Below are positions 1-64,000 of a stretch of DNA of 64,000 nucleotides, one piece after another (the stretch's first letter is position 1; each line of letters starts with the position of its first letter). The notes under the pieces are model-generated. The model was given only the letters and a program-made list of their open reading frames with translations, was not told where the DNA came from and made no database searches. Both the position numbers and the translations under genes were made by a program. The DNA is from Verrucomicrobiota bacterium. GTDB taxonomy: Bacteria > Verrucomicrobiota > Verrucomicrobiia > Chthoniobacterales > Chthoniobacteraceae. The stretch spans positions 1 to 64,000 of the forward strand of contig JAPLTE010000123.1 of NCBI GenBank assembly GCA_026398235.1, in the 5' to 3' direction.

Positions 1-227
1 TGATGGGGCTGGAAAGCACCTCCAATCAAATGACCTGGATCGGCGAATCCCTCCTGAGCTTTGGCAAAGTGATGGATCCGCACGAAGTGGAAGAGCGCCT
101 GCTCGCGGTCACCCCTGAAGAAGTTCGAGCCGTCGCGGAATTCTGCCTCAAACCCAAACGGCTGGGCGTGGCCGTCGCCGGGCCTTCACCGGACGCGGAA
201 AAAATTGAATCGTGGCTGAGAAAATGA
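1..227 (+). CDS. M16 (insulinase-like) peptidase, C-terminal fragment
   Basis: This is the last ~74 residues of a gene that begins upstream of the window; the reading frame is open at the left edge. The visible tail (LESTSNQMTWIGESLL, then a VTPEEVRAVAEFCLKPKRLGVAVAGP stretch) matches the C-terminal half-domain of M16 zinc peptidases, the family of mitochondrial processing peptidase and PqqL. The HxxEH site, if present, would lie upstream and cannot be checked, so catalytic status is unknown. Its stop codon TGA overlaps the ATG of the tlyA-like gene (ATGA), which suggests a shared transcript. The family call rests only on the tail. Confidence 0.75.
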   Translation, partial: MGLESTSNQMTWIGESLLSFGKVMDPHEVEERLLAVTPEEVRAVAEFCLKPKRLGVAVAGPSPDAEKIESWLRK

Positions 228-967
228 AACAGGCAAAGCAACGCCTCGATGTGCTGCTCGTTGAACGCGGCCTGTTTGAGAGCCGCGAAAAAGCCCAGCG
301 CGCCATCATGGCCGGGCTTGTGAGGATTGGGGATGCTGTCGCCGACAAACCGGGCACGCGTGTGCCGGAGGACGTCCTGCTTTCCGTCAAACAGGAATGC
401 CGCTATGTGGGACGGGGGGGATTGAAAATGGAAGCGGCGCTGAAACATTTTGGCGTCGATCCCACCGGGCGCGTCTGCTTGGACATCGGCGCTTCCACAG
501 GCGGTTTTACGGACTGCCTTTTGCAGCATGGCGCGGCCAAAGTGCACGCCATCGACGTCGGCCACAGCCAGCTTGATTGGAAAATCCGCAGCGACCCGCG
601 CGTGGTCGTTCGCGAAAAGCTCAATGCCCGTTACCTCTCGCGCGAGGACATTCCGGCCCCCATCGACATCTGCGTCATTGACGTCTCGTTCATCTCGCTC
701 ACGCTGATTCTGCCCGCCGCCTTCCCGCTGCTCGCCCCCGGCGGCATCATTCTCGCCCTCATTAAGCCGCAGTTCGAGTTGGGCAAGGAAGAGGTCGACG
801 CCGGGCGTGGCGTCGTCCGCGATCCCCTCGCCCAACAGCGCGCCGTGGAGAAAATCGAGCATTTTGTGCGCGAAACTGCCGCCCAAACCTGGGTAGGGGT
901 CATCGAATCCCCTATTCTCGGTGGCGAAGGTAATCGGGAATTTCTGGCATGTTTGCGCGGGATTTGA
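224..967 (+). CDS. tlyA: TlyA family rRNA 2'-O-methyltransferase / hemolysin A
   Basis: The 247-residue protein has an N-terminal S4 RNA-binding domain (RLDVLLVERGLFESREKAQRAIMAG, about residues 7-65) followed by an FtsJ-like Rossmann methyltransferase domain with the SAM-binding motif LDIGASTGGFTD near residue 90 and the YVGRGGLK segment typical of TlyA. Family members methylate the 2'-O of cytidines in 16S and/or 23S rRNA. I chose ATG 224 because it overlaps the upstream TGA; an in-frame GTG at 212 is the alternative. The next gene (NAD kinase) starts 15 bases downstream, so co-transcription is likely. Function is inferred from family, and the older hemolysin name is not supported by anything here. 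Confidence 0.9.
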   Translation: MKQAKQRLDVLLVERGLFESREKAQRAIMAGLVRIGDAVADKPGTRVPEDVLLSVKQECRYVGRGGLKMEAALKHFGVDPTGRVCLDIGASTGGFTDCLLQHGAAKVHAIDVGHSQLDWKIRSDPRVVVREKLNARYLSREDIPAPIDICVIDVSFISLTLILPAAFPLLAPGGIILALIKPQFELGKEEVDAGRGVVRDPLAQQRAVEKIEHFVRETAAQTWVGVIESPILGGEGNREFLACLRGI

Positions 968-982
968 TTATTAGAAAGAAAC

Positions 983-1867
983 ATGTCGCCTGAAAACAAA
1001 GGTCCTATAGGACCGGTTGGTCTCGTAGCCCACTCCGAGAAGCCGCAAGCCTCCGAACTGCTGCGCTTGCTTGCGGCGGAATTGCGCGCGTGCGAGGTGG
1101 AAGTGCTCATGGAAACCGAAAGCGCCCGCATTGCCGCGGAACCGGGCGGACTGCCCGTGGCCGAACTCGGCAAACGCTGCGCCATGCTGCTGGTCTTGGG
1201 TGGCGACGGGACGATCCTAAAAGTGGTTCATGAACTGGGCGAACATCTATGCCCGATCTTCGGCATCAATCTCGGCTCGCTGGGATTCCTCACCTGCGTC
1301 AGTTCGGCCAATGTCCGGCAAGCGATCAACGCCATCTGCACCGGCAGCTACACGTTGAGCCGTCGCTCGCTCCTGGAAGTAACCCTGGAACACGAAGGCC
1401 AGGTTCTCGCGCGCCGCATTGCCTTGAATGAAGCCGTGATCAGCCGCGGAGCGTTCTCGCGGCTCATTAAACTCGACACCTGGATCGACTCCGTAAACCT
1501 CACCCAATACAACGCCGACGGCCTGATCGTCGCCACGCCCACCGGTTCCACCGCCTACTCCCTATCGGCTGGCGGACCTGTGATCGCGCCCGACGCCGGG
1601 GTTTTGGTGGTGACGCCTGTTTGTCCGCACGTCCTCACCAATCGCAGCCTCGTGGTGGGCGACCGCTCGGAAATCGTCGTGTGCCCGGTGCACGGCCAGT
1701 CCGACGTGGTCCTGACGGTGGACGGTCACCAACCGGTGCAAGTCCGCGAGGGCGACCGCATTTGCATTCGCAAAAGCACCATGGAACTTTCCTTGGCGGT
1801 GCTCCCGGAGTTGTCGTTTTGCGAAGTATTGCGGGAAAAACTGAAATGGAGCGGCAGCGCAGTATGA
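983..1867 (+). CDS. nadK: NAD kinase
   Basis: The 294-residue protein phosphorylates NAD to NADP using ATP or polyphosphate in the cytoplasm. The hallmark GGDGT motif is at about residues 73-77 (LVLGGDGTILK), followed by the GINLGSLGFL segment, the LNEAVISRG (NE) motif and the glycine-rich DGLIVATPTGSTAYSLSAGGP signature. Length is normal for bacterial NadK. It lies 15 bases after the tlyA-like gene, and its stop overlaps the start of the PTS IIA gene as ATGA, so the three probably form one operon. Confidence 0.95.
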   Translation: MSPENKGPIGPVGLVAHSEKPQASELLRLLAAELRACEVEVLMETESARIAAEPGGLPVAELGKRCAMLLVLGGDGTILKVVHELGEHLCPIFGINLGSLGFLTCVSSANVRQAINAICTGSYTLSRRSLLEVTLEHEGQVLARRIALNEAVISRGAFSRLIKLDTWIDSVNLTQYNADGLIVATPTGSTAYSLSAGGPVIAPDAGVLVVTPVCPHVLTNRSLVVGDRSEIVVCPVHGQSDVVLTVDGHQPVQVREGDRICIRKSTMELSLAVLPELSFCEVLREKLKWSGSAV

Positions 1868-2325
1868 TTACTATTGGCGACATCCTTTTACCGGAACACA
1901 TTTTACTCGATCTCAAGGCGGGAACGCACATTCAGGCCACGGCTAAAGTCGCTGAGTTGTTGGAATCCGACGAGCGGGTCAACGATTGGGATCGCTTTTA
2001 CGACGGCCTCATTGATGGAAGCGCGTGTATGGCCAACGAGCACGGCTCCGCCCTTTGTATCGCCCACGTGCGAACACACGCCGTCAGCTCGATGATTATG
2101 GCTGTCGGTCGCTCGTCGGAAGGGATTCCGATTCAAGGAGACTCCGCGCGCGTGCGCCTCATTTTCGTCATCGGCGTGCCTGTAGCCCTGGCCTCGGATT
2201 ACCTGCGGATCATCGGCGCGCTTGCCCGCATTTTCCGAACCGAAAAAGGCGAACAAGCTCTCTTAACTGCCGAGACGCCCGAGGAATTTTTCGAACGTCT
2301 CTGCACGCTGGAGATGGAGATGTAG
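1864..2325 (+). CDS. PTS EIIA-type (fructose/nitrogen, PtsN-like) domain protein
   Basis: A stand-alone 153-residue domain of the PTS IIA mannitol/fructose/PtsN superfamily. The likely phospho-acceptor is His68 in CIAHVRT, equivalent to the IPHAR motif of the family. The C-terminal half carries the usual RLIFVIGVP and LRIIGALARIFR segments. No IIB or IIC component is nearby, which favours a regulatory (PtsN-like) or partner role over sugar transport. Start ATG 1864 overlaps the nadK stop (ATGA); the same frame stays open upstream inside nadK, but that part is antisense-free shadow. It converges with the greA-like gene on the minus strand with only 3 bases between stops. Confidence 0.8.
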   Translation: MITIGDILLPEHILLDLKAGTHIQATAKVAELLESDERVNDWDRFYDGLIDGSACMANEHGSALCIAHVRTHAVSSMIMAVGRSSEGIPIQGDSARVRLIFVIGVPVALASDYLRIIGALARIFRTEKGEQALLTAETPEEFFERLCTLEMEM

Positions 2326-2328
2326 TTC

Positions 2329-4182
2329 CTACTGAGCCGCTTTGCGGGCTGCTTCGATCTTCACGATCTCCGCCACGCGATCGCCGTGTTCGGTGGGCAC
2401 ATCGAGTTTTTCGCCCACCTTGTGGCCAAGCAGCGCTTGGGCGATTCCGGCTTTGTACGAGATGACTCCCGCCTTCGGATCGCTGTCCCACGCTCCCATG
2501 ATGCTGTAAACATCCAGGCGGCCGTCCGTGATTTCCTTGATGGTGACAATCGTGCCGATAGAGACAACCTGCGTGTCGGGATTGGCGAAATCCGTGCCGC
2601 GTGCAAGACCCAGATCGCGCTCCATCTCCGCCCTGCGGCGGGAAAGCACGCGTTGCATTTCTTTAGCGGCTTTGAATTCAAAATTCTCGCGCAGATCGCC
2701 GTAAGAACGGGCCAACGAAATCTCCTTGATGTTCTCGGGAATTTTTTTATTCACCAGTTCATCGAGTTCATTCTTGCGCTTCTCCAGGCTCTCCCAGGAA
2801 ACGATGAGCGCCTCTTGCTTTTCCGAAGGCATATCGCCGGTGAGCATTGCTTCCATCTCGGGATAAACGCGGACGATCCGCCCGAGAATGGAACGCTTAT
2901 TCAGCTCTTCGAACACCCCGGAAAGCATCACCTTGCGAATCGTATCGCGCACAATTTCGGGCTCAGCACCGGCGAGCATATCCGGCACCAGTTCGCGGTC
3001 TTCGAGCAGCAGGTCGTGGAGTTTGCCGCCGCGCTTAACCTCATTAAATTGATCGCGTTCCAGAGCAGACAACGTGGCGCTCAATACCCGGGCATCCACC
3101 ATTTCAGCAAACGCGCCCTCGCGCTCTTTGCAAAGCCAGGTGAGCACTTCGGTGGAAATGGTGTGATCGCCCAGCCAGCGATCCAGTTCGCGACGCAGTT
3201 CGGCTTTCTTGCCTTGCTCCAGCAGGAGCCGCCCGATTTCGGAAGCGACGCGGATGCCGCTCTTGCTCATCAGAACGAGGATTTTTTCCACCCACTTCTC
3301 TTCGCCAAAAGCGGTCGGGAATGCGGCAAGCACGCGGCGTTGCTTGGCGGCGGGCACCTCATTGAGGATCTCGTGCAGCCTGCGTTCCTCATCATGGAGC
3401 AGCTCGCTGAGCGAGATCGTCCCTTCGCCGGGCGCAATGCCTGTGATGGTGCAAAGTTCGTCCCGTCCCAAGATCAACTCCAAAGCCTGCGCGGTATTCA
3501 GCCGGCGACTCTTCTGCGCGGCGTCTTCCACGGTGGCGACGACCGTCTTGAGTTCTTCGCCTCCCTTGAATTCCTCCGTGCTTTTCAAAATCTGATCCAG
3601 AGCCGCGATTTGTGCCTTGGTTTGACGGGCCGCCTGGAAGGTGGCGAGCAATTCGTCCGATTGCGAGATCGCCGTTTCGCGCAGCACAATCGGATCGCTT
3701 TTTTTGGTGGGAAGGGCAATGTGGCCGTCCTTTTTGAGCGCCTTCTTCGCGGAATCCCACCAACGTTTAAATTCGGCTTCGTTGAAAATTTCCCCGGAAA
3801 GAGCTTGGGCAATTTGATCCTGATTCGCCTTGCCGCCGTAGCTCGCAAGAATGAGCCGGACGAGCCCCACGGGGTCTTGCTTCGCCATCGCTTTAATCGC
3901 CCCGGGGTCCGTCACTTTACGCACGAGAATATGGTCTTCGGCCAGCGGCGTCAGCGATTCCGCCGCATATTGCAACTGCATCGTGTGACCCTTCTTGGTC
4001 TTAAAGTCGATGACGGCTTGATTGAGCAGAAAATTAATCTCCGCAATGCGCCCGAATCCCCAGCTTTTGTGCAAGCAGTAAGCCCCGGCAGGGAGCTTTT
4101 CGAGGGTGGAGGCGACGCGGGGGTTAACTTTGCCCGCTTGAACGGCTTTTTCGATCTCGGCTTGCATAGGGTTTAAAAACAT
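2329..4182 (-). CDS. greA: Oversized GreA/GreB-family transcript cleavage factor
   Basis: 617 residues, whereas ordinary GreA has about 158. The C-terminal ~160 residues hold the GreA coiled-coil hairpin with the catalytic acidic tip (ARSYGDLRENFEFKAAKE, compare GDLKENAEY in E. coli) and the globular FKBP-like domain (VSIGTIVTIKE, ISYKAGIAQALLGHKVGE). The ~450-residue N-terminal part is mostly helical and charged and resembles the extension of chlamydial GreA (over 700 residues). It should bind the RNA polymerase secondary channel and rescue backtracked complexes; the extension's role is unknown. The start at 4182 (MFLNPMQAE) is uncertain, with ATG 4167 (MQAEIEK) as the alternative. It is a single-gene unit converging on the PTS gene. 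Confidence 0.85.
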   Translation of the reverse strand: MFLNPMQAEIEKAVQAGKVNPRVASTLEKLPAGAYCLHKSWGFGRIAEINFLLNQAVIDFKTKKGHTMQLQYAAESLTPLAEDHILVRKVTDPGAIKAMAKQDPVGLVRLILASYGGKANQDQIAQALSGEIFNEAEFKRWWDSAKKALKKDGHIALPTKKSDPIVLRETAISQSDELLATFQAARQTKAQIAALDQILKSTEEFKGGEELKTVVATVEDAAQKSRRLNTAQALELILGRDELCTITGIAPGEGTISLSELLHDEERRLHEILNEVPAAKQRRVLAAFPTAFGEEKWVEKILVLMSKSGIRVASEIGRLLLEQGKKAELRRELDRWLGDHTISTEVLTWLCKEREGAFAEMVDARVLSATLSALERDQFNEVKRGGKLHDLLLEDRELVPDMLAGAEPEIVRDTIRKVMLSGVFEELNKRSILGRIVRVYPEMEAMLTGDMPSEKQEALIVSWESLEKRKNELDELVNKKIPENIKEISLARSYGDLRENFEFKAAKEMQRVLSRRRAEMERDLGLARGTDFANPDTQVVSIGTIVTIKEITDGRLDVYSIMGAWDSDPKAGVISYKAGIAQALLGHKVGEKLDVPTEHGDRVAEIVKIEAARKAAQ

Positions 4183-4293
4183 AGGGAACCAGCAGCCTCT
4201 TGGCTAACGAAAATTAAAGTTTGTTTTTCCCGGACTCCTGTTGGGGATTTCTTCAGAGCCTCGCCGCCTTCATAAAAAGAATGGCCGGAGCCG

Positions 4294-4319
4294 TTTGCCG
4301 ATGTTTAGATTGCGGCAAA
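4294..4319. promoter_or_regulatory. Inverted repeat TTTGCCG-N12-CGGCAAA upstream of exoD
   Basis: A perfect 7-bp inverted repeat with a 12-base spacer sits 20 bases before the exoD-like start codon, in the gap between divergent greA and exoD. It could be a regulator site or part of a promoter (TTGCCG, 17 bases, AATATT). There is no T run, so a terminator is unlikely. The call is positional inference only. Confidence 0.25.
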
Positions 4320-4338
4320 TATTTCCTCTTTTTCACCC

Positions 4339-4950
4339 ATGACCGAACCGTCTCCCCGTCGCCTTTCCCAAGAAATTGCGGCTTTGCTTGCCGAGGGCCG
4401 CTCCCTGAGCATTGGCGAGATTGAGTCGATTCTTCAGAGCCGGGGAGTTGCGCTTTTGATCATGCTCCTTTCTGCTCCGTTCCTGATTCCCAGCGTGCCG
4501 GGACTCTCGACTCCCTTTGGCGCAGCGATCATTTTGATGGGAGCGTGCCTGGCCTGCGGGCGCAAGCCGTGGCTGCCGCAGTTTGTGTTGCGCCGGGAAC
4601 TGTCGTTGGAAATGCTCCGAAAAATTCTTGGCGTCCTCATCCAACTGCTTCAATGCATGGAACGCCTGACCCAACCGCGCATCGAATTTCTCCAAAGCGG
4701 CCCCGGGATGTCGAACCTGATCGGCCTCGGCATCGCGTCGGGCGGCATCTTTCTTTTTCTGCCGATCATGGTGCCGGTGATGAACACCCTTCCCACGCTT
4801 TCCATTCTTTTCCTCACGGCCGGAATGATGGAGCGCGACGGTCTTTTTGTGATCCTCGGCTACTTCTTCGGGCTGGCTGCGTGGGTTTATTTTGGCGCCT
4901 GGCTTTTGCTGGGCAAGGCGGGGTTCGATTGTCTCCACGGGATGTTTTGA
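4339..4950 (+). CDS. ExoD family integral membrane protein
   Basis: The 203-residue protein matches the ExoD (exopolysaccharide synthesis) family: a soluble N-terminal helix region with SIGEIESILQSRG, then hydrophobic segments at about residues 50-75 (LLIMLLSAPFLIPSVPGLSTPFGAAIIL), 125-160 and 165-195. The conserved P-x-x-P/PG run after the first membrane segment is present. Rhizobial ExoD affects exopolysaccharide production and alkaline tolerance, but the molecular activity is unknown. It is a single gene between divergent greA and dgt. The start ATG 4339 is the first in frame; no clear ribosome binding site was seen. Confidence 0.8.
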   Translation: MTEPSPRRLSQEIAALLAEGRSLSIGEIESILQSRGVALLIMLLSAPFLIPSVPGLSTPFGAAIILMGACLACGRKPWLPQFVLRRELSLEMLRKILGVLIQLLQCMERLTQPRIEFLQSGPGMSNLIGLGIASGGIFLFLPIMVPVMNTLPTLSILFLTAGMMERDGLFVILGYFFGLAAWVYFGAWLLLGKAGFDCLHGMF

Positions 4951-5005
4951 TTTGGCGTGCTAATCTTCTTCTTTTGCCAGCCCCATCAATGGTAATGATA
5001 GGCGC

Positions 5006-6364
5006 ATGATGCAATGGGAGAGACTTCTTTCGCCGGCGCGCCTCGGCAAAAGCGACTCCGAACCGCTCCAGGCGCAACGTTCGCCCTTCCAGCGAGATTA
5101 CGACCGCATCGTCTTCTCCTCCGCATTCCGGCGGCTGCAAGATAAGACACAGGTGTTCCCGCTGGCGGAGAGCGACTACGTCCGCACACGGCTCACGCAC
5201 AGCCTGGAAGCGGGCTGCGTGGGGCGTTCCCTCGGAACAAAAATCGGCCGAGGAATCCTCGAACGCCACCGGTTGGACGGCGTGCACCCATCCGATGTGG
5301 GGGACGTGGTCGCCGCCGCCTGCCTCGCGCACGACATCGGCAATCCCCCCTTTGGGCATTCCGGCGAAGACGCCATCCGGCACTGGTTCACCACATCGCC
5401 ACAAGCCAAACGGCTGCACGCCGAACTCAAAAAAAACCCGGTGCACTTCAGCGATTTCGAACGCTTCGAGGGCAACGCCCAGGGGTTTCGCATTCTCACG
5501 CGGCTCCAGATGCCCGACAACCACGGCGGCCTGCAATTAACCTGCGCCACCCTCGGCGCGTTCGCAAAATATCCTGTGGCCTCGCACCCGGAACGCGATC
5601 CGAATGACCCTCGCGCGAGCACCAAGAAACATTCCTTTTTCCACGCCGAATCCGAACTTTTCGCCGAAGTCGCCGAACGCACCGGACTCCTTCTCTCAAA
5701 CAACGGTTGGCGGCGGCATCCGCTGGCGTTGATCGTCGAAGCTGCCGACGACATCTGTTATCGGCTTGTCGATTTTGAAGACGGCGTGCGCCTGCGGCTC
5801 ATCGGTTATGAAGAGGCCAGCGAAGCATTTGCCAAAGTGATCGGGGAACGCAAATACCTCGACATCGCCAAGCGCATGAACGGGACCGAAGAGCGCATCG
5901 AGTTTCTCCGCGCGGTGGCGATCGGCAAAGCGGTGGAACAAGTTGCGGCGGTTTTTTTGCAAAACGAAGAGGCGATTCTCGCGGGCGCATTTGAGCAGCC
6001 GCTCATCCGGTGCACGCAAGCCGCCGAGCCGTTGGAAGAGATCGTGTGCCGCTCGCGCAAACGGCTCTACGCCAACCCGCGCGGGGTGGAGATCGAAGCC
6101 GCTGGATTTGAAGTGATCGGCGGGCTGCTCGATCTCTTTGTGGAAGGCGTCGAAGCTCTGGCCGCCAATCATGGCAAGCTTGCCCCGCGCTGGCGCAACC
6201 TGTTGCAGATTCTCCCGGAGCCGTTCGTCGGCCCCGGCGGCACGCCCGCGCCGGACGCTTACACCCGGCTCCTGCGCATGACGGATTATGTCTCCGGCAT
6301 GACTGATTCCCAAGCCGTCTGTCTCTACAAAAAACTGCGCGGCATTTCGCTGCCCGGACAATAG
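5006..6364 (+). CDS. dgt: Deoxyguanosinetriphosphate triphosphohydrolase-like HD protein
   Basis: The 452-residue HD-superfamily phosphohydrolase would cleave dNTPs to deoxynucleoside plus triphosphate. Metal-binding residues of the HD fold are visible: RLTHSLEA near residue 63, CLAHDIGNPPFGHSGED near residues 110-125 (the HD pair and second His), and EAADDICYRLVDFEDG near residue 250 (last Asp). The N-terminal SPFQRDYDRIVFSSAFRRLQDKTQV is typical of the family. Two adjacent ATG codons (5006 and 5009) are possible starts. It is a single gene with about 90 bases before the SulP gene. Confidence 0.9.
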   Translation: MMQWERLLSPARLGKSDSEPLQAQRSPFQRDYDRIVFSSAFRRLQDKTQVFPLAESDYVRTRLTHSLEAGCVGRSLGTKIGRGILERHRLDGVHPSDVGDVVAAACLAHDIGNPPFGHSGEDAIRHWFTTSPQAKRLHAELKKNPVHFSDFERFEGNAQGFRILTRLQMPDNHGGLQLTCATLGAFAKYPVASHPERDPNDPRASTKKHSFFHAESELFAEVAERTGLLLSNNGWRRHPLALIVEAADDICYRLVDFEDGVRLRLIGYEEASEAFAKVIGERKYLDIAKRMNGTEERIEFLRAVAIGKAVEQVAAVFLQNEEAILAGAFEQPLIRCTQAAEPLEEIVCRSRKRLYANPRGVEIEAAGFEVIGGLLDLFVEGVEALAANHGKLAPRWRNLLQILPEPFVGPGGTPAPDAYTRLLRMTDYVSGMTDSQAVCLYKKLRGISLPGQ

Positions 6365-6454
6365 GGTCCTGCAAAATAAACAATTTACCACTAATAATGA
6401 GCAATTCTCCCGTTGTGCCTTTTCGCTTCCCCTCCTTTAATTAGTCATTACCCC

Positions 6455-8152
6455 GTGAGTTCTTTATTTCGCCCCGCTTTAATCGACGCCCTCCTCAGCT
6501 ACCGCCGCAAAATGCTTTTGCCCGATGTGATCGCCGGGATCACCGTCGGCATCATCGCACTTCCGCTCGCCATCGGCTTCGGCATCGCCTCCGGTGTCTC
6601 GCCCAGCCAGGGGCTCTGGACCGCCATCATCGCCGGTTTTTTGATTTCAGCTCTCGGCGGCAGCTTTGTGCAGGTCGGCGGTCCAACAGGAGCGTTCGTG
6701 CCCATTCTCTTTGCCATCGCCGCGCGTTACGGTTACGAGGGGCTGGCGCTTGCCACCATGATGGCCGGGGTCTTTCTCTTTGCCATCGGCGCGTTCCGGC
6801 TGGGCGGGCTCATCAAATTCATCCCCTACTCCGTCGTCGCCGGGTTCACCAGCGGCATCGCGGTCGTGATTGCCATTGGCCAGCTCAAACAACTCCTCGG
6901 CCTCGACATCAAACTCCCCGCCGAAGCGCTCGCGCAGTTTGGCGGAATTGTGACGCACCTTTCCCAAACCAAATGGCAAAGCCTCGCACTGGGATTGCTC
7001 GCACTCGGGATCATCGTCGGCTGGCCGAAACGGTGGCGAGCCGTCCCCCCTTCCATCGTCGCCATCCTGGCCACGGCGGTCATCGTCTTTATTTGGAATC
7101 CAGATCCGCAAGTCGTCGCCACCATCGGCTCCAAATTCGGCGCGAAAGCCATGGAAGGGCTGCCGCATTTTCAGCTCCCCCACATCACCTTCCAGCGCAT
7201 CCAGGAACTCATGGGGCCCGCGCTCACCATCACCATGCTGGGAGCGATCGAATCGCTCCTCTCCGCCATGGTCGCTGATGGGATGATCGAAACCCGTCAC
7301 GACTCCAACCAGGAACTCATGGGTCAGGGGATCGCCAATTTTATTTGCCCCTTCTTCGGCGGCATCTCCGCCACCGGCGCGATCGCCCGCACCGCCACCA
7401 ACGTCCGCAGCGGCGGGCGCACCCCGGTCTCCGGCATTATCCATTCCCTCACGCTCATTGTGATCGTGCTTGTCGCCGCCCCGCTGGCTCAATATTTGCC
7501 GCTTGCCGCCCTTTCCGCCGTGCTGCTCGTGGTCGCCTTCCGCATGGGCGAATGGTTTAATTTCAAGGAATTGGCGCGCGGCCCCGGCAGCGACTACATT
7601 GTGCTTCTCGTCACTTTCGCGATGACGGTCGCCTTCGACCTCTCCATTGCCGTCGGCTTCGGACTCGCTCTCTCCTTTATCCTCTTTGTGAAGAAAATGG
7701 AGGAGATTACGCATGTCCGCCTCATCACCGGCGACAGCGATGTGGGCCTCGGTGGCGATTCCATCCGCGACAAAGCCGTGCCCAAAGGCGTGCTCGTCTA
7801 TCGCATTGAAGGCCCGTTCTTCTTCGGTGTCGCAGAGAAACTCGAAGACGCGCTCAACAGCGCGCAAATCGCTCCCGGCATTGTGATTTTCCGCATGCGC
7901 GCCGTCCCAGCCATCGACGGTTCCGGCCTGCGCGCGCTGGAAATCATGCTGCGCAAATTCAGCCGCCGCGGCACCAAACTCATCTTGAGCGGCGTGCAAC
8001 CGCAGCCGATGAAAGTGCTCTTCAACTCCGGGTTTGTGGACCGCGTGGGATTGGAAAACATCTGCGCGGACATCGATGCCTCGCTCGAACGGGCTTGGGA
8101 AATCATGGGCGGGCAACCGGAGCTAGTTGCAGCGGAAGCCTCGGTGGAATAA
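6455..8152 (+). CDS. SulP family anion permease with C-terminal STAS domain
   Basis: About 565 residues. The N-terminal ~420 residues contain 10 or more hydrophobic segments with SulP features (LPDVIAGITVGIIALPLAIGFGIASGV, GPTGAFVP, the GQGIANFICPFFGGISATGAIARTATNVRSG block). The last ~120 residues form a STAS domain (VLVYRIEGPFFFGVAEKLEDAL, DGSGLRALEIMLRKF). Substrates of this family include sulfate, bicarbonate and C4-dicarboxylates; the sequence does not decide which. I placed the start at GTG 6455 (VSSLFRPALIDALLSYRRKMLLPD); the frame remains open to a TTG at 6413 with no better signal. Inner-membrane location. Confidence 0.88.
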   Translation: MSSLFRPALIDALLSYRRKMLLPDVIAGITVGIIALPLAIGFGIASGVSPSQGLWTAIIAGFLISALGGSFVQVGGPTGAFVPILFAIAARYGYEGLALATMMAGVFLFAIGAFRLGGLIKFIPYSVVAGFTSGIAVVIAIGQLKQLLGLDIKLPAEALAQFGGIVTHLSQTKWQSLALGLLALGIIVGWPKRWRAVPPSIVAILATAVIVFIWNPDPQVVATIGSKFGAKAMEGLPHFQLPHITFQRIQELMGPALTITMLGAIESLLSAMVADGMIETRHDSNQELMGQGIANFICPFFGGISATGAIARTATNVRSGGRTPVSGIIHSLTLIVIVLVAAPLAQYLPLAALSAVLLVVAFRMGEWFNFKELARGPGSDYIVLLVTFAMTVAFDLSIAVGFGLALSFILFVKKMEEITHVRLITGDSDVGLGGDSIRDKAVPKGVLVYRIEGPFFFGVAEKLEDALNSAQIAPGIVIFRMRAVPAIDGSGLRALEIMLRKFSRRGTKLILSGVQPQPMKVLFNSGFVDRVGLENICADIDASLERAWEIMGGQPELVAAEASVE

Positions 8153-8153
8153 T

Positions 8154-8180
8154 CTCGCGCAAAGGACGCAGAGAAGGAAG
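8154..8180. repeat. CGCAAAGGACGCAGAGAAGG-like dispersed repeat motif
   Basis: Directly after the SulP stop is a purine-rich string containing GCGCAAAGGACGCAGAGAAGG. It resembles a short intergenic motif I recall from many bacterial genomes, but only one copy was noticed in this window, so calling it a repeat is inference. The rest of the 8153-8317 gap holds no recognisable gene. Confidence 0.25.
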
Positions 8181-8317
8181 AGAGATGACTTGATTGTTTT
8201 CCCGCTCGCATTTAGGCACGAAGCCATTGTAAAAATCGGAGCCGATGCTCTGATGCCAAATACACCCTAAAACATGAAGCGAACAATCCTTGCTACGCCC
8301 AAATTTTCGAAATCCAG

Positions 8318-8674
8318 ATGAAGACCTTCCGATGGATATGCATCCTGCCTGTAGCAGGTATTGTTCACATTCTGTTTTCTACATTTTTTTATAATATTCA
8401 GCATGCTGTTGGATGGTTCGGATTATCATTTATCTTCATCCGCATTTCCATGTCAGCGTTTTGCGGCTTGATGGCGGGCGTCAGGGTTGCGCCGACTCAT
8501 CGGATTGAAACAGCTTGGATTCTAGCCGGACTGTATACCCTGCTTGGTGTCGGGATTATCATTCACCTCGTTCTTTCAGATGTGAATCGAGTTCGATGGA
8601 TTGCAGGACTCATTGAAGCCTTTTCCTTGCCATTCGGGGCTGTCGGTGCTGCAATACAGAGGCTAAATAGGTAG
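8318..8674 (+). CDS. Hypothetical small integral membrane protein
   Basis: Not recognised. The 118-residue product is strongly hydrophobic with three or four likely membrane helices (residues ~6-25, ~35-55, ~67-87, ~95-112) and a short basic C-terminus (AAIQRLNR). Base composition is clearly more AT-rich than the flanking genes. It ends 6 bases before the next unknown gene, so the two probably form a pair. The start ATG 8318 is the first in frame. Confidence 0.55.
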   Translation: MKTFRWICILPVAGIVHILFSTFFYNIQHAVGWFGLSFIFIRISMSAFCGLMAGVRVAPTHRIETAWILAGLYTLLGVGIIIHLVLSDVNRVRWIAGLIEAFSLPFGAVGAAIQRLNR

Positions 8675-8680
8675 CTACTT

Positions 8681-9202
8681 ATGATTCCTGTTTTTAGCCA
8701 ATCCGACAGAATACCGCCTGATTTGGGCGATCTATCACTCCAAAGTTTTATCGAAGCGGAGGATAAGGACTTGGGCGTGCAAATTCGGTATACACGCGGG
8801 GCAACAAGGGCAGACGTCTATCTCTACGATTTTGGCACGTCCGGCACAAAATCAATAAGTCATTCGGACAGTTTAGAACATTTCAAGGCATGTTGTTCGG
8901 ATGTATTGTCTCTTGCAGATGCCGGATTCTATCGCAATGTGAAACTCGAACAATGCGATGGGTGGGAACTTGAAGGATGTCATGCAGGAACCTGTTTCAT
9001 TCATGCTCAATTTTCTTTTCAAATTCCAGATACTCAGATTTCCATTGATGTTGGAGAGCAGATATCCCATTTGCTTTTGACTACCTTTAAAGGATTTTTT
9101 TTAAAAGTGAGATTCAGTTATCCTGCCAACTCACACCCCGACCGCATTTTAGACATTCGGGAATTTTTATTCGACCTGCTAACAAAACTAAAAACCGCTT
9201 AA
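8681..9202 (+). CDS. Hypothetical protein
   Basis: Not recognised. The 173-residue soluble protein has no signal peptide or membrane helix. It has alternating beta-like segments (VQIRYTRGATRADVYLYDFG; THIS-like region ISIDVGEQISHLLLTTFKGFFLKVRFSYP) and five cysteines clustered in residues ~65-110. Like its upstream partner (gap 6 bases) it is AT-rich relative to the surroundings, consistent with recent acquisition. It converges with the SNF2 helicase gene, 5 bases between stops. Confidence 0.55.
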   Translation: MIPVFSQSDRIPPDLGDLSLQSFIEAEDKDLGVQIRYTRGATRADVYLYDFGTSGTKSISHSDSLEHFKACCSDVLSLADAGFYRNVKLEQCDGWELEGCHAGTCFIHAQFSFQIPDTQISIDVGEQISHLLLTTFKGFFLKVRFSYPANSHPDRILDIREFLFDLLTKLKTA

Positions 9203-9207
9203 CAAAA

Positions 9208-12200
9208 TTACTCCAGCAATCCGCGAATCTCCTCTAGCGTGAGCCCTTCCATCAGCGGCTCTTCATTTTCGATGGCGGCATCGATGATCTCCCGCTTCTT
9301 GCGCTGTAAGTGGAGAATCTTTTCTTCCACCGTTCCACGCGCGATCAGCTTGTAAGCCGTGACCACGTTCTTCTGGCCGATGCGATGGGCGCGGTCGGTC
9401 GCTTGCGCTTCCACCGCCGGGTTCCACCATGGGTCGAAATGGATCACCGTATCCGCCGCCGTGAGATTCAACCCGACGCCACCCGCTTTGAGGCTGATGA
9501 GGAACACCGGGGCATCCCCATTCTGAAAACGGTCCACCTCTTCCATCCGGTCGCGCGTCTGGCCGTCGAGATAACAGTAGGCGATCCCCTGCCCTTCCAA
9601 TTCCCGTCGCAAAAGCGTGAGCATGGAAACGAACTGGCTGAAGACCAGCACGCGGTGGCCCCCATCGACGGCTTCCTGGAGCAGTTCGTTAAATAATTCC
9701 ACCTTGCCGGAATCGGCTTTGGCGGCTGCCGCACCCGCTTTGTCCAACAAACGCAAATCGCACGATGCCTGGCGCAACCGCAGCAACGCCGTGAGCATGA
9801 GCATCTGCGCGCGACCCGCATTCTTTTCCCCGGTTGCCTCGTCGATCTGGGCGCGCGCCCCTTGCAACAGCGCCGCGTACACCTGCTTCTGCGCCTCGTT
9901 CAATTCGCAATAGGCCACGTTCTCCAGCTTCTGCGGGAGATCCGCCGCCACTTCCTGCTTGCGCCGACGCAGCAGGAACGGCCGCAGCCGCTTGGCGAGC
10001 CGCGCGAGGGTCTCCTTGTCATTCTGGCGGGCGATGGGGATTTCATAGCGCTCGCGGAAATCGTCGCGCTCGCCCAAATAACCGGGCATGACAAAGTTCA
10101 TCAGCGACCAGATATCGCGCACGGAATTTTCCACCGGCGTTCCGGTGAGGATGAATTTGCGGGCCGCGCGCAGCATCCCGGCCGCCTGCGCGTTCTGGGT
10201 ATCGGGATTTTTGATGTGCTGCGCTTCGTCCAGAATGACGGTCGAAAACGCAAACTGCCGATACCGCTCGGCATCGCGGCGCAAAAGCGGGTAGCTCGTA
10301 ATGACGAGGTCCGCTTTCGGTATCTCCGCAAATTTTCGGGAACGTTGCGCGCCTTCGATGACAAGCACCTTCCGTTCGGGTGTGAATTTCTCCACCTCGC
10401 GCTGCCAGTTAAAAATGAGCGAAGAGGGACAGACCACCAGCGATGGACCCGGCTGGGTGCGCAAATAGGCGAGCGCCTGCAAGGTCTTCCCAAGCCCCAT
10501 GTCGTCGGCGAGGATGCCGCCCAACCCATTCGCGCCCAAAAAATGGAGCCACGCAGCTCCGTGCTTTTGATAACCGCGCAGAACCGTCTCCAAATCCCCC
10601 AGGGGCAGCGGCGTCATCTCGACCTTGCCCTGCTGGCTTTGCGCCCATTGACGCCAGTTGGCTCCGGCATGGACGGCAAACCCGGCCCCCGCCGCGGCAG
10701 CTTCCAAGTAACCCGCATGCGCCTTGTCAATCCGATAGCTTCCTGGCTGGCGCTGTTGCGGATTGCAGTCGCGCAAAACGCTTTGGAAATCATCAAGCAA
10801 CGCGCTATTGAACACCGCGAGCTTGCCGCTCTTGAGCCGGACGTGGTTCTGGCCGAGTTGCAGCATCCGCTGGACTTCGGCGGCGGAAAACCGTTCGCCG
10901 CTCCCGGTGGAGAGGTCGAACTGGAGGTCAAACCATTGTTCGCCCGAGCTGAGAATCTCCACGCGCGGCGTGATCCGCTCGATTTCCGCTGAGACGTTCG
11001 TAAACCGCGGGCCGAGCGTCACGTCCCACTGAGCCGCCAGCGCCGGATACCCTTCGCCAAAGAACGTCAAAATGGCGCGCTCCCCCCGGAGCACGAAATG
11101 CCCGGTCCCATCCGGCCCCGTAAACCCAAAACGCGTCAAATCCGCCAACGCCAACCGTTCGGCCTCGAAATTGCGACAGAGGATGTGCGAAGGATCGGCG
11201 GGGTCCGGCAGCGCCCAGTTTTCCGAAGGGCTCGTGACGCCGAGCGTGACCACGCGTTTGGAATAGATGCGTTGGAGCCGCGCGGCAAGGTGGTTCAAGG
11301 AGCCTTCCAAAGTAAGCGAAAAAGTCCCCGCCTCCGGGATCATCCGCGGTGCGGCCCCGGCAGCGGCGGCACTCCCCGTCACTTCGAAAAAAGCGCGCAA
11401 CGCCGGAAGTTCCGTCGCGAGGAACGGCGCGGCTTGTTCCGGGGGCAGCATCACATCCCGCCGCAGTAACTCGTTGTAAGCGGGCGGCAAGCCGGGTGCC
11501 GCAGGGGCAAAGACCGAGTTCGTCAGCGTCCAGGCCGGTCCCTGCCCTGCAATCAAGAGCCGGGTATCCGCCGCCCACACCACATGGAGCGTCACACGGC
11601 CCAATGAATCGGACTGCACCTCCAGCTTGGGCAAAACGGGTTGGCTGGAAATATGCACTGCCGCGGATTTCCCGAAAGTGACCCGAGGGTGCCCGCGCAA
11701 CCCTTCCAGCAATTGCAGCCCTTTTTCGCGCGAGAGCGAGAGCATCCCCGAAAGAGAGCCGGGAAGCAGTGCCCGGACGGCTTCCACGAGACGCAGATCC
11801 GCTTCCGAACACCGGTAGGTCTCCTTTTCACTTAAAGCATTGAGCAACACCCTTCGGCCGCTCCGGTCCGCCTCGATGCCGACCGTCAGGTTGCCGCGCT
11901 CCCAAGCTGGGAGAAATTGCGGCGGAAGAATCACGTGCAGCGCCACGAAATCTGGCCCGGTGCCACCCGCGTCCGCCAAAATAAAATGCGGAGCGGATCC
12001 CGGTGCGGCGGATTGCGAGGGGGACGGTTGTGGGGGCCGGTTCCGGCTCGCCAGGTCCGATCCGGGGCCGGTCTTGTGCAGCAAAAGCGCATACCCGACC
12101 GCCAGCGAATGGGCGCAAATGGCTCCGTATTGGCGCGACTGGCGGCACGGGCAGAGGTTCTCGATGTCGCTCTTGGACGAAATCTTGAGTCCCGCGCGCA

Positions 12201-12363
12201 ACTCCAATTCCCCCTCGCGCACCACTCCCTTGAGCACCGGAGGGGTGTAAGCGGCGCTCACCACGCGACCCGATTCCACGAGAGCACGGGCGAGCTTGGC
12301 CGCCTGCCATCCCCCGGCGTCCATGAGCAAACGCTCGGTAAGTTCGACATGGGACATGGACAT
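9208..12363 (-). CDS. SWIM zinc finger plus SNF2-family helicase-like ATPase
   Basis: 1051 residues. The N-terminal region has a SWIM zinc finger (CPCRQSRQYGAICAHS, about residues 71-86, CxC...CxH). The C-terminal half is an SNF2/RapA-type ATPase: Walker A in LADDMGLGKTLQAL, DEAQ box in VILDEAQHIKN, motif III LTGTPVENS, motif V GGVGLNLTAAD, and motif VI DPWWNPAVEAQATDRAHRIGQ. Such proteins translocate on double-stranded DNA and remodel protein-DNA complexes; the specific role in bacteria is usually unknown. It appears monocistronic and is followed (in its own direction, upstream side) by a 9-bp-period inverted repeat. Start ATG 12363 or 12357. Confidence 0.9.
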   Translation of the reverse strand: MSMSHVELTERLLMDAGGWQAAKLARALVESGRVVSAAYTPPVLKGVVREGELELRAGLKISSKSDIENLCPCRQSRQYGAICAHSLAVGYALLLHKTGPGSDLASRNRPPQPSPSQSAAPGSAPHFILADAGGTGPDFVALHVILPPQFLPAWERGNLTVGIEADRSGRRVLLNALSEKETYRCSEADLRLVEAVRALLPGSLSGMLSLSREKGLQLLEGLRGHPRVTFGKSAAVHISSQPVLPKLEVQSDSLGRVTLHVVWAADTRLLIAGQGPAWTLTNSVFAPAAPGLPPAYNELLRRDVMLPPEQAAPFLATELPALRAFFEVTGSAAAAGAAPRMIPEAGTFSLTLEGSLNHLAARLQRIYSKRVVTLGVTSPSENWALPDPADPSHILCRNFEAERLALADLTRFGFTGPDGTGHFVLRGERAILTFFGEGYPALAAQWDVTLGPRFTNVSAEIERITPRVEILSSGEQWFDLQFDLSTGSGERFSAAEVQRMLQLGQNHVRLKSGKLAVFNSALLDDFQSVLRDCNPQQRQPGSYRIDKAHAGYLEAAAAGAGFAVHAGANWRQWAQSQQGKVEMTPLPLGDLETVLRGYQKHGAAWLHFLGANGLGGILADDMGLGKTLQALAYLRTQPGPSLVVCPSSLIFNWQREVEKFTPERKVLVIEGAQRSRKFAEIPKADLVITSYPLLRRDAERYRQFAFSTVILDEAQHIKNPDTQNAQAAGMLRAARKFILTGTPVENSVRDIWSLMNFVMPGYLGERDDFRERYEIPIARQNDKETLARLAKRLRPFLLRRRKQEVAADLPQKLENVAYCELNEAQKQVYAALLQGARAQIDEATGEKNAGRAQMLMLTALLRLRQASCDLRLLDKAGAAAAKADSGKVELFNELLQEAVDGGHRVLVFSQFVSMLTLLRRELEGQGIAYCYLDGQTRDRMEEVDRFQNGDAPVFLISLKAGGVGLNLTAADTVIHFDPWWNPAVEAQATDRAHRIGQKNVVTAYKLIARGTVEEKILHLQRKKREIIDAAIENEEPLMEGLTLEEIRGLLE

Positions 12364-12371
12364 CTTGGCAA

Positions 12372-12510
12372 TTTAGACAGGATTAACAAGATTAACAAGA
12401 TTGACATGATTTACAGGATTTTTCGGATTGAGGTCACAAATGCTCACCAGCCCTCACAGACTGCGGGCATAATCCTGATAATCCTCAAAATCCTGTGAAT
12501 CCTGTCTAAA
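12372..12510. repeat. Inverted repeat built from 9-bp degenerate units
   Basis: The outer ends TTTAGACAGGATT (12372-12384) and AATCCTGTCTAAA (12498-12510) are perfect 13-bp reverse complements. Inside, both arms are made of 9-base units: GATTAACAA, GATTGACAT, GATTTACAG on the left and AATCCTGAT, AATCCTCAA, AATCCTGTG on the right. The arms face each other across an about 45-base centre. It lies between the start of the SNF2 gene and the end of fabD. It could form a long hairpin, act as a terminator-like barrier, or be a small mobile or repetitive element. Confidence 0.75.
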
Positions 12511-12583
12511 AATTCCCGGCTTAGCCGCGCACAAAGCTCACGAACCAAGCTTACCCCATCCCTCTCCTGTTCGTCTTGTCTCG

Positions 12584-13525
12584 CTATTCCTTCAACTTCG
12601 CGACAGCCGTCTGGAGGCTCGGCACGTCGGAGATGGAGAAGACGTGGGTGCCCTTGCGGATGCGTCCGAAGAGACCGGCCAGCACGCCACCGGGGCCAAA
12701 TTCGATGAAAAGGTCCACTTTTTCCACATCCAGGAGGTATTCCATCGACTCCGCCCAACGCACGCTGCTCGTCACCTGCTCGCGCAGGGCATTGCGGATC
12801 GCGGGAGCTTCGGACACCGGCTGAGCGTCCACATTGCCCACCACGAGGTATTTGGGGGCGGCAAACTCCGTGCGCTCAAGCACTTCGCCCAACTTGACAT
12901 AGGCGGAATTCATCAACCGGGAATGATAAGCCCCGGCGACATTGAGCAACTGGGCGCGACGGATGTTGTGTTCTTTGGCGAGGCCCACGGCGAGCTCCAC
13001 CTTGGCGCGCTCCCCGGAAATGACGATCTGACCCGGAGCGTTCAGGTTCGCGATGTCCACATCGGTTTCAGCGGCAAGATTGCGCACATCGCTCTCCTCG
13101 GCACCGATCATCGCGGCCATGGTCCCTTCGGTATTCTCGCAGGCTTCCTGCATGAAGCTCGCGCGCTGGGCCACGAGGGAAAGGCCGGTTTCAAAGTCAA
13201 ACGTTCCGGCAGCCGCGTGGGCTGTGAATTCGCCCAAAGAAAGTCCGGCGGTGGCGACCACCCCGGGCAATGCCCCCCCCATTTCCTGAAGAAAGGCCGC
13301 GAGACAGGCCGAACCGTGCACGTAGAGGGCGGGTTGGCAGTTGACCGTCTGCGTCAGCTCCTCCTGGGGGCCCTCGAACATCAACTGGCTCAGCGGACGG
13401 TTCAAAGCGGCGTCTGCCCGGCGGAACAAATCGGCCGCGACGGGGTACTGTTCAGAGAGGTCCTTGCCCATCCCGACGGTTTGTGCGCCCTGGCCGGAAA
13501 AGAGGAATGCAATACGTTTACTCAT
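12584..13525 (-). CDS. fabD: Malonyl-CoA:ACP transacylase
   Basis: The 313-residue enzyme transfers malonyl from CoA to acyl carrier protein for fatty acid synthesis. The N-terminal FLFSGQGAQTVGMG motif, the nucleophile Ser96 in GLSLGEFTA and the catalytic His in GAYHSRLMNSA (~residue 200) are visible. I chose ATG 13525 (MSKRIAFLF), which matches the family's normal start; the frame is open to 13582 without support. Unusually, no fabH, fabG or acpP lies beside it, so fatty acid genes are not clustered here. Confidence 0.93.
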   Translation of the reverse strand: MSKRIAFLFSGQGAQTVGMGKDLSEQYPVAADLFRRADAALNRPLSQLMFEGPQEELTQTVNCQPALYVHGSACLAAFLQEMGGALPGVVATAGLSLGEFTAHAAAGTFDFETGLSLVAQRASFMQEACENTEGTMAAMIGAEESDVRNLAAETDVDIANLNAPGQIVISGERAKVELAVGLAKEHNIRRAQLLNVAGAYHSRLMNSAYVKLGEVLERTEFAAPKYLVVGNVDAQPVSEAPAIRNALREQVTSSVRWAESMEYLLDVEKVDLFIEFGPGGVLAGLFGRIRKGTHVFSISDVPSLQTAVAKLKE

Positions 13526-14312
13526 AGATAATAGGTCTGTATGGTTGAAATGCGCCGGGCGATTCCGCCCAGCGGGGTTCAAAGTGCTATCAGGAATGGC
13601 GTGAGATGCAAATTTGAATCTTTGGGTTCATTCATCGTGCAGAGCACCGTCTCCCCAAAATCGCGTGAGGCACCTTGTGGCTTGTTTTGCTTTTCGACGA
13701 GCCTTGGCCGTTGATGAACCGGAGGGCAGGTTGGATCTTGGAACGGCAGGGATGCTACTCCGGGCCGTCCAAAATGCGCGCTATTTGGAATCCATCCAGA
13801 GGCTAAGAATCGCACACCTCCGGGGCGGCGCGGAGTGCCGCCCCTACCGCAATTCATCCAAGCGTATCCCCTGTCGCCCTAAGCCTACGCTTTACGCATA
13901 ACATCAGACGTAAAAGACTCGACACATGGCATTTACATCATTTACTTAACAAGCAAAAAGCCCCAAAGAAATCCTCTGAAAACAGTGTATTTATTTTACG
14001 TATTAACTTTTCCATCATTCTCATTTCAAGCATTTTGAATTATGTGTTAATAAGGTTATTCACAGCCAAGAGCGATGGAGCCGCCGGGTGCGCCCTCGGC
14101 TCGCGAATGGCGGGGAGGGCGGGTGTCGAATTGACCCCGGAACGCATCAAACAAAGGACCAGGGGGGACAGTCGAGGGGAGGGATTGCCGAGAGCTACGG
14201 ATTCGGCTAGTCCACGGAAGGGGACGTCCTTGCCCGTGCAGACACAGGGAAAACCAAGAGAGGCATCCTTGCTCAAGCGGGGCAACACCCACCTGCCATG
14301 TAATTAGGGCAG
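13526..14312. other. Non-coding stretch with GC hairpin and AT-rich island
   Basis: No convincing gene in ~790 bases. Short open frames here have proline/arginine-rich, low-complexity translations and no family resemblance. A perfect 8-bp hairpin GGGGCGGC/GCCGCCCC spans 13822-13844 with a 7-base loop and no T run. An AT-rich island follows at about 13900-14060 and ends with TTATTCACA (14056-14064), which fits the DnaA-box consensus. The right part (14070-14300) is GC-rich without a recognisable feature. Confidence 0.5.
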
Positions 14313-14504
14313 CTAGTTCTCCCCGTTCAGCTTGCCGCGCGAGATCGCCATTTCTTCCTTCACCAAATCCCCCATCCCCTCGACATCTTTATCGATGAGG
14401 GTGATCAGATAATTACTCAGGGAACGGCGTTCGCGTTTGGCGCGGATTTTGGCCTTCTCAAGCAGATCTTCGGGGCAACGGAAGGCGGTGTATTTGCTGC
14501 TCAT
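14313..14504 (-). CDS. Small ribbon-helix-helix-like protein
   Basis: A 63-residue protein starting at ATG 14504 (MSSKYTAFRCPEDLLEKAKIRAK). The pattern of a short beta strand, then LLEKAKIRAKRERRSLSNYLITLIDKDVEG, fits a CopG/Arc-type ribbon-helix-helix DNA-binding fold. Such proteins act as small repressors or as antitoxins, but no toxin gene lies next to it. It is upstream of no obvious partner; tgt on the same strand ends... begins 87 bases upstream of its start. Family assignment is tentative because the domain is short. Confidence 0.55.
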   Translation of the reverse strand: MSSKYTAFRCPEDLLEKAKIRAKRERRSLSNYLITLIDKDVEGMGDLVKEEMAISRGKLNGEN

Positions 14505-14590
14505 TACTAGTGGGACAATGTTCGTCCCCTTTACATCAGGGCTGCCCGCACAAGTAAAGCGTTTTGTGAACATTTGCCCCACAAAGAGCA

Positions 14591-15727
14591 TTACTCTGTA
14601 TTGGGCTGCCACACTTTGTAGTTGGCCACAAACTCCCGCCGGAACCGCTCAAACGTCCCTTGCTCGATCTCTTTGCGAGCCCGGTCCATGAGGTTGAGGT
14701 AGAAATGCAAATTGTGCAGCGAGATCAGCCGCAGCCCGAGGATCTCCTCGGATTTGACCAAATGGCGCAGGTAACCGCGTGAGAATTCCCGACACGCCGG
14801 GCAGGTGCACCCCTCCTCGATCGGCCCCTTGTCCATAATGTAGGGGCTGTTTTTCAGATTCAATGTCCCGAGCGCTGTGAAGGCCGCCCCATTGCGGGCG
14901 ATGCGGGTCGGAAGCACGCAATCGAACATGTCGACCCCGCGTGCGATCATTTCCAGCATCTGCGGCGGCGTGCCGAGGCCCATGGCATACCGGGCCTTGT
15001 TCGCGGGCAAAAACGGTTCGGCATTCTCAACGGCCGCCATCATTTCCGACTCCGGTTCCCCGACGCTGACCCCTCCGATGGCATACCCGTCAAATTCCAT
15101 CGCGACCAAAGCTTCCGCGCTCGTGCGGCGCAGATCCGCAAAAGTGGCCCCCTGGACAATGCCAAAGACCGCGCCGCGGGGCTGCCCCGCGGCATCCCGG
15201 GCCAGCGCCCAGTCGCGGCAACGTTGCGCCCAGCGCAAAGTCAGTTCCAGACTTTTTGCCGCGTAATCATACTCGCAGGGATACGGAGGGCACTCGTCAA
15301 AAGCCATGGCAATATCGCTCCCGAGCGTCGCCTGGATATCCATTGCCGTCTCCGGTCCGATGAAGCAAGGCGCGCCGTCCAGATGATTTTGGAAATGCAC
15401 CCCTTCCTCGGTGATCTTGCGCAGCTTGGCCAGCGAGAACACCTGGAAACCGCCGCTGTCGGTCAGGATCGGCCCCTGCCAATTCATGAAATTGTGGAGT
15501 CCCTCGAAATGGCGCATCACGTGCATTCCCGGCCGCACAAAAAGATGGTAGGTGTTGCCAAGAATGATCTGGGCATTCATCTCGCGCAACTCCCGCGGGC
15601 TGACGGCTTTCACCGACCCCTGCGTGCCCACCGGCATGAAGATGGGGGTTTGGATCACCCCATGAGCAGTGGTCAGGCGGCCCCGGCGGGCTTTGGAAGC
15701 GGGATCAGTGGCTAGAAGTTCAAACAC
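14591..15727 (-). CDS. tgt: tRNA-guanine transglycosylase
   Basis: The 378-residue enzyme exchanges guanine for the queuosine precursor preQ1 at wobble position 34 of GUN tRNAs. Evidence: the N-terminal ARRGRLTTAHGVIQTPIFMPVGTQGSVKA block, LSDSGGFQVFSL-like segment (ILTDSGGFQVFSLAKL), GGVSVGEPESEM, DCVLPTRIARNGAAFT with the nucleophile Asp, and the zinc site CTCPACREFSRGYLRHL...HNLHFY near the C-terminus. Length is normal. It is a single gene; other queuosine genes are not visible nearby. Confidence 0.95.
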   Translation of the reverse strand: MFELLATDPASKARRGRLTTAHGVIQTPIFMPVGTQGSVKAVSPRELREMNAQIILGNTYHLFVRPGMHVMRHFEGLHNFMNWQGPILTDSGGFQVFSLAKLRKITEEGVHFQNHLDGAPCFIGPETAMDIQATLGSDIAMAFDECPPYPCEYDYAAKSLELTLRWAQRCRDWALARDAAGQPRGAVFGIVQGATFADLRRTSAEALVAMEFDGYAIGGVSVGEPESEMMAAVENAEPFLPANKARYAMGLGTPPQMLEMIARGVDMFDCVLPTRIARNGAAFTALGTLNLKNSPYIMDKGPIEEGCTCPACREFSRGYLRHLVKSEEILGLRLISLHNLHFYLNLMDRARKEIEQGTFERFRREFVANYKVWQPNTE

Positions 15728-15821
15728 GCCGGGAGGTTACGGGATGCAATGCGCATTGGGAAACAAGAAATGAGGGGCGATTGAATCAGCGAATCCCCTA
15801 AGGAAAATCCACGGCCTACCC

Positions 15822-15850
15822 TTGACGCTCCCGCTGCATTCCTTTAGCGT
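15822..15850 (+). promoter_or_regulatory. Candidate promoter of the bamD-like/lptE operon
   Basis: TTGACG (15822-15827), a 17-base spacer and TAGCGT (15845-15850) precede the start codon at 15860 by 9 bases. A good -35 and a weak -10. If real, the mRNA would be almost leaderless. Confidence 0.35.
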
Positions 15851-15859
15851 CAGCCCGAT

Positions 15860-17029
15860 ATGCGGAAGCTCATTGTTTTCTCTTCACTCCTCCTGGCTTT
15901 CACCCTGCTGACCGCCCCGCCCCTTTATGCGGCAGTGGTTTATCGTCCCGGGGAGGGATTCCACGGAGAGGAGGAAGACTCCGGCGCATTGGAAAAATCC
16001 GCCAGCGAGCAACTTCACAAGGCACAAGCGCTCGAATCCGAAGGGAGCCTGAAGAAAGCGATCGGAGCTTACCGGGCGTTGCTGCGCGGATTTCCCGCCT
16101 CGGGTGCCGCTTCGCAGGCGCAGTTCAAAATCGCCCAACTCAACGAGCAGACCGGCGAGCCGGAGCGGGCTTTTGAAGCTTACAGCAAATACATTCTCAA
16201 CTACCCGCGCGGCAAGGAATTCGACACCGTTGTGGAGCGGCAGTTCGGGATCGCGAAAGCGTTTTTGGACGGTGAACGGCGCAAGCTTTTTGGCATGAAA
16301 ACCTTTGGTTCCATGGAACGCGCCCAAAAAATGTTCGAGGAGATCGTGAAAAGCGCCCCGTATAGCAAAGAGGCACCGCTGGCCCAGTTCAACATCGGCA
16401 TGGCGCTCGAAAAACAGGGGCAATACGCCGAAGCAATCGCGGCCTATCAGTTAGCCACGGATCATTACCCCAACGACGACGTGGCCGGCGACGCCCAATA
16501 CCAGATCGGATACGTGCAGATGCACCTCATCGAAAACGGCTCCAATGATGCCGCCTCGCGGCTGAAGGCCCGGGATGCTTTTGAAGATTTCACCGTGCGC
16601 TATCCCCAAAGCGAAAAAATCCCGCAAGCCCGCGAAAACATCGCCAAGCTCTCGGGTACGAGCCTCAAAAAGAATTTGGAAGTGGCCCGTTTCTACGAAA
16701 AAACCAAGAACTTCAAAGCCGCCACCATTTACTACAAAGGGGTGATCCAGGAGGGAAAGGACGCGCCCGAAGCCGAGGAAGCCCGCAAGGCGATTGAGCG
16801 GATGAAAGGGAACGTGGGCGAGGATGCCCTGCGCTCCGGCCCGGAAAACGCCCAGACCGGCAACAAGGCCCGCGAAGCCCGCAAAATGCAGGCGCAAGTG
16901 GATATCGCCTCACGGCCGGATTACGCGGGCCCTCCCGCCCCTGTGGTTCCCGAGGAAACCGCGCCGGAAAAACCGAAGCTGCGCACTTCCGGGTCCCCTA
17001 TGCCGGAACCCGCCCTGCCCAGCCAATAA
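15860..17029 (+). CDS. TPR-repeat outer-membrane assembly protein (BamD-like)
   Basis: 389 residues with an N-terminal signal peptide (KLIVFSSLLLAFTLLTAPPLYAA) and no clear lipobox cysteine. Residues ~40-290 are tetratricopeptide-like repeats of the BamD/YbgF type (LHKAQALESEGSLKKAIGAYRALLRGFP, FNIGMALEKQGQYAEAIAAYQLATDHYP). The last ~80 residues are Pro/Ala-rich and disordered. BamD is an outer membrane lipoprotein of the BAM machine; lack of a lipobox and the longer length make this a BamD-like rather than a proven BamD. It is followed after 9 bases by an lptE-like gene, which supports an outer-membrane biogenesis role. Confidence 0.75.
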   Translation: MRKLIVFSSLLLAFTLLTAPPLYAAVVYRPGEGFHGEEEDSGALEKSASEQLHKAQALESEGSLKKAIGAYRALLRGFPASGAASQAQFKIAQLNEQTGEPERAFEAYSKYILNYPRGKEFDTVVERQFGIAKAFLDGERRKLFGMKTFGSMERAQKMFEEIVKSAPYSKEAPLAQFNIGMALEKQGQYAEAIAAYQLATDHYPNDDVAGDAQYQIGYVQMHLIENGSNDAASRLKARDAFEDFTVRYPQSEKIPQARENIAKLSGTSLKKNLEVARFYEKTKNFKAATIYYKGVIQEGKDAPEAEEARKAIERMKGNVGEDALRSGPENAQTGNKAREARKMQAQVDIASRPDYAGPPAPVVPEETAPEKPKLRTSGSPMPEPALPSQ

Positions 17030-17038
17030 GCCGCCCCA

Positions 17039-17554
17039 ATGAAATCCCCGATCTTCCTCGCGTTGGCAGCTTCGCTCTTCCTCTTTTCCGGTTGCGCCGG
17101 GTACCATATCGGCGCTCGTATTCCCAAGAAAATGGCGGGAGTGGAAACGATCGCCGTGCCCACCTTTCATAACGAGACCCTCGTGCCGCGCCTGGAATCC
17201 CTGGCTGCCAGCACTCTCGTTAAACAATTCCAGCAGGATGGCACATTCGCCATTCGTTCCACAGAAGACGCAGATGTCATTTTGACGGGATCCATCGACC
17301 AGATCCGTCGCCGGGGGGCGCGCTCGGTGCGCAGCGACATCGTCAAACAGCAGGAATTCTATCTGACCGTAGCCATGAGCTACACTCTCACCCGTCGCTA
17401 CACCGGAGAGATGATCGACCGGGGAACCGTGACCGGTGAGACCAGCTTTTTCGTTACCGGCAACGACATCAACCAGGACGAACGACAGGCAATCCCCTTG
17501 GCCATTGAAAAAGCCGCCGTCAATATCGTTGGCCGCGTCACGACCGGTTGGTGA
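17039..17554 (+). CDS. lptE: LptE family LPS-assembly lipoprotein
   Basis: 171 residues with a lipoprotein signal peptide; lipobox FSGC gives Cys19 or so as the modified residue (LFLFSGCAGYHIG). The motif following the Cys (AGYHIGARIPKKMAGVETIAVPTFHNETLVPRLE) and the DADVILTGSIDQIRR, YTLTRRYTGEMIDRG segments fit the LptE/RlpB family found next to TPR proteins in non-proteobacteria. LptE plugs LptD and helps place LPS in the outer membrane. It is probably co-transcribed with the BamD-like gene 9 bases upstream. Confidence 0.8.
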   Translation: MKSPIFLALAASLFLFSGCAGYHIGARIPKKMAGVETIAVPTFHNETLVPRLESLAASTLVKQFQQDGTFAIRSTEDADVILTGSIDQIRRRGARSVRSDIVKQQEFYLTVAMSYTLTRRYTGEMIDRGTVTGETSFFVTGNDINQDERQAIPLAIEKAAVNIVGRVTTGW

Positions 17555-17664
17555 AGAATTGCTGCTGAAAATTCCTTTTCTGATTCGGGCAAAAAACATT
17601 GCTTTGGGCGCTGAGAGGTCCATAAAAAGACTCGCAACCAGCAATGAAAGGAGTTGAAACCAGC

Positions 17665-17781
17665 ATGTTTAAAACCATTACGATCCTCGCAGTGGCAGTC
17701 TCTCTTCTCAACCTCAGCGCCTGCTGCGCGAAGAAGAGCACCTGCACCACAACCAAAGTGTCCACCACTCACATGAAGTAG
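17665..17781 (+). CDS. 38-residue putative lipoprotein
   Basis: A very small gene: MFKTITILAVAVSLLNLSACC, then a Lys/Thr/Ser-rich tail of 17 residues. The lipobox LSAC (Cys20) follows a proper hydrophobic signal segment. AAAGGAG at 17647-17653 is a strong ribosome binding site, unusual for this window. A good intrinsic terminator begins 19 bases after the stop, so the gene looks real. An in-frame ATG at 17644 is possible but lies on the ribosome site. The function is unknown; its length recalls entericidin-type peptides, but sequence similarity is not evident. Confidence 0.65.
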   Translation: MFKTITILAVAVSLLNLSACCAKKSTCTTTKVSTTHMK

Positions 17782-17799
17782 GGGGCATCTCTTTTGGAG

Positions 17800-17829
17800 A
17801 AGGCCAGGCCGTGAGGTCTGGCCTTTTTT
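17800..17829 (+). terminator. Intrinsic terminator after the mini-lipoprotein gene
   Basis: Stem AAGGCCAG (17800-17807) and CTGGCCTT (17818-17825) with a 10-base loop, followed by a run of six T (17824-17829). A classic Rho-independent terminator for the plus strand. Confidence 0.85.
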
Positions 17830-17892
17830 GCGGGCTTGATCCGTTGCGCTTTCTGCATCGAAAACAGCCACCTTCGCATTGATGGAGAAGAA

Positions 17893-18125
17893 AATCTGGA
17901 ACTCAGGAACTCAAGAAGATTCAGAAAGGGAACGCCTGTCGCCCTTTTCGGTCTCCATTTTATCGGGATTCCGCACTCTCTTTCTCAGCTTCCTGGTTTC
18001 CTGGTTTATCCCCTCGCAAAGCTCGGGGCTCCGCAAATCGGCTGCGCTGCGCTCCGCTCTCACGAAACCGCTATCGCGGTAAGGCGGTCCTGATCGTTTT
18101 CTCCTGAGTTCCAGAGTTCCAGATT
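17893..18125. repeat. 233-bp element bounded by 21-bp inverted repeats
   Basis: The left end (17893-17913) and right end (18105-18125) are reverse complements with 20 of 21 matches. Each end contains two 8-bp units (GGAACTCA / TGAGTTCC type). The interior has no credible gene; open frames give low-complexity Ser/Leu/Arg translations. Related copies of the end motif occur at 41336-41349 and 45826-45851. It may be a non-autonomous mobile or REP-like element. It sits between the terminator at 17829 and yqgE. Confidence 0.6.
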
Positions 18126-18150
18126 GGTTTTTATAATTCGTGAAAACCTC

Positions 18151-18711
18151 CTAATTCAACGAAGGGTCATCGGGCGCTTCCGCAAGCAAGCGAAACCACG
18201 GGCCGTAGCTGCGCACGACCGTAAACCACATCTGTTTGCACGATTCCGGGTCGAGCACTTCGCGGTTCGGCTTTTGCACCAGCCAGGCTTTTTGCTCCAA
18301 CTCCCCCTCCAGTTGCCCGCCGCTCCACCCTGCGTAACCGACAAAAGCCCGCACGACCACATCGCTGTCGAGCGCGAGTTCCTTGGCCTCTTCCAATTCC
18401 ACGTTGAGCCGACATTCCACCTTTTGCGACTCCCGCACCCACTGAAAGCTCGCAAAGGTCATGCGATCCATGCTGACAGGCCCCCCAAGAAAGACCGGAA
18501 TGCGGCCCAAGGGACCCAAGCCCGGCACGTCCAACAAATCCGCCACCTTTTTTCCCGATGCCCGGTTCAAAATGACCCCCAGCGCCCCCTCTCCCTCCTC
18601 GTGCGACACAAGAAAAAGCACGGTCCGACGAAAGTTAGGGTCGAGCAAATTGGGGTGCGCGATGAGCAGCGCCCCCTCCAATCCCTGCGATGATGGTTGA
18701 AACTCACGCAC
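18151..18711 (-). CDS. YqgE/AlgH family protein
   Basis: The 186-residue protein matches the UPF0301 (YqgE/AlgH) family: LEGALLIAHPNLLDPNFRRTVLFLVSHEEGEGALGVILNR near the N-terminus and FVGYAGWSGGQLEGELEQKAWLV in the middle. AlgH was named as a regulator of alginate genes in Pseudomonas, but its biochemical activity is not settled. It is monocistronic and divergent from the oppF-type ATPase gene, with ~150 bases between them. Confidence 0.9.
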   Translation of the reverse strand: MREFQPSSQGLEGALLIAHPNLLDPNFRRTVLFLVSHEEGEGALGVILNRASGKKVADLLDVPGLGPLGRIPVFLGGPVSMDRMTFASFQWVRESQKVECRLNVELEEAKELALDSDVVVRAFVGYAGWSGGQLEGELEQKAWLVQKPNREVLDPESCKQMWFTVVRSYGPWFRLLAEAPDDPSLN

Positions 18712-18861
18712 ATTTCTAAATTAAGAGACCTCGGGCGCGGTGCAAGGCAGAAAGAGTTTGCCTCCCTTCTTTCTGCATTTCCCGGTGAAAAAGGGCGTGT
18801 TTTTCTGTGCGGTTTTGTGACGCGCCATTGACAGCTTTCCCACACGCGGCAAACTAGGGCG

Positions 18862-19650
18862 ATGCCGTTGCTCGAAGTCCACAACCTGCGCACCTGGTTT
18901 CCCGTCACCAGCGGGTTGCTCCGCCGCCATACCGACGATGTGAAAGCCGTCGATGACGTGAGCTTCAGTGTGGAGGAGGGAACCACGGTCGGGCTCGTGG
19001 GCGAAAGCGGCTCGGGCAAAACGACCGTGGGCCGCACCCTTCTGAAATTGACGCCCGCCACCAGCGGGCGCGTTTGCTTTGCAGGCAGGGAGATCCTTGC
19101 CATGGACGAAAAGGCGTTTCGTCCGCTGCGCCGTGAGATGCAGATGATTTTTCAGGACCCGTTCGGCTCGCTCAACCCGCGCCTCTCCATCTTTTCCATC
19201 ATTGCCGAACCGCTGGAAATCCATTTTCCCGCGATGTCCCGGGCCGACCGCCGGGCCCGCGTGGCCGAACTGCTGCGCCAGGTCGGCCTCAAGCCGGAGA
19301 TGATGACGCGCTACCCGCATGAGTTCAGTGGCGGCCAGCGGCAGCGCATCGGCATCGCGCGGGCACTGGCAGTCAAACCGCGTTTTATCGTCTGCGACGA
19401 ACCGGTCAGCGCGCTGGATGTCAGTGTGCAGGCGCAGATTGTCAATCTGCTTCAGGATCTCCAGGAGGAACTCGGGCTCACGTACCTTTTCATTGCCCAC
19501 GACCTCGCCGTGGTCGAGCATATCAGCGACCATGTGCTGGTGATGTATCGGGGCAAAATCGTCGAGTCCGCCTCCGCCGAGGCGATCTACGCCGATCCCC
19601 AGCACGACTATACCCGCAAACTGCTCGCCGCCGTCCCGAAGCTGGCCTGA
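18862..19650 (+). CDS. Oligopeptide/dipeptide ABC transporter ATPase (OppF/DppF type)
   Basis: 262 residues. Walker [11 protein letters not shown] near residue 52, Q-loop [13 protein letters not shown] (the FxDPxxSLNPR feature is diagnostic of OppF/DppF), signature [15 protein letters not shown], Walker [17 protein letters not shown], and switch His in [10 protein letters not shown]. These ATPases power peptide or nickel import, normally with an OppD partner, two permeases and a binding protein; none is nearby, so this is an orphan subunit. TTGACA at 18828-18833 is a good -35 element 28 bases before the start. Confidence 0.9.
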
Positions 19651-19716
19651 TCCCATGCACGCAAGCCCCCCTACGCCTCGCCTTCCCCTCGCCTCCGCCT
19701 CACGTTGCCTTGCCTC

Positions 19717-20754
19717 ATGACTCCCCTGCTCCGAAAACTTCTGGCCATGAACTGGGCCATCATTCTCACGATGCTCGCTCTGGCCATCTTTGGCGTCGTT
19801 GCCATCTACAGTTGCACCTACATGCGCGAAGCCGCCGCCTACCACGACATGTGGCGCAAGCAGGCGGGCTGGATCGCATTCAGCTCGATCATTTTTGTCA
19901 TCGTCAGCCTGGCCGATTACCGCTGGGTGCGCTGGGGGGCGCTGCCGCTCTATCTGGCTTCCCTCGTCTTTCTGGTTTTGACCCTGATCATGGGGAAAAA
20001 ACTGGATGGCGCCCGGAGCTGGTTGCATATCGGCCCCATCCAATTCCAGCCCGCGCAGTTGGCAGTGATCTCCGGCATCCTGATCATTGCCCTTTTTTTG
20101 AGCCAATTTAAACCCCTCCACCCGATGTGGAAAATGCTCGCCTGTGGCATGATCGCCGGAGCTCCAGCGCTCTTGATCTTAATGCAGCCGGACTTGGGCT
20201 CCACCTTGGTCTGGGGCCCGGTTCTCTTTTCGATGCTCTTCATCGGGCAGATCCCCAAACGTTACCTCATCTCGGTTTTTCTGATTATTTGCACCTGTCT
20301 GCCGCTGGTTTATTACTTTAAACTCAAACCATACCAACAGGCGCGCATCGTGGCGTTTGTCGATCCGGAGATTGATTCCAAGGGGTCCGCCTGGGCCGTG
20401 AACCAGACGATGCTTGCCATCGGCTCCGGCGGCTGGGCCGGCAAAGGATTCAAGGCGCCCAACAGCCAGGTGGAGCTTGGCTACGTTCCGCAAACCACCG
20501 TTCCCAACGATTACATTTTTGCGGCAATCGGCGAGCAATGGGGGTTCCTGGGCAGCACCGTGCTCCTCGTGGGTTTTGGCATTCTGGTGGGCACCTGCCA
20601 TACCTTCCAGAACATCGGCATGTGCATTTCCCTGATGCCGGTAACGGGTGTCCCCCTGCCGCTCATCAGCTACAGCGGCTCGTTTGTGTGCGTCATCATG
20701 TTCAGCCTGGGGTTGGTCAACAGCGTCTGGGTGCATCGCAAGGAACTGCCGTAA
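19717..20754 (+). CDS. rodA: RodA/FtsW (SEDS) family peptidoglycan polymerase
   Basis: 345 residues with about ten membrane segments. SEDS-family features include LDGARSWLHIGPIQFQPAQLAVISGILI (the GxRSW...QPxE/Q-type motif), QPDLGSTLVWGPVLFSMLF, WAVNQTMLAIGSGGWAGKGF, QTTVPNDYIFAAIGEQWGFLGS and GVPLPLISYSGSF. RodA polymerises glycan strands during elongation. One detail: the family's usual QPSE is QPAQ here. The start ATG 19717 is preferred over TTG 19705. It lies 66 bases after the ATPase gene; the mre and pbp2 genes are not in view. Confidence 0.9.
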   Translation: MTPLLRKLLAMNWAIILTMLALAIFGVVAIYSCTYMREAAAYHDMWRKQAGWIAFSSIIFVIVSLADYRWVRWGALPLYLASLVFLVLTLIMGKKLDGARSWLHIGPIQFQPAQLAVISGILIIALFLSQFKPLHPMWKMLACGMIAGAPALLILMQPDLGSTLVWGPVLFSMLFIGQIPKRYLISVFLIICTCLPLVYYFKLKPYQQARIVAFVDPEIDSKGSAWAVNQTMLAIGSGGWAGKGFKAPNSQVELGYVPQTTVPNDYIFAAIGEQWGFLGSTVLLVGFGILVGTCHTFQNIGMCISLMPVTGVPLPLISYSGSFVCVIMFSLGLVNSVWVHRKELP

Positions 20755-20841
20755 AAATCGGGAAGACCGCGTTTAAGCTTTGGGTCGATTCATGGGACAC
20801 GCAGTCCGCTCAAGCGGGCTGCAGAAACCAAACCCAAAAAC

Positions 20842-21465
20842 ATGAAACGCGTTTATCTTAAAACCTTCTGTGCAACCCTTATCGCAGCGCTTGCCCTCGC
20901 GGGGAGTGTCCGCGCGGCCAACGAGACGGGAACGATGGAGAAAAAAACCGGCACCGCCCCAACGGAGCAGGGAAAACTGGACCGCCACGATCAGGAGTTC
21001 CTGAAACAAGCGGCGGAGATCAACCTCACGGAAATCTCGCTCGGCCAGACTGCCGAACGGATGTCGAGTGATCCCAATATCAAGAAAATGGCGGGCATGC
21101 TTGTGAAAGATCACACGGAAGCCAACCGGAATCTGGAACGGCTCGCCGCAAGCAAAGGCGTGAAGCTGCCCACGGAGCCTTCCATGTCCGACCGCCATTC
21201 GCTGAGCGCGATCGAAAAAGAGCAGGGCGACAAGTTCAACAAGGAATTCCTTTCCTTCAATATGAAGGGACACGAAAAAGCCATCTCCCTCTTTGAGAAG
21301 GAAGCCGCCCGGACGCAAGACCCGGACATCAAAGCCTGGGCGCAAAAAATGGTGCCCGCTTTGAAAGAGCACCTGGCCATGTCCCAAAGTAGCACCATGG
21401 GCCCTGTGGGCGAAAAGAGCAAAGAGCAGATGAAGTCTCATCAGAAGAGCCCCAAAAAATACTAA
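20842..21465 (+). CDS. DUF4142 family exported protein
   Basis: 207 residues with a signal peptide (VYLKTFCATLIAALALAGSVRAA). The mature part is a helical DUF4142 domain (DQEFLKQAAEINLTEISLGQTAERMSSDPNIKKMAGMLVKDHTEANRNLERLAASKGV), a ferritin-like four-helix arrangement often found in periplasmic proteins of unknown role. The C-terminus is Lys/Ser-rich. A GC-rich stem (20801-20822) lies upstream without a T run. A strong terminator follows at 21513, so this is a single transcription unit. Confidence 0.8.
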   Translation: MKRVYLKTFCATLIAALALAGSVRAANETGTMEKKTGTAPTEQGKLDRHDQEFLKQAAEINLTEISLGQTAERMSSDPNIKKMAGMLVKDHTEANRNLERLAASKGVKLPTEPSMSDRHSLSAIEKEQGDKFNKEFLSFNMKGHEKAISLFEKEAARTQDPDIKAWAQKMVPALKEHLAMSQSSTMGPVGEKSKEQMKSHQKSPKKY

Positions 21466-21512
21466 TAAACCTTTTGTCTCCTCGGGATTAAACACCCCCG
21501 GCGAGGCAGCAG

Positions 21513-21547
21513 ACGCAGCCTGCAAGGATCGCGGGCTGCGTTTTTTT
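21513..21547 (+). terminator. Intrinsic terminator after DUF4142 gene
   Basis: Stem ACGCAGCC (21513-21520) and GGCTGCGT (21534-21541), 13-base loop, then a run of seven T (21541-21547). Typical Rho-independent form for the plus strand. Confidence 0.85.
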
Positions 21548-21620
21548 GTACCTTGGTTATCCAAACCGCCAGTTCCCTCTTGGCGACACGGCGTTTTCCC
21601 GCTGAGATAGAGCCCAAGCC

Positions 21621-23636
21621 ATGGCCCGCCAATATTCCCTTCACCGCCATCCGCAAGTGCGGATCGACTACGCCGCGGAACTGAATCCGCAGCAACTCGC
21701 CGCGGTGCAGGCCCCCCCGGGCCCGGCTCTGGTAATTGCAGGAGCCGGAAGCGGCAAAACCCGCACGCTCACCTATCGCGTGGCCTACCTGCTGGAAAAC
21801 GGGATCTCGCCTTCCAACATCCTCCTGCTCACCTTCACCAACAAAGCCTCCCGCGAGATGCTGGAGCGAGTCGAATCGCTGCTTCCCGACCGCACAGCCG
21901 GACTCTGGGGCGGCACATTCCATTCGATCGGCAACCGCATCCTCCGCCGCCACGCCGAAGCGGCAGGGTACCGGAGCGGCTTTTCGATTATGGATCGCGA
22001 GGACCAGGCGGACCTGCTCAACGCGGTGATCGCCTCTCAAGGCATCAGCACCAAAAAATCCAAAGACGCCCCGAAGGAGAAGCGCTTTCCCAAAGGCGAA
22101 GTCGTCGCGGACATCCTCAGCTATGCGCTCAATACGGGGCTGCCGCTCGAAGAGGTGCTCGCGCAGAAATACCCGCACTTCATCGAATACCAGGCCCAGC
22201 TCGAACTGGTCGACCGCGATTACGGCCAACGCAAAAAGGCGGCCAACGCGCTCGATTTCGACGACTTGCTCGTGCAGCCATTACGGCTTCTCGAAAACAA
22301 CGAAGAGATCGCCCGGTTTTTCCGCGCGCAATTCCAGTTCATCCTCGTGGACGAATACCAGGACACCAACCGCCTCCAGGCGGAGTTCATTGACATCCTC
22401 GCGCGCGACCACAAGAATGTAATGGTGGTGGGGGATGACGCGCAGTCGATCTACTCGTGGCGCGGCGCGAATTTCCAGAACATCCTGGAGTTCCCCAAAC
22501 GGTATCCCGGCGCGACCGTTTATAAGATCGAGACCAATTACCGCAGCATCCCCGAAGTGCTCGAGGTGGCCAACGCCGCCATTTCCGCCAACCTCCGTCA
22601 ATTTGAAAAACACCTGCAACCGGCGCGCAGCGCCTCGGGGGTCAAACCGGCGCTGGTTGCGCTGGAGAATGCAAACGATCAGGCGCGGTTTGTGACTCAG
22701 CGGATCGAGGAATTGCGGGAATCGGGCGCGGACTTGCGCCAGATCGCCGTGCTCTACCGGGCGCATTACCATTCCATGGAATTGCAGATGGAACTCACGC
22801 GCGCGGGCCTCCCGTTTTCCATCACCAGCGGATTGCGGTTCTTCGAACAGGCACACGTAAAGGATGTCGCCGCGTTTTTGAAATTCGTGGTCAACCCGCG
22901 CGATGAGGTCGCCTTCAAGCGCATGGCCCGGCTGTTGCAAGGGGTCGGCGAACGCTCAGCGGCGCAACTCTGGGCGGCGGTGGAAAAAGGAGTCTCCGCC
23001 CGCGGCGGATTGCCCGGCTCATTCTACGGATTACTCATGCCCGAGAAACCGCTGAAAATTCCCGCCAAAGCTGAAAAGGAATGGAAACAACTGGCGCACA
23101 CACTGGATGAGATCGCCCCGGGAGGCATACCGCGTGCGCCTGCAGAAATGCTGAGCGGTGTAATCGAAGCCATGTATGGGGATTACCTCGCCGCGAAATT
23201 TCCCAATGCCGAAGCCCGGAGCGAAGACCTCAATACCCTGGCAAATTACGCGCGCCAGTACCGTGAACCGGCTGAGTTTCTCGATCAGCTCGCGCTGATG
23301 ACGGGGCTGGATACCGAGGAAACTCGGCCCGAGGCCGATGCGGAGGCCGTGACACTCTCCAGCGTTCACCAGGCCAAGGGATTGGAATGGCGCTATGTAT
23401 TTGTCATCTGGATGGCCGACGGAATGTTCCCCACGGCCCGTTCGCTGGAAGACGAGGATGCGATTGAAGAAGAGCGCCGCCTCTTTTATGTCGCCGTCAC
23501 GCGCGCCGAGGACGAATTGTATCTGACTTATCCCCTGCTGCGCCTGAATGCCGCGTATGGAGAAATGATCCAGCGTCCATCCCGTTTTTTGGAGGAAATC
23601 CCCAAGGACCGCCTGGAAGAATGGCAGGTGATGTAG
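21621..23636 (+). CDS. UvrD/PcrA/Rep superfamily 1 DNA helicase
   Basis: 671 residues. Motifs in order: Q-motif LNPQQLAAVQAP, Walker A IAGAGSGKTRTLTYR (~residue 40), Ia LTFTNKASREM, GTFHSIGNRIL, Walker B FILVDEYQDTN, motif III VVGDDAQSIYSWRGA, IV ETNYRS, V SSVHQAKGLEWRYVFVIWMADGMFP, and VI EEERRLFYVAVTRAEDELYL. It unwinds DNA 3' to 5' in repair or in clearing replication blocks. It is somewhat shorter than UvrD (~720), so UvrD, PcrA or Rep cannot be told apart. Its stop is 1 base from the stop of the convergent znuB-like gene. Confidence 0.93.
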   Translation: MARQYSLHRHPQVRIDYAAELNPQQLAAVQAPPGPALVIAGAGSGKTRTLTYRVAYLLENGISPSNILLLTFTNKASREMLERVESLLPDRTAGLWGGTFHSIGNRILRRHAEAAGYRSGFSIMDREDQADLLNAVIASQGISTKKSKDAPKEKRFPKGEVVADILSYALNTGLPLEEVLAQKYPHFIEYQAQLELVDRDYGQRKKAANALDFDDLLVQPLRLLENNEEIARFFRAQFQFILVDEYQDTNRLQAEFIDILARDHKNVMVVGDDAQSIYSWRGANFQNILEFPKRYPGATVYKIETNYRSIPEVLEVANAAISANLRQFEKHLQPARSASGVKPALVALENANDQARFVTQRIEELRESGADLRQIAVLYRAHYHSMELQMELTRAGLPFSITSGLRFFEQAHVKDVAAFLKFVVNPRDEVAFKRMARLLQGVGERSAAQLWAAVEKGVSARGGLPGSFYGLLMPEKPLKIPAKAEKEWKQLAHTLDEIAPGGIPRAPAEMLSGVIEAMYGDYLAAKFPNAEARSEDLNTLANYARQYREPAEFLDQLALMTGLDTEETRPEADAEAVTLSSVHQAKGLEWRYVFVIWMADGMFPTARSLEDEDAIEEERRLFYVAVTRAEDELYLTYPLLRLNAAYGEMIQRPSRFLEEIPKDRLEEWQVM

Positions 23637-23637
23637 C

Positions 23638-24486
23638 CTATGCGGCGCGACGGCTCCGCGCGGCTTTCATCCCTAAAGTCCCCACAAAACAGCCCATGGA
23701 AACGAGCACAATGGTCGCTCCCGTGGCGGTGTTTGCGTAGAAGGAGGCGATTAATCCCGCCACCCCGGAAACAAGCGCAATGCCCACCGCAATCCAGACG
23801 TATTGCCCCGCATTTCTTGCGATATTGCGCGCACCCGCCGCAGGGACAATGAGCATGGAGTTGACGATGAGAATGCCCACCCAGCTCAGGTTCATGGTCA
23901 CGACCATCACAATGGCCGCGCAGAAAAGCATTTGCGTCCACCACGCGCTCATCCCGCGGCTGCGGGCCAGGGATTCGTTGATCCCGATCAGCAAAATCCG
24001 GTTATAGCCCAGCAGCAGAGCGCCTCCCACAAGGATGCTGGTCGCGAGCAACTGGTAAATTTCCCGCGTGGTAATACTCAATAAATCGCCGATCAGGTAA
24101 TGGCTGAATTTATTGAAATTCCCGCCCCTGGAAAGCAGCACTACGCCAAGGGCGATACTGAAGGACATGCTCAACGAGATCACCGCGTCCATGTTCGCGC
24201 CTGTAAAGCGTTGAAGCGCGATGATGCACACCCCGAGGATCAAAGCGAACGCCACCAGCGCCCAGAGCGGATCGGAGAGACCAAGCAGCACGCCCAGCCC
24301 CACGCCCGTCAGCGAAGCGTGCCCGATGGCATCCGAGAAAAATGCCATGCGGTTGTTGATAACCAGGGTTCCCATCAAGGCGAAGAGAGGCGAGACGATT
24401 ACGATCGCCAACAACGCCGTGCGCATGAACGCAAACTGGGTCCACTCAAAAGGGAGCGCGGAAACAAGCTGGTGCCAGGCATTCAT
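23638..24486 (-). CDS. Zn/Mn ABC transporter permease (ZnuB-like)
   Basis: 282 residues with 8-9 hydrophobic segments; typical ABC-3 family features are NNRMAFFSDAIGHASLTGVGLGVLLG and LSWVGILIVNSMLIVPAAGARNIARN. It forms the membrane channel of a metal importer. Its ATG overlaps the TGA of the upstream ATPase gene (24483-24486). It is the last gene of the six-gene minus-strand operon that starts with the ArsR regulator. Confidence 0.88.
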   Translation of the reverse strand: MNAWHQLVSALPFEWTQFAFMRTALLAIVIVSPLFALMGTLVINNRMAFFSDAIGHASLTGVGLGVLLGLSDPLWALVAFALILGVCIIALQRFTGANMDAVISLSMSFSIALGVVLLSRGGNFNKFSHYLIGDLLSITTREIYQLLATSILVGGALLLGYNRILLIGINESLARSRGMSAWWTQMLFCAAIVMVVTMNLSWVGILIVNSMLIVPAAGARNIARNAGQYVWIAVGIALVSGVAGLIASFYANTATGATIVLVSMGCFVGTLGMKAARSRRAA

Positions 24487-25265
24487 GGGAGATTGGGGGC
24501 GGCGAGGTCAAAGCCGAATGTCCTGCGCACCTCGGGATGGGCGATCACTTCAGCGGGCGTGCCCGAACAAACGATCCGGTGGTTGAGGAAAACGATGCGG
24601 TCGGAAACCGCGGTCACGCCAGCGAGGTCGTGCGAGACCATGAGAATGGAGAGATCAAAGCGCTGGCGCAATTCGGAGACGGTCCGATAGAACATCTCGC
24701 GGCCGGGGACATCGATCCCGGAAACCGGCTCGTCCAGAAGCAGCAAGTTCGGCACGGGGGTCAGCGAAAGGGCGAGCAGCACCCGCTGCAATTCTCCGCC
24801 TGAAAGTTCGCCCATCCTGCGGTGGATAAGATGCTCCGCGTGAACCGCCGAGAGCGCTTCCCGCGCGGTCTTGCGATGTCGGCGCGTATGCCAAAGGGCC
24901 ACAGGCCAGCGCGAAAGCACGCTGGAGAAAGCGTCCTGGACGCTGATGGGAGAGAAGCGGTCAAATTCCAAGTGCTGCGGCACATAACCCATGGCCGGAG
25001 CGTCTTGCCTGCCATGGCCAAAGACCGGCAGAAAATGGATGGCCCCGGTGTGCGGCACTTCGCCCAGCAAGGTGCGGAGCAGGGTCGATTTTCCCGCGCC
25101 GTTGGGGCCCACCAGGGTGGTCAACTCGCCGCAATGAAGGTGAAGGGAAACGTTTTCAAGAACACGGTTGCCGTTGAGCGTCACCCCGATCCCTTCGATT
25201 TGCGTGCAGCATTCTCCGCAGACATGGCGGGCCAATCCTCTATGGTGATCTGTTGGAGAGTTCAT
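24483..25265 (-). CDS. Zn/Mn ABC transporter ATPase (ZnuC-like)
   Basis: 260 residues. Walker A VGPNGAGKSTLLRTLLGE, Q-loop YVPQHLEFD, signature LSGGELQRVLLALSL, Walker B LLLLDEPVSGIDVPG, switch VSHDLAGV. The QRFDLSILMVSHDL and HRIVCSGTPAEVI tail is typical of Znu/Mnt ATPases. The ~20-residue N-terminal extension contains HVCGECC, a possible metal- or thiol-reactive spot not usual in ZnuC. It overlaps both neighbours by 4 bases (ATGA), so the three transporter genes are translationally coupled. Confidence 0.9.
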   Translation of the reverse strand: MNSPTDHHRGLARHVCGECCTQIEGIGVTLNGNRVLENVSLHLHCGELTTLVGPNGAGKSTLLRTLLGEVPHTGAIHFLPVFGHGRQDAPAMGYVPQHLEFDRFSPISVQDAFSSVLSRWPVALWHTRRHRKTAREALSAVHAEHLIHRRMGELSGGELQRVLLALSLTPVPNLLLLDEPVSGIDVPGREMFYRTVSELRQRFDLSILMVSHDLAGVTAVSDRIVFLNHRIVCSGTPAEVIAHPEVRRTFGFDLAAPNLP

Positions 25266-26161
25266 GATTCCCGGAGCGCCTTCAGGATGGCTTCGCGATT
25301 GGCTTCCATGGCTTTGATATAGGAATCGCGGGCCTTCGCAGGTTCTTTGGGGCCGGTGACGGCCGGGTCGAGAATGCTCACGGGGACGCCGGTTTCGCGC
25401 CGGATGATCTCCGCGCTTTTGGACGGGTATTGTGGCTCGGCAAACAACGCTTTGACCTTGTTTTTTCGCACCAGTTGAATGGTATGCGCGAGTTCTCCCG
25501 CGCTCGGCTCCGAACCGGGTTCGCGCTCGACGACCCCTACGATTTTCAAATGGAACTCGTCGGCGAAATACGGAAACGCCTCGTGAAAAGTGATGATCTC
25601 CCGCTGCTTGAGCGCATCCAACGCGGCGTGCATCTCGCGGCGCAAAACCTCCAGCCGCGCCAGATAACGCGCGGCGTTGGCTTCGTAGCTGGAGGCATGG
25701 GCCGGGTCAATGGCGGCCAAACCCTGCGCGATATTTTGGGTTTCCTGCATCGCGCCGCGGATACTCACCCAAATATGAGGATTACCGCCGACCAGCTTGA
25801 TCCCCTTGCTTGCTTCAATCACTTTGAGGTGCGGCGCCTGCTTGACGGCTTTTTCAATGAACGTTTCCATGCCCGCTCCGTTGGCGATGAAAACATCCGC
25901 GCTCGCGAGGGTCTTGAGGTTGGATGGCGTGAGTTGGTAATCGTGCAGACAACCGGTGACGCTCTCCGTCATGCATTCCACCTGCACGCCCGGCGTATCG
26001 CCCACGACGTTGAGCGCCATCACATACATCGGGTAAAAGGAAGCAACAACCCGCAGCGGTTCGGCACCGAACGCCAAACCGGCCATCCCAAGCGCGACGA
26101 GCAGAAAGGCAGTATGTGCGATTCTGCGAAAAAACGGGAAGCGGGTCTGGAATGGTCTCAT
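25262..26161 (-). CDS. Zn/Mn ABC transporter substrate-binding protein (ZnuA-like)
   Basis: 299 residues with an N-terminal signal peptide (residues ~15-33). Cluster A-I features: LRVVASFYPMYVMALNVVGD, CLHDYQLTPSNLKTLASADVFIANGAGMETF, NPHIWVSIRGAMQE, FHEAFPYFADEFHLKIVGV and LFAEPQYPSKSAEII. The conserved metal ligands (His in HDY, His in NPHIW, His in FHEAFPYF) are present, with Glu of AEPQYP in place of the last Asp/Glu. There is no His-rich loop, which leaves Zn versus Mn or Fe open. Overlaps the ATPase gene by 4 bases. Confidence 0.88.
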   Translation of the reverse strand: MRPFQTRFPFFRRIAHTAFLLVALGMAGLAFGAEPLRVVASFYPMYVMALNVVGDTPGVQVECMTESVTGCLHDYQLTPSNLKTLASADVFIANGAGMETFIEKAVKQAPHLKVIEASKGIKLVGGNPHIWVSIRGAMQETQNIAQGLAAIDPAHASSYEANAARYLARLEVLRREMHAALDALKQREIITFHEAFPYFADEFHLKIVGVVEREPGSEPSAGELAHTIQLVRKNKVKALFAEPQYPSKSAEIIRRETGVPVSILDPAVTGPKEPAKARDSYIKAMEANREAILKALRES

Positions 26162-26187
26162 AAAGAACTCCAGCCAATCCTACGGGA

Positions 26188-27855
26188 TCAAGCACCCGGA
26201 GGGCAACCCTCGCGTTTGAACCCGGTATTATAAGTGCGGATGCCGCCGGTAAGATTGCGTGCCCGATACCCGTTTTGCAACAGGATGCGCGTGGCATAAT
26301 AGGCTCGCTGCCCCACCCCGCAGTAAACAGCGATTTCCCGCTCGCGCGGCAATTCCCCCATCCGGGTGCGCAACTCGTTGAGCGGAAGGTTGGACGCCCC
26401 GGGGATGTGCCCCTCTTCAAATTCGTCCGGGTCGCGCACATCCAGGAGGAATGCCCCGTCTGTGCCGAGTTGATTCCAGTCCGCGAGCGGATTGTCACCT
26501 CGCAGCGCATTGGCCGCGATCATGCCCGCAAAGTTCACCGGATCTTTGGCTCCTCCGAATTGCGGCGCATAGCAAAGCTCGGCCTCCTCCAAATCATACA
26601 CCGTTCCACCCAACTGCATGGCGGTGGCAATCACGTCGATGCGCCGGGCCACTTCGGCTTCCCCCACGGCTTGCGCACCGAGCAGGTGACCGTCGCTCTT
26701 TCGGAAAATCAGTTTCAGGTTGATCGACTTCGCGCCGGGATAGTAGCCGACGTGGTGGTTGGGGTGCAGGTAGATTTTTTCGTAATCCGTAATGCCCGCC
26801 CGCTGGAGCGCCTTTTCGCTCGCACCCGTGCTGGCGACTGCGAGGTCAAACACGCCACAAATAGCCGTGCCCTGAACCCCGCGAAAATGCGTGTCGCGCC
26901 CGTTGATGACGTCGGCGGCGATCCGCCCCTGGCGGTTGGCGGGACCGGCCAGCGGAATCAGCGTCTGTTGTCCCGTGACCAGATCGCGGGTTTCCACGGC
27001 ATCGCCCACAGCCCAGATGGCGGGATCGCTGGTGCGCATCTGATCATCCACACGAATCCCTCCACGCTCCCCCAAATCAAGCCCGGCCGCCTTTGCAAGC
27101 CCTGTTTCGGGACGCACCCCAATGGCAAGGATCACCAGATCGCCCGGATAGGACGCCCCCGCTTTGGTTTTAACCACAAGCTGCCCGGCTTGCGTTTCAA
27201 ATCCCGCAACTCCGTCGCCCAGCGCCATCGTGACGCCGTGCGCTTCCATCCGCTTTTGCACGGGTCGCGCCATCTCGGGATCGATGGGCGGCATCACCTG
27301 GTCGAGCATTTCCACAACCGTCACAGTGAGCCCCCTGTGAACCAGGTTTTCCGCCATCTCCAACCCGATAAACCCCGCGCCGACAATCACAGCGCTGCGG
27401 GCCTGTTTCGTATCGATCCAGGCGCGGATCTCGCGGCTGTCCGGGATCGTGCGCAGGACGAAAATCCCGGGCAGGTCGATCCCCGGCAAAGGCGGGCGCA
27501 CCGGAGCGGCGCCCGGTGAAAGGACGAGAGCGTCGTAGGGTTCGCGGTACAGACGCCCGGTGGCCAGTTCTTTGATTTCGATTTCGCGCTTCTCGCGATC
27601 AATGCCCACGGCCTCGTGCCGGGTGCGGACCTCGATCCGAAAGCGGTCCCGGAAAAGAGCCTCGCTGGCCAGCAGGAGCTTGGATTCGTCCTTGATGACG
27701 TCCCCCACATAATACGGCAGGCCGCAATTTGCAAAAGAGACATACGGACCGCGGTCGATGAGGAGAATCTCCGCGCTTTCATCCAGCCTCCGGCATCGCG
27801 TTGCACACGACGCCCCACCGGCCACTCCGCCCACGATCACGATTTTCTTGCTCAT
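26188..27855 (-). CDS. CoA-disulfide reductase-like flavoprotein with C-terminal rhodanese
   Basis: 555 residues. The N-terminal ~450 residues are an FAD/NAD(P) disulfide oxidoreductase: FAD motif IVIVGGVAGGASCATRCRRL, single active cysteine Cys44 in SFANCGLPYYVGD, NAD motif AVIVGAGFIGLEMAENL, and the IWAVGDAVE segment. The last ~100 residues are a rhodanese domain with active loop YCGVGQRAYY. This matches the CoADR-Rhd class, which reduces CoA disulfide/persulfide or polysulfide and handles sulfane sulfur. It lies 21 bases after the membrane rhodanese gene and 26 bases before znuA-like, in the same operon. Confidence 0.9.
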   Translation of the reverse strand: MSKKIVIVGGVAGGASCATRCRRLDESAEILLIDRGPYVSFANCGLPYYVGDVIKDESKLLLASEALFRDRFRIEVRTRHEAVGIDREKREIEIKELATGRLYREPYDALVLSPGAAPVRPPLPGIDLPGIFVLRTIPDSREIRAWIDTKQARSAVIVGAGFIGLEMAENLVHRGLTVTVVEMLDQVMPPIDPEMARPVQKRMEAHGVTMALGDGVAGFETQAGQLVVKTKAGASYPGDLVILAIGVRPETGLAKAAGLDLGERGGIRVDDQMRTSDPAIWAVGDAVETRDLVTGQQTLIPLAGPANRQGRIAADVINGRDTHFRGVQGTAICGVFDLAVASTGASEKALQRAGITDYEKIYLHPNHHVGYYPGAKSINLKLIFRKSDGHLLGAQAVGEAEVARRIDVIATAMQLGGTVYDLEEAELCYAPQFGGAKDPVNFAGMIAANALRGDNPLADWNQLGTDGAFLLDVRDPDEFEEGHIPGASNLPLNELRTRMGELPREREIAVYCGVGQRAYYATRILLQNGYRARNLTGGIRTYNTGFKREGCPPGA

Positions 27856-27876
27856 AAATTCTCAACTCATTTCGTT

Positions 27877-28440
27877 TCAGCAAGAGCAGCAGGTCCCCCC
27901 GCCGCAGCACTTCCCCTTCTGATTCCAAGGCATCAGCGCGATCAGGTTCCTCATGGGGCAAAACCCGGTGGCTCCCGCCATCATCAACCCTGCGCCGACC
28001 AAGCCGGAGAGCCAGATCCAGTTTGCATTCACAAAATGGGAAAGCAGCACCCCCGCAATGACAAGGGCCCCAACGGTCAATTGCAATTGGCGGTCCAGCG
28101 GAAGCACGGATTTTGCGCCCTGCTCCACCGGCAACCCGGCGTCCACCCATGCCTGTGTGCCGCCTTCCACCACGATGGTATCAGCGAACCCGGCTTCGGC
28201 AAATTTGGCCGCCGCTTTTTTGGCGCGGGTGCCCGCATGGCAAAGAATAAAGATCGGCGAATGCGCCGCTGCCTGGCGGGAAGCCAGAACGGCACCGCAG
28301 TCGAGGCCATCGAGTTGATGCAGGCGCGCCCCGGGGACGTGAACGCTTGCGTATTCCGCAGGAGTGCGGACATCAATGAGATCGACCGGCGCACCGGCGG
28401 CGAGAATTTTTTGCAGTTCTTGAATGGTTGCAGTTTTCAT
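27877..28440 (-). CDS. Rhodanese with DUF2892 membrane domain and Cys-rich tail
   Basis: 187 residues. Residues 1-105 form a rhodanese domain (VDLIDVRTPAEYASVHVPGARL; active Cys67 in FILCHAGTRAKKAA). Residues ~115-175 are a two-helix DUF2892 membrane segment (LQLTVGALVIAGVLLSHF, WIWLSGLVGAGLMMAGATGFCPM), as in E. coli YgaP. The extreme C-terminus is cysteine-rich (KCCGGGTCCSC), a possible metal or persulfide binding site. It would carry persulfide at the membrane. Second gene of the operon, 18 bases after the ArsR regulator. Confidence 0.88.
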   Translation of the reverse strand: MKTATIQELQKILAAGAPVDLIDVRTPAEYASVHVPGARLHQLDGLDCGAVLASRQAAAHSPIFILCHAGTRAKKAAAKFAEAGFADTIVVEGGTQAWVDAGLPVEQGAKSVLPLDRQLQLTVGALVIAGVLLSHFVNANWIWLSGLVGAGLMMAGATGFCPMRNLIALMPWNQKGKCCGGGTCCSC

Positions 28441-28458
28441 ATTTTAGGATGGAAAAAA

Positions 28459-28794
28459 TTAACGGTTGCTTTCACGCGCGGCGCGGAGTTCTTCAAGACA
28501 CGCAAAAACCTTGGTGACGCAAGGGGCGGCGAGCCGGTAAAAGACCTGCTGCCCCCGGCGTTCATCGGCAACGATTCCCACATTGCGCAGCACGGCGAGA
28601 TGGTTGGAAACCGTGGAAATATCGCATCCGATCAATTCCGTGAGATGGGCCACGCATTGCTCGCCGTGCGCAAGGGCATCGACGATCAGCAACCGGCTGG
28701 AATGGCCCAATGCTTTAAAAACATCAGCCCCCGAGCGGTATTCCTTGGTGACGCGCGGAACAAAAACAGGCGTTTTGGCGGATAATGAAGGCAC
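28459..28794 (-). CDS. ArsR/SmtB family transcriptional regulator
   Basis: About 111 residues with a winged helix (VFKALGHSSRLLIVDALAHGEQCVAHLTELIGCDISTVSNHLAVLRNVGIVADERRGQQVFYRL). Arsenic sensors carry CVC at the start of the recognition region; here it reads CVAH, so a plain arsenite site is incomplete. Other cysteines (in LIGCDIS, APCVTK, VFACLEE) could sense thiols, persulfides or metals. I prefer GTG 28794; a TTG at 28803 is in frame but overlaps a palindrome that looks like its operator. It heads a six-gene operon of rhodanese, CoADR and metal importer genes, which it probably represses. Confidence 0.88.
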   Translation of the reverse strand: MPSLSAKTPVFVPRVTKEYRSGADVFKALGHSSRLLIVDALAHGEQCVAHLTELIGCDISTVSNHLAVLRNVGIVADERRGQQVFYRLAAPCVTKVFACLEELRAARESNR

Positions 28795-28795
28795 G

Positions 28796-28812
28796 TTTGG
28801 CAAAATGCCAAA
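28796..28812. promoter_or_regulatory. Candidate ArsR operator, palindrome TTTGGCA-AAA-TGCCAAA
   Basis: A perfect 17-bp palindrome (7-bp arms, 3-base centre) lies directly at the start of the ArsR gene, facing AT-rich promoter-like sequence. The position fits autorepression of the operon by the ArsR protein. Binding is inferred. Confidence 0.5.
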
Positions 28813-28984
28813 ATATCAAAATAAAGCAAGCAAATTCTGTAAACGCGCAAGATAGGTGCGCTCCTCCTCCTCCCGATTGAGGATTGGGAGTTCAAAGCCC
28901 CCGCTCGGGAGCACCGCCCGCCCGCTTTCAAACGGGCAAGCCTCTCCGCTGGCAAATCCAGCCGCTTTGCGCTAAAGATGCGCC

Positions 28985-30295
28985 ATGTTCGACTCGATTG
29001 CTGTCTTTGTCGCGGGGCTTTGTGCCGGGGGCATCGTCATCTGGCTTTTGGCGCAATCCCGTTCCGCCCTGCAACTGGCCAGGGTGGCGGCGCTGGAAAC
29101 GGAGTTGGCATTCGAACGCAAGGCGACCCAGGAAAAACGCGCGTTGCTCGACGACGCCCAAAGTAGGCTTTCGGAAGCCTTCCAGGCGCTTTCCGCCGAG
29201 GCATTGCGGCGCAACAACAGTTCTTTTCTCGAGTTGGCAAACCTCTCGCTCCAACGTTTCCAGGACTCGGCCAAGGGCGATTTGGAAAAGCGTCAAACCG
29301 CCATCACCGAACTCGTCAAACCGGTCCGCGAATCACTGGATAAAGTGGATGCGAAAATTCAGGAAATCGAAAAAACGCGCGCGGGAGCCTACGAGGCGCT
29401 CACCACGCAAGTGCGTGCCATGATGGAGGCACAGGGCCAACTCCGCGCGGAGACAAACCACCTCGCCACCGCCCTGCGCTCGCCCGTGGTCCGCGGACGC
29501 TGGGGCGAAGTGCAACTGCGCCGCGTGGTGGAATTGGCCGGGATGCTGGCGCATTGTGATTTTGTCGAGCAATCCTCAGTCACCACGGAAACCGGGCGGC
29601 AACGGCCCGATGTATTGGTGCGACTTCCCGGCGGCAGGCAGATCGTCGTGGACGCCAAAGCGCCGCTTGCCGCGTATTTGGAGGCATTGGAGGCGCGGGA
29701 CGAGGAAACGCGGTTGCGCAAATTCGCAGCGCACGCCGGGCACCTCCGGGCGCACATTGAAGCGCTTAGCAAAAAAGCCTACTGGGAACAGTTCGCGCAA
29801 GCGCCGGAATTCGTCGTGCTCTTCCTCCCCGGCGAGAGCTTCTTCAGCGCGGCCTTGGAGCACGACCCGGCGCTGATCGAATACGGCACCGAGCGACGGG
29901 TGATCCTCGCCACGCCGACCACCCTCATCTCGCTGCTCAAGGCGGTCTTCTACGGCTGGCGCCAGGAGCGCCTTGCGGAAAATGCCGATGAGATTTCCCG
30001 CCTCGGCCGCGAACTTTACAAACGGCTTGCCGACATGAGCGGCCACATGGAACGCATGGGGCGCAGCCTCAACAGCGCCGTGGAACATTTCAACAAACTT
30101 GCCGCCACAACCGAAAGCCGCGTGCTCGTCACCGCGCGTAAATTCCGGGAACTCGAACCAGCTCAGCCGGGAGAGGAGTTGGATTCCATGACGCAAGTGG
30201 AAACCGTCGCGCGCCAACTGCAAGCGCCGGAACTGGCTCCCTCTCCCGTCAGAGAACACGCAGCCACGAATGCAAATGTGCGAAAAAATGACTGA
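28985..30295 (+). CDS. rmuC: RmuC family DNA recombination protein
   Basis: 436 residues. An N-terminal membrane anchor (IAVFVAGLCAGGIVIWLLAQS) is followed by a coiled coil (residues ~35-190) and the RmuC nuclease-like domain (SPVVRGRWGEVQLRRVVELAGML, RPDVLVRLPGGRQIVVDAKAPLAAYLEAL, FVVLFLPGESFFSAALEHDPALIEYG, VILATPTTLISLLKAVFYGW). The family limits inversions at short inverted repeats. It is divergent from the ArsR operon and convergent with the AAA/TOPRIM pair. Confidence 0.92.
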   Translation: MFDSIAVFVAGLCAGGIVIWLLAQSRSALQLARVAALETELAFERKATQEKRALLDDAQSRLSEAFQALSAEALRRNNSSFLELANLSLQRFQDSAKGDLEKRQTAITELVKPVRESLDKVDAKIQEIEKTRAGAYEALTTQVRAMMEAQGQLRAETNHLATALRSPVVRGRWGEVQLRRVVELAGMLAHCDFVEQSSVTTETGRQRPDVLVRLPGGRQIVVDAKAPLAAYLEALEARDEETRLRKFAAHAGHLRAHIEALSKKAYWEQFAQAPEFVVLFLPGESFFSAALEHDPALIEYGTERRVILATPTTLISLLKAVFYGWRQERLAENADEISRLGRELYKRLADMSGHMERMGRSLNSAVEHFNKLAATTESRVLVTARKFRELEPAQPGEELDSMTQVETVARQLQAPELAPSPVREHAATNANVRKND

Positions 30296-30349
30296 GGTAT
30301 TTTTGGCTCACCTGGCGAACTGCAAACACCCAAACTACGCTGAGCGCTA

Positions 30350-30970
30350 TTAAAAAACTGAAAGAAACGCTCGAAGTTCCGCAAATTCGGTGTGTTCCAG
30401 ATCGAACACATTCGTTCGAGCACCGGGACCAAGCCGAGGATCATCGTCATTGCGAATGGCAAGAAGCGCTCCGATCAAACCCTTCTCCCGGCTTTTCGCC
30501 TCGAATCCAGCGGCTCTCATACTGGACGCATAGGTATCGATGTGTCCCTTGGCCGCATCATTTGCGCGATCGGCTGACCAAGCGCGCCACACCAAGGTTT
30601 CAATCTCACCTTTGTTTGCAGGATCAGGCGCAATAAAGATACCGATTCGCGGATTGCCATCGGTCCACGTTCCCGCATTAGGAACCTTCTGATTCGCTGC
30701 CTTAGCTATGGCTGCCTGAATGCTTGAGAAAGTACCGTCAGGATTTTCATCGGCATCTACAACGACCCCGATATGTGTTTTCTCCGCAAGCAATTGAGGC
30801 GTGATGAACACCTCAAGCTGAGCGCAAAGATCGGTTTTGCCATTAAATTTTTGAATAAAGACGGCCTTGTGTTTACCGAGGGACTCCAGCATCTCTGCGT
30901 AAAACAATAAGTCCCCGTAGCCCTCAACGATCAATACACGATCAAAGTCTTTTAGTTTGGGCTTTTCCAT
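30350..30970 (-). CDS. TOPRIM-like (DUF3226-type) protein, partner of AAA ATPase
   Basis: 206 residues. The N-terminal half has TOPRIM signatures: Glu16 in VLIVEGYGDLLFY and Asp72-x-Asp74 in GVVVDADENPDG, the metal-binding residues of primases, topoisomerases and OLD nucleases. The arrangement fits DUF3226, which is often beside an AAA ATPase. It starts 12 bases after the ATPase stop and so follows it in one operon. It is more AT-rich than rmuC and yebC. By analogy with OLD and PARIS systems it is the likely effector (nuclease), with the ATPase as sensor. Function is inferred. Confidence 0.72.
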   Translation of the reverse strand: MEKPKLKDFDRVLIVEGYGDLLFYAEMLESLGKHKAVFIQKFNGKTDLCAQLEVFITPQLLAEKTHIGVVVDADENPDGTFSSIQAAIAKAANQKVPNAGTWTDGNPRIGIFIAPDPANKGEIETLVWRAWSADRANDAAKGHIDTYASSMRAAGFEAKSREKGLIGALLAIRNDDDPRLGPGARTNVFDLEHTEFAELRAFLSVF

Positions 30971-30982
30971 ACCATAAACTTA

Positions 30983-31954
30983 TCAGCGCAGATCAATCTC
31001 CCCCGCCATCGCCGCCTCAATGTGTTTTTTGTCCAAAACGCGACCCTGAACGCCGTCCTCTAGACGAAATAGTTGGACGATGCTGAAATCATACGCCGGC
31101 CGTTTCGAAAATGCCTCATTCGCCGCTTCAATACACTCCTGGCTATGGGTAGTTGCAAATACCTGAATACCGAGAGTTTCTGCAGCAGCCGCTATTCCAG
31201 TCCAAACTTGCTCCAGCATAGAGTGATGAATCCCGTTTTCGATTTCGTCGATGATGCAGATGATTGCTTCGCCAGAAAGAATTTCCGAAAAAATGGTCAG
31301 CAAACGATGAAGACCCTGGCCTACTTGGGACATCGGCACCATTTCGGAAAGGCCAAAGTCGAACATGATTTGATGATAATTGTTATCGAATGGAATCACA
31401 CGCACTTTGAGAATACGCTCATCAATGATGTGGAAAAGCTGGTCCAACTTTTCTTCTCCATCACGCCGCCTAACTGCCTTGGCAAAAACTTTGACGATCT
31501 CTTCTTGCGGGCGAGGTAATACGGAAACAACCCGAATCGGAAATTTCGGTATTCCTTGTTCTTGCGAAGCAAGCGCCATCAGAGAACCTTGATTCCACAG
31601 ATTGGTTTTACCCGGAGGCGTCAAAAATCCACCATTCGCATTCCTCTCGCAAAACGAAATAGTGTAAGATTTTTCATTGATCTTCGATTTCAACACAACT
31701 TCTGCGATAGACGCTCCATTACGAACCAACCAAGGAAAATAATCCCTGGTTACATTCCCGCCTGATGAGAACGGACGGAACATCCCCGGCAATTGATCAG
31801 ACAGCCTTTCTGGGTTGGCTAAAATCGCCAATCCCTCCAGAAAAGAAGTCTTACCCGCATTATTCCGCCCGACCACCAAATTGACACGCTGCAGTCCTTC
31901 CAATTTGAGGGATTGGAAGCCGCGAAAGTTTGTGAATTCAAGCGAGGTGAACAT
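30983..31954 (-). CDS. AAA_15/OLD-type ABC-class ATPase
   Basis: 323 residues. N-terminal FTNFRGFQSLKLEG, Walker A VGRNNAGKTSF (residues 29-36), signature-like VPMSQVGQGLHRLL (~206-219), Walker B IICIIDEIENGIHH (Asp236-Glu237), and switch His270 in VFATTHSQECIEA. It is a small SMC/RecF-like ATPase without its own nuclease domain. The adjacent TOPRIM gene supplies what is fused in OLD proteins. The pair recalls the AriA/AriB (PARIS) layout. AT-rich relative to the flanks. Start ATG 31954; no clear ribosome binding site. Confidence 0.82.
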   Translation of the reverse strand: MFTSLEFTNFRGFQSLKLEGLQRVNLVVGRNNAGKTSFLEGLAILANPERLSDQLPGMFRPFSSGGNVTRDYFPWLVRNGASIAEVVLKSKINEKSYTISFCERNANGGFLTPPGKTNLWNQGSLMALASQEQGIPKFPIRVVSVLPRPQEEIVKVFAKAVRRRDGEEKLDQLFHIIDERILKVRVIPFDNNYHQIMFDFGLSEMVPMSQVGQGLHRLLTIFSEILSGEAIICIIDEIENGIHHSMLEQVWTGIAAAAETLGIQVFATTHSQECIEAANEAFSKRPAYDFSIVQLFRLEDGVQGRVLDKKHIEAAMAGEIDLR

Positions 31955-32020
31955 AGCCAGAGACCAATTTAATACATTAAGTTACAAACACCTGCAAAAA
32001 ACGAGCAAAAATTCCGCCTC

Positions 32021-32749
32021 CTACTTCATTGCCGCCCAGACGCGGTGCACATCATCGTGCTCATCCAGCGCGTTGAGGAAATCGCCCACTTCCATCTGCT
32101 GCTCTTCACTGAGCGCGGGAAAATTCTTGGCGATGTAACCCAGCTCGCTCGTCACCACCGTCCAGCCGTTCTGTGAAAGCCATTGGGAAACCGCGTGAAC
32201 CGCCGTCCGGTCCACGATAAAGCGCGCCCCGGTGGCGTCCGCCGGAATATCGTCGTTCTGCGCGTGCGCGAGCGGTTCGACCTCGTTGGCTCCCGCCTCG
32301 ATGGCCGCTTCTTCAATATCGGTCGTGCCGGGGCGGTGGGCTTCCACAAGCCCCACATGCTCAAAGAGAAATTTGTTGCTGCCGGGGGCCCCAAGCTGGC
32401 CCTTTTTGAAAAGCATCCGCACTTCAGGCGCGGTGCGGTTGTTGTTGTCGGTAAGCACCTCGACAATGAGCGGCACCTTGTGCGGCGCATACCCTTCATA
32501 CACCACGTGCTCCATCACGAGCTTTTCGCCGCCAATGCCGGCCCCTTTCTTGATCGCCCGCTCAATGGCATCCCGCGTCACGCTCTCGCGGCGCGCTTTT
32601 GCCACGGCGGCAAAAAGCCGGGCATTCCCGTCCGGGTCTGGCCCGCCCAGCTTGGCCGCGACCATAATTTCCTTGAGTAGTTTGCCGTTGGCCTGCCCTT
32701 TTTTCAGCGAAGCGACGGCGCGTTTGGCATGTAACCATTGGCGTCCCAT
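32021..32749 (-). CDS. YebC/PmpR family protein
   Basis: 242 residues from ATG 32749 (MGRQWLHAKRAVASLKKGQANGKLLKEI). Family features: KLLKEIMVAAKLGGPDPDGNARL, SVTRDAIERAIKKGAGI, YEGYAPHKVPLIVEVLTDNNNRTAPEVR, and FNALDEHDDVHRVWAA at the end. Long described as transcription regulators, YebC proteins have also been linked to ribosome rescue at difficult proline motifs. The frame is open further upstream (to 32854) but without family similarity. It is a single gene upstream of the AAA ATPase, 66 bases between them. Confidence 0.92.
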   Translation of the reverse strand: MGRQWLHAKRAVASLKKGQANGKLLKEIMVAAKLGGPDPDGNARLFAAVAKARRESVTRDAIERAIKKGAGIGGEKLVMEHVVYEGYAPHKVPLIVEVLTDNNNRTAPEVRMLFKKGQLGAPGSNKFLFEHVGLVEAHRPGTTDIEEAAIEAGANEVEPLAHAQNDDIPADATGARFIVDRTAVHAVSQWLSQNGWTVVTSELGYIAKNFPALSEEQQMEVGDFLNALDEHDDVHRVWAAMK

Positions 32750-32936
32750 AAGTCGGTAAGATTTACCCGCAAAACGAAACGGTTTCAAATTGAAAACACC
32801 GTCTCGCTCCGGTTTCTGCCCCGCAGTGCTTTTTTGCCCGGCCCGCTTCCGCATATTTCACTTGCATCGGTGCAGGAAAAATATTACTTCGACTTGCGAA
32901 CTATACGGCCCCACACTATTCGTGCCACGAATCGAC

Positions 32937-33422
32937 ATGGAACAAACTCACGATAAGAACCCCCAGCCTGCGCTCGAGTGCGCGGTGGAATTTTTGGAAG
33001 TGCTCCCGCTCCTGATGGGATCGCTCCAGTGCGAGTTGCGCCATGATCCCGCCACCACGCTGACGATGGTGCAGTTCCGCACCCTTGCGTTTCTCAGCCG
33101 CCGGGGCATCGCCTCGGTTTCTGAAATCGCCGATTTTCTTGGCCTGGGGCTGCCAGCCACCTCGAAAATCATCGACGGCCTGGTCTGCTCCAAAGCCATC
33201 AGCCGCCGGGGCGACCCTGTGGACCGTCGGCGGGTATTGCTGGAAATCAGCCATTCTGGTCGCAGCGAACTGCTCGCCACACGTGCGATCACCCACAATC
33301 ATCTCGCCGAACTGCTCTCCCCCCTTTCCGAAATTGATCGGACGCGCTTACTCGAAGCCCTCCGCACGCTGCGTCCCATCTTCGCGAAATTTAATCCCGG
33401 AGAATGTCCCTCTGCCTCATGA
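32937..33422 (+). CDS. MarR family transcriptional regulator
   Basis: 161 residues from ATG 32937. The winged-helix region TLTMVQFRTLAFLSRRGIASVSEIADFLGLGLPATSKIIDGLVCSKAISRRGDPVDRRRVLLEISHSGRSEL is typical MarR, with the DxRxx wing. It heads an efflux operon: its stop overlaps the tolC-like start (ATGA 33419-33422), so it very likely controls the pump. A short TTCG-N5-CGAA repeat at 32888-32900 lies in the upstream region and could be part of its site. Confidence 0.87.
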   Translation: MEQTHDKNPQPALECAVEFLEVLPLLMGSLQCELRHDPATTLTMVQFRTLAFLSRRGIASVSEIADFLGLGLPATSKIIDGLVCSKAISRRGDPVDRRRVLLEISHSGRSELLATRAITHNHLAELLSPLSEIDRTRLLEALRTLRPIFAKFNPGECPSAS

Positions 33423-34771
33423 AAATGCATCGTCTTATCACCCTCGCGCTGCTCGTATGCGCCTCTGCATCCGCCGTCCAACTCACCGACCATAAGGAGT
33501 CGAAAAACCGCGTCATCACGCTGGAGGAGGCGTATGATATGACCCTGGCGAGCGATCAAACCATCCGGATCGCTTTTTACGAAATCCGCAAGGCAAACCT
33601 CCTGCCTTGGAGCGCCTTGACCCGACTCGGCCCGCAACTGATCGGCAACGCAAGTTATACGGGCAACCACAGCAGCTCGCATAATGACGCCCTCGTCGAA
33701 ACTTCCGCGACGCCGGGTTTCATCAAAACCGCCATCGACACGCAATTCAGCGGTTTCACCTATACCCAGCCGATTTTTGATCCGACTGTTTTTCCCGCCT
33801 ACCGGTATGGGAAACTCTCGGCGAAAGCGGCGCGACTCCAATACCAGTTCACGGTGCGCGAGACGCTCTTTGGGGTTGCGCAGGCTTATTACAACGTGCT
33901 CAAGCAGCAGAAGCTCGTGGATGTCAACCAGCAGACGGTGGACCTCGCCAGTGAGCAACTCATCACCGCGCAGGCCCGCTTCGACGCAGGTGCCGTGGCC
34001 CGCATCGACGTGCTGCGGGCGCGCTCCACGGTCGAGGGAGCCCGCAATACGCTCATCCAGTCCCAAGGCACGCTCGACACCGCGCGCGACACTTTAAGCA
34101 ACATCCTGAACCTTGGGGGCAAAACAAATTTCACCCTCGCCGAACCGCCGGTGGAATCCGACCCGGGCACCCCTTTTGAGGCTTCCCTCAAGAACGCTTA
34201 CGATTGCCGGGAAGATTACAAGGTAAGCGCCATCGGCGTGGATCAAAAAGTGGCGTTGCGCGGAGAAGTGATCGCGGATTACGGCCCGAAAGTCGTTGCA
34301 CAGGCCACCACCCAATGGAGCCGCACCAGCGGCGACAACGAGGGGCGCAATCACAACCAAGCCGCCGCCATCTCCGTCCAGATGCCGTTCCTCACCGGAG
34401 GCCAGCGCGAGATTGATTTGATTACGGCAAACCAAAACATTTCCCAATCCCGGTTGAACCTGGAGAAGACGGCAAAGTCGATCGAATCCGAAGTCAAAGT
34501 CGCCTGGGTCAGCGTCCAGACCGGCCGGGAAGCCCTCAAGGCGCTCACCGCCGAAGTGGAAGCTGCGACGCAAAACTACACCGATCTCCAGGCCCAATAT
34601 CAAGCGGGCGCGTCCACCAGCCTCGATGCCCAGACCGCCTTGCGCGATCTCAACAATTCGCGCACCTTGCTAACCAACCAAATCTACAATTACCAGATCG
34701 CCCTGCGCGACCTGCAACGTGCCGAAGCGGCTTTTCAACAGCCCCGGGTTGAAAAATCGAAAGTGCAATAG
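33419..34771 (+). CDS. TolC family outer membrane efflux protein
   Basis: 450 residues with a signal peptide (MHRLITLALLVCASASA). Two OEP repeats: ITLEEAYDMTLASDQTIRIAFYEIRKA at the start, QAYYNVLKQQKLVDVNQQTVDLASEQLITAQARFDAGAVARIDVLRARSTVEGARNTL in the first half, and the matching AEVEAATQNYTDLQAQYQAGASTSLDAQTALRDL in the second. It forms the exit duct for the tripartite pump encoded downstream. The start at 33419 (ATGA overlap) is preferred to ATG 33404. Confidence 0.88.
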   Translation: MKMHRLITLALLVCASASAVQLTDHKESKNRVITLEEAYDMTLASDQTIRIAFYEIRKANLLPWSALTRLGPQLIGNASYTGNHSSSHNDALVETSATPGFIKTAIDTQFSGFTYTQPIFDPTVFPAYRYGKLSAKAARLQYQFTVRETLFGVAQAYYNVLKQQKLVDVNQQTVDLASEQLITAQARFDAGAVARIDVLRARSTVEGARNTLIQSQGTLDTARDTLSNILNLGGKTNFTLAEPPVESDPGTPFEASLKNAYDCREDYKVSAIGVDQKVALRGEVIADYGPKVVAQATTQWSRTSGDNEGRNHNQAAAISVQMPFLTGGQREIDLITANQNISQSRLNLEKTAKSIESEVKVAWVSVQTGREALKALTAEVEAATQNYTDLQAQYQAGASTSLDAQTALRDLNNSRTLLTNQIYNYQIALRDLQRAEAAFQQPRVEKSKVQ

Positions 34772-34786
34772 TCCTTTCTCACGAAA

Positions 34787-36001
34787 ATGGCCTCCACTGC
34801 GACAAAACCAAGATTCTATCTCACGCTGCTGCTCCTTCTTGCCGCAGGCGGAGGCGGTTGGGGATTTTGGATGCATCGCAACGCAGACGAAGTCCATTAC
34901 CAGACCGTTGCCGTCACGCGCGGCGATCTGACCCAAAGCGTCACCGCCACCGGCACGCTCAACCCGGTGATTAATGTCCAGGTCGGCAGCCAGATTTCCG
35001 GCATTATCCAAAAACTGTTTGCCGACTACAACTCGCCGGTCAAAGCCGGGCAAGTGGTGGCGCAAATCGACCCTGCGACTTACAGTGCGGTGGTCATGCA
35101 AGCCGAAGGCGATCTCGCCAACGCCAGGGCGGAACTGGAACTCGCGCAAATCAACCTCAAGCGCACCCAGGATCTGCGCGAGCGCAACGCCACCCCGCAA
35201 GCAACACTCGACCAAGCCGTCGCGAGCCTCCACCAGGCCGAGGCCATGGTGAAACTCAAAGAAGGCGCTCTGGCGCGGGCCAACGTCGATTTGCAGCGCT
35301 GCACGATCTACTCGCCCATCGACGGGATCGTTATCTCTCGCAGTGTGGATGTCGGTCAGACCGTGGCTGCCAGCATGTCGGCTCCCATCCTCTTCACCAT
35401 CGCCAACGACCTCGCCAAAATGCAGATTGATGCCAATGTGGCAGAGGCTGATGTGGGCAACGTGGAAGTAGGCCAGAGCGTGGAGTTCGCCGTGGATGCC
35501 TATCCCAACCGGACTTTCCAAGGCAAAATCAACCAGGTGCGCAATGCCGCCCTCACCGTGCAGAATGTGGTTAGCTATGATACAGTAATCAGCGTCAGCA
35601 ACGACGACCTGAAGCTCAAACCCGGCATGACGGCCAATGCTTCCATCGCTGTAGCCCACCGCGAGAACGTCCTGAAACTGGGCGGCGCAGCCTTCCGTTT
35701 CCGGCTGCCCGAAACGGAAGTTGCGGCAGGCAAATTCAGCGCAAACAAACCCTCTTTCACGGGCAAAAGGCCGGGGGGCAAAAAATCCGAGCACCGCCTC
35801 GACCGAACCGTCTATCTCCTGCGCGATGGGAAACCCGCGCCGGTGCAAATCAAGACAGGCATCAGCGATGGCATCTTCACCGAAGTGGTTGAGGGACTCA
35901 ACGAAGGAGACCAAGTCATCATCAGTTCCCTCGGGGGCGCTCAAAATGCGTCCACCGTCGCTCCCACGAATCCTTTGGGCGGCGGCATGCGACTGAGGTA
36001 A
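34787..36001 (+). CDS. MacA/HlyD-type periplasmic adaptor subunit
   Basis: 404 residues. An N-terminal anchor (FYLTLLLLLAAGGGGWGFW) precedes the biotinyl-lipoyl half (VTATGTLNPVINVQVGSQISGIIQKLFADYNSPVKAGQVVAQIDP), a coiled-coil hairpin (residues ~105-165), the second lipoyl half (IYSPIDGIVISRSVDVGQTV) and a beta-barrel region (YPNRTFQGKINQVR). This is the adaptor linking an inner membrane ABC unit with TolC, MacA class. 16 bases after tolC and 9 before the ATPase gene. Confidence 0.9.
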   Translation: MASTATKPRFYLTLLLLLAAGGGGWGFWMHRNADEVHYQTVAVTRGDLTQSVTATGTLNPVINVQVGSQISGIIQKLFADYNSPVKAGQVVAQIDPATYSAVVMQAEGDLANARAELELAQINLKRTQDLRERNATPQATLDQAVASLHQAEAMVKLKEGALARANVDLQRCTIYSPIDGIVISRSVDVGQTVAASMSAPILFTIANDLAKMQIDANVAEADVGNVEVGQSVEFAVDAYPNRTFQGKINQVRNAALTVQNVVSYDTVISVSNDDLKLKPGMTANASIAVAHRENVLKLGGAAFRFRLPETEVAAGKFSANKPSFTGKRPGGKKSEHRLDRTVYLLRDGKPAPVQIKTGISDGIFTEVVEGLNEGDQVIISSLGGAQNASTVAPTNPLGGGMRLR

Positions 36002-36009
36002 GCCTCCCC

Positions 36010-36744
36010 ATGACTCCCGTGATCCAACTTGAAGCCGTGGAGAAAACCTACCGCACCGGCGAGGTGGATGTGAGGGCCGTGCGCGAGGTCTCGCTCTCCA
36101 TTCATAAGGGAGAATTCGTAGCGTTCATGGGGTCCAGCGGCTCAGGAAAATCCACGCTCATGAACCTGCTCGGCTGCCTGGACCGACCCACTGGGGGCCG
36201 CTATCTGCTCGACGGCATCGATGTTTCGCGCCTCGACCGGGACGAGCTGGCAACCGTGCGCAACCACAAGCTCGGTTTCGTATTCCAAAGCTTCAATCTC
36301 CTGGCGCGGACCTCCGCCCTTGAAAATGTCGAGCTTCCCCTCCTCTACGCCGGCACGCATTTTTCGTCCCACGAGATGCGCCAACGGGCCGAGCGCGCCC
36401 TTTCCATCGTGGGGCTTTCCGGGCGCAAGGAGCATCACCCCAACGAACTTTCCGGTGGCCAGCAGCAACGCGTGGCCATTGCCCGGGCACTTATCAACGA
36501 CCCGGAAGTGCTGCTCGCCGACGAGCCCACCGGCAATCTCGACAGCCGCACGAGCATTGAAATCATGAGCGTTTTTCAGCGGCTCAATGACGAGGGGATC
36601 ACGATCATCATGGTCACGCACGAGCCGGACATCGCCGCCTATACCAAACGCAACATCGTGATGCGCGACGGCCGCATCCAAAGTGATGAGCTGGTAGCCC
36701 ATCGCACCTTCGGTGAGCAGGAAATGGCAAAGGGGAATAGTTAA
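36010..36744 (+). CDS. MacB/LolD-type ABC transporter ATPase
   Basis: 244 residues. Walker [23 protein letters not shown]-loop [26 protein letters not shown], signature [33 protein letters not shown], switch VTHEPDIA. This is the stand-alone nucleotide-binding subunit of the MacB/FtsX class. The required FtsX-like permease does not follow; the next gene is on the opposite strand 14 bases away. The partner must be encoded elsewhere or has been lost. Confidence 0.9.
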
Positions 36745-36757
36745 CCGCCGCGCCGTC

Positions 36758-37234
36758 TCACTCCAAGTTCTGAAGCAGGCATTCCTGCAGGAGCCCGTAC
36801 ACGTGAATTTGTGAAACCGCTAGAGTGCGCTCGCTCTCGGGCGGGTACGGCGCGGTGCGGTTCATATCCGCTTCATCCACCTCGTAGCGCGACGCAAGCA
36901 CCAAGCGGGCCTGGTTGAGCGTATTCAGCCAGGCATCGATGTGGTCGCGCGGAATCGTCCACCCGTCCTCGCCCGCATTCAACGGCTCAAGGTCGGCCTC
37001 AACCGTGGTGGAAGCGTTCTCAAATCCCTCGCGCAATTCCGGGCGCACATAGTCTGCCCATTCCGCGCTCAACCCAGCCTCCTTCCCGGCGGCAGGATCT
37101 GGAAACAAGCGATCTAAAGCGGCCTTGCTCCCTTCCGGGTCCGCAGCCGACGGGATGGCCCGAAACATCGCCGCCAGTGATGCTTCCACATCACTAAAAA
37201 TAAATCCCCCCTCCGCATCGCGTTCGATATTCAC
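36758..37234 (-). CDS. DUF2017 family protein
   Basis: 158 residues, acidic, with no membrane segment. The C-terminal half (PRDHIDAWLNTLNQARLVLASRYEVDEADM...ERTLAVSQIHVYGLLQECLL) fits DUF2017, whose actinobacterial members are placed beside clpS. Here the gene follows clpS by 12 bases on the same strand, in the same order. A link to Clp proteolysis is therefore suggested by context only. Confidence 0.75.
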   Translation of the reverse strand: MNIERDAEGGFIFSDVEASLAAMFRAIPSAADPEGSKAALDRLFPDPAAGKEAGLSAEWADYVRPELREGFENASTTVEADLEPLNAGEDGWTIPRDHIDAWLNTLNQARLVLASRYEVDEADMNRTAPYPPESERTLAVSQIHVYGLLQECLLQNLE

Positions 37235-37246
37235 ATCAATCCCCTT

Positions 37247-37522
37247 TTAAATAGCCCGTTCCATCGTTGCCAGCAGCAGGTAGCCATGGAGCTGCTGCAC
37301 ATAAAGTTCCGCCCGTTCGCGTCCGCCAGACCAAACCACCGAGCGCCCTTTTTGGTGCACCTCCATCATGTGTTGTTCCGCTTTCTCCTTGGAGAAACCG
37401 AATACGCGTCGAAACACCATGGTGACATAACTCATCAGGTTCACGGGATCGTTGTGAACGACAACATTCCAAGGCACGTCCAAGGCGATCTCGGTTTGGG
37501 TTTCGGCTTGCGTTTCGTTCAT
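37247..37522 (-). CDS. clpS: ATP-dependent Clp protease adaptor
   Basis: 91 residues from ATG 37522. The ClpS core is clear: VVVHNDPVNLMSYVTMVFRRVFGFSKEKAEQHMMEVHQKGRSVVWSGGRERAELYVQQLHGY. The NDxxxxMxyV binding pocket and the His of the EVHxxG motif needed for N-degron recognition are present. It delivers N-end-rule substrates to ClpAP. The start overlaps the ybeY stop (ATGA); a longer start at 37540 would overlap ybeY more. Confidence 0.92.
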   Translation of the reverse strand: MNETQAETQTEIALDVPWNVVVHNDPVNLMSYVTMVFRRVFGFSKEKAEQHMMEVHQKGRSVVWSGGRERAELYVQQLHGYLLLATMERAI

Positions 37523-37953
37523 GGGACCTTCTTCAAGCATTCCGTGAGAATCCGCTCCTGGAGCTGCTGCATGCGGGCAGCATCGGCGGGCTCCTTGTCC
37601 TCGTACCCATTCAGATGGAGCAGGCCATGCACAATATAGAGAGCAAGCTCCTCATCCAATGGGCGCCCAAACTGCGCTGCGTTGGCCTGGGCCGTTTCGG
37701 TGCTGAGAACGATTTCTCCATGGTCGAAGGTGATCACATCGGTGGCTCCGGGGATGCCCATGAAATCGCGATGCACGCGGGCGATGGTTGCGTCGGAAAC
37801 CAGCGTCACCTCGACTTCCGGCAAGCGCGGCAACGGCGCCTCCCCGTGGGCGGGATGCCGTAAACATTCCGCAAACGCCACCGGGGCGAAGCGCCGCAGC
37901 CAGGCAAGCGCCACAACGACTTTGTGCTGGCGGTTATGAACAGAGATTTCCAT
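37519..37953 (-). CDS. ybeY: YbeY rRNA maturation endoribonuclease
   Basis: 144 residues. LPEVEVTLVSDATIARVHRDFMGIPGATDVITFDHGEIVLSTETA and the metal site HGLLHLNGYED. The first two His of HxxxHxxxxxH are there, but the usual third His is replaced (GYED where GYDH is common). Similar Asp-ending variants exist in the family, so activity may be kept. YbeY processes the 16S rRNA 3' end and takes part in ribosome quality control. First gene of the ybeY-clpS-DUF2017 operon. Confidence 0.88.
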   Translation of the reverse strand: MEISVHNRQHKVVVALAWLRRFAPVAFAECLRHPAHGEAPLPRLPEVEVTLVSDATIARVHRDFMGIPGATDVITFDHGEIVLSTETAQANAAQFGRPLDEELALYIVHGLLHLNGYEDKEPADAARMQQLQERILTECLKKVP

Positions 37954-38019
37954 GTTGAGCTATCGATTCTCCCAAAGCTTTGGAGAAGAGTCGAGCCGAA
38001 GAACTCCACGCAATCACTC

Positions 38020-40506
38020 TCAGCTTCCCATCACCCGCTGCACAGAGGTGCGCAAGGTCTGAAAACTGACCGGCTTGGTGAGATGCTCAGAAAACCCTGC
38101 ATCAAGGCTCGCCCGGATGTCTTCATCCGTCCCATAGCCACTGAGCGCAATGGCAGGCAAATGGTAGCGTTCCCTCAAAACCTGCATCGTGTCCATCCCG
38201 CTCCCGTCGGGCAGCCCGAGATCGCTCACCAGGAGATCAAAGTGCTGCTCCGAGGCACGTTCCAGCGCGGTTCGCACGCTATTGGCGGTCGTCACCCCAT
38301 AGCCCCACTTCCGCAGGAGCCGCGCCAAAATCCGCAGTGTATCTTCGTGGTCTTCAACCAGGAGGATTCTCCGGGGTTCCATCACCTTTGGCCCGGAAAC
38401 ATCCACGGGGGTCGGTTCCTTCAACAACGGCTCGACCAGCGGCAGTTCTACGGCAAATACGGCCCCCTTATCCTTGCCTTCGCTCACCGCAATCAACGTG
38501 CCCTGGTGCATTTCCACCAACGCCTTGGCAATGCTCAACCCCAAGCCCAGCCCGCCAAAACGCCGGGTTCGGGTCAGCTCGCCCTGCTCAAATGCATCAA
38601 AAATGCGGAGCATCGCGTCCGGCTCGATTCCAATACCCTGGTCGGCAATTTCAATTCGCAGGCGGGGACCGACCAGGAGCGTCCGCACTTCGATCCGCTT
38701 GTGTGCGGGACTGAATTTAATCGCGTTGCTGAATAAATTCCAAAACACCTGCCGCAGTCGTGTCGGATCGGCCCAGACAAAATGCCCGTGAGCCTCCAAT
38801 GCAAAGGAGATTTTGAGGTGCTTGGCGTCAATCGCGCTCTCAAAGATCCCCAGTGCGCTGCGCAAACACGAATGCGCATCCACAGCCTCTGGACGCAGGG
38901 TAATTTTCCCCTGTGCGATGCGGGTCACATCCAAGAGATCATCGATCAAGCGAGCCTCCAACTCCACGTTGCGATGGATCACCTCCAGATCGTCCCGCGC
39001 ACTTTCCGGGAGGTGCTTCATTTCCTCCAAAGCCGTAACGATGGCCAGCACAGGCGTCAACGGGGTCCGCAACTCGTGGCTGAGGATGGCGATAAATTGG
39101 TCCTTGGCCCGGTTGGCGGATTCGGCAGCCTCTTTGGCCCGCTCCAGAGCCTCCCGTGCATGCCGCAAGTCGGTGACATCCTCATAGGTCCCCAAAACCG
39201 CAAAAATCCGGTTCTGTTGGTCGCGCAACGGCATCTTGCTCGTGCGCACCCAGGCAATGCTCCCATCAAAACGCTCCTGAGCCTCCTCGAACCCAATCTT
39301 CGCCACCCCGGTTTCCAAAACGCTACGGTCGTCAGCGCGGAATTTCTCCGCATTTTCCCCGCGCCACGGAAGATCGTTGTCTGTCATTCCCGGAATTGCA
39401 TGCGCATCGGCCAGACCCGCATCCGCCGCAAACGGCTTGTTGCAACCCAGATAAACGGATTGCAAATCCTTCCAAAAAACGCGCTGGGGGATGGTGTCCA
39501 GGATCTGCTGAAGCATCTGCCGCGAATCGTGCAATTCGGTTTCCACTCGTTTGCGCTCCAAAACATTGGCGAGAGCGTCCGTAAAAATCCGCAATCGCCG
39601 GATATCGTCCTGCGACCACGCCATCCGCGTGGTGTACGTGCGCAGCCCGATGCAGCCGGTGACCTGTTCGCCCAGACCGCGGAGCGGCAGAAGCAAAGCC
39701 GATTGCACTCCCTCGCGCTCGTAATATTTTTTTTCGTAAGCCGCTTCAGGGGGGAGTTCCTCCATCGTGGCGATCTGAACGGGTTCGCCCGCCAGCAAGC
39801 GTTGCTCCACCCACATCCGCTGCCCTAGCGGCACATTTTGCTGCATGTCCGTCCGGGGAGGTATTCCTGGCGCATGGGTTTCATACGCCATGCTCCAGCG
39901 CGTCATGTCTTTTGAAATCAGGATGATGAAGGCGGCCTCGGCCCCAATAAAACGGCTCACCTCTTCCAGGCTCCTCTGTATCTGCTCGTCAATGGCCGGG
40001 CCTGTAAACGCGGCGAAGCGGGCGAGAATCCTCGTGATCAGCGTATCAAATTCGGTTTGCCTCAATTGAGCCGCCTCGGCCTGCTTTCGCGGGGTGATGT
40101 CGCGGATAACCGTGGAGGCGCCGATCACATTTCCCGCCGCGTCTTTGAGCGGCGAAACCGTCAGAGAGACATCGAGGCACCGCCCGTTCTTGGCAAGCCG
40201 CACCGTTTCAAAATGGGAAATCCGCTCCCCATTGCGCAAACGACGTAAAATTTCCATCTCCTCCGCCTGACGCTCTTGGGGGATCAACATCAGAACCGAT
40301 TGTCCGATTGCCTCGCTCGCGGTGTAGCCGAAAATCTCTTCCGCCCCCCGATTCCAGGTTTCGATCACCCCCTCAAGGCTCTTGCTGATGATGGCATCCT
40401 CCGAGGAGTCCACAATGGCGGCCAGCCTGGCCGCAATCTGCGCCTCTTGCCTCGCCGTTTCTCTCCCTTCCCTGTGCGGGTGTTTATGTTCTGAGGAAAA
40501 CCCCAT
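38020..40506 (-). CDS. Hybrid sensor histidine kinase (PAS-GAF-PAS-HisKA-HATPase-REC)
   Basis: 828 residues, apparently cytoplasmic with no membrane helix. Order: PAS (~25-140, AIISKSLEGVIETWNRGAEEIFGY), GAF (~165-315), PAS (~335-455, DTIPQRVFWKDLQSVYLG), HisKA (phospho-His in FIAILSHELRTPL), HATPase (NLFSNAIKFSP, IADQGIGIEPDAM, GGLGLGLSIAKALVEMHQG), and receiver (RILLVEDHEDT, acceptor Asp in LLVSDLGLPDGSG, LTKP). The receiver is at the C-terminus, so phosphotransfer to another regulator would need an Hpt protein. Monocistronic; signal unknown. Confidence 0.92.
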   Translation of the reverse strand: MGFSSEHKHPHREGRETARQEAQIAARLAAIVDSSEDAIISKSLEGVIETWNRGAEEIFGYTASEAIGQSVLMLIPQERQAEEMEILRRLRNGERISHFETVRLAKNGRCLDVSLTVSPLKDAAGNVIGASTVIRDITPRKQAEAAQLRQTEFDTLITRILARFAAFTGPAIDEQIQRSLEEVSRFIGAEAAFIILISKDMTRWSMAYETHAPGIPPRTDMQQNVPLGQRMWVEQRLLAGEPVQIATMEELPPEAAYEKKYYEREGVQSALLLPLRGLGEQVTGCIGLRTYTTRMAWSQDDIRRLRIFTDALANVLERKRVETELHDSRQMLQQILDTIPQRVFWKDLQSVYLGCNKPFAADAGLADAHAIPGMTDNDLPWRGENAEKFRADDRSVLETGVAKIGFEEAQERFDGSIAWVRTSKMPLRDQQNRIFAVLGTYEDVTDLRHAREALERAKEAAESANRAKDQFIAILSHELRTPLTPVLAIVTALEEMKHLPESARDDLEVIHRNVELEARLIDDLLDVTRIAQGKITLRPEAVDAHSCLRSALGIFESAIDAKHLKISFALEAHGHFVWADPTRLRQVFWNLFSNAIKFSPAHKRIEVRTLLVGPRLRIEIADQGIGIEPDAMLRIFDAFEQGELTRTRRFGGLGLGLSIAKALVEMHQGTLIAVSEGKDKGAVFAVELPLVEPLLKEPTPVDVSGPKVMEPRRILLVEDHEDTLRILARLLRKWGYGVTTANSVRTALERASEQHFDLLVSDLGLPDGSGMDTMQVLRERYHLPAIALSGYGTDEDIRASLDAGFSEHLTKPVSFQTLRTSVQRVMGS

Positions 40507-40569
40507 ATGCCCCTAATTTCGCCTATGGCCACAGCGCGTCAACCCCGAAGACTGCGCCCCCGACACAAC

Positions 40570-40608
40570 AGAACGGGACCGGGCGTTGCCGCTCGATCCC
40601 GTTCTTTT
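40570..40608 (-). terminator. Hairpin terminator candidate downstream of 40624-41184
   Basis: Perfect 9-bp stem AGAACGGGA (40570-40578) and TCCCGTTCT (40597-40605), 18-base loop. TTTT follows on the plus strand; on the minus strand the tail is GTTGTGT. It fits the end of the minus-strand gene starting at 41184, just before the hybrid kinase gene. Confidence 0.5.
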
Positions 40609-40623
40609 GCCGCAGGGGGAATC

Positions 40624-41184
40624 TTAGCTCCGGCCTGCCACGCTGCGGCGGGGACGCCCCGTTGCATGGCAGTAGGAACCGGTCCGGTCATACGAATAAT
40701 TCACAATGTAATCGTCCGAGCCGACCGCATCCGCAGGAATCGGTTCGGCGGCGTTGGTCGGGTCCAAAATCCACCAGCGACCCTCATTTTTCCACATCAA
40801 CCAGGCATGGCTGATCGTGGAAGTGCGCCGGGCTTTGCCGATCACGTAGCGCAGGTTGTTGGCATCGTTCATGCGACTGGCAAGCCAGAGAGACTTTGCC
40901 TTGCAATCCCCCGAGCGCTTGGAAGCGGTAACCTGGGGCGTCTGGGCCAGATAGGGGGCGTCAAAGACGTATTTGAACGCAAACCCCTGTTTCACCAGCG
41001 CCGCGACGGTGCTGAAGGAGGGAGAGGGGCCGTTGAGCTTCTGCATCACGGCATCCACCGGGGCACGATACGGATCATAAGGAGTGGGCCCAGGCCGACC
41101 ATTGGAAAGATCAGGGCGGGCAACGGCTAAGGTTGCAGTGAAGAGAAGAGCAACAACAGTTAACGGATGTGAGAGTTTCAACAT
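40624..41184 (-). CDS. Exported transglutaminase-like cysteine protein
   Basis: 186 residues from ATG 41184, with a signal peptide (LSHPLTVVALLFTATLAVA). The mature part has the Cys-His-Asp order of the transglutaminase/BTLCP-like fold: Cys in SGDCKAKSLWLASRM, His in ISHAWLMWKNEGRWWILDPTN, Asp in ILDPTN. This suggests a periplasmic peptidase or cross-linking/hydrolase activity, substrate unknown. Single gene, divergent from the alkaline phosphatase-like gene. Confidence 0.65.
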   Translation of the reverse strand: MLKLSHPLTVVALLFTATLAVARPDLSNGRPGPTPYDPYRAPVDAVMQKLNGPSPSFSTVAALVKQGFAFKYVFDAPYLAQTPQVTASKRSGDCKAKSLWLASRMNDANNLRYVIGKARRTSTISHAWLMWKNEGRWWILDPTNAAEPIPADAVGSDDYIVNYSYDRTGSYCHATGRPRRSVAGRS

Positions 41185-41224
41185 TGGTTCGCTAACAGTT
41201 GTAGTGGATTTTACATCAGTCAAT

Positions 41225-41260
41225 CCCCTACCCCAAAATAATCTAAAAAATTTTTAGGGG
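41225..41260. promoter_or_regulatory. Nested palindrome in divergent intergenic region
   Basis: CCCCTA (41225-41230) and TAGGGG (41255-41260) are reverse complements and enclose an AT-rich palindrome CTAAAAA-A-TTTTTAG (41243-41257). It lies in the 211-base gap between two divergent genes, so a regulator site is plausible. TTGAC at 41266 may be a -35 element for the plus-strand gene. The rest of the gap also contains a copy of the GGGAACTCAGCAAA repeat (41336-41349). Confidence 0.3.
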
Positions 41261-41395
41261 TCCGGTTGACGCTTTCACCACCAGGATTCAGGCTCCCTGC
41301 GCCCTCTGCCTTATGCACCCAAGCGCATGAGGACCGGGAACTCAGCAAATCAAGCTTCTCAATGCCGCGATTCCTGCTTTTCTAGAAAACCGCAC

Positions 41396-42697
41396 ATGAA
41401 AATACGCAACCAACTCCTCGCCCTCTTCTGTCTGCTCGTGTTCATCGGGTTTGGATTTTTGTTCTACACCAGCTGGGTCGTTCAGAAACCGTTTGGAATC
41501 ATCCTGTTTGTCACCGACGGCCTGTCCACCAACGCGCTCACCGCCGCACGACTTTACCAGGGAGGGGCAGACTCCCGTTTGAGCGTTGAATCTTTCCCCC
41601 GTCTGGCCCTCCTGCGCAACAGTTCCAATGATTACGCCGTGCCGGACGCCGCAGCCGCAGCCTCTGCAATTGCGACCGGAGTGAAGGGCAATAACCGGGC
41701 CATTGCGACCGATCCGGTCGGCAAACCGCTTCCATCCATCCTCCAATTGGCCCATGACGCAGGAAGAGCTACCGGGATCATCACCACCGGCAATCTCACC
41801 GATGCCACCCCCGCCGCCTTTTATGCCCACGCGACCGATCTCCGCGACACACAGACAATCGCCCTGCAATTTGTGCAGAATAATCTCCTCGACATCACCT
41901 TGGCGGGCGGCATGAACGATTTCACGCCCGAGAGCAAAAGTGGCCAACGTAAAGATGGACGCGATCTCTGGCTGGAATTGCGCAGCAAAGACCATACACT
42001 CGTCCGCAGCAAAGCGGAGCTGGAAAACACCCCCGCATTTCTTTCCCGGCCGCTCACCGGGATCTTTGCCAATGGTAACCTCGCCTTTTCCTCCCAAGTG
42101 GAAAGTGGCAGCCAGCAGCCGTCGCTCCCGGACATGGTCCGCCGGGCCATCCAATTTCTGCAACTCCACCCCAAAGGGTATCTGCTCGTCGTGGATGCCG
42201 CGCTTGTCTCCCGCGCCGCTGAAGAAAATAACGGGGAACGCGTCTTGAGCGAAACTGCCGATTTCGACCGCGCTGTGAAGACCGCGTTGGATTACGCGGG
42301 TGAAAAAACCTTGATCCTGTGCGTCGGCAAAAACGATGTCGGCGGGCTCAGTCTCAACGGTTATCCGCTCAAAGGCGATCACGGCGTGGCCCTGCTTGGA
42401 ACCAATGCCGCAGGTTATCCAGCCATCACCTGGAGCACCGGACCCAATGGACCGCGCCCGAGTGAACCCGTCGCCCAGCCGGTCGCCAGCGGCACGGCCC
42501 CCATTGCCGCCGCCCCGCCCGCGCCCGCAGAAACGCCTTCCCCCGGCGCACAAAAAGAGCCGGCCGCATTTACTGCTCCGCAAGCGATCAGCACCGCACG
42601 CGACATGATCGTCGTCGGCTCCGGCCCCGGCTCGGAACTGCTCAACGGATTCATGGAAAACACGGAGATTTTCCAGATCCTGCAAAAGGGATTATAG
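41396..42697 (+). CDS. Alkaline phosphatase-like protein, apparently catalytically degenerate
   Basis: 433 residues, with an N-terminal membrane anchor or signal (LLALFCLLVFIGFGFLFYTSWVV). The alkaline phosphatase fold is recognisable: GIILFVTDGLSTNALTAARLY (Asp41), AVPDAAAAASAIATGVKGNNRAI and GIITTGNLTDATPAAFYAH. However the nucleophile Ser of the DSAAS motif is Ala85, and the later metal ligands (the DxxxH and DH pairs of E. coli PhoA) are not visible at VVDAALVSRAAEENNG and LILCVGKNDVGG. A Pro/Ala-rich linker occupies residues ~355-400. It may be a non-enzymatic binding protein. Start ATG 41396 is followed by the signal; the frame opens earlier (41327). Confidence 0.7.
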   Translation: MKIRNQLLALFCLLVFIGFGFLFYTSWVVQKPFGIILFVTDGLSTNALTAARLYQGGADSRLSVESFPRLALLRNSSNDYAVPDAAAAASAIATGVKGNNRAIATDPVGKPLPSILQLAHDAGRATGIITTGNLTDATPAAFYAHATDLRDTQTIALQFVQNNLLDITLAGGMNDFTPESKSGQRKDGRDLWLELRSKDHTLVRSKAELENTPAFLSRPLTGIFANGNLAFSSQVESGSQQPSLPDMVRRAIQFLQLHPKGYLLVVDAALVSRAAEENNGERVLSETADFDRAVKTALDYAGEKTLILCVGKNDVGGLSLNGYPLKGDHGVALLGTNAAGYPAITWSTGPNGPRPSEPVAQPVASGTAPIAAAPPAPAETPSPGAQKEPAAFTAPQAISTARDMIVVGSGPGSELLNGFMENTEIFQILQKGL

Positions 42698-42715
42698 CAA
42701 GGGCGGCACTTCGGC

Positions 42716-44134
42716 CTACTTTTTCTCCTTCAAATCCGTGTCATAGACGGTGACTTTGCCGAACTTCTCCAACTGCGGCACGATCTCTTTGGCTTCCCCC
42801 ACCACAACGATCACCAAATCGTTCGGGTCGATATATTTCCTGGCCAACTCCGCCGCCTTTTCCGGCTTCAGCCCGGCAATCTTCTTGGCATAGGTTTTGT
42901 AGAAATCTTTGGGGAGCCCATAGAGATCGATTTCCTGGAGGCGTTCGCCCAATCGGCGCTCATTCTCCACGCTCATCAGAAAATTGCCCACCAAGAGGCT
43001 GCGTTGCAAGGCCAGTTCGTTTTCCGGAATCGGCTCGCTGCTGATCCGCTTCAACTCGTTGAGAATTTCCTCAACCGCCGCACCCGTCACGGCATTGCGC
43101 ACCTCGGCCTCGGCGGAAAACGTCCCGCCGAGTTTCTTGGCCGAAAATCCCGAGGAAGCGCCATACGTGAATCCGTGCTTTTCCCGAAGATTTTCGGCGA
43201 GCCGTCCCGACATTCCACCGCCCAACACGGAATTCACGACGCTCAATTGCGGCGCATCCGGGTTGTTTTTCGCGATGCCCCGAGCGGCCACCAGAATGGC
43301 GCTCTGGACCGATCCCGGTCGGTCCACGACATGAACCGTGACGCCTTTGACTGGTGGAAATTCCCGCAGGGCTTTGGTTTCAGCGGCCTCCGGGGCCGGT
43401 TTCAATCCCGCAAAAGCTTCCTTCACTTGCGCCAACACCGCCGACGGTTCCACATCGCCGACTATGACCAGTGTCGCGTTATTCGGCTGAAAGTAATGGC
43501 CATGAAACTGCACCAAATCGTCCCGAGTGATCGACTGCACCGACTCTGGAGTGGCATACGCTCCATACGGGTGTTCGCCGTAGATCAACTTGTCCCGAAG
43601 CCGCGCGGAGAGGTCCTCCGGATCCATCTTTTTCTGGGCAAGATTGGAGACCATTTTCATCTTCTCCTTATCCACCTCCTCCTGCCGGAAGGTCGGTCGC
43701 AACGCCGCATCCCTCAAGAATCCAAGTATTTCGTTGCTGTAGCAACTCAGTCCGCTTGCGGTCACGGTCAGCGCATCGTCGCCCGATCCCGCTTCCACGC
43801 TGATCCCCAGGAAGTCCGTTTTTTTGGCAAACTCGCTGGCGGTGAGCGCGTCGGTGCCTTTGTTCAAGAGCGCTGCAGTGAGAGCGGCCAGACCCGGCTT
43901 GCCTCCGTCAAAAACATCCCCGGATTTTACCAGCAACCGGAACGTCACCATCGGCTGCTTGTGGATGGGCAGCACAAAAACCTTCAGCCCATTGGAGAGC
44001 GTTTCCGTCACGGGATCCGGGAAGGTCGCGGTGGGAAGAGGACCCGCGGCTGGCGGATGCGTGCGGTCAAGCGTGGCTGCTTGCAGGGGTAAAGCGGCAA
44101 TCCCGAGGGCGAGAAGAATGGAAAGCGTTTTCAT
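42716..44134 (-). CDS. M16 peptidase-like protein, non-catalytic subunit
   Basis: 472 residues with a signal peptide (LSILLALGIAALPLQAA). Two M16 half-domains are visible (NGLKVFVLPIHKQPMVTFRLLVKSGD; HYFQPNNATLVIVGDVEP; NSVLGGGMSGRLAENLREKHGFTYG). The zinc site HxxEH is missing; its position reads LAALTAALLNKGT. The glycine-rich region and substrate-clamp features are kept. With the catalytic gene just upstream (1 base between), it probably makes a two-subunit peptidase like mitochondrial MPP alpha/beta, in the periplasm. Confidence 0.88.
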   Translation of the reverse strand: MKTLSILLALGIAALPLQAATLDRTHPPAAGPLPTATFPDPVTETLSNGLKVFVLPIHKQPMVTFRLLVKSGDVFDGGKPGLAALTAALLNKGTDALTASEFAKKTDFLGISVEAGSGDDALTVTASGLSCYSNEILGFLRDAALRPTFRQEEVDKEKMKMVSNLAQKKMDPEDLSARLRDKLIYGEHPYGAYATPESVQSITRDDLVQFHGHYFQPNNATLVIVGDVEPSAVLAQVKEAFAGLKPAPEAAETKALREFPPVKGVTVHVVDRPGSVQSAILVAARGIAKNNPDAPQLSVVNSVLGGGMSGRLAENLREKHGFTYGASSGFSAKKLGGTFSAEAEVRNAVTGAAVEEILNELKRISSEPIPENELALQRSLLVGNFLMSVENERRLGERLQEIDLYGLPKDFYKTYAKKIAGLKPEKAAELARKYIDPNDLVIVVVGEAKEIVPQLEKFGKVTVYDTDLKEKK

Positions 44135-44135
44135 G

Positions 44136-45509
44136 TTACTTGGAGGCGTTGGATTTCACGACGGGATAGTGCAGGATATTGACACTTTGCGGAGCGAGGT
44201 ATTTCGCGGCCACCTCTTTGATTTTCTCCGGTGTTACTTTTTCATACCTATCCCACTGCTGGTTGATTTTCCCGGTATTTCCAAATATTACATGATAATG
44301 AGCCAGGTTTTCCGCCCGGCTCAACATGGTCCCGTATGCCTGCGCCAACTCGCGCAATTTCAGGTTCTTGGCTTTTTGCAGCTCCTCGGGGGTCACGCCC
44401 GAGTCGCGCAATTTCGCAATTTCCTCCTCGATGGAGGTGTCCATTTTTTCCAGCGGCGACCCCGGGTTTCCAACGGCAAAAACCCCGATCGCCCCCTCGT
44501 TCTCCAGCAGTTCCGGGAAGGCCTCGATCTCCGAGGCTGATTGTTCCCCGCGCACCATCCGTTCGTAGAGGCGCGAACTGCGGCCCGTGGCCAGGATATC
44601 CGCGAGCAAATCCAGCGCGGGCGCATCGTCCGAGGTTTCCGCCGGGGCACGCCAGGCGTGGAGCACCGCGGGAAGCGGGGTGTTGGCAAGCGCCACTGTT
44701 TTCTCGGAGGGAGTCTGCTGCGGCTTAAACCCGAACTCGGGCCGTGCAACCGGCTTGCCGCGCGGGATCGGCCCAAAATAATCGGCGATCAACTTCTTGG
44801 TCGCATCGAGGTCGAAATCCCCCGCCACCACGAGCGTCGCGTTATTGGGGACGTAATATTGATGATAGAAATCGCGAAATTCGCCGATCTTCGCCTGGTC
44901 GATATATTGAACCGCCCCGATGGGGGGCCATTCGTAAGGCGTTCCCTTGAAAACCATCCCGGAGAGATTCTCGAATAATGTTCCATAGGGAGCGTTTTCA
45001 TTGCGCAACCGGCGCTCCTCCTTCACCACCTGCCGCTGGGTTTCCACGCCCACCTCTTCCACCTTGCCGTGCAACATCCGCTCGCTCTCGATCCAGAGCG
45101 CGAGACCGAGTTGGTTCGCCGGAAGGGTGAAATGGTAATCCGTGCGGTCAAACGAGGTCGAAGCATTCGCGTCGCCGCCCGCTGCGGAGGTCAGCTTGAA
45201 AATCTCGCCACGCTTGATGTTCTCCGATCCTTCAAACATCAAATGTTCAAAGAAATGGGCAAACCCCGTGCGGTCCGGCCGCTCATTTTTGCTGCCCACG
45301 TGGTAGAGCAGATAAGAGGCAACCACGGGCGCGGTCTTGTTCTGATGCAGGATGACATGGAGCCCGTTGGGCAGATCGTATTCCACAAAATCGATCACCG
45401 GCATTTTCACGGCACAGGGCGGCACCTCGGGTTGGGGAACAGGTTCGGCGGCAAGCAGCGGGGCGCAACCAAACGCCGCCCAAACCAAGGCAAATAGGGA
45501 ATATTTCAT
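44136..45509 (-). CDS. M16 zinc peptidase, catalytic subunit
   Basis: 457 residues from ATG 45509, signal peptide ending near PLLAAEP. Inverted zincin motif HFFEH in TGFAHFFEHLMFEGSENI, with the distal Glu in VVKEERRLRNENAPYG. The C-terminal half has YYVPNNATLVVAGDFDLDATKKLI and the LATGRSSRLYERMV segment. Substrates of bacterial M16 pairs are peptides or small proteins. Its longer upstream frame (to 45647) is not similar to the family. Operon with the non-catalytic partner. Confidence 0.92.
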   Translation of the reverse strand: MKYSLFALVWAAFGCAPLLAAEPVPQPEVPPCAVKMPVIDFVEYDLPNGLHVILHQNKTAPVVASYLLYHVGSKNERPDRTGFAHFFEHLMFEGSENIKRGEIFKLTSAAGGDANASTSFDRTDYHFTLPANQLGLALWIESERMLHGKVEEVGVETQRQVVKEERRLRNENAPYGTLFENLSGMVFKGTPYEWPPIGAVQYIDQAKIGEFRDFYHQYYVPNNATLVVAGDFDLDATKKLIADYFGPIPRGKPVARPEFGFKPQQTPSEKTVALANTPLPAVLHAWRAPAETSDDAPALDLLADILATGRSSRLYERMVRGEQSASEIEAFPELLENEGAIGVFAVGNPGSPLEKMDTSIEEEIAKLRDSGVTPEELQKAKNLKLRELAQAYGTMLSRAENLAHYHVIFGNTGKINQQWDRYEKVTPEKIKEVAAKYLAPQSVNILHYPVVKSNASK

Positions 45510-45547
45510 AAAACTAAAAGGGTAAGACCTCCAAACCGAACCGGCGT

Positions 45548-45760
45548 TCACTCTCCGGCATCCGCTTGCAAAAAGGCTTTCGCGGCATCCACATCCGCAT
45601 CGGCCACTTCCACGCGCACGCCCCCGAGCGCATTGGAATACAACCAATCGATCTGAATCGTGTTTTCATCCCGCAAATGCGCCGGGATGCCCGCATCTTC
45701 CAAACGCATCCGAAGCAAATGGGCCTCCTCCACCTTTGAAAAAGTCGCAACGGTAGTCAT
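45548..45760 (-). CDS. DUF2007-type small protein
   Basis: 70 residues: TVATFSKVEEAHLLRMRLEDAGIPAHLRDENTIQIDWLYSNALGGVRVEVADADVDAAKAFLQ. The pattern of two beta-alpha units matches DUF2007 (putative signal-transducing protein, PII-like fold). Role unknown. It lies 38 bases upstream of the catalytic M16 gene on the same strand and may be co-transcribed. Confidence 0.8.
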   Translation of the reverse strand: MTTVATFSKVEEAHLLRMRLEDAGIPAHLRDENTIQIDWLYSNALGGVRVEVADADVDAAKAFLQADAGE

Positions 45761-45825
45761 CAGCGGCTAACATCGTGCCTGAACCCGCGCGAGTAAAGCG
45801 AATCAAGAGAATCTGGGCCACCGGC

Positions 45826-45851
45826 TTTTGCTGAGTTCCCGAGTTCCAGAT
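45826..45851. repeat. Copy of the GAGTTCC dispersed repeat
   Basis: TGAGTTCCCGAGTTCCAGAT (45832-45851) matches the right end of the 17893-18125 element (18105-18124) with one difference. The preceding TTTTGCTGAGTTCCC (45826-45840) is the reverse complement of GGGAACTCAGCAAA at 41336-41349. It lies in the gap before hemW. Confidence 0.55.
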
Positions 45852-45895
45852 AGATTGTTTACGTTCGGGCGTCCATACGCGAGACTATCCCGGTG

Positions 45896-47017
45896 ATGCC
45901 GATCCGCCATCTTTACGTCCACATCCCGTTTTGCCCGAAAATCTGCCCCTACTGCTCTTTTTATAAGGAAGCGTCGGACCGGAACAAAACGCAGCGCTTC
46001 CTGGACGCCCTGCTCGCGGAACTCGACCGGGAATCGGCGCGCCACCCCCTTCAGCCGCAGACGATTTTCTTTGGAGGAGGAACGCCGAGCGCTCTTTCCA
46101 CGCCACAACTGGAATACCTTCTTGCCGGGATGCGACAGCGGCTCGATCTGAGCGCCCTCACCGAATGGACCCTGGAGATGAACCCGGCCACCGTTTCGCT
46201 GGAAAAAGCGCGCACCCTCCGCGCGCTGGGCGTCAACCGGATCAGCATGGGCGTGCAATCGTGGGATCCGGCGCTGCTGGCCGTGTTGGGGCGCGTGCAT
46301 ACCGCGGCGCAAGCCGAGCGTTCGTATGAACTCCTGCGCGAGGCGGGCTTCGATAATGTGAATCTCGATCTGATGTTTGCCATTCCCACGCAGACCTTGG
46401 CCCAATGGGAGGCGACGCTGGAAAAAACAATCGCGCTCGGCCCCGAACATCTCTCTGCCTACTGCCTGACTTACGAGGAAGACACCGCGTTTTTCCGTCG
46501 GTTCCAGTCCGGCGAATACGCGCAAAACAAAGAATGGGACGCCGATCTTTTTGAGCTGACTCTCGACCGGCTCGAAGCCGCCGGATACGAGCCCTATGAG
46601 ATTTCCAATCACGCCCGGCCCGGTCGCGAATGTCTCCATAATCTCGCCTATTGGCAAGGGGCGGATTACCTCGGCTTGGGCCCGAGCGCATTCTCCACCT
46701 GCGGCTCCAGCCGCTGGCAAAATGTGGCCAACTCGGAGCAATACTCGAATCACATTTTGAGCGGACAATCGGCCCTCGGCTTCCATGAATCGCTCGATCC
46801 CGCCGTTCGCCTCTCCGAAACCATCGCGTTCGGGTTGCGCACGAACCGGGGGGTCGCCTGCACGTTATTGGAACCGTGGAAATCCGTGGTGGACGAGTAT
46901 CTCCGTGAAGGTTTTGCCGTGAGCGACGGCGAACGCATTCGCCTCACCCGCAAAGGCAAACTCGTCGCGGACACGCTGGCCGAGGCATTTATGGGCGCCG
47001 AGTCCGCCACTGCTTGA
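45896..47017 (+). CDS. hemW: HemW-like radical SAM protein
   Basis: 373 residues. Radical SAM cluster motif CPKICPYCSF (CxxxCxxC) near residues 14-21, then IFFGGGTPSAL, EMNPATVSLEKARTLRALGVNRISMGVQSW, NLDLMFAIPTQTLAQW, YEISNHARPGRECLHNLAYWQGADYLGLGPSAFS. HemW is a heme chaperone-like relative of HemN; the usual HemN N-terminal extension is absent. ATG 45896 is preferred to the overlapping GTG 45893. The 3' end overlaps the convergent PEP-CTERM gene by 29 bases. Confidence 0.9.
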   Translation: MPIRHLYVHIPFCPKICPYCSFYKEASDRNKTQRFLDALLAELDRESARHPLQPQTIFFGGGTPSALSTPQLEYLLAGMRQRLDLSALTEWTLEMNPATVSLEKARTLRALGVNRISMGVQSWDPALLAVLGRVHTAAQAERSYELLREAGFDNVNLDLMFAIPTQTLAQWEATLEKTIALGPEHLSAYCLTYEEDTAFFRRFQSGEYAQNKEWDADLFELTLDRLEAAGYEPYEISNHARPGRECLHNLAYWQGADYLGLGPSAFSTCGSSRWQNVANSEQYSNHILSGQSALGFHESLDPAVRLSETIAFGLRTNRGVACTLLEPWKSVVDEYLREGFAVSDGERIRLTRKGKLVADTLAEAFMGAESATA

Positions 47018-47744
47018 AGAGCCATTCTGCGCCTACCATCCCAAGCAGAGCAGCCAGCGCAAAAAATGCAGATGGCTCCGGGGTCATGCGTGAAGAGGCA
47101 GGGATCATCAAATCCTGCATCACAGGGTTAACCGGTCGCAGAATAGTTGCCGGGTGGTGATCGAAAACCGATTCCACCGCGCCCGATCCGGCCGTATTAA
47201 GTTCGGAAAGGTAGGCGACATAGATCGATTCCATTTCCGGGGTAAACCCCTCGCCCCTAAGGGAAAAGCGTCCGCTGGCAGTCGCGCTTCCCACTGCCGT
47301 GCTGTTGTAAAGCGCCGCCCAAAGTGCCAGGCTCAGTGCGGCCCCTTCCGTATTGCTTGCAACCGTGCTGCTGTGGAGATTCCACAGATACACCGCATTT
47401 TCAATGCCGCCCGCCAGCGACCATGTGGACGGATTCAAGCCATACCGCGCTTCTTCTGGAGTGATCGGATCGAAGGCCGCCATCCCAGGATACATCAACC
47501 CCGTCGGGCTCAGACAAAAAGCGGTGAACGTCTCGTGCGTCGCGGGGTTTTCCATGTTCCACTGCCCCACCCACATCCCGCCGTTGTTCGCTTCTCCTCC
47601 AGAATAATCCGTTGGATAGTTGATAACGATCTGACCCGTGGTATCCGCATAGCCGGGGTTGACGTAGAGGTAATCCATCGACGCCCGTGCACTCACTGCA
47701 AGGCACGCGAGCCTCAAAACAACCCAAAGGGTGCCCAGTTTCAT
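46989..47744 (-). CDS. PEP-CTERM sorting domain protein
   Basis: 251 residues with a signal peptide (LGTLWVVLRLACLAVSARA). The C-terminus TPEPSAFFALAALLGMVGAEWLFKQWRTRRP is a textbook PEP-CTERM signal: Pro-Glu-Pro, hydrophobic helix, basic tail. Such proteins are sorted by exosortase and linked to extracellular polymer production. The middle (NYPTDYSGGEANNGGMWVGQWNMENPATHETFTAFCLSP) is Gly/Asn/Tyr-rich and not assigned to a family. Monocistronic; convergent overlap of 29 bases with hemW. Confidence 0.85.
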   Translation of the reverse strand: MKLGTLWVVLRLACLAVSARASMDYLYVNPGYADTTGQIVINYPTDYSGGEANNGGMWVGQWNMENPATHETFTAFCLSPTGLMYPGMAAFDPITPEEARYGLNPSTWSLAGGIENAVYLWNLHSSTVASNTEGAALSLALWAALYNSTAVGSATASGRFSLRGEGFTPEMESIYVAYLSELNTAGSGAVESVFDHHPATILRPVNPVMQDLMIPASSRMTPEPSAFFALAALLGMVGAEWLFKQWRTRRP

Positions 47745-47927
47745 AAGAACGCTTAATCGTTTTGGCTCAGAGGAAGCCGACTGCCCGTTTCGCTTTTGGC
47801 CTTCCTTTTGGCGGTCCCATTTATGCCGCCACTGTGCATATTGGAATGCCTCCGGGTTCCCCTGTTCCTACGGATTCTCCGAATTTCGGCTTCTCTTCCG
47901 GCCAGTTTTGACCATCCTCTTCGCGTT

Positions 47928-49504
47928 ATGAACGCACTTTCTCTTTGGGACCGCTATACCTCCAATCTCCTCCGCTACGACGACCTCGGTTTCACGCTCG
48001 ACATCAGCCGCATGCGTTTCGCAGACGGCTTCTTCGAAACCTTGCGACCCAAGGCAGAAAAAGCATTTGCGGAAATGCAGGCGCTGGAAGCCGGAGCGAT
48101 TGCAAATCCCGATGAAAACCGGATGGTCGGCCATTATTGGCTGCGGACTCCCTCGCTTGCCCCGAGCAAGGAAATGTGCAACGTCATCGAAGAAACCAAG
48201 GCGGATATCGGGCTTTTTGCCGCCGCTGTCCATTCCGGCGGCGTGAGCGCACCGGGCGGCAAAAAATTCACCGACGTGTTGGTGGTGGGCATCGGCGGTT
48301 CCGCCCTCGGCCCGCAATTCATCGCAGACGCTTTGGGCTCGGCGGCGGACACCATGCAGATTCATTTCTTGGACAACACCGACCCGGACGGTTTTGACCG
48401 CCTCTTTGATCAGCTCAGCGACCGGTTGTGCACCACGCTGGTCGTGGTGATTTCCAAAAGCGGCGGCACCAAGGAAACCCGCAACGGGATGCTGGAAACC
48501 GAGGCCGCATTCGCAGAGCGCGGGCTCGATTTTGCCCGGCACGCGGTGGCGATCACCGGGGAAGGCAGCGAACTGGACCAAGTGGCAATCCAGAACGGCT
48601 GGCTCAAGCGCTTCCCGATGTGGGACTGGGTGGGCGGCCGCACCTCGGTGATGAGCGCGGTCGGTCTCCTGCCCATGGCTCTGCAAGGCCTGGATATCGA
48701 CGCCTTCCTCGCCGGAGCCTCGGCGATGGATGCAAAAACCCGCGTGCCCGATCCCCGCGCAAACGCCGCGATGGTGCTCGCGCTCATGTGGTATTACGCC
48801 ACCAACGGCCGGGGCGAAAAAGACATGGTGGTGCTCCCCTACAAAGATCGCCTGGTGCTCTTCTCTCGAAATATTTGCAGCAGTTGGTGATGGAATCGAT
48901 CGGCAAAAAAGAGGACCTCGCCGGCAAGGTGGTGCACCAGGGCCTCACCGTTTACGGAAACAAAGGGGCGACCGATCAGCACGCCTACGTGCAGCAACTT
49001 CGCGATGGAGTGCCCAATTTTTTCGCGACATTTTTGGAGGTCCGCAAAGAACGCGACGGCGAACCGCTGCAAGTGGAGCAGGGCGTAACCAGCGGCGATT
49101 ACCTGCAGGGATTCCTGAGGGGAACCCGCACAGCCTTGTATGAGGGCGGGCGCGATTCTCTTACGATCTCGATTCCAGAAGTCAACGCCGCCCAAGTGGG
49201 GCTGCTCGTCGCGCTCTACGAGCGTGCGGTCGGGTTCTACGCCAGTCTTGTGAACATCAATGCCTATCATCAACCGGGAGTCGAAGCGGGCAAGAAAGCC
49301 GCTTCCGCTGTGCTCGCCTTGCAGAAGCAAGTGCGTGCGGCCCTCGCCAAAGAGCCGCAAACCGCGGGGCAGATCGCACTGCTGCTCGGGGCCGATCCGG
49401 AAGCCGTGTTCCACGTTCTCACCCATCTCGCCGCCAATTGCCGCAAGGTGAAACGGAGCCCCGGCGCAACCGCCGATGCGGATCGTTTTTACTCGCCCAG
49501 CTAG
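47928..49504 (+). pseudogene. pgi: Glucose-6-phosphate isomerase, split by a frameshift
   Basis: Two overlapping frames together give a ~524-residue Pgi. The first (from ATG 47928) contains [39 protein letters not shown] and [19 protein letters not shown], and breaks into [10 protein letters not shown]-stop at 48888-48890. The second continues correctly as [45 protein letters not shown], with the catalytic His. The switch occurs at TTCTCTCG (48861-48868), consistent with a 2-base CT insertion. Conservation of the downstream part suggests either a very recent mutation or a sequencing error; otherwise the cell lacks this isomerase here. Length matches chlamydial Pgi. Confidence 0.88.
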
Positions 49505-49514
49505 CCCACTTCCC

Positions 49515-50201
49515 ATGAACAAGCCGCCCCAGTCGAAGGAAACACTCGTGCCGTTGGAGCGCGTGGCGAAATTCGTCCGCCAACTCACGCATGACGTCCG
49601 CAACGGACTGAGCGCCATTGATCTGCAAACGGCGTTCATGGCCGAGATCGCCACCGATCCTGAAGTGCTGGCCGAAGTCCGCAAATTGCGGGAGATGGTT
49701 GCGGACTCCGCCAAGATGCTGCGGAGCATGTCGCAAAATTTTCAGCCTGTGACAGTGCACCCGATTCCTTGGGATACCGCCACCGTCATGGAAGAATTGG
49801 CCAAGCAGTTGCAAGCCGAGTTTCCAGAAGAGGCCCCCACAGTGAAGTTGGAAAACCGATTCGGAGCGGAAGCGGTGCAAATCGATCTGAACCAGACTTT
49901 ATCGGCGGTTCTTGCGGTCTTGTGCAACGCATTCCAGTTCCGCCGGGAAGAGGCGATCGTGCGGGTGATCGGGAGCATGCAGGACGGGCAGGCGGCGCTC
50001 GAAGTGCGAGAGCCTAAAGAAGCGCTCCAAACCGAAACGCCCCCCGAGGAATGGAGTCTTGAACCTTTGCATTCGACGCGTCCCGGCGGCTACGGGCTCG
50101 GGCTCTACCGCGCCCGGCAAATTCTCGAAGCACAGGGCGGCGCATTGGAGACCCGCTTCACAGGAAGTGAGCTGGTCACACGGATCACGCTGCCAACGTA
50201 A
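49515..50201 (+). CDS. Short histidine kinase-like protein (NtrB-like), no sensor domain
   Basis: 228 residues from ATG 49515. The H-box is LTHDVRNGLSAIDLQTAFM, the N-box VLAVLCNAFQFRREEA, and the G2 box RPGGYGLGLYRARQILEAQGGALETRF. The G1 box (DxGxG) is absent; that region reads VREPKEALQTETPPEEW. There is no membrane or PAS segment. It may depend on another protein for signal input, or be a reduced kinase. It stands 37 bases before the NtrC-type regulator gene, its presumed partner. Confidence 0.75.
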   Translation: MNKPPQSKETLVPLERVAKFVRQLTHDVRNGLSAIDLQTAFMAEIATDPEVLAEVRKLREMVADSAKMLRSMSQNFQPVTVHPIPWDTATVMEELAKQLQAEFPEEAPTVKLENRFGAEAVQIDLNQTLSAVLAVLCNAFQFRREEAIVRVIGSMQDGQAALEVREPKEALQTETPPEEWSLEPLHSTRPGGYGLGLYRARQILEAQGGALETRFTGSELVTRITLPT

Positions 50202-50238
50202 GCAAGGCGCCCGTGCCGTCCACGGAAGGAGAGGCTCG

Positions 50239-51648
50239 ATGTTAACCAATCACAAAAACATTGAGGCGGAAAAAATTCTCATCATCGACGATGACCGGGC
50301 GGTGGTCGCCACAATGGGCGGCTGGCTCGGGCGGCATGGCTTTCTCGTCACGACGGCTGCAACGGCGGCGGGCGGCCTGACGGCGCTCACGCGCCAGGAG
50401 CCTGACGTGGTGCTCCTGGATCTCGGACTGCCCGATGCCGAGGGTCTCGAAACGCTGGCTGAAATCCATTCCCGCCAACCCCAGGCCTCCGTGATTATTG
50501 TTACGGCGCACGATTCGCTGGATAACGCGATTGAATCGATCAAACGCGGCGCTTTCCATTTCATCAGCAAACCGTATGTGCCCGAAGAGCTGCTCTCGCT
50601 CGTGCGGCGCGCCGCCGAGAAGCGCGAACTCGTGCGGGAAACCGCGCAATTGCGCAGCCGCGCAGACCTTCTCTCCCGGCGATTGGAAGCGGCGGAACAA
50701 CAGCTCGCCCCCTCCTGCCCGAGCGGATTGATGAAGGAAGTGGAGGCGCTGATCTGTCGCGTCGCCCCGACGGACGCCAATGTGTTTCTGATCGGCGAAA
50801 GCGGCGTGGGCAAGGAAGTGATGGCCAACCGCATCCACCGGCTCAGTTGCCGGGCCGACCGGCCGATGATTCGCCTCAACTGCGCCGCCTTTCCGGCCAA
50901 CCTGATCGAGGGGGAACTCTTTGGCTACGTCAAAGGAGCGTTCACCGGTGCCGTGAACGATTTTCCCGGAATGATCGCCCAAGCCGAAGGGGGCACGCTC
51001 TTTTTGGATGAAATCGTCGAGATGCCGGTGGAGTTGCAAACCCGTTTTTTGCGAGCCCTTCAGGAGCGGGAATTCCGACCTCTGGGGAGCACCCGGACCT
51101 TGCGCGCCAATTTCCGGCTCATCGCAGCCACCAACCAGCCCGTGGCCGTGGCATTGAGGGAGGGCACCCTGCGGCGCGATCTCTATTACCGGCTCAACAC
51201 CTTCCAGATTGAAATCCCGCCGTTGCGCGAGCGCAAGGAAGACATACCTTCCCTGGTGACAACGTTTGTTAAGCAGTTTGCCAGCCGTCTTGGCAAACCG
51301 GAGCCGCAGATCACCCCCGGGGCTTTTGAGCGCCTGAGCGCCTACGATTGGCCGGGGAACATTCGGGAGCTGCAAAACGCCATCGAATACGGGGTGGTGC
51401 TGGCCCAGGAAACCATGACTGAGAAGGAATTGCCCAAGGAACTCGGCCTGGCCCCTGCCCTTTGGGCTGCCCGTGCCGCGCTCCACCAGGCCCAACCGGA
51501 AACCTTCAACCTGGAGGTTCGGGAGCGGGAAACGATCTTGCTGGCCCTCGCAAAATCGACCGGAAACAAAAAGAAAGCTGCACAACTGCTTGGCATTCAT
51601 CGTCCGACGCTTTACAGCAAGATGAAGCGTTACCGGATCGACTTGTGA
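50239..51648 (+). CDS. NtrC-family sigma-54-dependent response regulator
   Basis: 469 residues. Receiver domain (ILIIDDDRAVV, acceptor Asp in VVLLDLGLPD, Thr in VTAHDS, Lys in ISKPYVP), AAA+ domain (Walker A GESGVGKEV, sigma-54 contact GAFTGA in VKGAFTGAVNDF, Walker B GGTLFLDEIVEMP, R-fingers in LRRDLYYRLNTFQIEIPPLRER), and a Fis-type helix-turn-helix (GNKKKAAQLLGIHRPTLYSKMKRYRI). GGAAGGAGAGG at 50224-50234 is a good ribosome site. Stop overlaps the glnD start (GTGA), which points to nitrogen control. Confidence 0.92.
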   Translation: MLTNHKNIEAEKILIIDDDRAVVATMGGWLGRHGFLVTTAATAAGGLTALTRQEPDVVLLDLGLPDAEGLETLAEIHSRQPQASVIIVTAHDSLDNAIESIKRGAFHFISKPYVPEELLSLVRRAAEKRELVRETAQLRSRADLLSRRLEAAEQQLAPSCPSGLMKEVEALICRVAPTDANVFLIGESGVGKEVMANRIHRLSCRADRPMIRLNCAAFPANLIEGELFGYVKGAFTGAVNDFPGMIAQAEGGTLFLDEIVEMPVELQTRFLRALQEREFRPLGSTRTLRANFRLIAATNQPVAVALREGTLRRDLYYRLNTFQIEIPPLRERKEDIPSLVTTFVKQFASRLGKPEPQITPGAFERLSAYDWPGNIRELQNAIEYGVVLAQETMTEKELPKELGLAPALWAARAALHQAQPETFNLEVRERETILLALAKSTGNKKKAAQLLGIHRPTLYSKMKRYRIDL

Positions 51649-54515
51649 CACCTTTCTTACCTACCCGCAAAAAAAACTCCCTGCCCGCCACTGGGGAAAC
51701 TCCATCGGCTGCGGAGAAAACGCCTGTACCTGAAACCGTTTCCCCGGTGTTTTCCGGCCCGACCACCCGTGCCTCCCGCCACAGGGAGATGGTGTTGGCC
51801 CATGCCGAACAACAACTCGCCTCGCAAGGAATGGACGACGAGGCGCAACTCCTCACGCTTTATAAGAAATTCCTTCGCATCGAAAACCACCGTCTGCGGC
51901 TCAAACACCAGGCTGGCGGAGGCGGACGGGAAATCGCCCAACAACGGGCCGTCCTTGTGGATATCGTTCTGCGCCATCTTTACAACGCAGCCACCCGCGA
52001 CACGACCGAGAAGGCGGCTGGCTGCGGCATTGCACTGGTGGCCATTGGCGGGTTTGGCCGGGGCGAACTGAGCCCCCACAGCGATGTCGATCTCATGTTC
52101 CTGCACGAGGCGGCGGTGGTTCCCAAACAGATCGGATCGATCATCGAGTCGATCTTGCGCGCGCTCTGGGATGTCGGGTTCAAGGTCGGCCATTCCACGC
52201 GTTCCATTGAGGGAGCCATCAAGCAGGCGAATGCGGACATGCTCTCCAAGACCTCCCTGCTTGAATCGCGCTTCATCGCCGGGGACCGCAAGTTGTATGA
52301 TGCCTTTAAGGCAGAATTCGAAAAGAAGTGCATCCTCGGCCACGAAAAAGAATATCTCATCCAGCGGCTGGAGAACCAGAAAGAGCGCCACCTCAAGAAC
52401 GGCTCCAAGGTCACCATGCAGGAGCCCAATATCAAGAGCGGCTGCGGCTCATTGCGCGACTACCAAAACCTGATCTGGGTTTCGATTTTCACCAACCGGG
52501 CGGGCAGCACGAGCAAGCTGGTCGAATTAAAGCTGCTGCCGGAAAGCGAACGACGCAAGCTGGATCGCGCGTACGATTTCCTGCTCCGGGTGCGCGCCGA
52601 ACTGCATTACCTCAACAAACGAGCCTCCGACAGCCTCAGCCACGTTTACCAACTCCAGGTCGCCACCAAGCTCGGCTACGACCATAAGAATCCGTTGCGC
52701 CGCATTGAGATATTCATGCGCGACTACTACCAGCACGCGCGCGCCATTTTCCAGATCACCGAAACCACTGCCGCCAAGCTCTCAAAACCGGGCGAAAAAC
52801 CGGAGGGCGTCATGCGGTTCCTCAAGCGCAAGACCAAGCGGGAAGGTTTTGACGGGTTTTATTTGGCCGACGGACTGCTCTATCCGGAGTCGCGCGAAAT
52901 TTTCAAGGAAGACCCGTTCCGCATGATGCGCGCCTTTCAGCATGCACAATTGCGCCATGCCGATTTCGCGCCCGAATTGCAAACCCTCGTCCGCCGCCGC
53001 TTGCAATTGGTGGACCGCACCTACACCTATGCCCGTTCGGTGCGAGAGACGTTCGCCGCGATCCTCAGCCGCAAAGGCGAGGTCGGCCGCATTTTGCGCA
53101 TGATGCATGAGTGCGACTTCCTCGGGCGTTATCTCCCCGAATTTGCGCCGTTGACCTGCCTGGTGCAGCACGAGTTTTTCCATCGCTACACGGCAGATGA
53201 ACACACGCTCGTCTGCCTCGAAAAGCTGGATGAATTGATCGACACGGACTCCGAACGTCTCCAGGGATACCGGGAACTTTTCAAAAAAATCGACGACCCA
53301 TTCGTGCTCTACCTTGCGATGTTGTTGCACGACGTCGGCAAATCCGCCAATGCCCGTTTCCATGCCGAGGCCAGCGCCATGGCTGCCGCGCGCATCGCCG
53401 CCCGGCTCCAGCTCCAGTCCGAACAGCGCAAAATGCTGACGTTGCTGGTGGATCAACACATCCTCCTTTCCAGCACGGCACAGCGGCGCAATGTCGAGGA
53501 CCCGGCGACGATTTCCGAATTCGCAAACGCCGTGCGCAATCAGGCAAATCTGGATGCGTTGATGCTGGTGACGCTCGCGGACGGAATGGGCGTGGGCGAC
53601 AACACCTGGTCCGATTGGAAAGAGTCTCTCGTGTGGCAGTTGTACAGGAGCGCCTCGCGTTATCTCGCCGAAGGTGAAGCCTTCTTCGAACAGCGCGTGC
53701 TGGAGCGCAGAACCACCAGGGAAGCCGTGCTCAAACGGCTCGGCTCCGCTTACGCCGGAGAGGTGGACGCCCACTTCATGTTCATGCCGGATGTCTATTT
53801 CAACAGCTTTGAGGAGATGTCCATCGCCTCGCATATCCGGCTCTTCCGCGTCTTTTTTGAAATGCAGGAAAATGAGGGGCTTGCCCCGGCGGTTCGCTGG
53901 ATTCCCCGTCCCGACCGCGGCCATAGCGAGCTGTGGGTCTGCACCTGGGACCGCAAGCATCTGCTCGCCAAAATCGCCGGTTCCCTGGCCGTGGCCCACC
54001 TCAACATCCTGAGCGCCGATATTTACACGCGAAGCGACAATCTTGTTTTCGACGTGTTCCGCGTCTGCGACACCAATTTCCAAGCCGTGACCAATACGAA
54101 GGACATCGCGCTGGTGGAAAACACGCTCGGCGAATCGCTCTCCATGGAGGATTTCGATTTCCGCGCCGCCCTGCAAAAAGCGATGCATCGGCGTCCCTAC
54201 CTGCTTTCGCAGGAAATGGAATTTCCCACCCGCATCGTCATCGACAACGACACCCACCCGGTTTACACGGTGGTGGATATCCAGACGCCCGACCGCCTGG
54301 GTCTGCTCTACAACATCCTCACGGGATTTGGCGAAGCGGACCTCAACATCGCCCTCTCGCGGGTCGCCACGGAAAAAGGCGCCGCCATCGACAGCTTCTA
54401 CGTCACCAACGCAAAGGGAGAGAAAATCCGCGAAACCAAGAGCGTCGCCCGCCTGCAACGGCTCCTGCAAAAAGCCGCCGAACGGGCAAAGTTGGAAGGA
54501 CAAAGTAAGCCATAG
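51645..54515 (+). CDS. glnD: PII uridylyltransferase/uridylyl-removing enzyme
   Basis: About 956 residues. Nucleotidyltransferase domain with GGFGRGELSPHSDVDLMFL (Gly-Gly, D-x-D), GlnD linker, HD domain YLAMLLHDVGKSANARFHAEASA (uridylyl removal), and two C-terminal ACT domains (ELWVCTWDRKHLLAKIAGSLAVAHLNILSADIY; VVDIQTPDRLGLLYNILTGFGEADLNI). It modifies PII in response to glutamine. The first ~60 residues are Pro/Thr-rich and not conserved. The start GTG 51645 overlaps the ntrC stop; other starts upstream would lie inside ntrC. Glutamine synthetase and glnB/K are not in the window. Confidence 0.93.
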   Translation: MTPFLPTRKKNSLPATGETPSAAEKTPVPETVSPVFSGPTTRASRHREMVLAHAEQQLASQGMDDEAQLLTLYKKFLRIENHRLRLKHQAGGGGREIAQQRAVLVDIVLRHLYNAATRDTTEKAAGCGIALVAIGGFGRGELSPHSDVDLMFLHEAAVVPKQIGSIIESILRALWDVGFKVGHSTRSIEGAIKQANADMLSKTSLLESRFIAGDRKLYDAFKAEFEKKCILGHEKEYLIQRLENQKERHLKNGSKVTMQEPNIKSGCGSLRDYQNLIWVSIFTNRAGSTSKLVELKLLPESERRKLDRAYDFLLRVRAELHYLNKRASDSLSHVYQLQVATKLGYDHKNPLRRIEIFMRDYYQHARAIFQITETTAAKLSKPGEKPEGVMRFLKRKTKREGFDGFYLADGLLYPESREIFKEDPFRMMRAFQHAQLRHADFAPELQTLVRRRLQLVDRTYTYARSVRETFAAILSRKGEVGRILRMMHECDFLGRYLPEFAPLTCLVQHEFFHRYTADEHTLVCLEKLDELIDTDSERLQGYRELFKKIDDPFVLYLAMLLHDVGKSANARFHAEASAMAAARIAARLQLQSEQRKMLTLLVDQHILLSSTAQRRNVEDPATISEFANAVRNQANLDALMLVTLADGMGVGDNTWSDWKESLVWQLYRSASRYLAEGEAFFEQRVLERRTTREAVLKRLGSAYAGEVDAHFMFMPDVYFNSFEEMSIASHIRLFRVFFEMQENEGLAPAVRWIPRPDRGHSELWVCTWDRKHLLAKIAGSLAVAHLNILSADIYTRSDNLVFDVFRVCDTNFQAVTNTKDIALVENTLGESLSMEDFDFRAALQKAMHRRPYLLSQEMEFPTRIVIDNDTHPVYTVVDIQTPDRLGLLYNILTGFGEADLNIALSRVATEKGAAIDSFYVTNAKGEKIRETKSVARLQRLLQKAAERAKLEGQSKP

Positions 54516-54591
54516 CTGTTGAGCCCACAGAGAGAGATGGGGTGATGTGGGCCGTTGATCGCCCTTCCAAGTTCGATCTCCGGGACTACAC

Positions 54592-54801
54592 CTAACGGCT
54601 TAGGAGCCAGAAGATTTGCAATAACACCGAGGCGCCAAAACCGAGCAGCACGCCGGAGAGGGCGGCGATTTTGAGGCTCAGGCGCAGGATGCGTTTGCGT
54701 TTTTTATACGGACGATACAAAGCGGGCCGCTGGGGAGCCTTTGGCTGAAAAAGAAACAGTTGTCCAAAGGAAAGCTCCGTGGAAACAGTTCGGTGGTTCA
54801 T
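54592..54801 (-). CDS. Hypothetical small single-span membrane protein
   Basis: Not recognised. 69 residues from ATG 54801 (MNHRTVSTELSFGQLFLF), with a basic middle (YRPYKKRKRILRLSLK) and one C-terminal membrane helix (IAALSGVLLGFGASVLLQIFWLLSR). An ATG at 54819 would add 6 residues. It lies between glnD and obg, opposite strand. The 186 bases up to obg hold no other feature. Confidence 0.45.
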   Translation of the reverse strand: MNHRTVSTELSFGQLFLFQPKAPQRPALYRPYKKRKRILRLSLKIAALSGVLLGFGASVLLQIFWLLSR

Positions 54802-54987
54802 GGGATGCGGGGTTTGCAAAAAGAAATTCGCAGCAATGCAGGTCAGGGAGGGGCCTGAGCGAAGGATGGGGGATTTTCCGGAGGAGGGGGAAAAATTCCG
54901 CGCACCGGGATTGCCGGATGGGGCGCACCACTGTATAAGAGGGATTCGCCCGGCGTTGAAAATGCCTGCTAATCAGAATGTTTTACC

Positions 54988-56160
54988 ATGTTTGTTGACC
55001 ATATTAAAATCTACGCCAAGGCCGGGAACGGCGGGAACGGCAGTTGCAGTTTTCGCCGCGAGAAATTTGTGCCCAAAGGAGGGCCGGACGGCGGAGACGG
55101 TGGCCGGGGCGGAAGTATTGTCCTCGTGGCCGACCCTCACATCGACAATCTGACCCCGTTTTTTTATGAGCCGATTCTCCGCGCCAAGTCCGGCGCCAAC
55201 GGCATGGGCAAACAGAAATATGGGCGCGCGGCCGAAGATCGGGTCGTGAAGGTGCCCATTGGCACGCTGGTGTACCGGTTGCCGGGCGGCGCTTCGCCCT
55301 TCGCACCGAAGCCGCAAAAATGGGAACTCGACAACCCGGATGGGGGCGTGGAGGAGATCATCACTGTAGGGGAGACGGAGTCCACCGTCGGCGCGCACGC
55401 GGCCGAGACTGTGGCGGAGACCACCGAGCCCGGGGAACTCGAATTAATCACGGATCTCGACCGCGAAGGGGCGGAACTTGTGCTGTGCAAAGGCGGCCAG
55501 GGCGGGCGCGGCAACATCCATTACAAGAGCTCGCGCAACCGCGTCCCGCGCCAGTGGGAGCCGGGTCACGATGGCGAGGAAGGTTATTTTTTACTCGAAC
55601 TGCGCAAAATCGCCGACGCCGGCCTGGTCGGTTATCCCAACGCAGGCAAATCAACCCTGCTGGGCAAACTTTCCTCGGCCCATCCCAAAGTCGCGCCGTA
55701 TCCGTTCACGACGTTGCATCCGATCGTGGGCATCGTTGAGTTTTCCGGGTTCCGGCGGGCCGCCGTGGCGGATATCCCCGGTCTGGTCGAAGGGGCGCAT
55801 TTGAATGTCGGCCTCGGGCATGAATTCCTGCGGCATATCGTTCGCTGCCGGGTGCTGCTGTTTGTCATCGACATGGCCGGAAGCGAGGACCGCAACCCGA
55901 TCGACGACCTGGGGCAGCTTCGCAAGGAGCTGGGGCTCTACGACCCGACACTGCCCGACCGGCCGTGGGTTGTTGTCGCCAATAAAATGGACGATCCGCG
56001 CGCGGAGGAAAACCTGCGGCATTTTCGGACCCGGTTTCCGAAGCGGGAAATCATCCCGATTTCGGCGGAGCTGGGCGATGGGATTGACGCCCTCAAGGCG
56101 AGTCTGGAACATCATCTTTTCGAGGAAACGCCGGAGGCCGGAACGGAAAATATCCAGTAA
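54988..56160 (+). CDS. obgE: Obg GTPase with an insertion in the Obg domain
   Basis: 390 residues. The N-terminal Obg fold is Gly-rich (KAGNGGNGSCSFRREKFVPKGGPDGGDGGRGGSIVLVAD; GGQGGRGNIHYKSSRNRVPRQWEPG). G motifs: G1 GYPNAGKST (~215-222), G3 DIPGLVEGA, G4 NKMD, G5 SAELGDG. Between residues ~98 and 152 is an extra ~50-residue acidic insert (NPDGGVEEIITVGETESTVGAHAAETVAETTEPGE) not found in E. coli Obg, and the usual acidic C-terminal extension is missing. Obg couples ribosome assembly to GTP status and stress. First of three consecutive plus-strand genes. Confidence 0.9.
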   Translation: MFVDHIKIYAKAGNGGNGSCSFRREKFVPKGGPDGGDGGRGGSIVLVADPHIDNLTPFFYEPILRAKSGANGMGKQKYGRAAEDRVVKVPIGTLVYRLPGGASPFAPKPQKWELDNPDGGVEEIITVGETESTVGAHAAETVAETTEPGELELITDLDREGAELVLCKGGQGGRGNIHYKSSRNRVPRQWEPGHDGEEGYFLLELRKIADAGLVGYPNAGKSTLLGKLSSAHPKVAPYPFTTLHPIVGIVEFSGFRRAAVADIPGLVEGAHLNVGLGHEFLRHIVRCRVLLFVIDMAGSEDRNPIDDLGQLRKELGLYDPTLPDRPWVVVANKMDDPRAEENLRHFRTRFPKREIIPISAELGDGIDALKASLEHHLFEETPEAGTENIQ

Positions 56161-56168
56161 TATTTCTC

Positions 56169-57347
56169 ATGGAGAAACCGATTGTTGCCAGCTACTGCAC
56201 CACGTTTCTCAAGCCGGAGATGTTGCACATTTACCGGCAGGTCAGCGCGCTGCAACGGTATGAGAGCTTCATCGTAACCAAAGAGCGGCAATGCCCGGAG
56301 CGGTATCCGTTCGGGGACATCGCCCTGCTGCCCGAGGCGCAGCAACCCCTTCTGCGGCGCTTTTATTTGAAGTTCATCCAGCGGGTTCCGGCGCTGCATT
56401 ACCGGGGCGAGATGGAGCAGCTAAAGGAGCTCTTTGGACGTCGGCGCGCGGATGTGATGCACGTTTATTTTGGCCACACCGGGGTGCATCTCCGCGCCTT
56501 TCTGGACTGGTGGGATCGCCCTTCGATCGTCTCCTTTCACGGGGCGGATGTGATGCCTCGGGAGCATCAGCCAAAATATCTCGGCGAAATGAAGCAACTC
56601 TTCGCGCTCGTGCCGCTGGTGCTGGCGCGCTCGCAATCTTTGGCGGAACGGCTGAAGGCCAACGGATGCCCTGGGGAAAAAATCCGCCTGAACCGGACCG
56701 GAATTCCACTCGCGGATTTTCCTTTGGTGCAGCGGGACATGCCGTCCGATGGAGCCTGGCATTTTGTCCAGACCTGCCGCCTGATTTCCAAGAAAGGATT
56801 GCGCACGGCCCTGCACGCGTTCGCGGAATTCCGGCGCGATTTTCCCAAGGCGACCTTCAGCATTGTCGGCGAAGGGCCGATGCGGGAGGAACTTTGCCGT
56901 CTTGCCGCCGAATTAGGCATTCTGGAGGCGGTGCGCTTTTGGGGATTTCTCGACCAAACCCAACTGAATGCGTTGTATGCGAGCGCACATCTCTTTCTGC
57001 ACCCGAGCGAGTTGACCGAAAAACAGGACCAGGAAGGAATCCCCAATTCGATGTTGGAAGCGATGTCCACAGGGCTGCCGGTTGCCGCGACGCTCCACGG
57101 CGGCATTCCCGAAGCAGTGCGCGACGGATTCTCCGGTTTTCTCGTCCCCGAGCGGGACGCCCAAGCGCTGGCGGCGGCGCTACGGCGCTTGGTGCAAGCG
57201 CCCGAACTGCTGCAGCAGATGGGCCGCCAAGCTTCGCAAAGTGTCCGTGAGGAATTTGAGCAAAGTCGCGCCGTCGCGAAGCTTGAGGCGTGCTACGACG
57301 AAGCGATCCAGATCGGCAAACCGCCGCGCATGAACCGCTCAATATGA
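56169..57347 (+). CDS. Glycosyltransferase, GT4-like (GT-B fold)
   Basis: 392 residues. GT-B pattern: N-terminal acceptor domain (MHVYFGHTGVHLRAFLDWWDRPSIVSFHGADVMPREHQ) and C-terminal donor domain (SIVGEGPMREELCRLAAELGILEAVRFWGFLDQTQLNALYASAHLFLHPSELTEKQDQEGIPNSMLEAMSTGLPVAATLHGGIPEAVRDGFSGFLVPE). The ExFGxxxxE-type donor motif is EKQDQEGIPNSMLEA. Similar to colanic acid and other exopolysaccharide transferases. 8 bases after obg; stop overlaps the next glycosyltransferase start (ATGA). Confidence 0.88.
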   Translation: MEKPIVASYCTTFLKPEMLHIYRQVSALQRYESFIVTKERQCPERYPFGDIALLPEAQQPLLRRFYLKFIQRVPALHYRGEMEQLKELFGRRRADVMHVYFGHTGVHLRAFLDWWDRPSIVSFHGADVMPREHQPKYLGEMKQLFALVPLVLARSQSLAERLKANGCPGEKIRLNRTGIPLADFPLVQRDMPSDGAWHFVQTCRLISKKGLRTALHAFAEFRRDFPKATFSIVGEGPMREELCRLAAELGILEAVRFWGFLDQTQLNALYASAHLFLHPSELTEKQDQEGIPNSMLEAMSTGLPVAATLHGGIPEAVRDGFSGFLVPERDAQALAAALRRLVQAPELLQQMGRQASQSVREEFEQSRAVAKLEACYDEAIQIGKPPRMNRSI

Positions 57348-58546
57348 GTTCTTTTGCTTACCTTTTTGAACGATTTCCCTCGTTCACTCAAACCTTCTGT
57401 TACCGCGAGGTCTTGGAAATGCGGCGGCAGGGGGTGACGGCTCCGATCTACTCCATTCGCGTGCCCAAGGACATCCCGGCAGACTGCCCGGAGGAACTCG
57501 CGCACGCCGTCTGTTACCTGCCGGAACCCGATGCGCTCGCGGCGGAAATGAAAACCTTTCGCCTGCTGGGGCGGTATCCCTGGAAAGTCATCCAGACCTT
57601 GCGCGGCTGGGGCAAACGCCCCGACAAAGGCCGCTTGCTAGCCGCCGCTTGGCTCGGCAAACGGCTCCAAAAACAAGGGGTCCGCCATGTCCACGCCCAT
57701 TTTGCGGGTATTGCTGCGCGCACGGCGTACTGGATCAAAGCGTTTTACGGAATCACCTTTAGTTTTACCGGGCATGCCAACGACATGTTCTGCGAGACGG
57801 ATTTCCCCGTCACCCTCGGCGACCTCGTGCGCGAAGCCGGGTTTGTGGTGACGGAAGCGGATTTCAGTTGCAGATGGCTGCGCGAGCGGCACCCGGCTCA
57901 TTCCGCAAAAATCCACCGGGTTTACAACGGGATTGGCTCCGAGGCTTTCCTTGAGCGCAATCCTGCCCCGGGACGCCCGTGTTTGCTCTCGGTGGGCCGT
58001 TGCATCGAGAAAAAAGGTTTCCGGGATCTGATCGATGCCTGTGCTCTCTTGCGGGATCGGGGGCTCGATTTTGAATGCGCCATTGTGGGTGGCGGCCCGT
58101 TGGAGGAGTCGCTCCGGGGTCGCGTCGCCGAACTCCATTTGCAAAAGATCGTGACCCTTGCCGGCCCCCAGCCGCAGGAGGAAGTGCGCAGGAGGTTATC
58201 CAATGCGCATGGATTCGTGCTGGCGTGTGCGACGGAACCGGACGGCGGAATGGATAATTTTCCCACGGTCATTATCGAAGCGATGGCGGCGGGACTGCCT
58301 GTGGTCTCAACCCGGCTTGCGGCAGTGCCCGAGATGGTCGAGCACGGAGTGAGCGGCTTATTGGTGGCAGAAAAGCAGCCCGAATCCTTGGCCGATGCCA
58401 TGGAAATCATCCTCCGAGACCCGGTCAAGGCAAGACAGTTTGGCCTTTGCGGCAAAGCGGCCGTTACCGAGCGGTTCGTAGTGCAAGTGACTGCCGGAGA
58501 GCTTAAAAACCTCCTGGAGAATGCAGTGAGCAAGCGACGGGAATAA
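57344..58546 (+). CDS. Second GT4-like glycosyltransferase
   Basis: 400 residues from ATG 57344. N-terminal FAYLFERFPSFTQTFCYREVLEMRRQG and HVHAHFAGIAARTAYW, VYNGIGSEAF, then the donor domain LLSVGRCIEKKGFRDLIDAC, GGGPLEESLRGRVAEL and EPDGGMDNFPTVIIEAMAAGLPVVSTRLAAVPEMVEHGVSGLLV. Probably works with the first glycosyltransferase on one glycan; the two overlap by ATGA. Its TAA stop (58544-58546) is at the left border of the MITE-like element, and the same TAA is repeated at the right border. Confidence 0.88.
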   Translation: MSSFAYLFERFPSFTQTFCYREVLEMRRQGVTAPIYSIRVPKDIPADCPEELAHAVCYLPEPDALAAEMKTFRLLGRYPWKVIQTLRGWGKRPDKGRLLAAAWLGKRLQKQGVRHVHAHFAGIAARTAYWIKAFYGITFSFTGHANDMFCETDFPVTLGDLVREAGFVVTEADFSCRWLRERHPAHSAKIHRVYNGIGSEAFLERNPAPGRPCLLSVGRCIEKKGFRDLIDACALLRDRGLDFECAIVGGGPLEESLRGRVAELHLQKIVTLAGPQPQEEVRRRLSNAHGFVLACATEPDGGMDNFPTVIIEAMAAGLPVVSTRLAAVPEMVEHGVSGLLVAEKQPESLADAMEIILRDPVKARQFGLCGKAAVTERFVVQVTAGELKNLLENAVSKRRE

Positions 58547-58874
58547 GAAGCTGTCTAAAAAATTCGGCGACGAGCGAGTAACGCAGTCAGAGCCCGTTTA
58601 CACCTCTTGCCTGAAAGGTTGCAGCCGATCAAAGCGGCGCGCGTCAGCCGCCGCACGCGCGGGAGCGCGAACCGCAACTGGCCTCAGGCCAGCGCGCGGC
58701 AGCGCGAAAGGGGTCCAGCGTCACGCTGGCTCTTGCCCTTTGGGTTGCGCATCTTTTGGCGCTGGCCTGCGTTGCTCGTCGGTCGCAGATCCTCAGATTT
58801 GCTCCCTCCGCACCGCCTTGGCCAACCCTAAAACCTGCTGCAACGCACCCCGCTCCCAATTTTTAGACAGCTTC
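58547..58874. mobile_element. MITE-like element with terminal inverted repeats and TAA duplications
   Basis: A 328-bp element with ends GAAGCTGTCTAAAAA at 58547 and its reverse complement ending at 58874 (one A extra on the left run). TAA stands directly on each side (58544-58546 and 58875-58877), as a 3-bp target duplication would. An inner inverted repeat pairs GACGAGCGAGTAACGCAG (58569-58586) with CTGCGTTGCTCGTC (58767-58780). No transposase is encoded; the interior open frames are low complexity. It may be mobilised by an IS element elsewhere in the genome. Confidence 0.65.
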
Positions 58875-58958
58875 TAAGACGAACCGTGCAGGAATGTCCA
58901 TTCTATTTGCAACTACGTCCATTCCCTCTCACAGCGAAACATGCTGGAATCACCGCAC

Positions 58959-58986
58959 ATCCCCAATCCCCAATCCCCAATCCCCA
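58959..58986. repeat. Four-copy ATCCCCA tandem repeat
   Basis: The 7-base unit ATCCCCA occurs four times in tandem, ending 12 bases before the fucP-like start. It is upstream of the sugar operon and could change length by slippage, altering expression. The rest of 58878-58998 holds no gene. Confidence 0.6.
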
Positions 58987-58998
58987 AGCCCCTATAAG

Positions 58999-60348
58999 AT
59001 GAAATCAACCAAACGTGTTTCCCTCATCACAAGTTCCGACGGGAGCAATTACCTGCTCCCGTTCATATTGGTAACCAGCTTATTCCTGCTATGGGGGGTT
59101 GCGCACAGCATCCTGGATATTTTGAATAAGCATTTCCAAAATGTGCTGGCGTTGAACAGGGCGCAATCTGGATTCGTGCAGTTTGCCTTGTTTATGGGCT
59201 ATTTCATCATGGCCGTTCCCGGAGGGCTCTTTATCAAACGTTTCGGATATAAAAGCGGAATTATCTTTGGCCTGACCCTTTTTGCTCTGGGTGCCTTCCT
59301 CTTTTATCCTGCCGCCGCCTATGGCCGGTTCTTCCCCTTTCTATTGGCCTTGTTTATTTTGGGTTCAGGCTCTGCCATCCTCGAAACCGCCGCCAATCCT
59401 TACTCATCAGCGCTAGGACCAAAGGAAACCGGTCCACAGCGCATTAATTTCTCCCAATCTTTCAACGGGCTCGGGCAAATACTGGGGCCATTGATGGGTG
59501 GGCTACTGGTATTTGGTGCCCAAAAAAGAGCAGGCGATGGGAAATTCGATTCATTGCTGACGCCTTATATGTTGATTGGAGTTGTGGTGTCGCTGGTAGC
59601 TTTGGCTTTTCTCGTGACTCCCATGCCTAACATTCAGGAAGGCAACGAAGAGGAGGGCGAAGAGAACCCGCCAATGAAGGAATTGTTAAAGCATCCCTTT
59701 TTCATTATGGCGGTGCTGGCTCAATTCTTGTATGTGGCCGCGCAAACCGGGGTGAACTCGTTTTTCATCAATTATTCCATAGAAGAAGTGAAGGACATCT
59801 TCACCCCCGTAAAAGCCGCAATGGCACACCTCGGGTATTTCGGCGAAGTGTTTATGCCCAATAACCCCGAACAGGCATCCTCTCTCTTGCTCGCCTTTGG
59901 CGGGCTCACGCTATTCTGGATAGGCCGGATTATCGGGACTTATTTAATGAAATTCTTTTCCCCCAGCAAGTTGCTGATGATTTATGCCCTGATCAATACA
60001 GTCCTGATCTTTTTGGTGGTCCTCACCCTGGGCACCGTTTCCATCATCGCCTTGTTCGGTTGTTATTTCTTTATGTCGATCATGTTTCCCACCATTTTTG
60101 CGCTGGGAATTCGCGACTTGGGTGCCTTGACCAAAAAAGGAGCTTCTTTCATCGTCATGGCAGTCGTTGGCGCCGCATTATGTCCTCCAATCATGGGAGC
60201 CATTGCAGATTGCTATGGCATGGCCATCGGATTCCTGATCCCCATGATTTGTTTTGCCTACATTTTTTTCTTCGCCCTGATCGGAGTCAAAAAAGAAAGA
60301 ATTCCGCAGAGCCTTGAAGCAATCGCAGACAAGAAAGGAGCATTATGA
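58999..60348 (+). CDS. Fucose-type MFS sugar:proton symporter
   Basis: 449 residues, about 12 membrane segments. FucP-like features: LLPFILVTSLFLLWGVAHSILDILNKHFQNVLALNRAQSGFVQFALFMGYFIMAVPGGLFIKRFGYKSGI, ILETAANPYSSALGP, and ISQ-like NFSQSFNGLGQILGPL. A member of the L-fucose/glucose/galactose symporter group. ATG 58999 is chosen; earlier in-frame ATG 58894 lies in repeat sequence. The gene is more AT-rich than obg and the glycosyltransferases. Stop overlaps the aldo-keto reductase start (ATGA). Confidence 0.85.
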   Translation: MKSTKRVSLITSSDGSNYLLPFILVTSLFLLWGVAHSILDILNKHFQNVLALNRAQSGFVQFALFMGYFIMAVPGGLFIKRFGYKSGIIFGLTLFALGAFLFYPAAAYGRFFPFLLALFILGSGSAILETAANPYSSALGPKETGPQRINFSQSFNGLGQILGPLMGGLLVFGAQKRAGDGKFDSLLTPYMLIGVVVSLVALAFLVTPMPNIQEGNEEEGEENPPMKELLKHPFFIMAVLAQFLYVAAQTGVNSFFINYSIEEVKDIFTPVKAAMAHLGYFGEVFMPNNPEQASSLLLAFGGLTLFWIGRIIGTYLMKFFSPSKLLMIYALINTVLIFLVVLTLGTVSIIALFGCYFFMSIMFPTIFALGIRDLGALTKKGASFIVMAVVGAALCPPIMGAIADCYGMAIGFLIPMICFAYIFFFALIGVKKERIPQSLEAIADKKGAL

Positions 60349-61334
60349 TTGAATATCGACCCTTAGGGAAAACGGGAATAAAGGTATCTACCGTGGCGTT
60401 TGGCGCATCGCCGCTCGGCGATGTATTTGGCGCCACGGATGAAGCAGAGGGAGTGCGGGCCGTTCACCTCGCCATCGACCAGGGGATCAATTACTTCGAT
60501 GTAGCTCCCCTCTACGGCCTCACGCTCGCTGAGACTCGGCTTGGCAAGGCGCTCAAGGGCAAACGCGATCAAATATTTTTGGCTACCAAATGTTGCCGCG
60601 ATAATTTTCAGTTCTCGGATTTTTCCGCCAGCAGGGTGCAAGCAAGCATCGACGAGTCGCTTGCGCGATTGCAGACGGATCATGTGGATGTGCTGCAAAT
60701 TCACGACGTGGAGTTTGGAGATGCCCGGCAGATCATGGAAGAAACCCTGCCCGCTGCCCGCAAAGTTCAGCAGGCGGGCAAAGCTCGTTTTATCGGCATC
60801 TCCGGTCTGCCGGTTCGTTATCTGAGAAAATTCGCAGAGCAGATCGAGATCGATACGATCCTGACCTGGGGCCACTACAATCTCCTGGAGGATGAAATGG
60901 ACGAGGAGTTAACTCCGCTTTGCCGCGAACGCGGCATTGGATTGATCAATGCCTCGCCTCTACACCAACGGCTTCTTACTGATAAGGGGGCTCCCGAGTG
61001 GCACCGCAGTCCGAAGCCGGCCATAGAAGCGGCACGAAACCTGGCAGAACTCTGCCGTTGCTGGGGCGTGAATCTGGCGGACGTGGCAATGAAGTATTGC
61101 CTCGAACATCCCCACGTGGCCACGACCATTGTGGGCATGAGCAAAGTCCGGCATGTAGAGGCAAATCTAAAGGCTCTGGATTTTGAGATCCCAGAGGGAC
61201 TCATGCCCGCCATTGAAAACCTCGTGAAACCCGTAAAAAACATGATGTGGTTCGAGGGGCGTCCGGAAAACAATATCCCGCCGAGCGACCCAAATCGTTG
61301 GGTACCCCAAACTCCCGTGACCACCCATACTTAA
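60345..61334 (+). CDS. Aldo-keto reductase (L-fucose/L-galactose/D-threo-aldose dehydrogenase type)
   Basis: 329 residues. AKR motifs: VAFGASPLGDVFG, catalytic Asp and Tyr in INYFDVAPLYGLTLAETRLG, Lys in IFLATKCC, His in VLQIHDVEFGD, and the NADP segment TTIVGMSKVRHVEANLKAL. The sequence resembles L-galactose and D-threo-aldose (fucose) 1-dehydrogenases that oxidise the sugar to a lactone. Context with a FucP-like transporter supports fucose or a related sugar. C-terminal region ends with a Pro-rich tail. Confidence 0.83.
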   Translation: MIEYRPLGKTGIKVSTVAFGASPLGDVFGATDEAEGVRAVHLAIDQGINYFDVAPLYGLTLAETRLGKALKGKRDQIFLATKCCRDNFQFSDFSASRVQASIDESLARLQTDHVDVLQIHDVEFGDARQIMEETLPAARKVQQAGKARFIGISGLPVRYLRKFAEQIEIDTILTWGHYNLLEDEMDEELTPLCRERGIGLINASPLHQRLLTDKGAPEWHRSPKPAIEAARNLAELCRCWGVNLADVAMKYCLEHPHVATTIVGMSKVRHVEANLKALDFEIPEGLMPAIENLVKPVKNMMWFEGRPENNIPPSDPNRWVPQTPVTTHT

Positions 61335-61361
61335 TCAAAATAGGAGACTTAATCAAAATAG
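61329..61361 (+). repeat. 15-bp direct repeat around the ribosome binding site
   Basis: ACTTAATCAAAATAG occurs at 61329-61343 and 61347-61361. The first copy contains the TAA stop of the reductase; the second copy ends just before the ATG at 61362. AGGAG (61342-61346) lies between the two, now 15 bases from the start. Looks like an 18-bp tandem duplication. Confidence 0.7.
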
Positions 61362-62381
61362 ATGAAAGCATTAGTACTGACAAAACCCGGTGAAACGGAA
61401 GTGCGCGAGATCGAGCCGCCCAGGCCTGCGGAGGGCGAAGTTCTGCTGCGCGTCGGCATGGTCGGTTTCTGCGGCGGCGATTTGAATGGATTCCGCGGGC
61501 TCTTCGAGTTGCAGGAATATCCCGTGGTATTGGGGCACGAAGTGGGAGCCACCATTGAGCAACTGGGCAATGGGGTGCCGGAACAGTTTCAAACCGGCAT
61601 GCGCGTGACCATCAGCCCGTACAAGAACTGCGGCAAATGCCTTTCCTGCCGTCGCGGCAAACCCAATGCCTGCGTGGATAATCGCACCATGGGGGTGCGC
61701 CGCCCGGGAGCGATGACCCGCTACATTACCGTCCCCTGGAAAGATGTCTTTGCATCCGATTCCCTCTCGCTTAAAGAACTGGCGCTGGTGGAACCGCTCA
61801 CCGTTGGATTCCATGCGGCGGCCCGCGGCAGAGTGGGCAAGGCAGACCGGGTTGCGGTGATCGGGTGCGGGATCGTTGGTATGGGTGCAGTGGCCGCTTC
61901 GGTCCACTCGGGCGCGGAAGTCATCGCGGTGGACATCGACGACTCCAAAATGGCCATCGCCCGCAAGACAGGCGCAGCGCACACGATCAACACGAGCAAA
62001 ACCAATTTGCATGAAGCGCTCCTGGAGATCACGCACGGCGACGGTCCCGATGTGATCATCGAGGCTGTGGGAAATCCTTTGACTTACCGGGCGGCCGTCG
62101 ATGAAGTCGCCTATACGGGCCGGGTGGTCTATATCGGCTATGCCAAAAAGCCGGTGGAATTCCAGACCGGCGAATTCGTTAAAAAAGAAATCGAGATTTT
62201 GGGCTCGCGCAACAGCCTGGGGGATTTCCCCAACGTCATTCGTTATCTCGAAGGCGGCACATTCCCCGTGGATGATGTCGTCTCGCGCATCGTCTCGCTC
62301 GACGAAGGCGGCGCCGCGCTCGCGGCGTGGTCACAGAATCCGGGGCCGATCACCAAAATCATGATGGATTTGGAAAAATGA
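61362..62381 (+). CDS. Zinc-binding medium-chain dehydrogenase
   Basis: 339 residues. Catalytic zinc ligands Cys38-region GFCGGDLNG and His in LGHEVGATIE; structural zinc CGKCLSCRRGKPNAC (four Cys); NAD motif VAVIGCGIVGMGAVAASVHSGAEVIAVDID. The family includes sorbitol, L-threonine and galactitol-type dehydrogenases. In this operon it probably oxidises a sugar-derived polyol or keto acid. Its stop overlaps the isomerase start (ATGA). Substrate unknown. Confidence 0.85.
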   Translation: MKALVLTKPGETEVREIEPPRPAEGEVLLRVGMVGFCGGDLNGFRGLFELQEYPVVLGHEVGATIEQLGNGVPEQFQTGMRVTISPYKNCGKCLSCRRGKPNACVDNRTMGVRRPGAMTRYITVPWKDVFASDSLSLKELALVEPLTVGFHAAARGRVGKADRVAVIGCGIVGMGAVAASVHSGAEVIAVDIDDSKMAIARKTGAAHTINTSKTNLHEALLEITHGDGPDVIIEAVGNPLTYRAAVDEVAYTGRVVYIGYAKKPVEFQTGEFVKKEIEILGSRNSLGDFPNVIRYLEGGTFPVDDVVSRIVSLDEGGAALAAWSQNPGPITKIMMDLEK

Positions 62382-63187
62382 TCTCCCCCTGCGTTACGAT
62401 TGCATTGGTACCTGAGATCAAAACAGGGCCATGGATCTTCTGGGAACCCATCGAGGTCTCAATCCCCAAAGCTGCGGCTTTGGGATTCCAGGCCGTTGAG
62501 TTGTTCACGGCCTCCGCCGACGCACTCAATGCGGATTTGCTCAGGAAACAACTCGACCAGCATAGCCTGCGCCTCGGAGCTGTCGGCACCGGAGCAGGCA
62601 AAGTCTTGCACGGGTTGACGCTCACCAACCCGGACGCCTCAATCCGGGCGCGCGCTGTGGATTTCATCACCGACATGATTGCCTTCGGCGCTGCATTCCA
62701 CGCACCTGCAATCATTGGCTCCATGCAAGGAGTGATTCCGCTTGAGGTTGAAAGAGAACGCGCCCTCGCGTGGCTCGCAGATGGGTTGGCTCTCTTGGGC
62801 CAACGGGCGGAAGACCAGGGAGTCCCCTTGATCTATGAACCGTTGAACCGCTATGAAACCAACGTATTCAACCGATTGGAGGATGCTTCCCATTTTATCG
62901 ACCAACTCTGTAATGTGGTTTTGCTGGCGGATCTCTTCCATATGAACATTGAGGAAGCTTCCGTGCCGGATGCGATCCGCAAAGCCGGGGGCCGGATCGG
63001 CCATGTGCATTTTGCCGACAGCAATCGCGGGCCCGTTGGAACGGGGCATATCGCAATGGGAGAGATCGTCACCGCACTCCGGGAAACGGGCTATAATAAA
63101 TATATTTCGGCGGAGGCCCTGCCTTTTCCAAATCCGGATGAGGCGGCGGCCATGACCATCCGTTCATTCAGGAACTATTTTGGCTAG
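62378..63187 (+). CDS. TIM-barrel sugar isomerase/epimerase (AP endonuclease 2 fold)
   Basis: 269 residues from ATG 62378. The metal ligands of the xylose-isomerase-like fold are visible: Glu in PLIYEPLNRYETN, Asp/His in VVLLADLFHMNIEE, His in IGHVHFADSNR and Glu in KYISAEALPFPNP. Family members include hydroxypyruvate isomerase and keto-sugar epimerases. Last gene of the sugar operon, 4-base overlap with the dehydrogenase. The earlier in-frame start at 62327 lies inside it. Confidence 0.82.
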   Translation: MISPCVTIALVPEIKTGPWIFWEPIEVSIPKAAALGFQAVELFTASADALNADLLRKQLDQHSLRLGAVGTGAGKVLHGLTLTNPDASIRARAVDFITDMIAFGAAFHAPAIIGSMQGVIPLEVERERALAWLADGLALLGQRAEDQGVPLIYEPLNRYETNVFNRLEDASHFIDQLCNVVLLADLFHMNIEEASVPDAIRKAGGRIGHVHFADSNRGPVGTGHIAMGEIVTALRETGYNKYISAEALPFPNPDEAAAMTIRSFRNYFG

Positions 63188-63277
63188 ACGCAAGAGGTTC
63201 TGCCTTGCCGAGCAATGCCTGCGCAAGAGGAAGAGTCTGGCGGCGGAATCGGGTTTAAGCAGAAACCAGGTGCCGGG

Positions 63278-64000
63278 CTAGTGTGCCCCGTCAGCAATTT
63301 CGCATAAATGGGCGTGCGCCACATGCCCAGTCTGTTCGCGGTACTTTGCCACGAGAGTTTCGGCGACGGCATGCGCCTTGTCGCGCTCCAGAAGCGTAAC
63401 GGTCGCGCCGCCAAACCCGCCTCCCGTCAAACGGGAACCGAGCACGCCCGGCAGATCGCGGGCGATCTCCACCAGCGCGTCGAGCTCCGGCGTGCTGTTC
63501 TCGAAATTGTGACGCGAACTTTCGTGGCTGGCAAACATGAGCGCGCCGAAAGCACGGACATTGCCGTTGCGAAGAAACTCGATCCCCTGCAACACGCGCT
63601 CGTTTTCACCCACGACATGGGCGGCGCGTTTGTAGGAGAGCGTGGGGAGCATCGCTTTGGCCGCTTCAAGTTGCGCGCTGGTCACATCGCGGAGAGCTTT
63701 GGCCCCGAGCCGGGCAGCGGCATCGAAGCATTGCAAACGGCGCTCATTGTATTCCCCCCCGGAAAGCCGGTGCGGCACGCCGCATTGCGTTATGAGCAGT
63801 TCGACGCCGTCCGGGAACGGGGTGGTTTCCACGGTTTCGTTGCGGCAATCGAGGAAAATCGCATGGCCCGCCTTGCCGAAAGCGGAGGAAACTTGGTCGA
63901 GAAGACCGCAATTGACGCCCACAAATTCGTTCTCGGCGCGGCGGCAGAGTTTGGCGATGGTCAGACGATCCAGACTGAGCCCAAAGAGTTTTTGGAGCAG
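63278..64000 (-). CDS. galK: Galactokinase, C-terminal part (truncated by window edge)
   Basis: The gene runs off the right edge; the reading frame stays open to 64000. Visible parts: LTIAKLCRRAENEFVGVNCGLLDQVSSAFGKAG (catalytic Asp in the GxNCGxxDQ motif), HRLSGGEYNERRLQCFDAA, and the glycine-rich LTGGGFGGATVTLLE near the C-terminus. It phosphorylates galactose to galactose-1-phosphate (Leloir pathway). On the opposite strand to the fucose-type operon, 90 bases between stops with no terminator seen. Confidence 0.9.
   Translation of the reverse strand: MLQKLFGLSLDRLTIAKLCRRAENEFVGVNCGLLDQVSSAFGKAGHAIFLDCRNETVETTPFPDGVELLITQCGVPHRLSGGEYNERRLQCFDAAARLGAKALRDVTSAQLEAAKAMLPTLSYKRAAHVVGENERVLQGIEFLRNGNVRAFGALMFASHESSRHNFENSTPELDALVEIARDLPGVLGSRLTGGGFGGATVTLLERDKAHAVAETLVAKYREQTGHVAHAHLCEIADGAH

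Follow-up and report, generated by a model that had tools for sequence, protein, structure and literature searches.

MITEs are commonly regarded as degenerate leftovers of insertion sequences without a function of their own. Among the elements described so far, BrickBuilt of Porphyromonas gingivalis resembles the one examined here in that it is non-coding, has ends of IS5 type and is repetitive inside, but its interior consists of tandem 23-nt repeats, the target duplications vary, and no facing hairpin pair is described in the part of the source available (PMC4596501). QMITE2 of Coxiella is likewise a MITE that lies mainly behind genes and whose palindromic inner part also occurs in other genera, but it has 7-11-nt duplications and carries a GTAG REP inside, a comparison made by description and not by sequence (PMC5896051, available in part). 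A further element, Chunjie of Geobacter, is named in the accessible part of PMC10969869. By motif letters or by topic, no description of the hairpin module reported below was found in open-licence literature, to the extent that the sources are available (including PMC10969869, PMC4596501, PMC3196728, PMC4853749 and PMC5896051).

We examined a 328-bp segment (58547-58874) that lies, by direct reading of the sequence, between a glycosyltransferase gene and an MFS gene in a 64,000-nucleotide stretch of a Verrucomicrobiota genome (the whole stretch is referred to as the window; Table 1). Its ends are complementary at 15/15 positions, with a perfect stretch no longer than 15, a TAA stands on both sides, the left one being the stop of the upstream glycosyltransferase frame, and no ORF of at least 80 aa is contained in the 328 bp. 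In all of these respects the initial annotation, which had described terminal inverted repeats of 15 bp, TAA flanks, insertion exactly at the gene's stop and no encoded transposase, was borne out. The inner inverted repeat that it had noted is real as well (an 11-bp pair at 58685-58695 and 58759-58769), but the main structure is the H2 hairpin instead. Folded as single-stranded DNA, the segment gives z = -4.1. With a probability of about 0.85, we read it as a type II MITE moved by an IS5-family transposase and descended from a two-hairpin ancestor, whose hairpin module is common to two phyla, where it is found with other ends.

Table 1. Features of the window copy and its neighbours. R1 is a covariance model built from 20 aligned modules of about 80 nt.
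Feature	Position	Strand	Basis
Glycosyltransferase, GT4-type, 418 aa, upstream	57290..58546	+	ORF; Pfam PF00534 E 8e-33, PF13692
Left target-site copy TAA, the glycosyltransferase stop codon	58544..58546	+	Sequence, flank table
Left terminal inverted repeat GAAGCTGTCTAAAAA	58547..58561	+	Repeat comparison
Junction of 66-bp deletion, GGCGA (5 bp) common to both sides; 5' half of H1 lost	58566..58570	+	Alignment with L002
H1 hairpin, 3' half only	58566..58603	+	Copy alignment; R1 gives no H1 match here
19-nt H1-H2 spacer, first copy	58604..58622	+	Direct repeat D1
Inserted short-palindrome block; found alone in same-genus genomes	58625..58729	no strand	Alignment and relatives' loci
Spacer, second copy, 74% identical	58730..58748	+	Direct repeat D1
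H2 hairpin module, intact; conserved internal loop, covarying stems	58754..58833	-	R1 77.7 bits, E 4.6e-17 (this module is among the 20 used to build R1)
Right terminal inverted repeat TTTTTAGACAGCTTC	58860..58874	+	Repeat comparison
Right target-site copy TAA	58875..58877	+	Sequence
MFS transporter, downstream	58894..60348	+	ORF; PF07690

The initial annotation had tied its MITE reading to the presence of further copies in the genome. This genome is a fragmented MAG of 2.58 Mb in 144 contigs (95% complete), in which the 328-bp segment as BLAST query returned 45 pieces and the 15-mer end, with up to 2 mismatches, occurred 57 times (27+30), compared with 0+0 occurrences of a reversed control pattern; the end repeat is therefore not a product of chance. 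Grouped by hand, 52 intact ends fall at about 34 sites, 18 of which hold a complete copy and 16 a single end. A TNA triplet lies just outside 49/52 of these ends (TTA in 21, TAA in 20, TGA in 5 and TCA in 3, with 3/52 having no TNA), and complete copies have TNA on both sides in 17/18 cases, with identical triplets in 12/18 (TAA/TAA at the window copy) and unequal ones in 6/18. Complete members measure 155-432 bp, and identity among 12 of them ranges from 85.5 to 99.6% over aligned columns, with a median of 92%. The MITE reading was thus upheld: the copies are dispersed, shorter than 500 bp and without a transposase gene, they carry terminal inverted repeats (TIRs) and target-site duplications, and a parent with matching ends occurs in other genomes. 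Two exact 15-bp ends stand alone, each with TAA or TTA in front (L229, G000:C37:35614-35628; L230, G000:C109:11436-11450); they run straight into ordinary intergenic sequence with terminator-like palindromes, and no second end was seen at either. In another genome of the window's genus, a 24-bp remnant, TCA-GAAGCTGTCTAAAAATTGAGCTTC-TTA (L148:1256 onwards), resembles an element of which only the two ends remain.

We take TNA duplication to be a mark of the IS1031 subgroup of the IS5 family. The initial annotation had likewise suggested the IS5 family from the duplication and had added that the parent was not identified; the suggestion proved right, and the second statement holds for the element's own genome, where PF01609, PF13586 and the protein of locus L157 all gave 0 matches, but not beyond it. 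With no matching transposase found in its own genome, the family's present mobility is only a possibility. The parent type was found in other genomes, as IS5-family insertion sequences of 879/880 bp with the same ends and target. The full element at L184 spans 879 bp, with a 252-aa transposase frame open from its ATG and flanks CTCA/TTAG, and that at L185 spans 880 bp, with flanks CTAA/TAAG and one internal stop; their proteins are 79% and 82% identical, respectively, to the L157 protein, which matches the IS5-family model NF033580 at 208.6 bits (cut-off 110) and also PF01609 and PF13340. The stop TAG of the transposase lies inside the end repeat in both L157 and L184. These NF033580-type elements (DUF4096 + DDE_Tnp_1) agree with the window MITE in their TIRs, to within 1-2 bases, in the C-TNA-G target and in the triplet duplication, but unlike it they have a transposase inside and no double-hairpin core.

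More widely, TNA followed by the 16-bp end was found at 97 or more loci in genome contigs, mostly of Bacteroidota, with some in Verrucomicrobiota, Pseudomonadota and Desulfobacterota, and among the matches listed complete pairs are mostly 110-250 bp long and non-coding. Such short MITEs of Bacteroidota, Gallionella and Desulforhabdus have the same 16-bp ends and the TAA/TTA duplications, but, unlike the window family, yielded no hairpin module where tested. PF13586 transposases adjoin a matching end in L157 and L068/L175, decayed ones do so in L109/L165, and like ends with TAA/TTA occur in the relatives L156, L164 and L178. Ends and target are thus solidly those of an IS5-family MITE, and the same ends and targets are present on IS5-family elements elsewhere. 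We infer that an IS5-family DDE transposase would act in trans, recognising the GAAGCTGTCTAAAAA ends, and would open the C-TNA-G target with a 3-base stagger, the fill-in of which would duplicate TNA.

Alignment of 17 copies revealed a canonical form of about 269 bp, composed of a TIR, the H1 hairpin, a short 28-nt spacer, an inverted H2 hairpin and the second TIR. As single-stranded DNA, a canonical copy folds at -69.9 kcal/mol, compared with -46.1 kcal/mol when shuffled (z -6.4), into a closed TIR stem bearing both hairpins. Longer copies have palindromes within the spacer and, in the window copy, spacer sequence on both sides of them. Read from the alignment, the window copy is a damaged derivative of this structured two-hairpin element, a point overlooked in the initial annotation: it has lost half of one hairpin and gained a palindrome block. 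Bases 1-24 of the 328-bp element correspond to bases 1-23 of the sister copy L002, and its bases 20-328 correspond to L002 86-394. The second, facing module is consequently missing from the window copy, where half of H1 is deleted, and is present in 11 sister copies. To give the window copy, the spacer of the canonical element would have taken up the palindrome block and H1 would have lost 66 bp by deletion.

The palindromes of this block also form intergenic clusters in genomes of the same genus (L031-L040, L044 and L049), where CGCGCGG.AGCGCG, CCAGCGTCACGCTGG and GGCCTCAGGCC occur without the element; they have entered the MITE spacer as well, at window positions 58625-58729, apparently flanked there by two spacer copies. 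REPIN/BIME elements are pairs of short palindromes between genes, REPINs being marked by GTAG/CGTC tags and mobilised by RAYT (Y1) transposases, and the block has their general look, whereas the window element as a whole differs from them in that its TIRs go with a TNA duplication and its ends are of IS5 type. The block also overlaps a weak match to Rfam sX2 (58669-58730; E 0.58, 17.1 bits compared with a gathering score of 40).

The hairpins themselves proved more constant in form than in sequence of their stems. Among the 20 aligned modules, most of the loop words AAGGCG.GAG..GGAGC and GTGACCGACGAGCAACGC is conserved, and the 14-bp outer stem and the inner stem change on both sides. Across 25 pairs, 92.2% of cells are paired, double changes occur in 21/25 pairs, and covariation reaches 0.643, compared with 0.191 after shuffling (0/500) and at most 0.172 when slid, in a set of modules chosen for mutual resemblance. 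R1 applied to 72 of the loci retrieved returned 102 matches with 91.8% of cells paired and a covariation of 0.783, compared with 0.202, in an alignment that is itself fitted to R1; in both sets related copies inflate the covariation counts. In the outer stem, non-Watson-Crick cells on the module's own strand are G-T in 83 cases and A-C in 20, mostly with T on the 5' arm, an excess that may tell which strand folds, the related copies among them not being independent.

The arrangement of modules is regular as well. Nearby pairs occur at 28 loci (not counting L292, where two matches lie far apart on the same strand), and in all of them a + module is followed by a - module, so that the two face each other; the spacer measures 27-29 nt in 20 of the pairs, 50 nt in L307, and more in 7 own-genome copies with the palindrome block. 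By a simple motif rule, 24 of the 28 pairs combine a loop variant containing CCGA with a variant without it, 4 have CCGA in neither module, and 0 have it in both. At L264:1840-1920, in genome G392, the contig bears a third module that is not part of the paired element and whose arms are likewise self-complementary. The module may well be kept because it acts in single-stranded, folded form, either as extruded DNA or as a transcript, and its conserved loops offer a concrete starting point for asking how certain MITEs came to be so successful at spreading. Of the roles it might have, we favour help with mobilisation, or with tolerance next to gene ends, but only as a guess that is less likely than not to be right.

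Strong covariation around conserved internal loops, together with insertions just behind genes, could also be read as the mark of a double-hairpin core that is primarily a structured RNA or an mRNA 3'-end element (a terminator, a stabiliser or a small RNA) and was picked up by transposon ends. We consider this somewhat unlikely, given that a pattern search of 58300-59100 found no intrinsic terminator or sigma-70 promoter, that no Rfam 15 family scores above its gathering score for the element or its modules (the weak matches lie off the modules), and that the two modules stand on opposite strands, so that one transcript would hold only one of them in its own orientation. Alternatively, the covariation may be unselected. 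Quasi-palindrome correction would keep the arms of a hairpin complementary, and hairpin-templated repair during replication would fit the finding that arms are wholly different between element families yet still complementary; such repair, however, leaves unexplained the conserved loop sequence, the constant facing orientation and the 27-29-nt spacing, and we judge it unlikely.

With regard to the insertion site, the initial annotation held that the target duplication supplies the glycosyltransferase stop codon. This is literally true, but with TAA on either flank the stop must already have been present in the target and been copied. Whatever N is, C-TNA-G includes a stop codon on one of its two strands, and TTA together with the element's first G rebuilds TAG, as seen at ORF ends in L002, L003, L005, L224, L228 and L236. 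Given such a target and an element whose first base is G, a gene hit in its stop codon would have TAA, TGA or TAG rebuilt and its protein left intact, as probably happened at the glycosyltransferase. At 12/52 ends the junction coincides with the stop of an ORF of 90 aa or more; when 10 of these ORFs were compared with Pfam (leaving out the window's gene, which was scanned separately, and a second ORF at L224), 4 scored above the cut-off (L224, L228, L234 and L236), 1 matched weakly below it (L005) and 5 had no match. A Pfam-supported stop is therefore hit at 5-6/34 own-genome sites, the window's gene included, and 14-21% of TNA-type sites outside genes within the window overlap a gene's stop. 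There is thus no excess of stop-codon insertions in the own genome (P 0.4 or more), the coincidence is about what chance gives, and specific targeting was dropped as an explanation there. Also rejected as a stop-codon site was L014, where a longer frame, judged GltD-like by eye, ends 2 nt away and the 255-aa ORF has no Pfam match. As for the initial annotation's comparison with relatives, orthologous glycosyltransferases in four genomes of the same genus (65-79% identity) indeed have no element behind them, but in each of the four another gene follows downstream, and none offers a clean empty site.

In other genomes the picture leans towards gene ends. For 37 complete copies, of which the 3 inside called ORFs were dropped and 34 used, and with genes called by a crude longest-ORF rule, the insertion overlaps a stop in 6/34 cases compared with 87/1295 pooled control sites (P 0.024-0.027; P 0.0002 with a sparse 5-mer-matched null) and lies within 50 nt of a stop in 18/34 compared with 308/1295 (P 0.0002-0.0003). 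These figures would suit an element or transposase that homes in on stop codons or the 3' ends of genes and does not land there by chance, but the own-genome counts speak against it, the crude gene calls and the dropped sites weaken the comparison, and a bias towards gene 3' ends is also expected from selection against promoter and gene damage, which is the simplest reason for it; we regard such seeking as quite improbable. Taken by itself, the stop-codon insertion is the instructive but ordinary behaviour of a MITE, and it is the interior that matters more. In genome G853, a module-bearing element at L311, with TAA on either side and GAACCTATCCCAGTAGG at its start, begins exactly at the apparent stop of an H-NS-like gene (by eye).

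Descent of a type I MITE from an IS5 element simply by internal deletion, with a decayed transposase as its interior and only incidental hairpins, would account for the TIR and target common to the element and IS5-family L184, L185 and L156, but is very improbable when the parents resemble the element in its ends only (by eye), the interior folds and covaries as described, and R1 finds no module in any of seven IS5-bearing loci (L156, L157, L164, L178, L180, L184 and L185). Under the type II reading the hairpins do not come from the tested parents. R1 also found no module in 37 loci with the same TIR ends, the 24-bp remnant at L148 included, and across the 45 sources made up of IS5 loci, same-TIR loci and the window, the window was the sole match.

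In two phyla, the module does occur in MITE-like elements whose ends are different. A BLAST search of relatives with the element uncovered similar hairpins in two genomes of another family (G043/G067), where the element ends read CTAG followed by TGTCCTGTCCCC, and a wider search added modules in G372, G382, G392 and G433, again with other ends, although in G372 the hairpin has no clear ends. An exact-pattern search of 194 genomes of the phylum returned the window only, but the covariance model found more: at E 1e-4 and with strict filters in both surveys, R1 matched 20/288 sampled Verrucomicrobiota genomes, in 10 families, and 55/299 sampled genomes of Pseudomonadota, the phylum of the Gallionella MAG G101. 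Plasmids and phages gave chance-level BLAST matches or none, and the viral-contig pattern search gave 0. Inverted ends of at least 15/18 with an accepted flank enclose 24/41 module loci outside the own genome, compared with 0/82 control positions at the same loci, and 17 have none; only 5 of the 24 flanks (L271, L284, L285, L294 and L311) are unambiguous direct TNA repeats, the others being self-complementary or odd (TA, GGCC, TCGA, tta/taa) and perhaps belonging to longer inverted repeats and not to duplications.

These comparisons lend good computational support to the core as a separate, structured and phylum-crossing unit. A covarying module of fixed geometry on unrelated ends would mean that part of a MITE can be preserved from one phylum to another regardless of which transposon mobilises it, and the covariance model can be used for annotating such MITEs. 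Going further, we tentatively propose, with the odds leaning somewhat against it, that two unlike, facing modules about 28 nt apart are the mobile cassette itself, carried on many IS-type ends in Verrucomicrobiota and Pseudomonadota as a general and previously undescribed functional core of MITEs that acts as folded ssDNA or RNA, of which the window element would be a damaged descendant. In G382, at least 16 module copies, 8 of them with the same top score, lie within ends GAACCTGTTTGGATAA flanked by TGA, TTA or TAA duplications (L265, L269 and L271; TGA/TGA and TTA/TTA among them), and these elements are probably a recently active relative.
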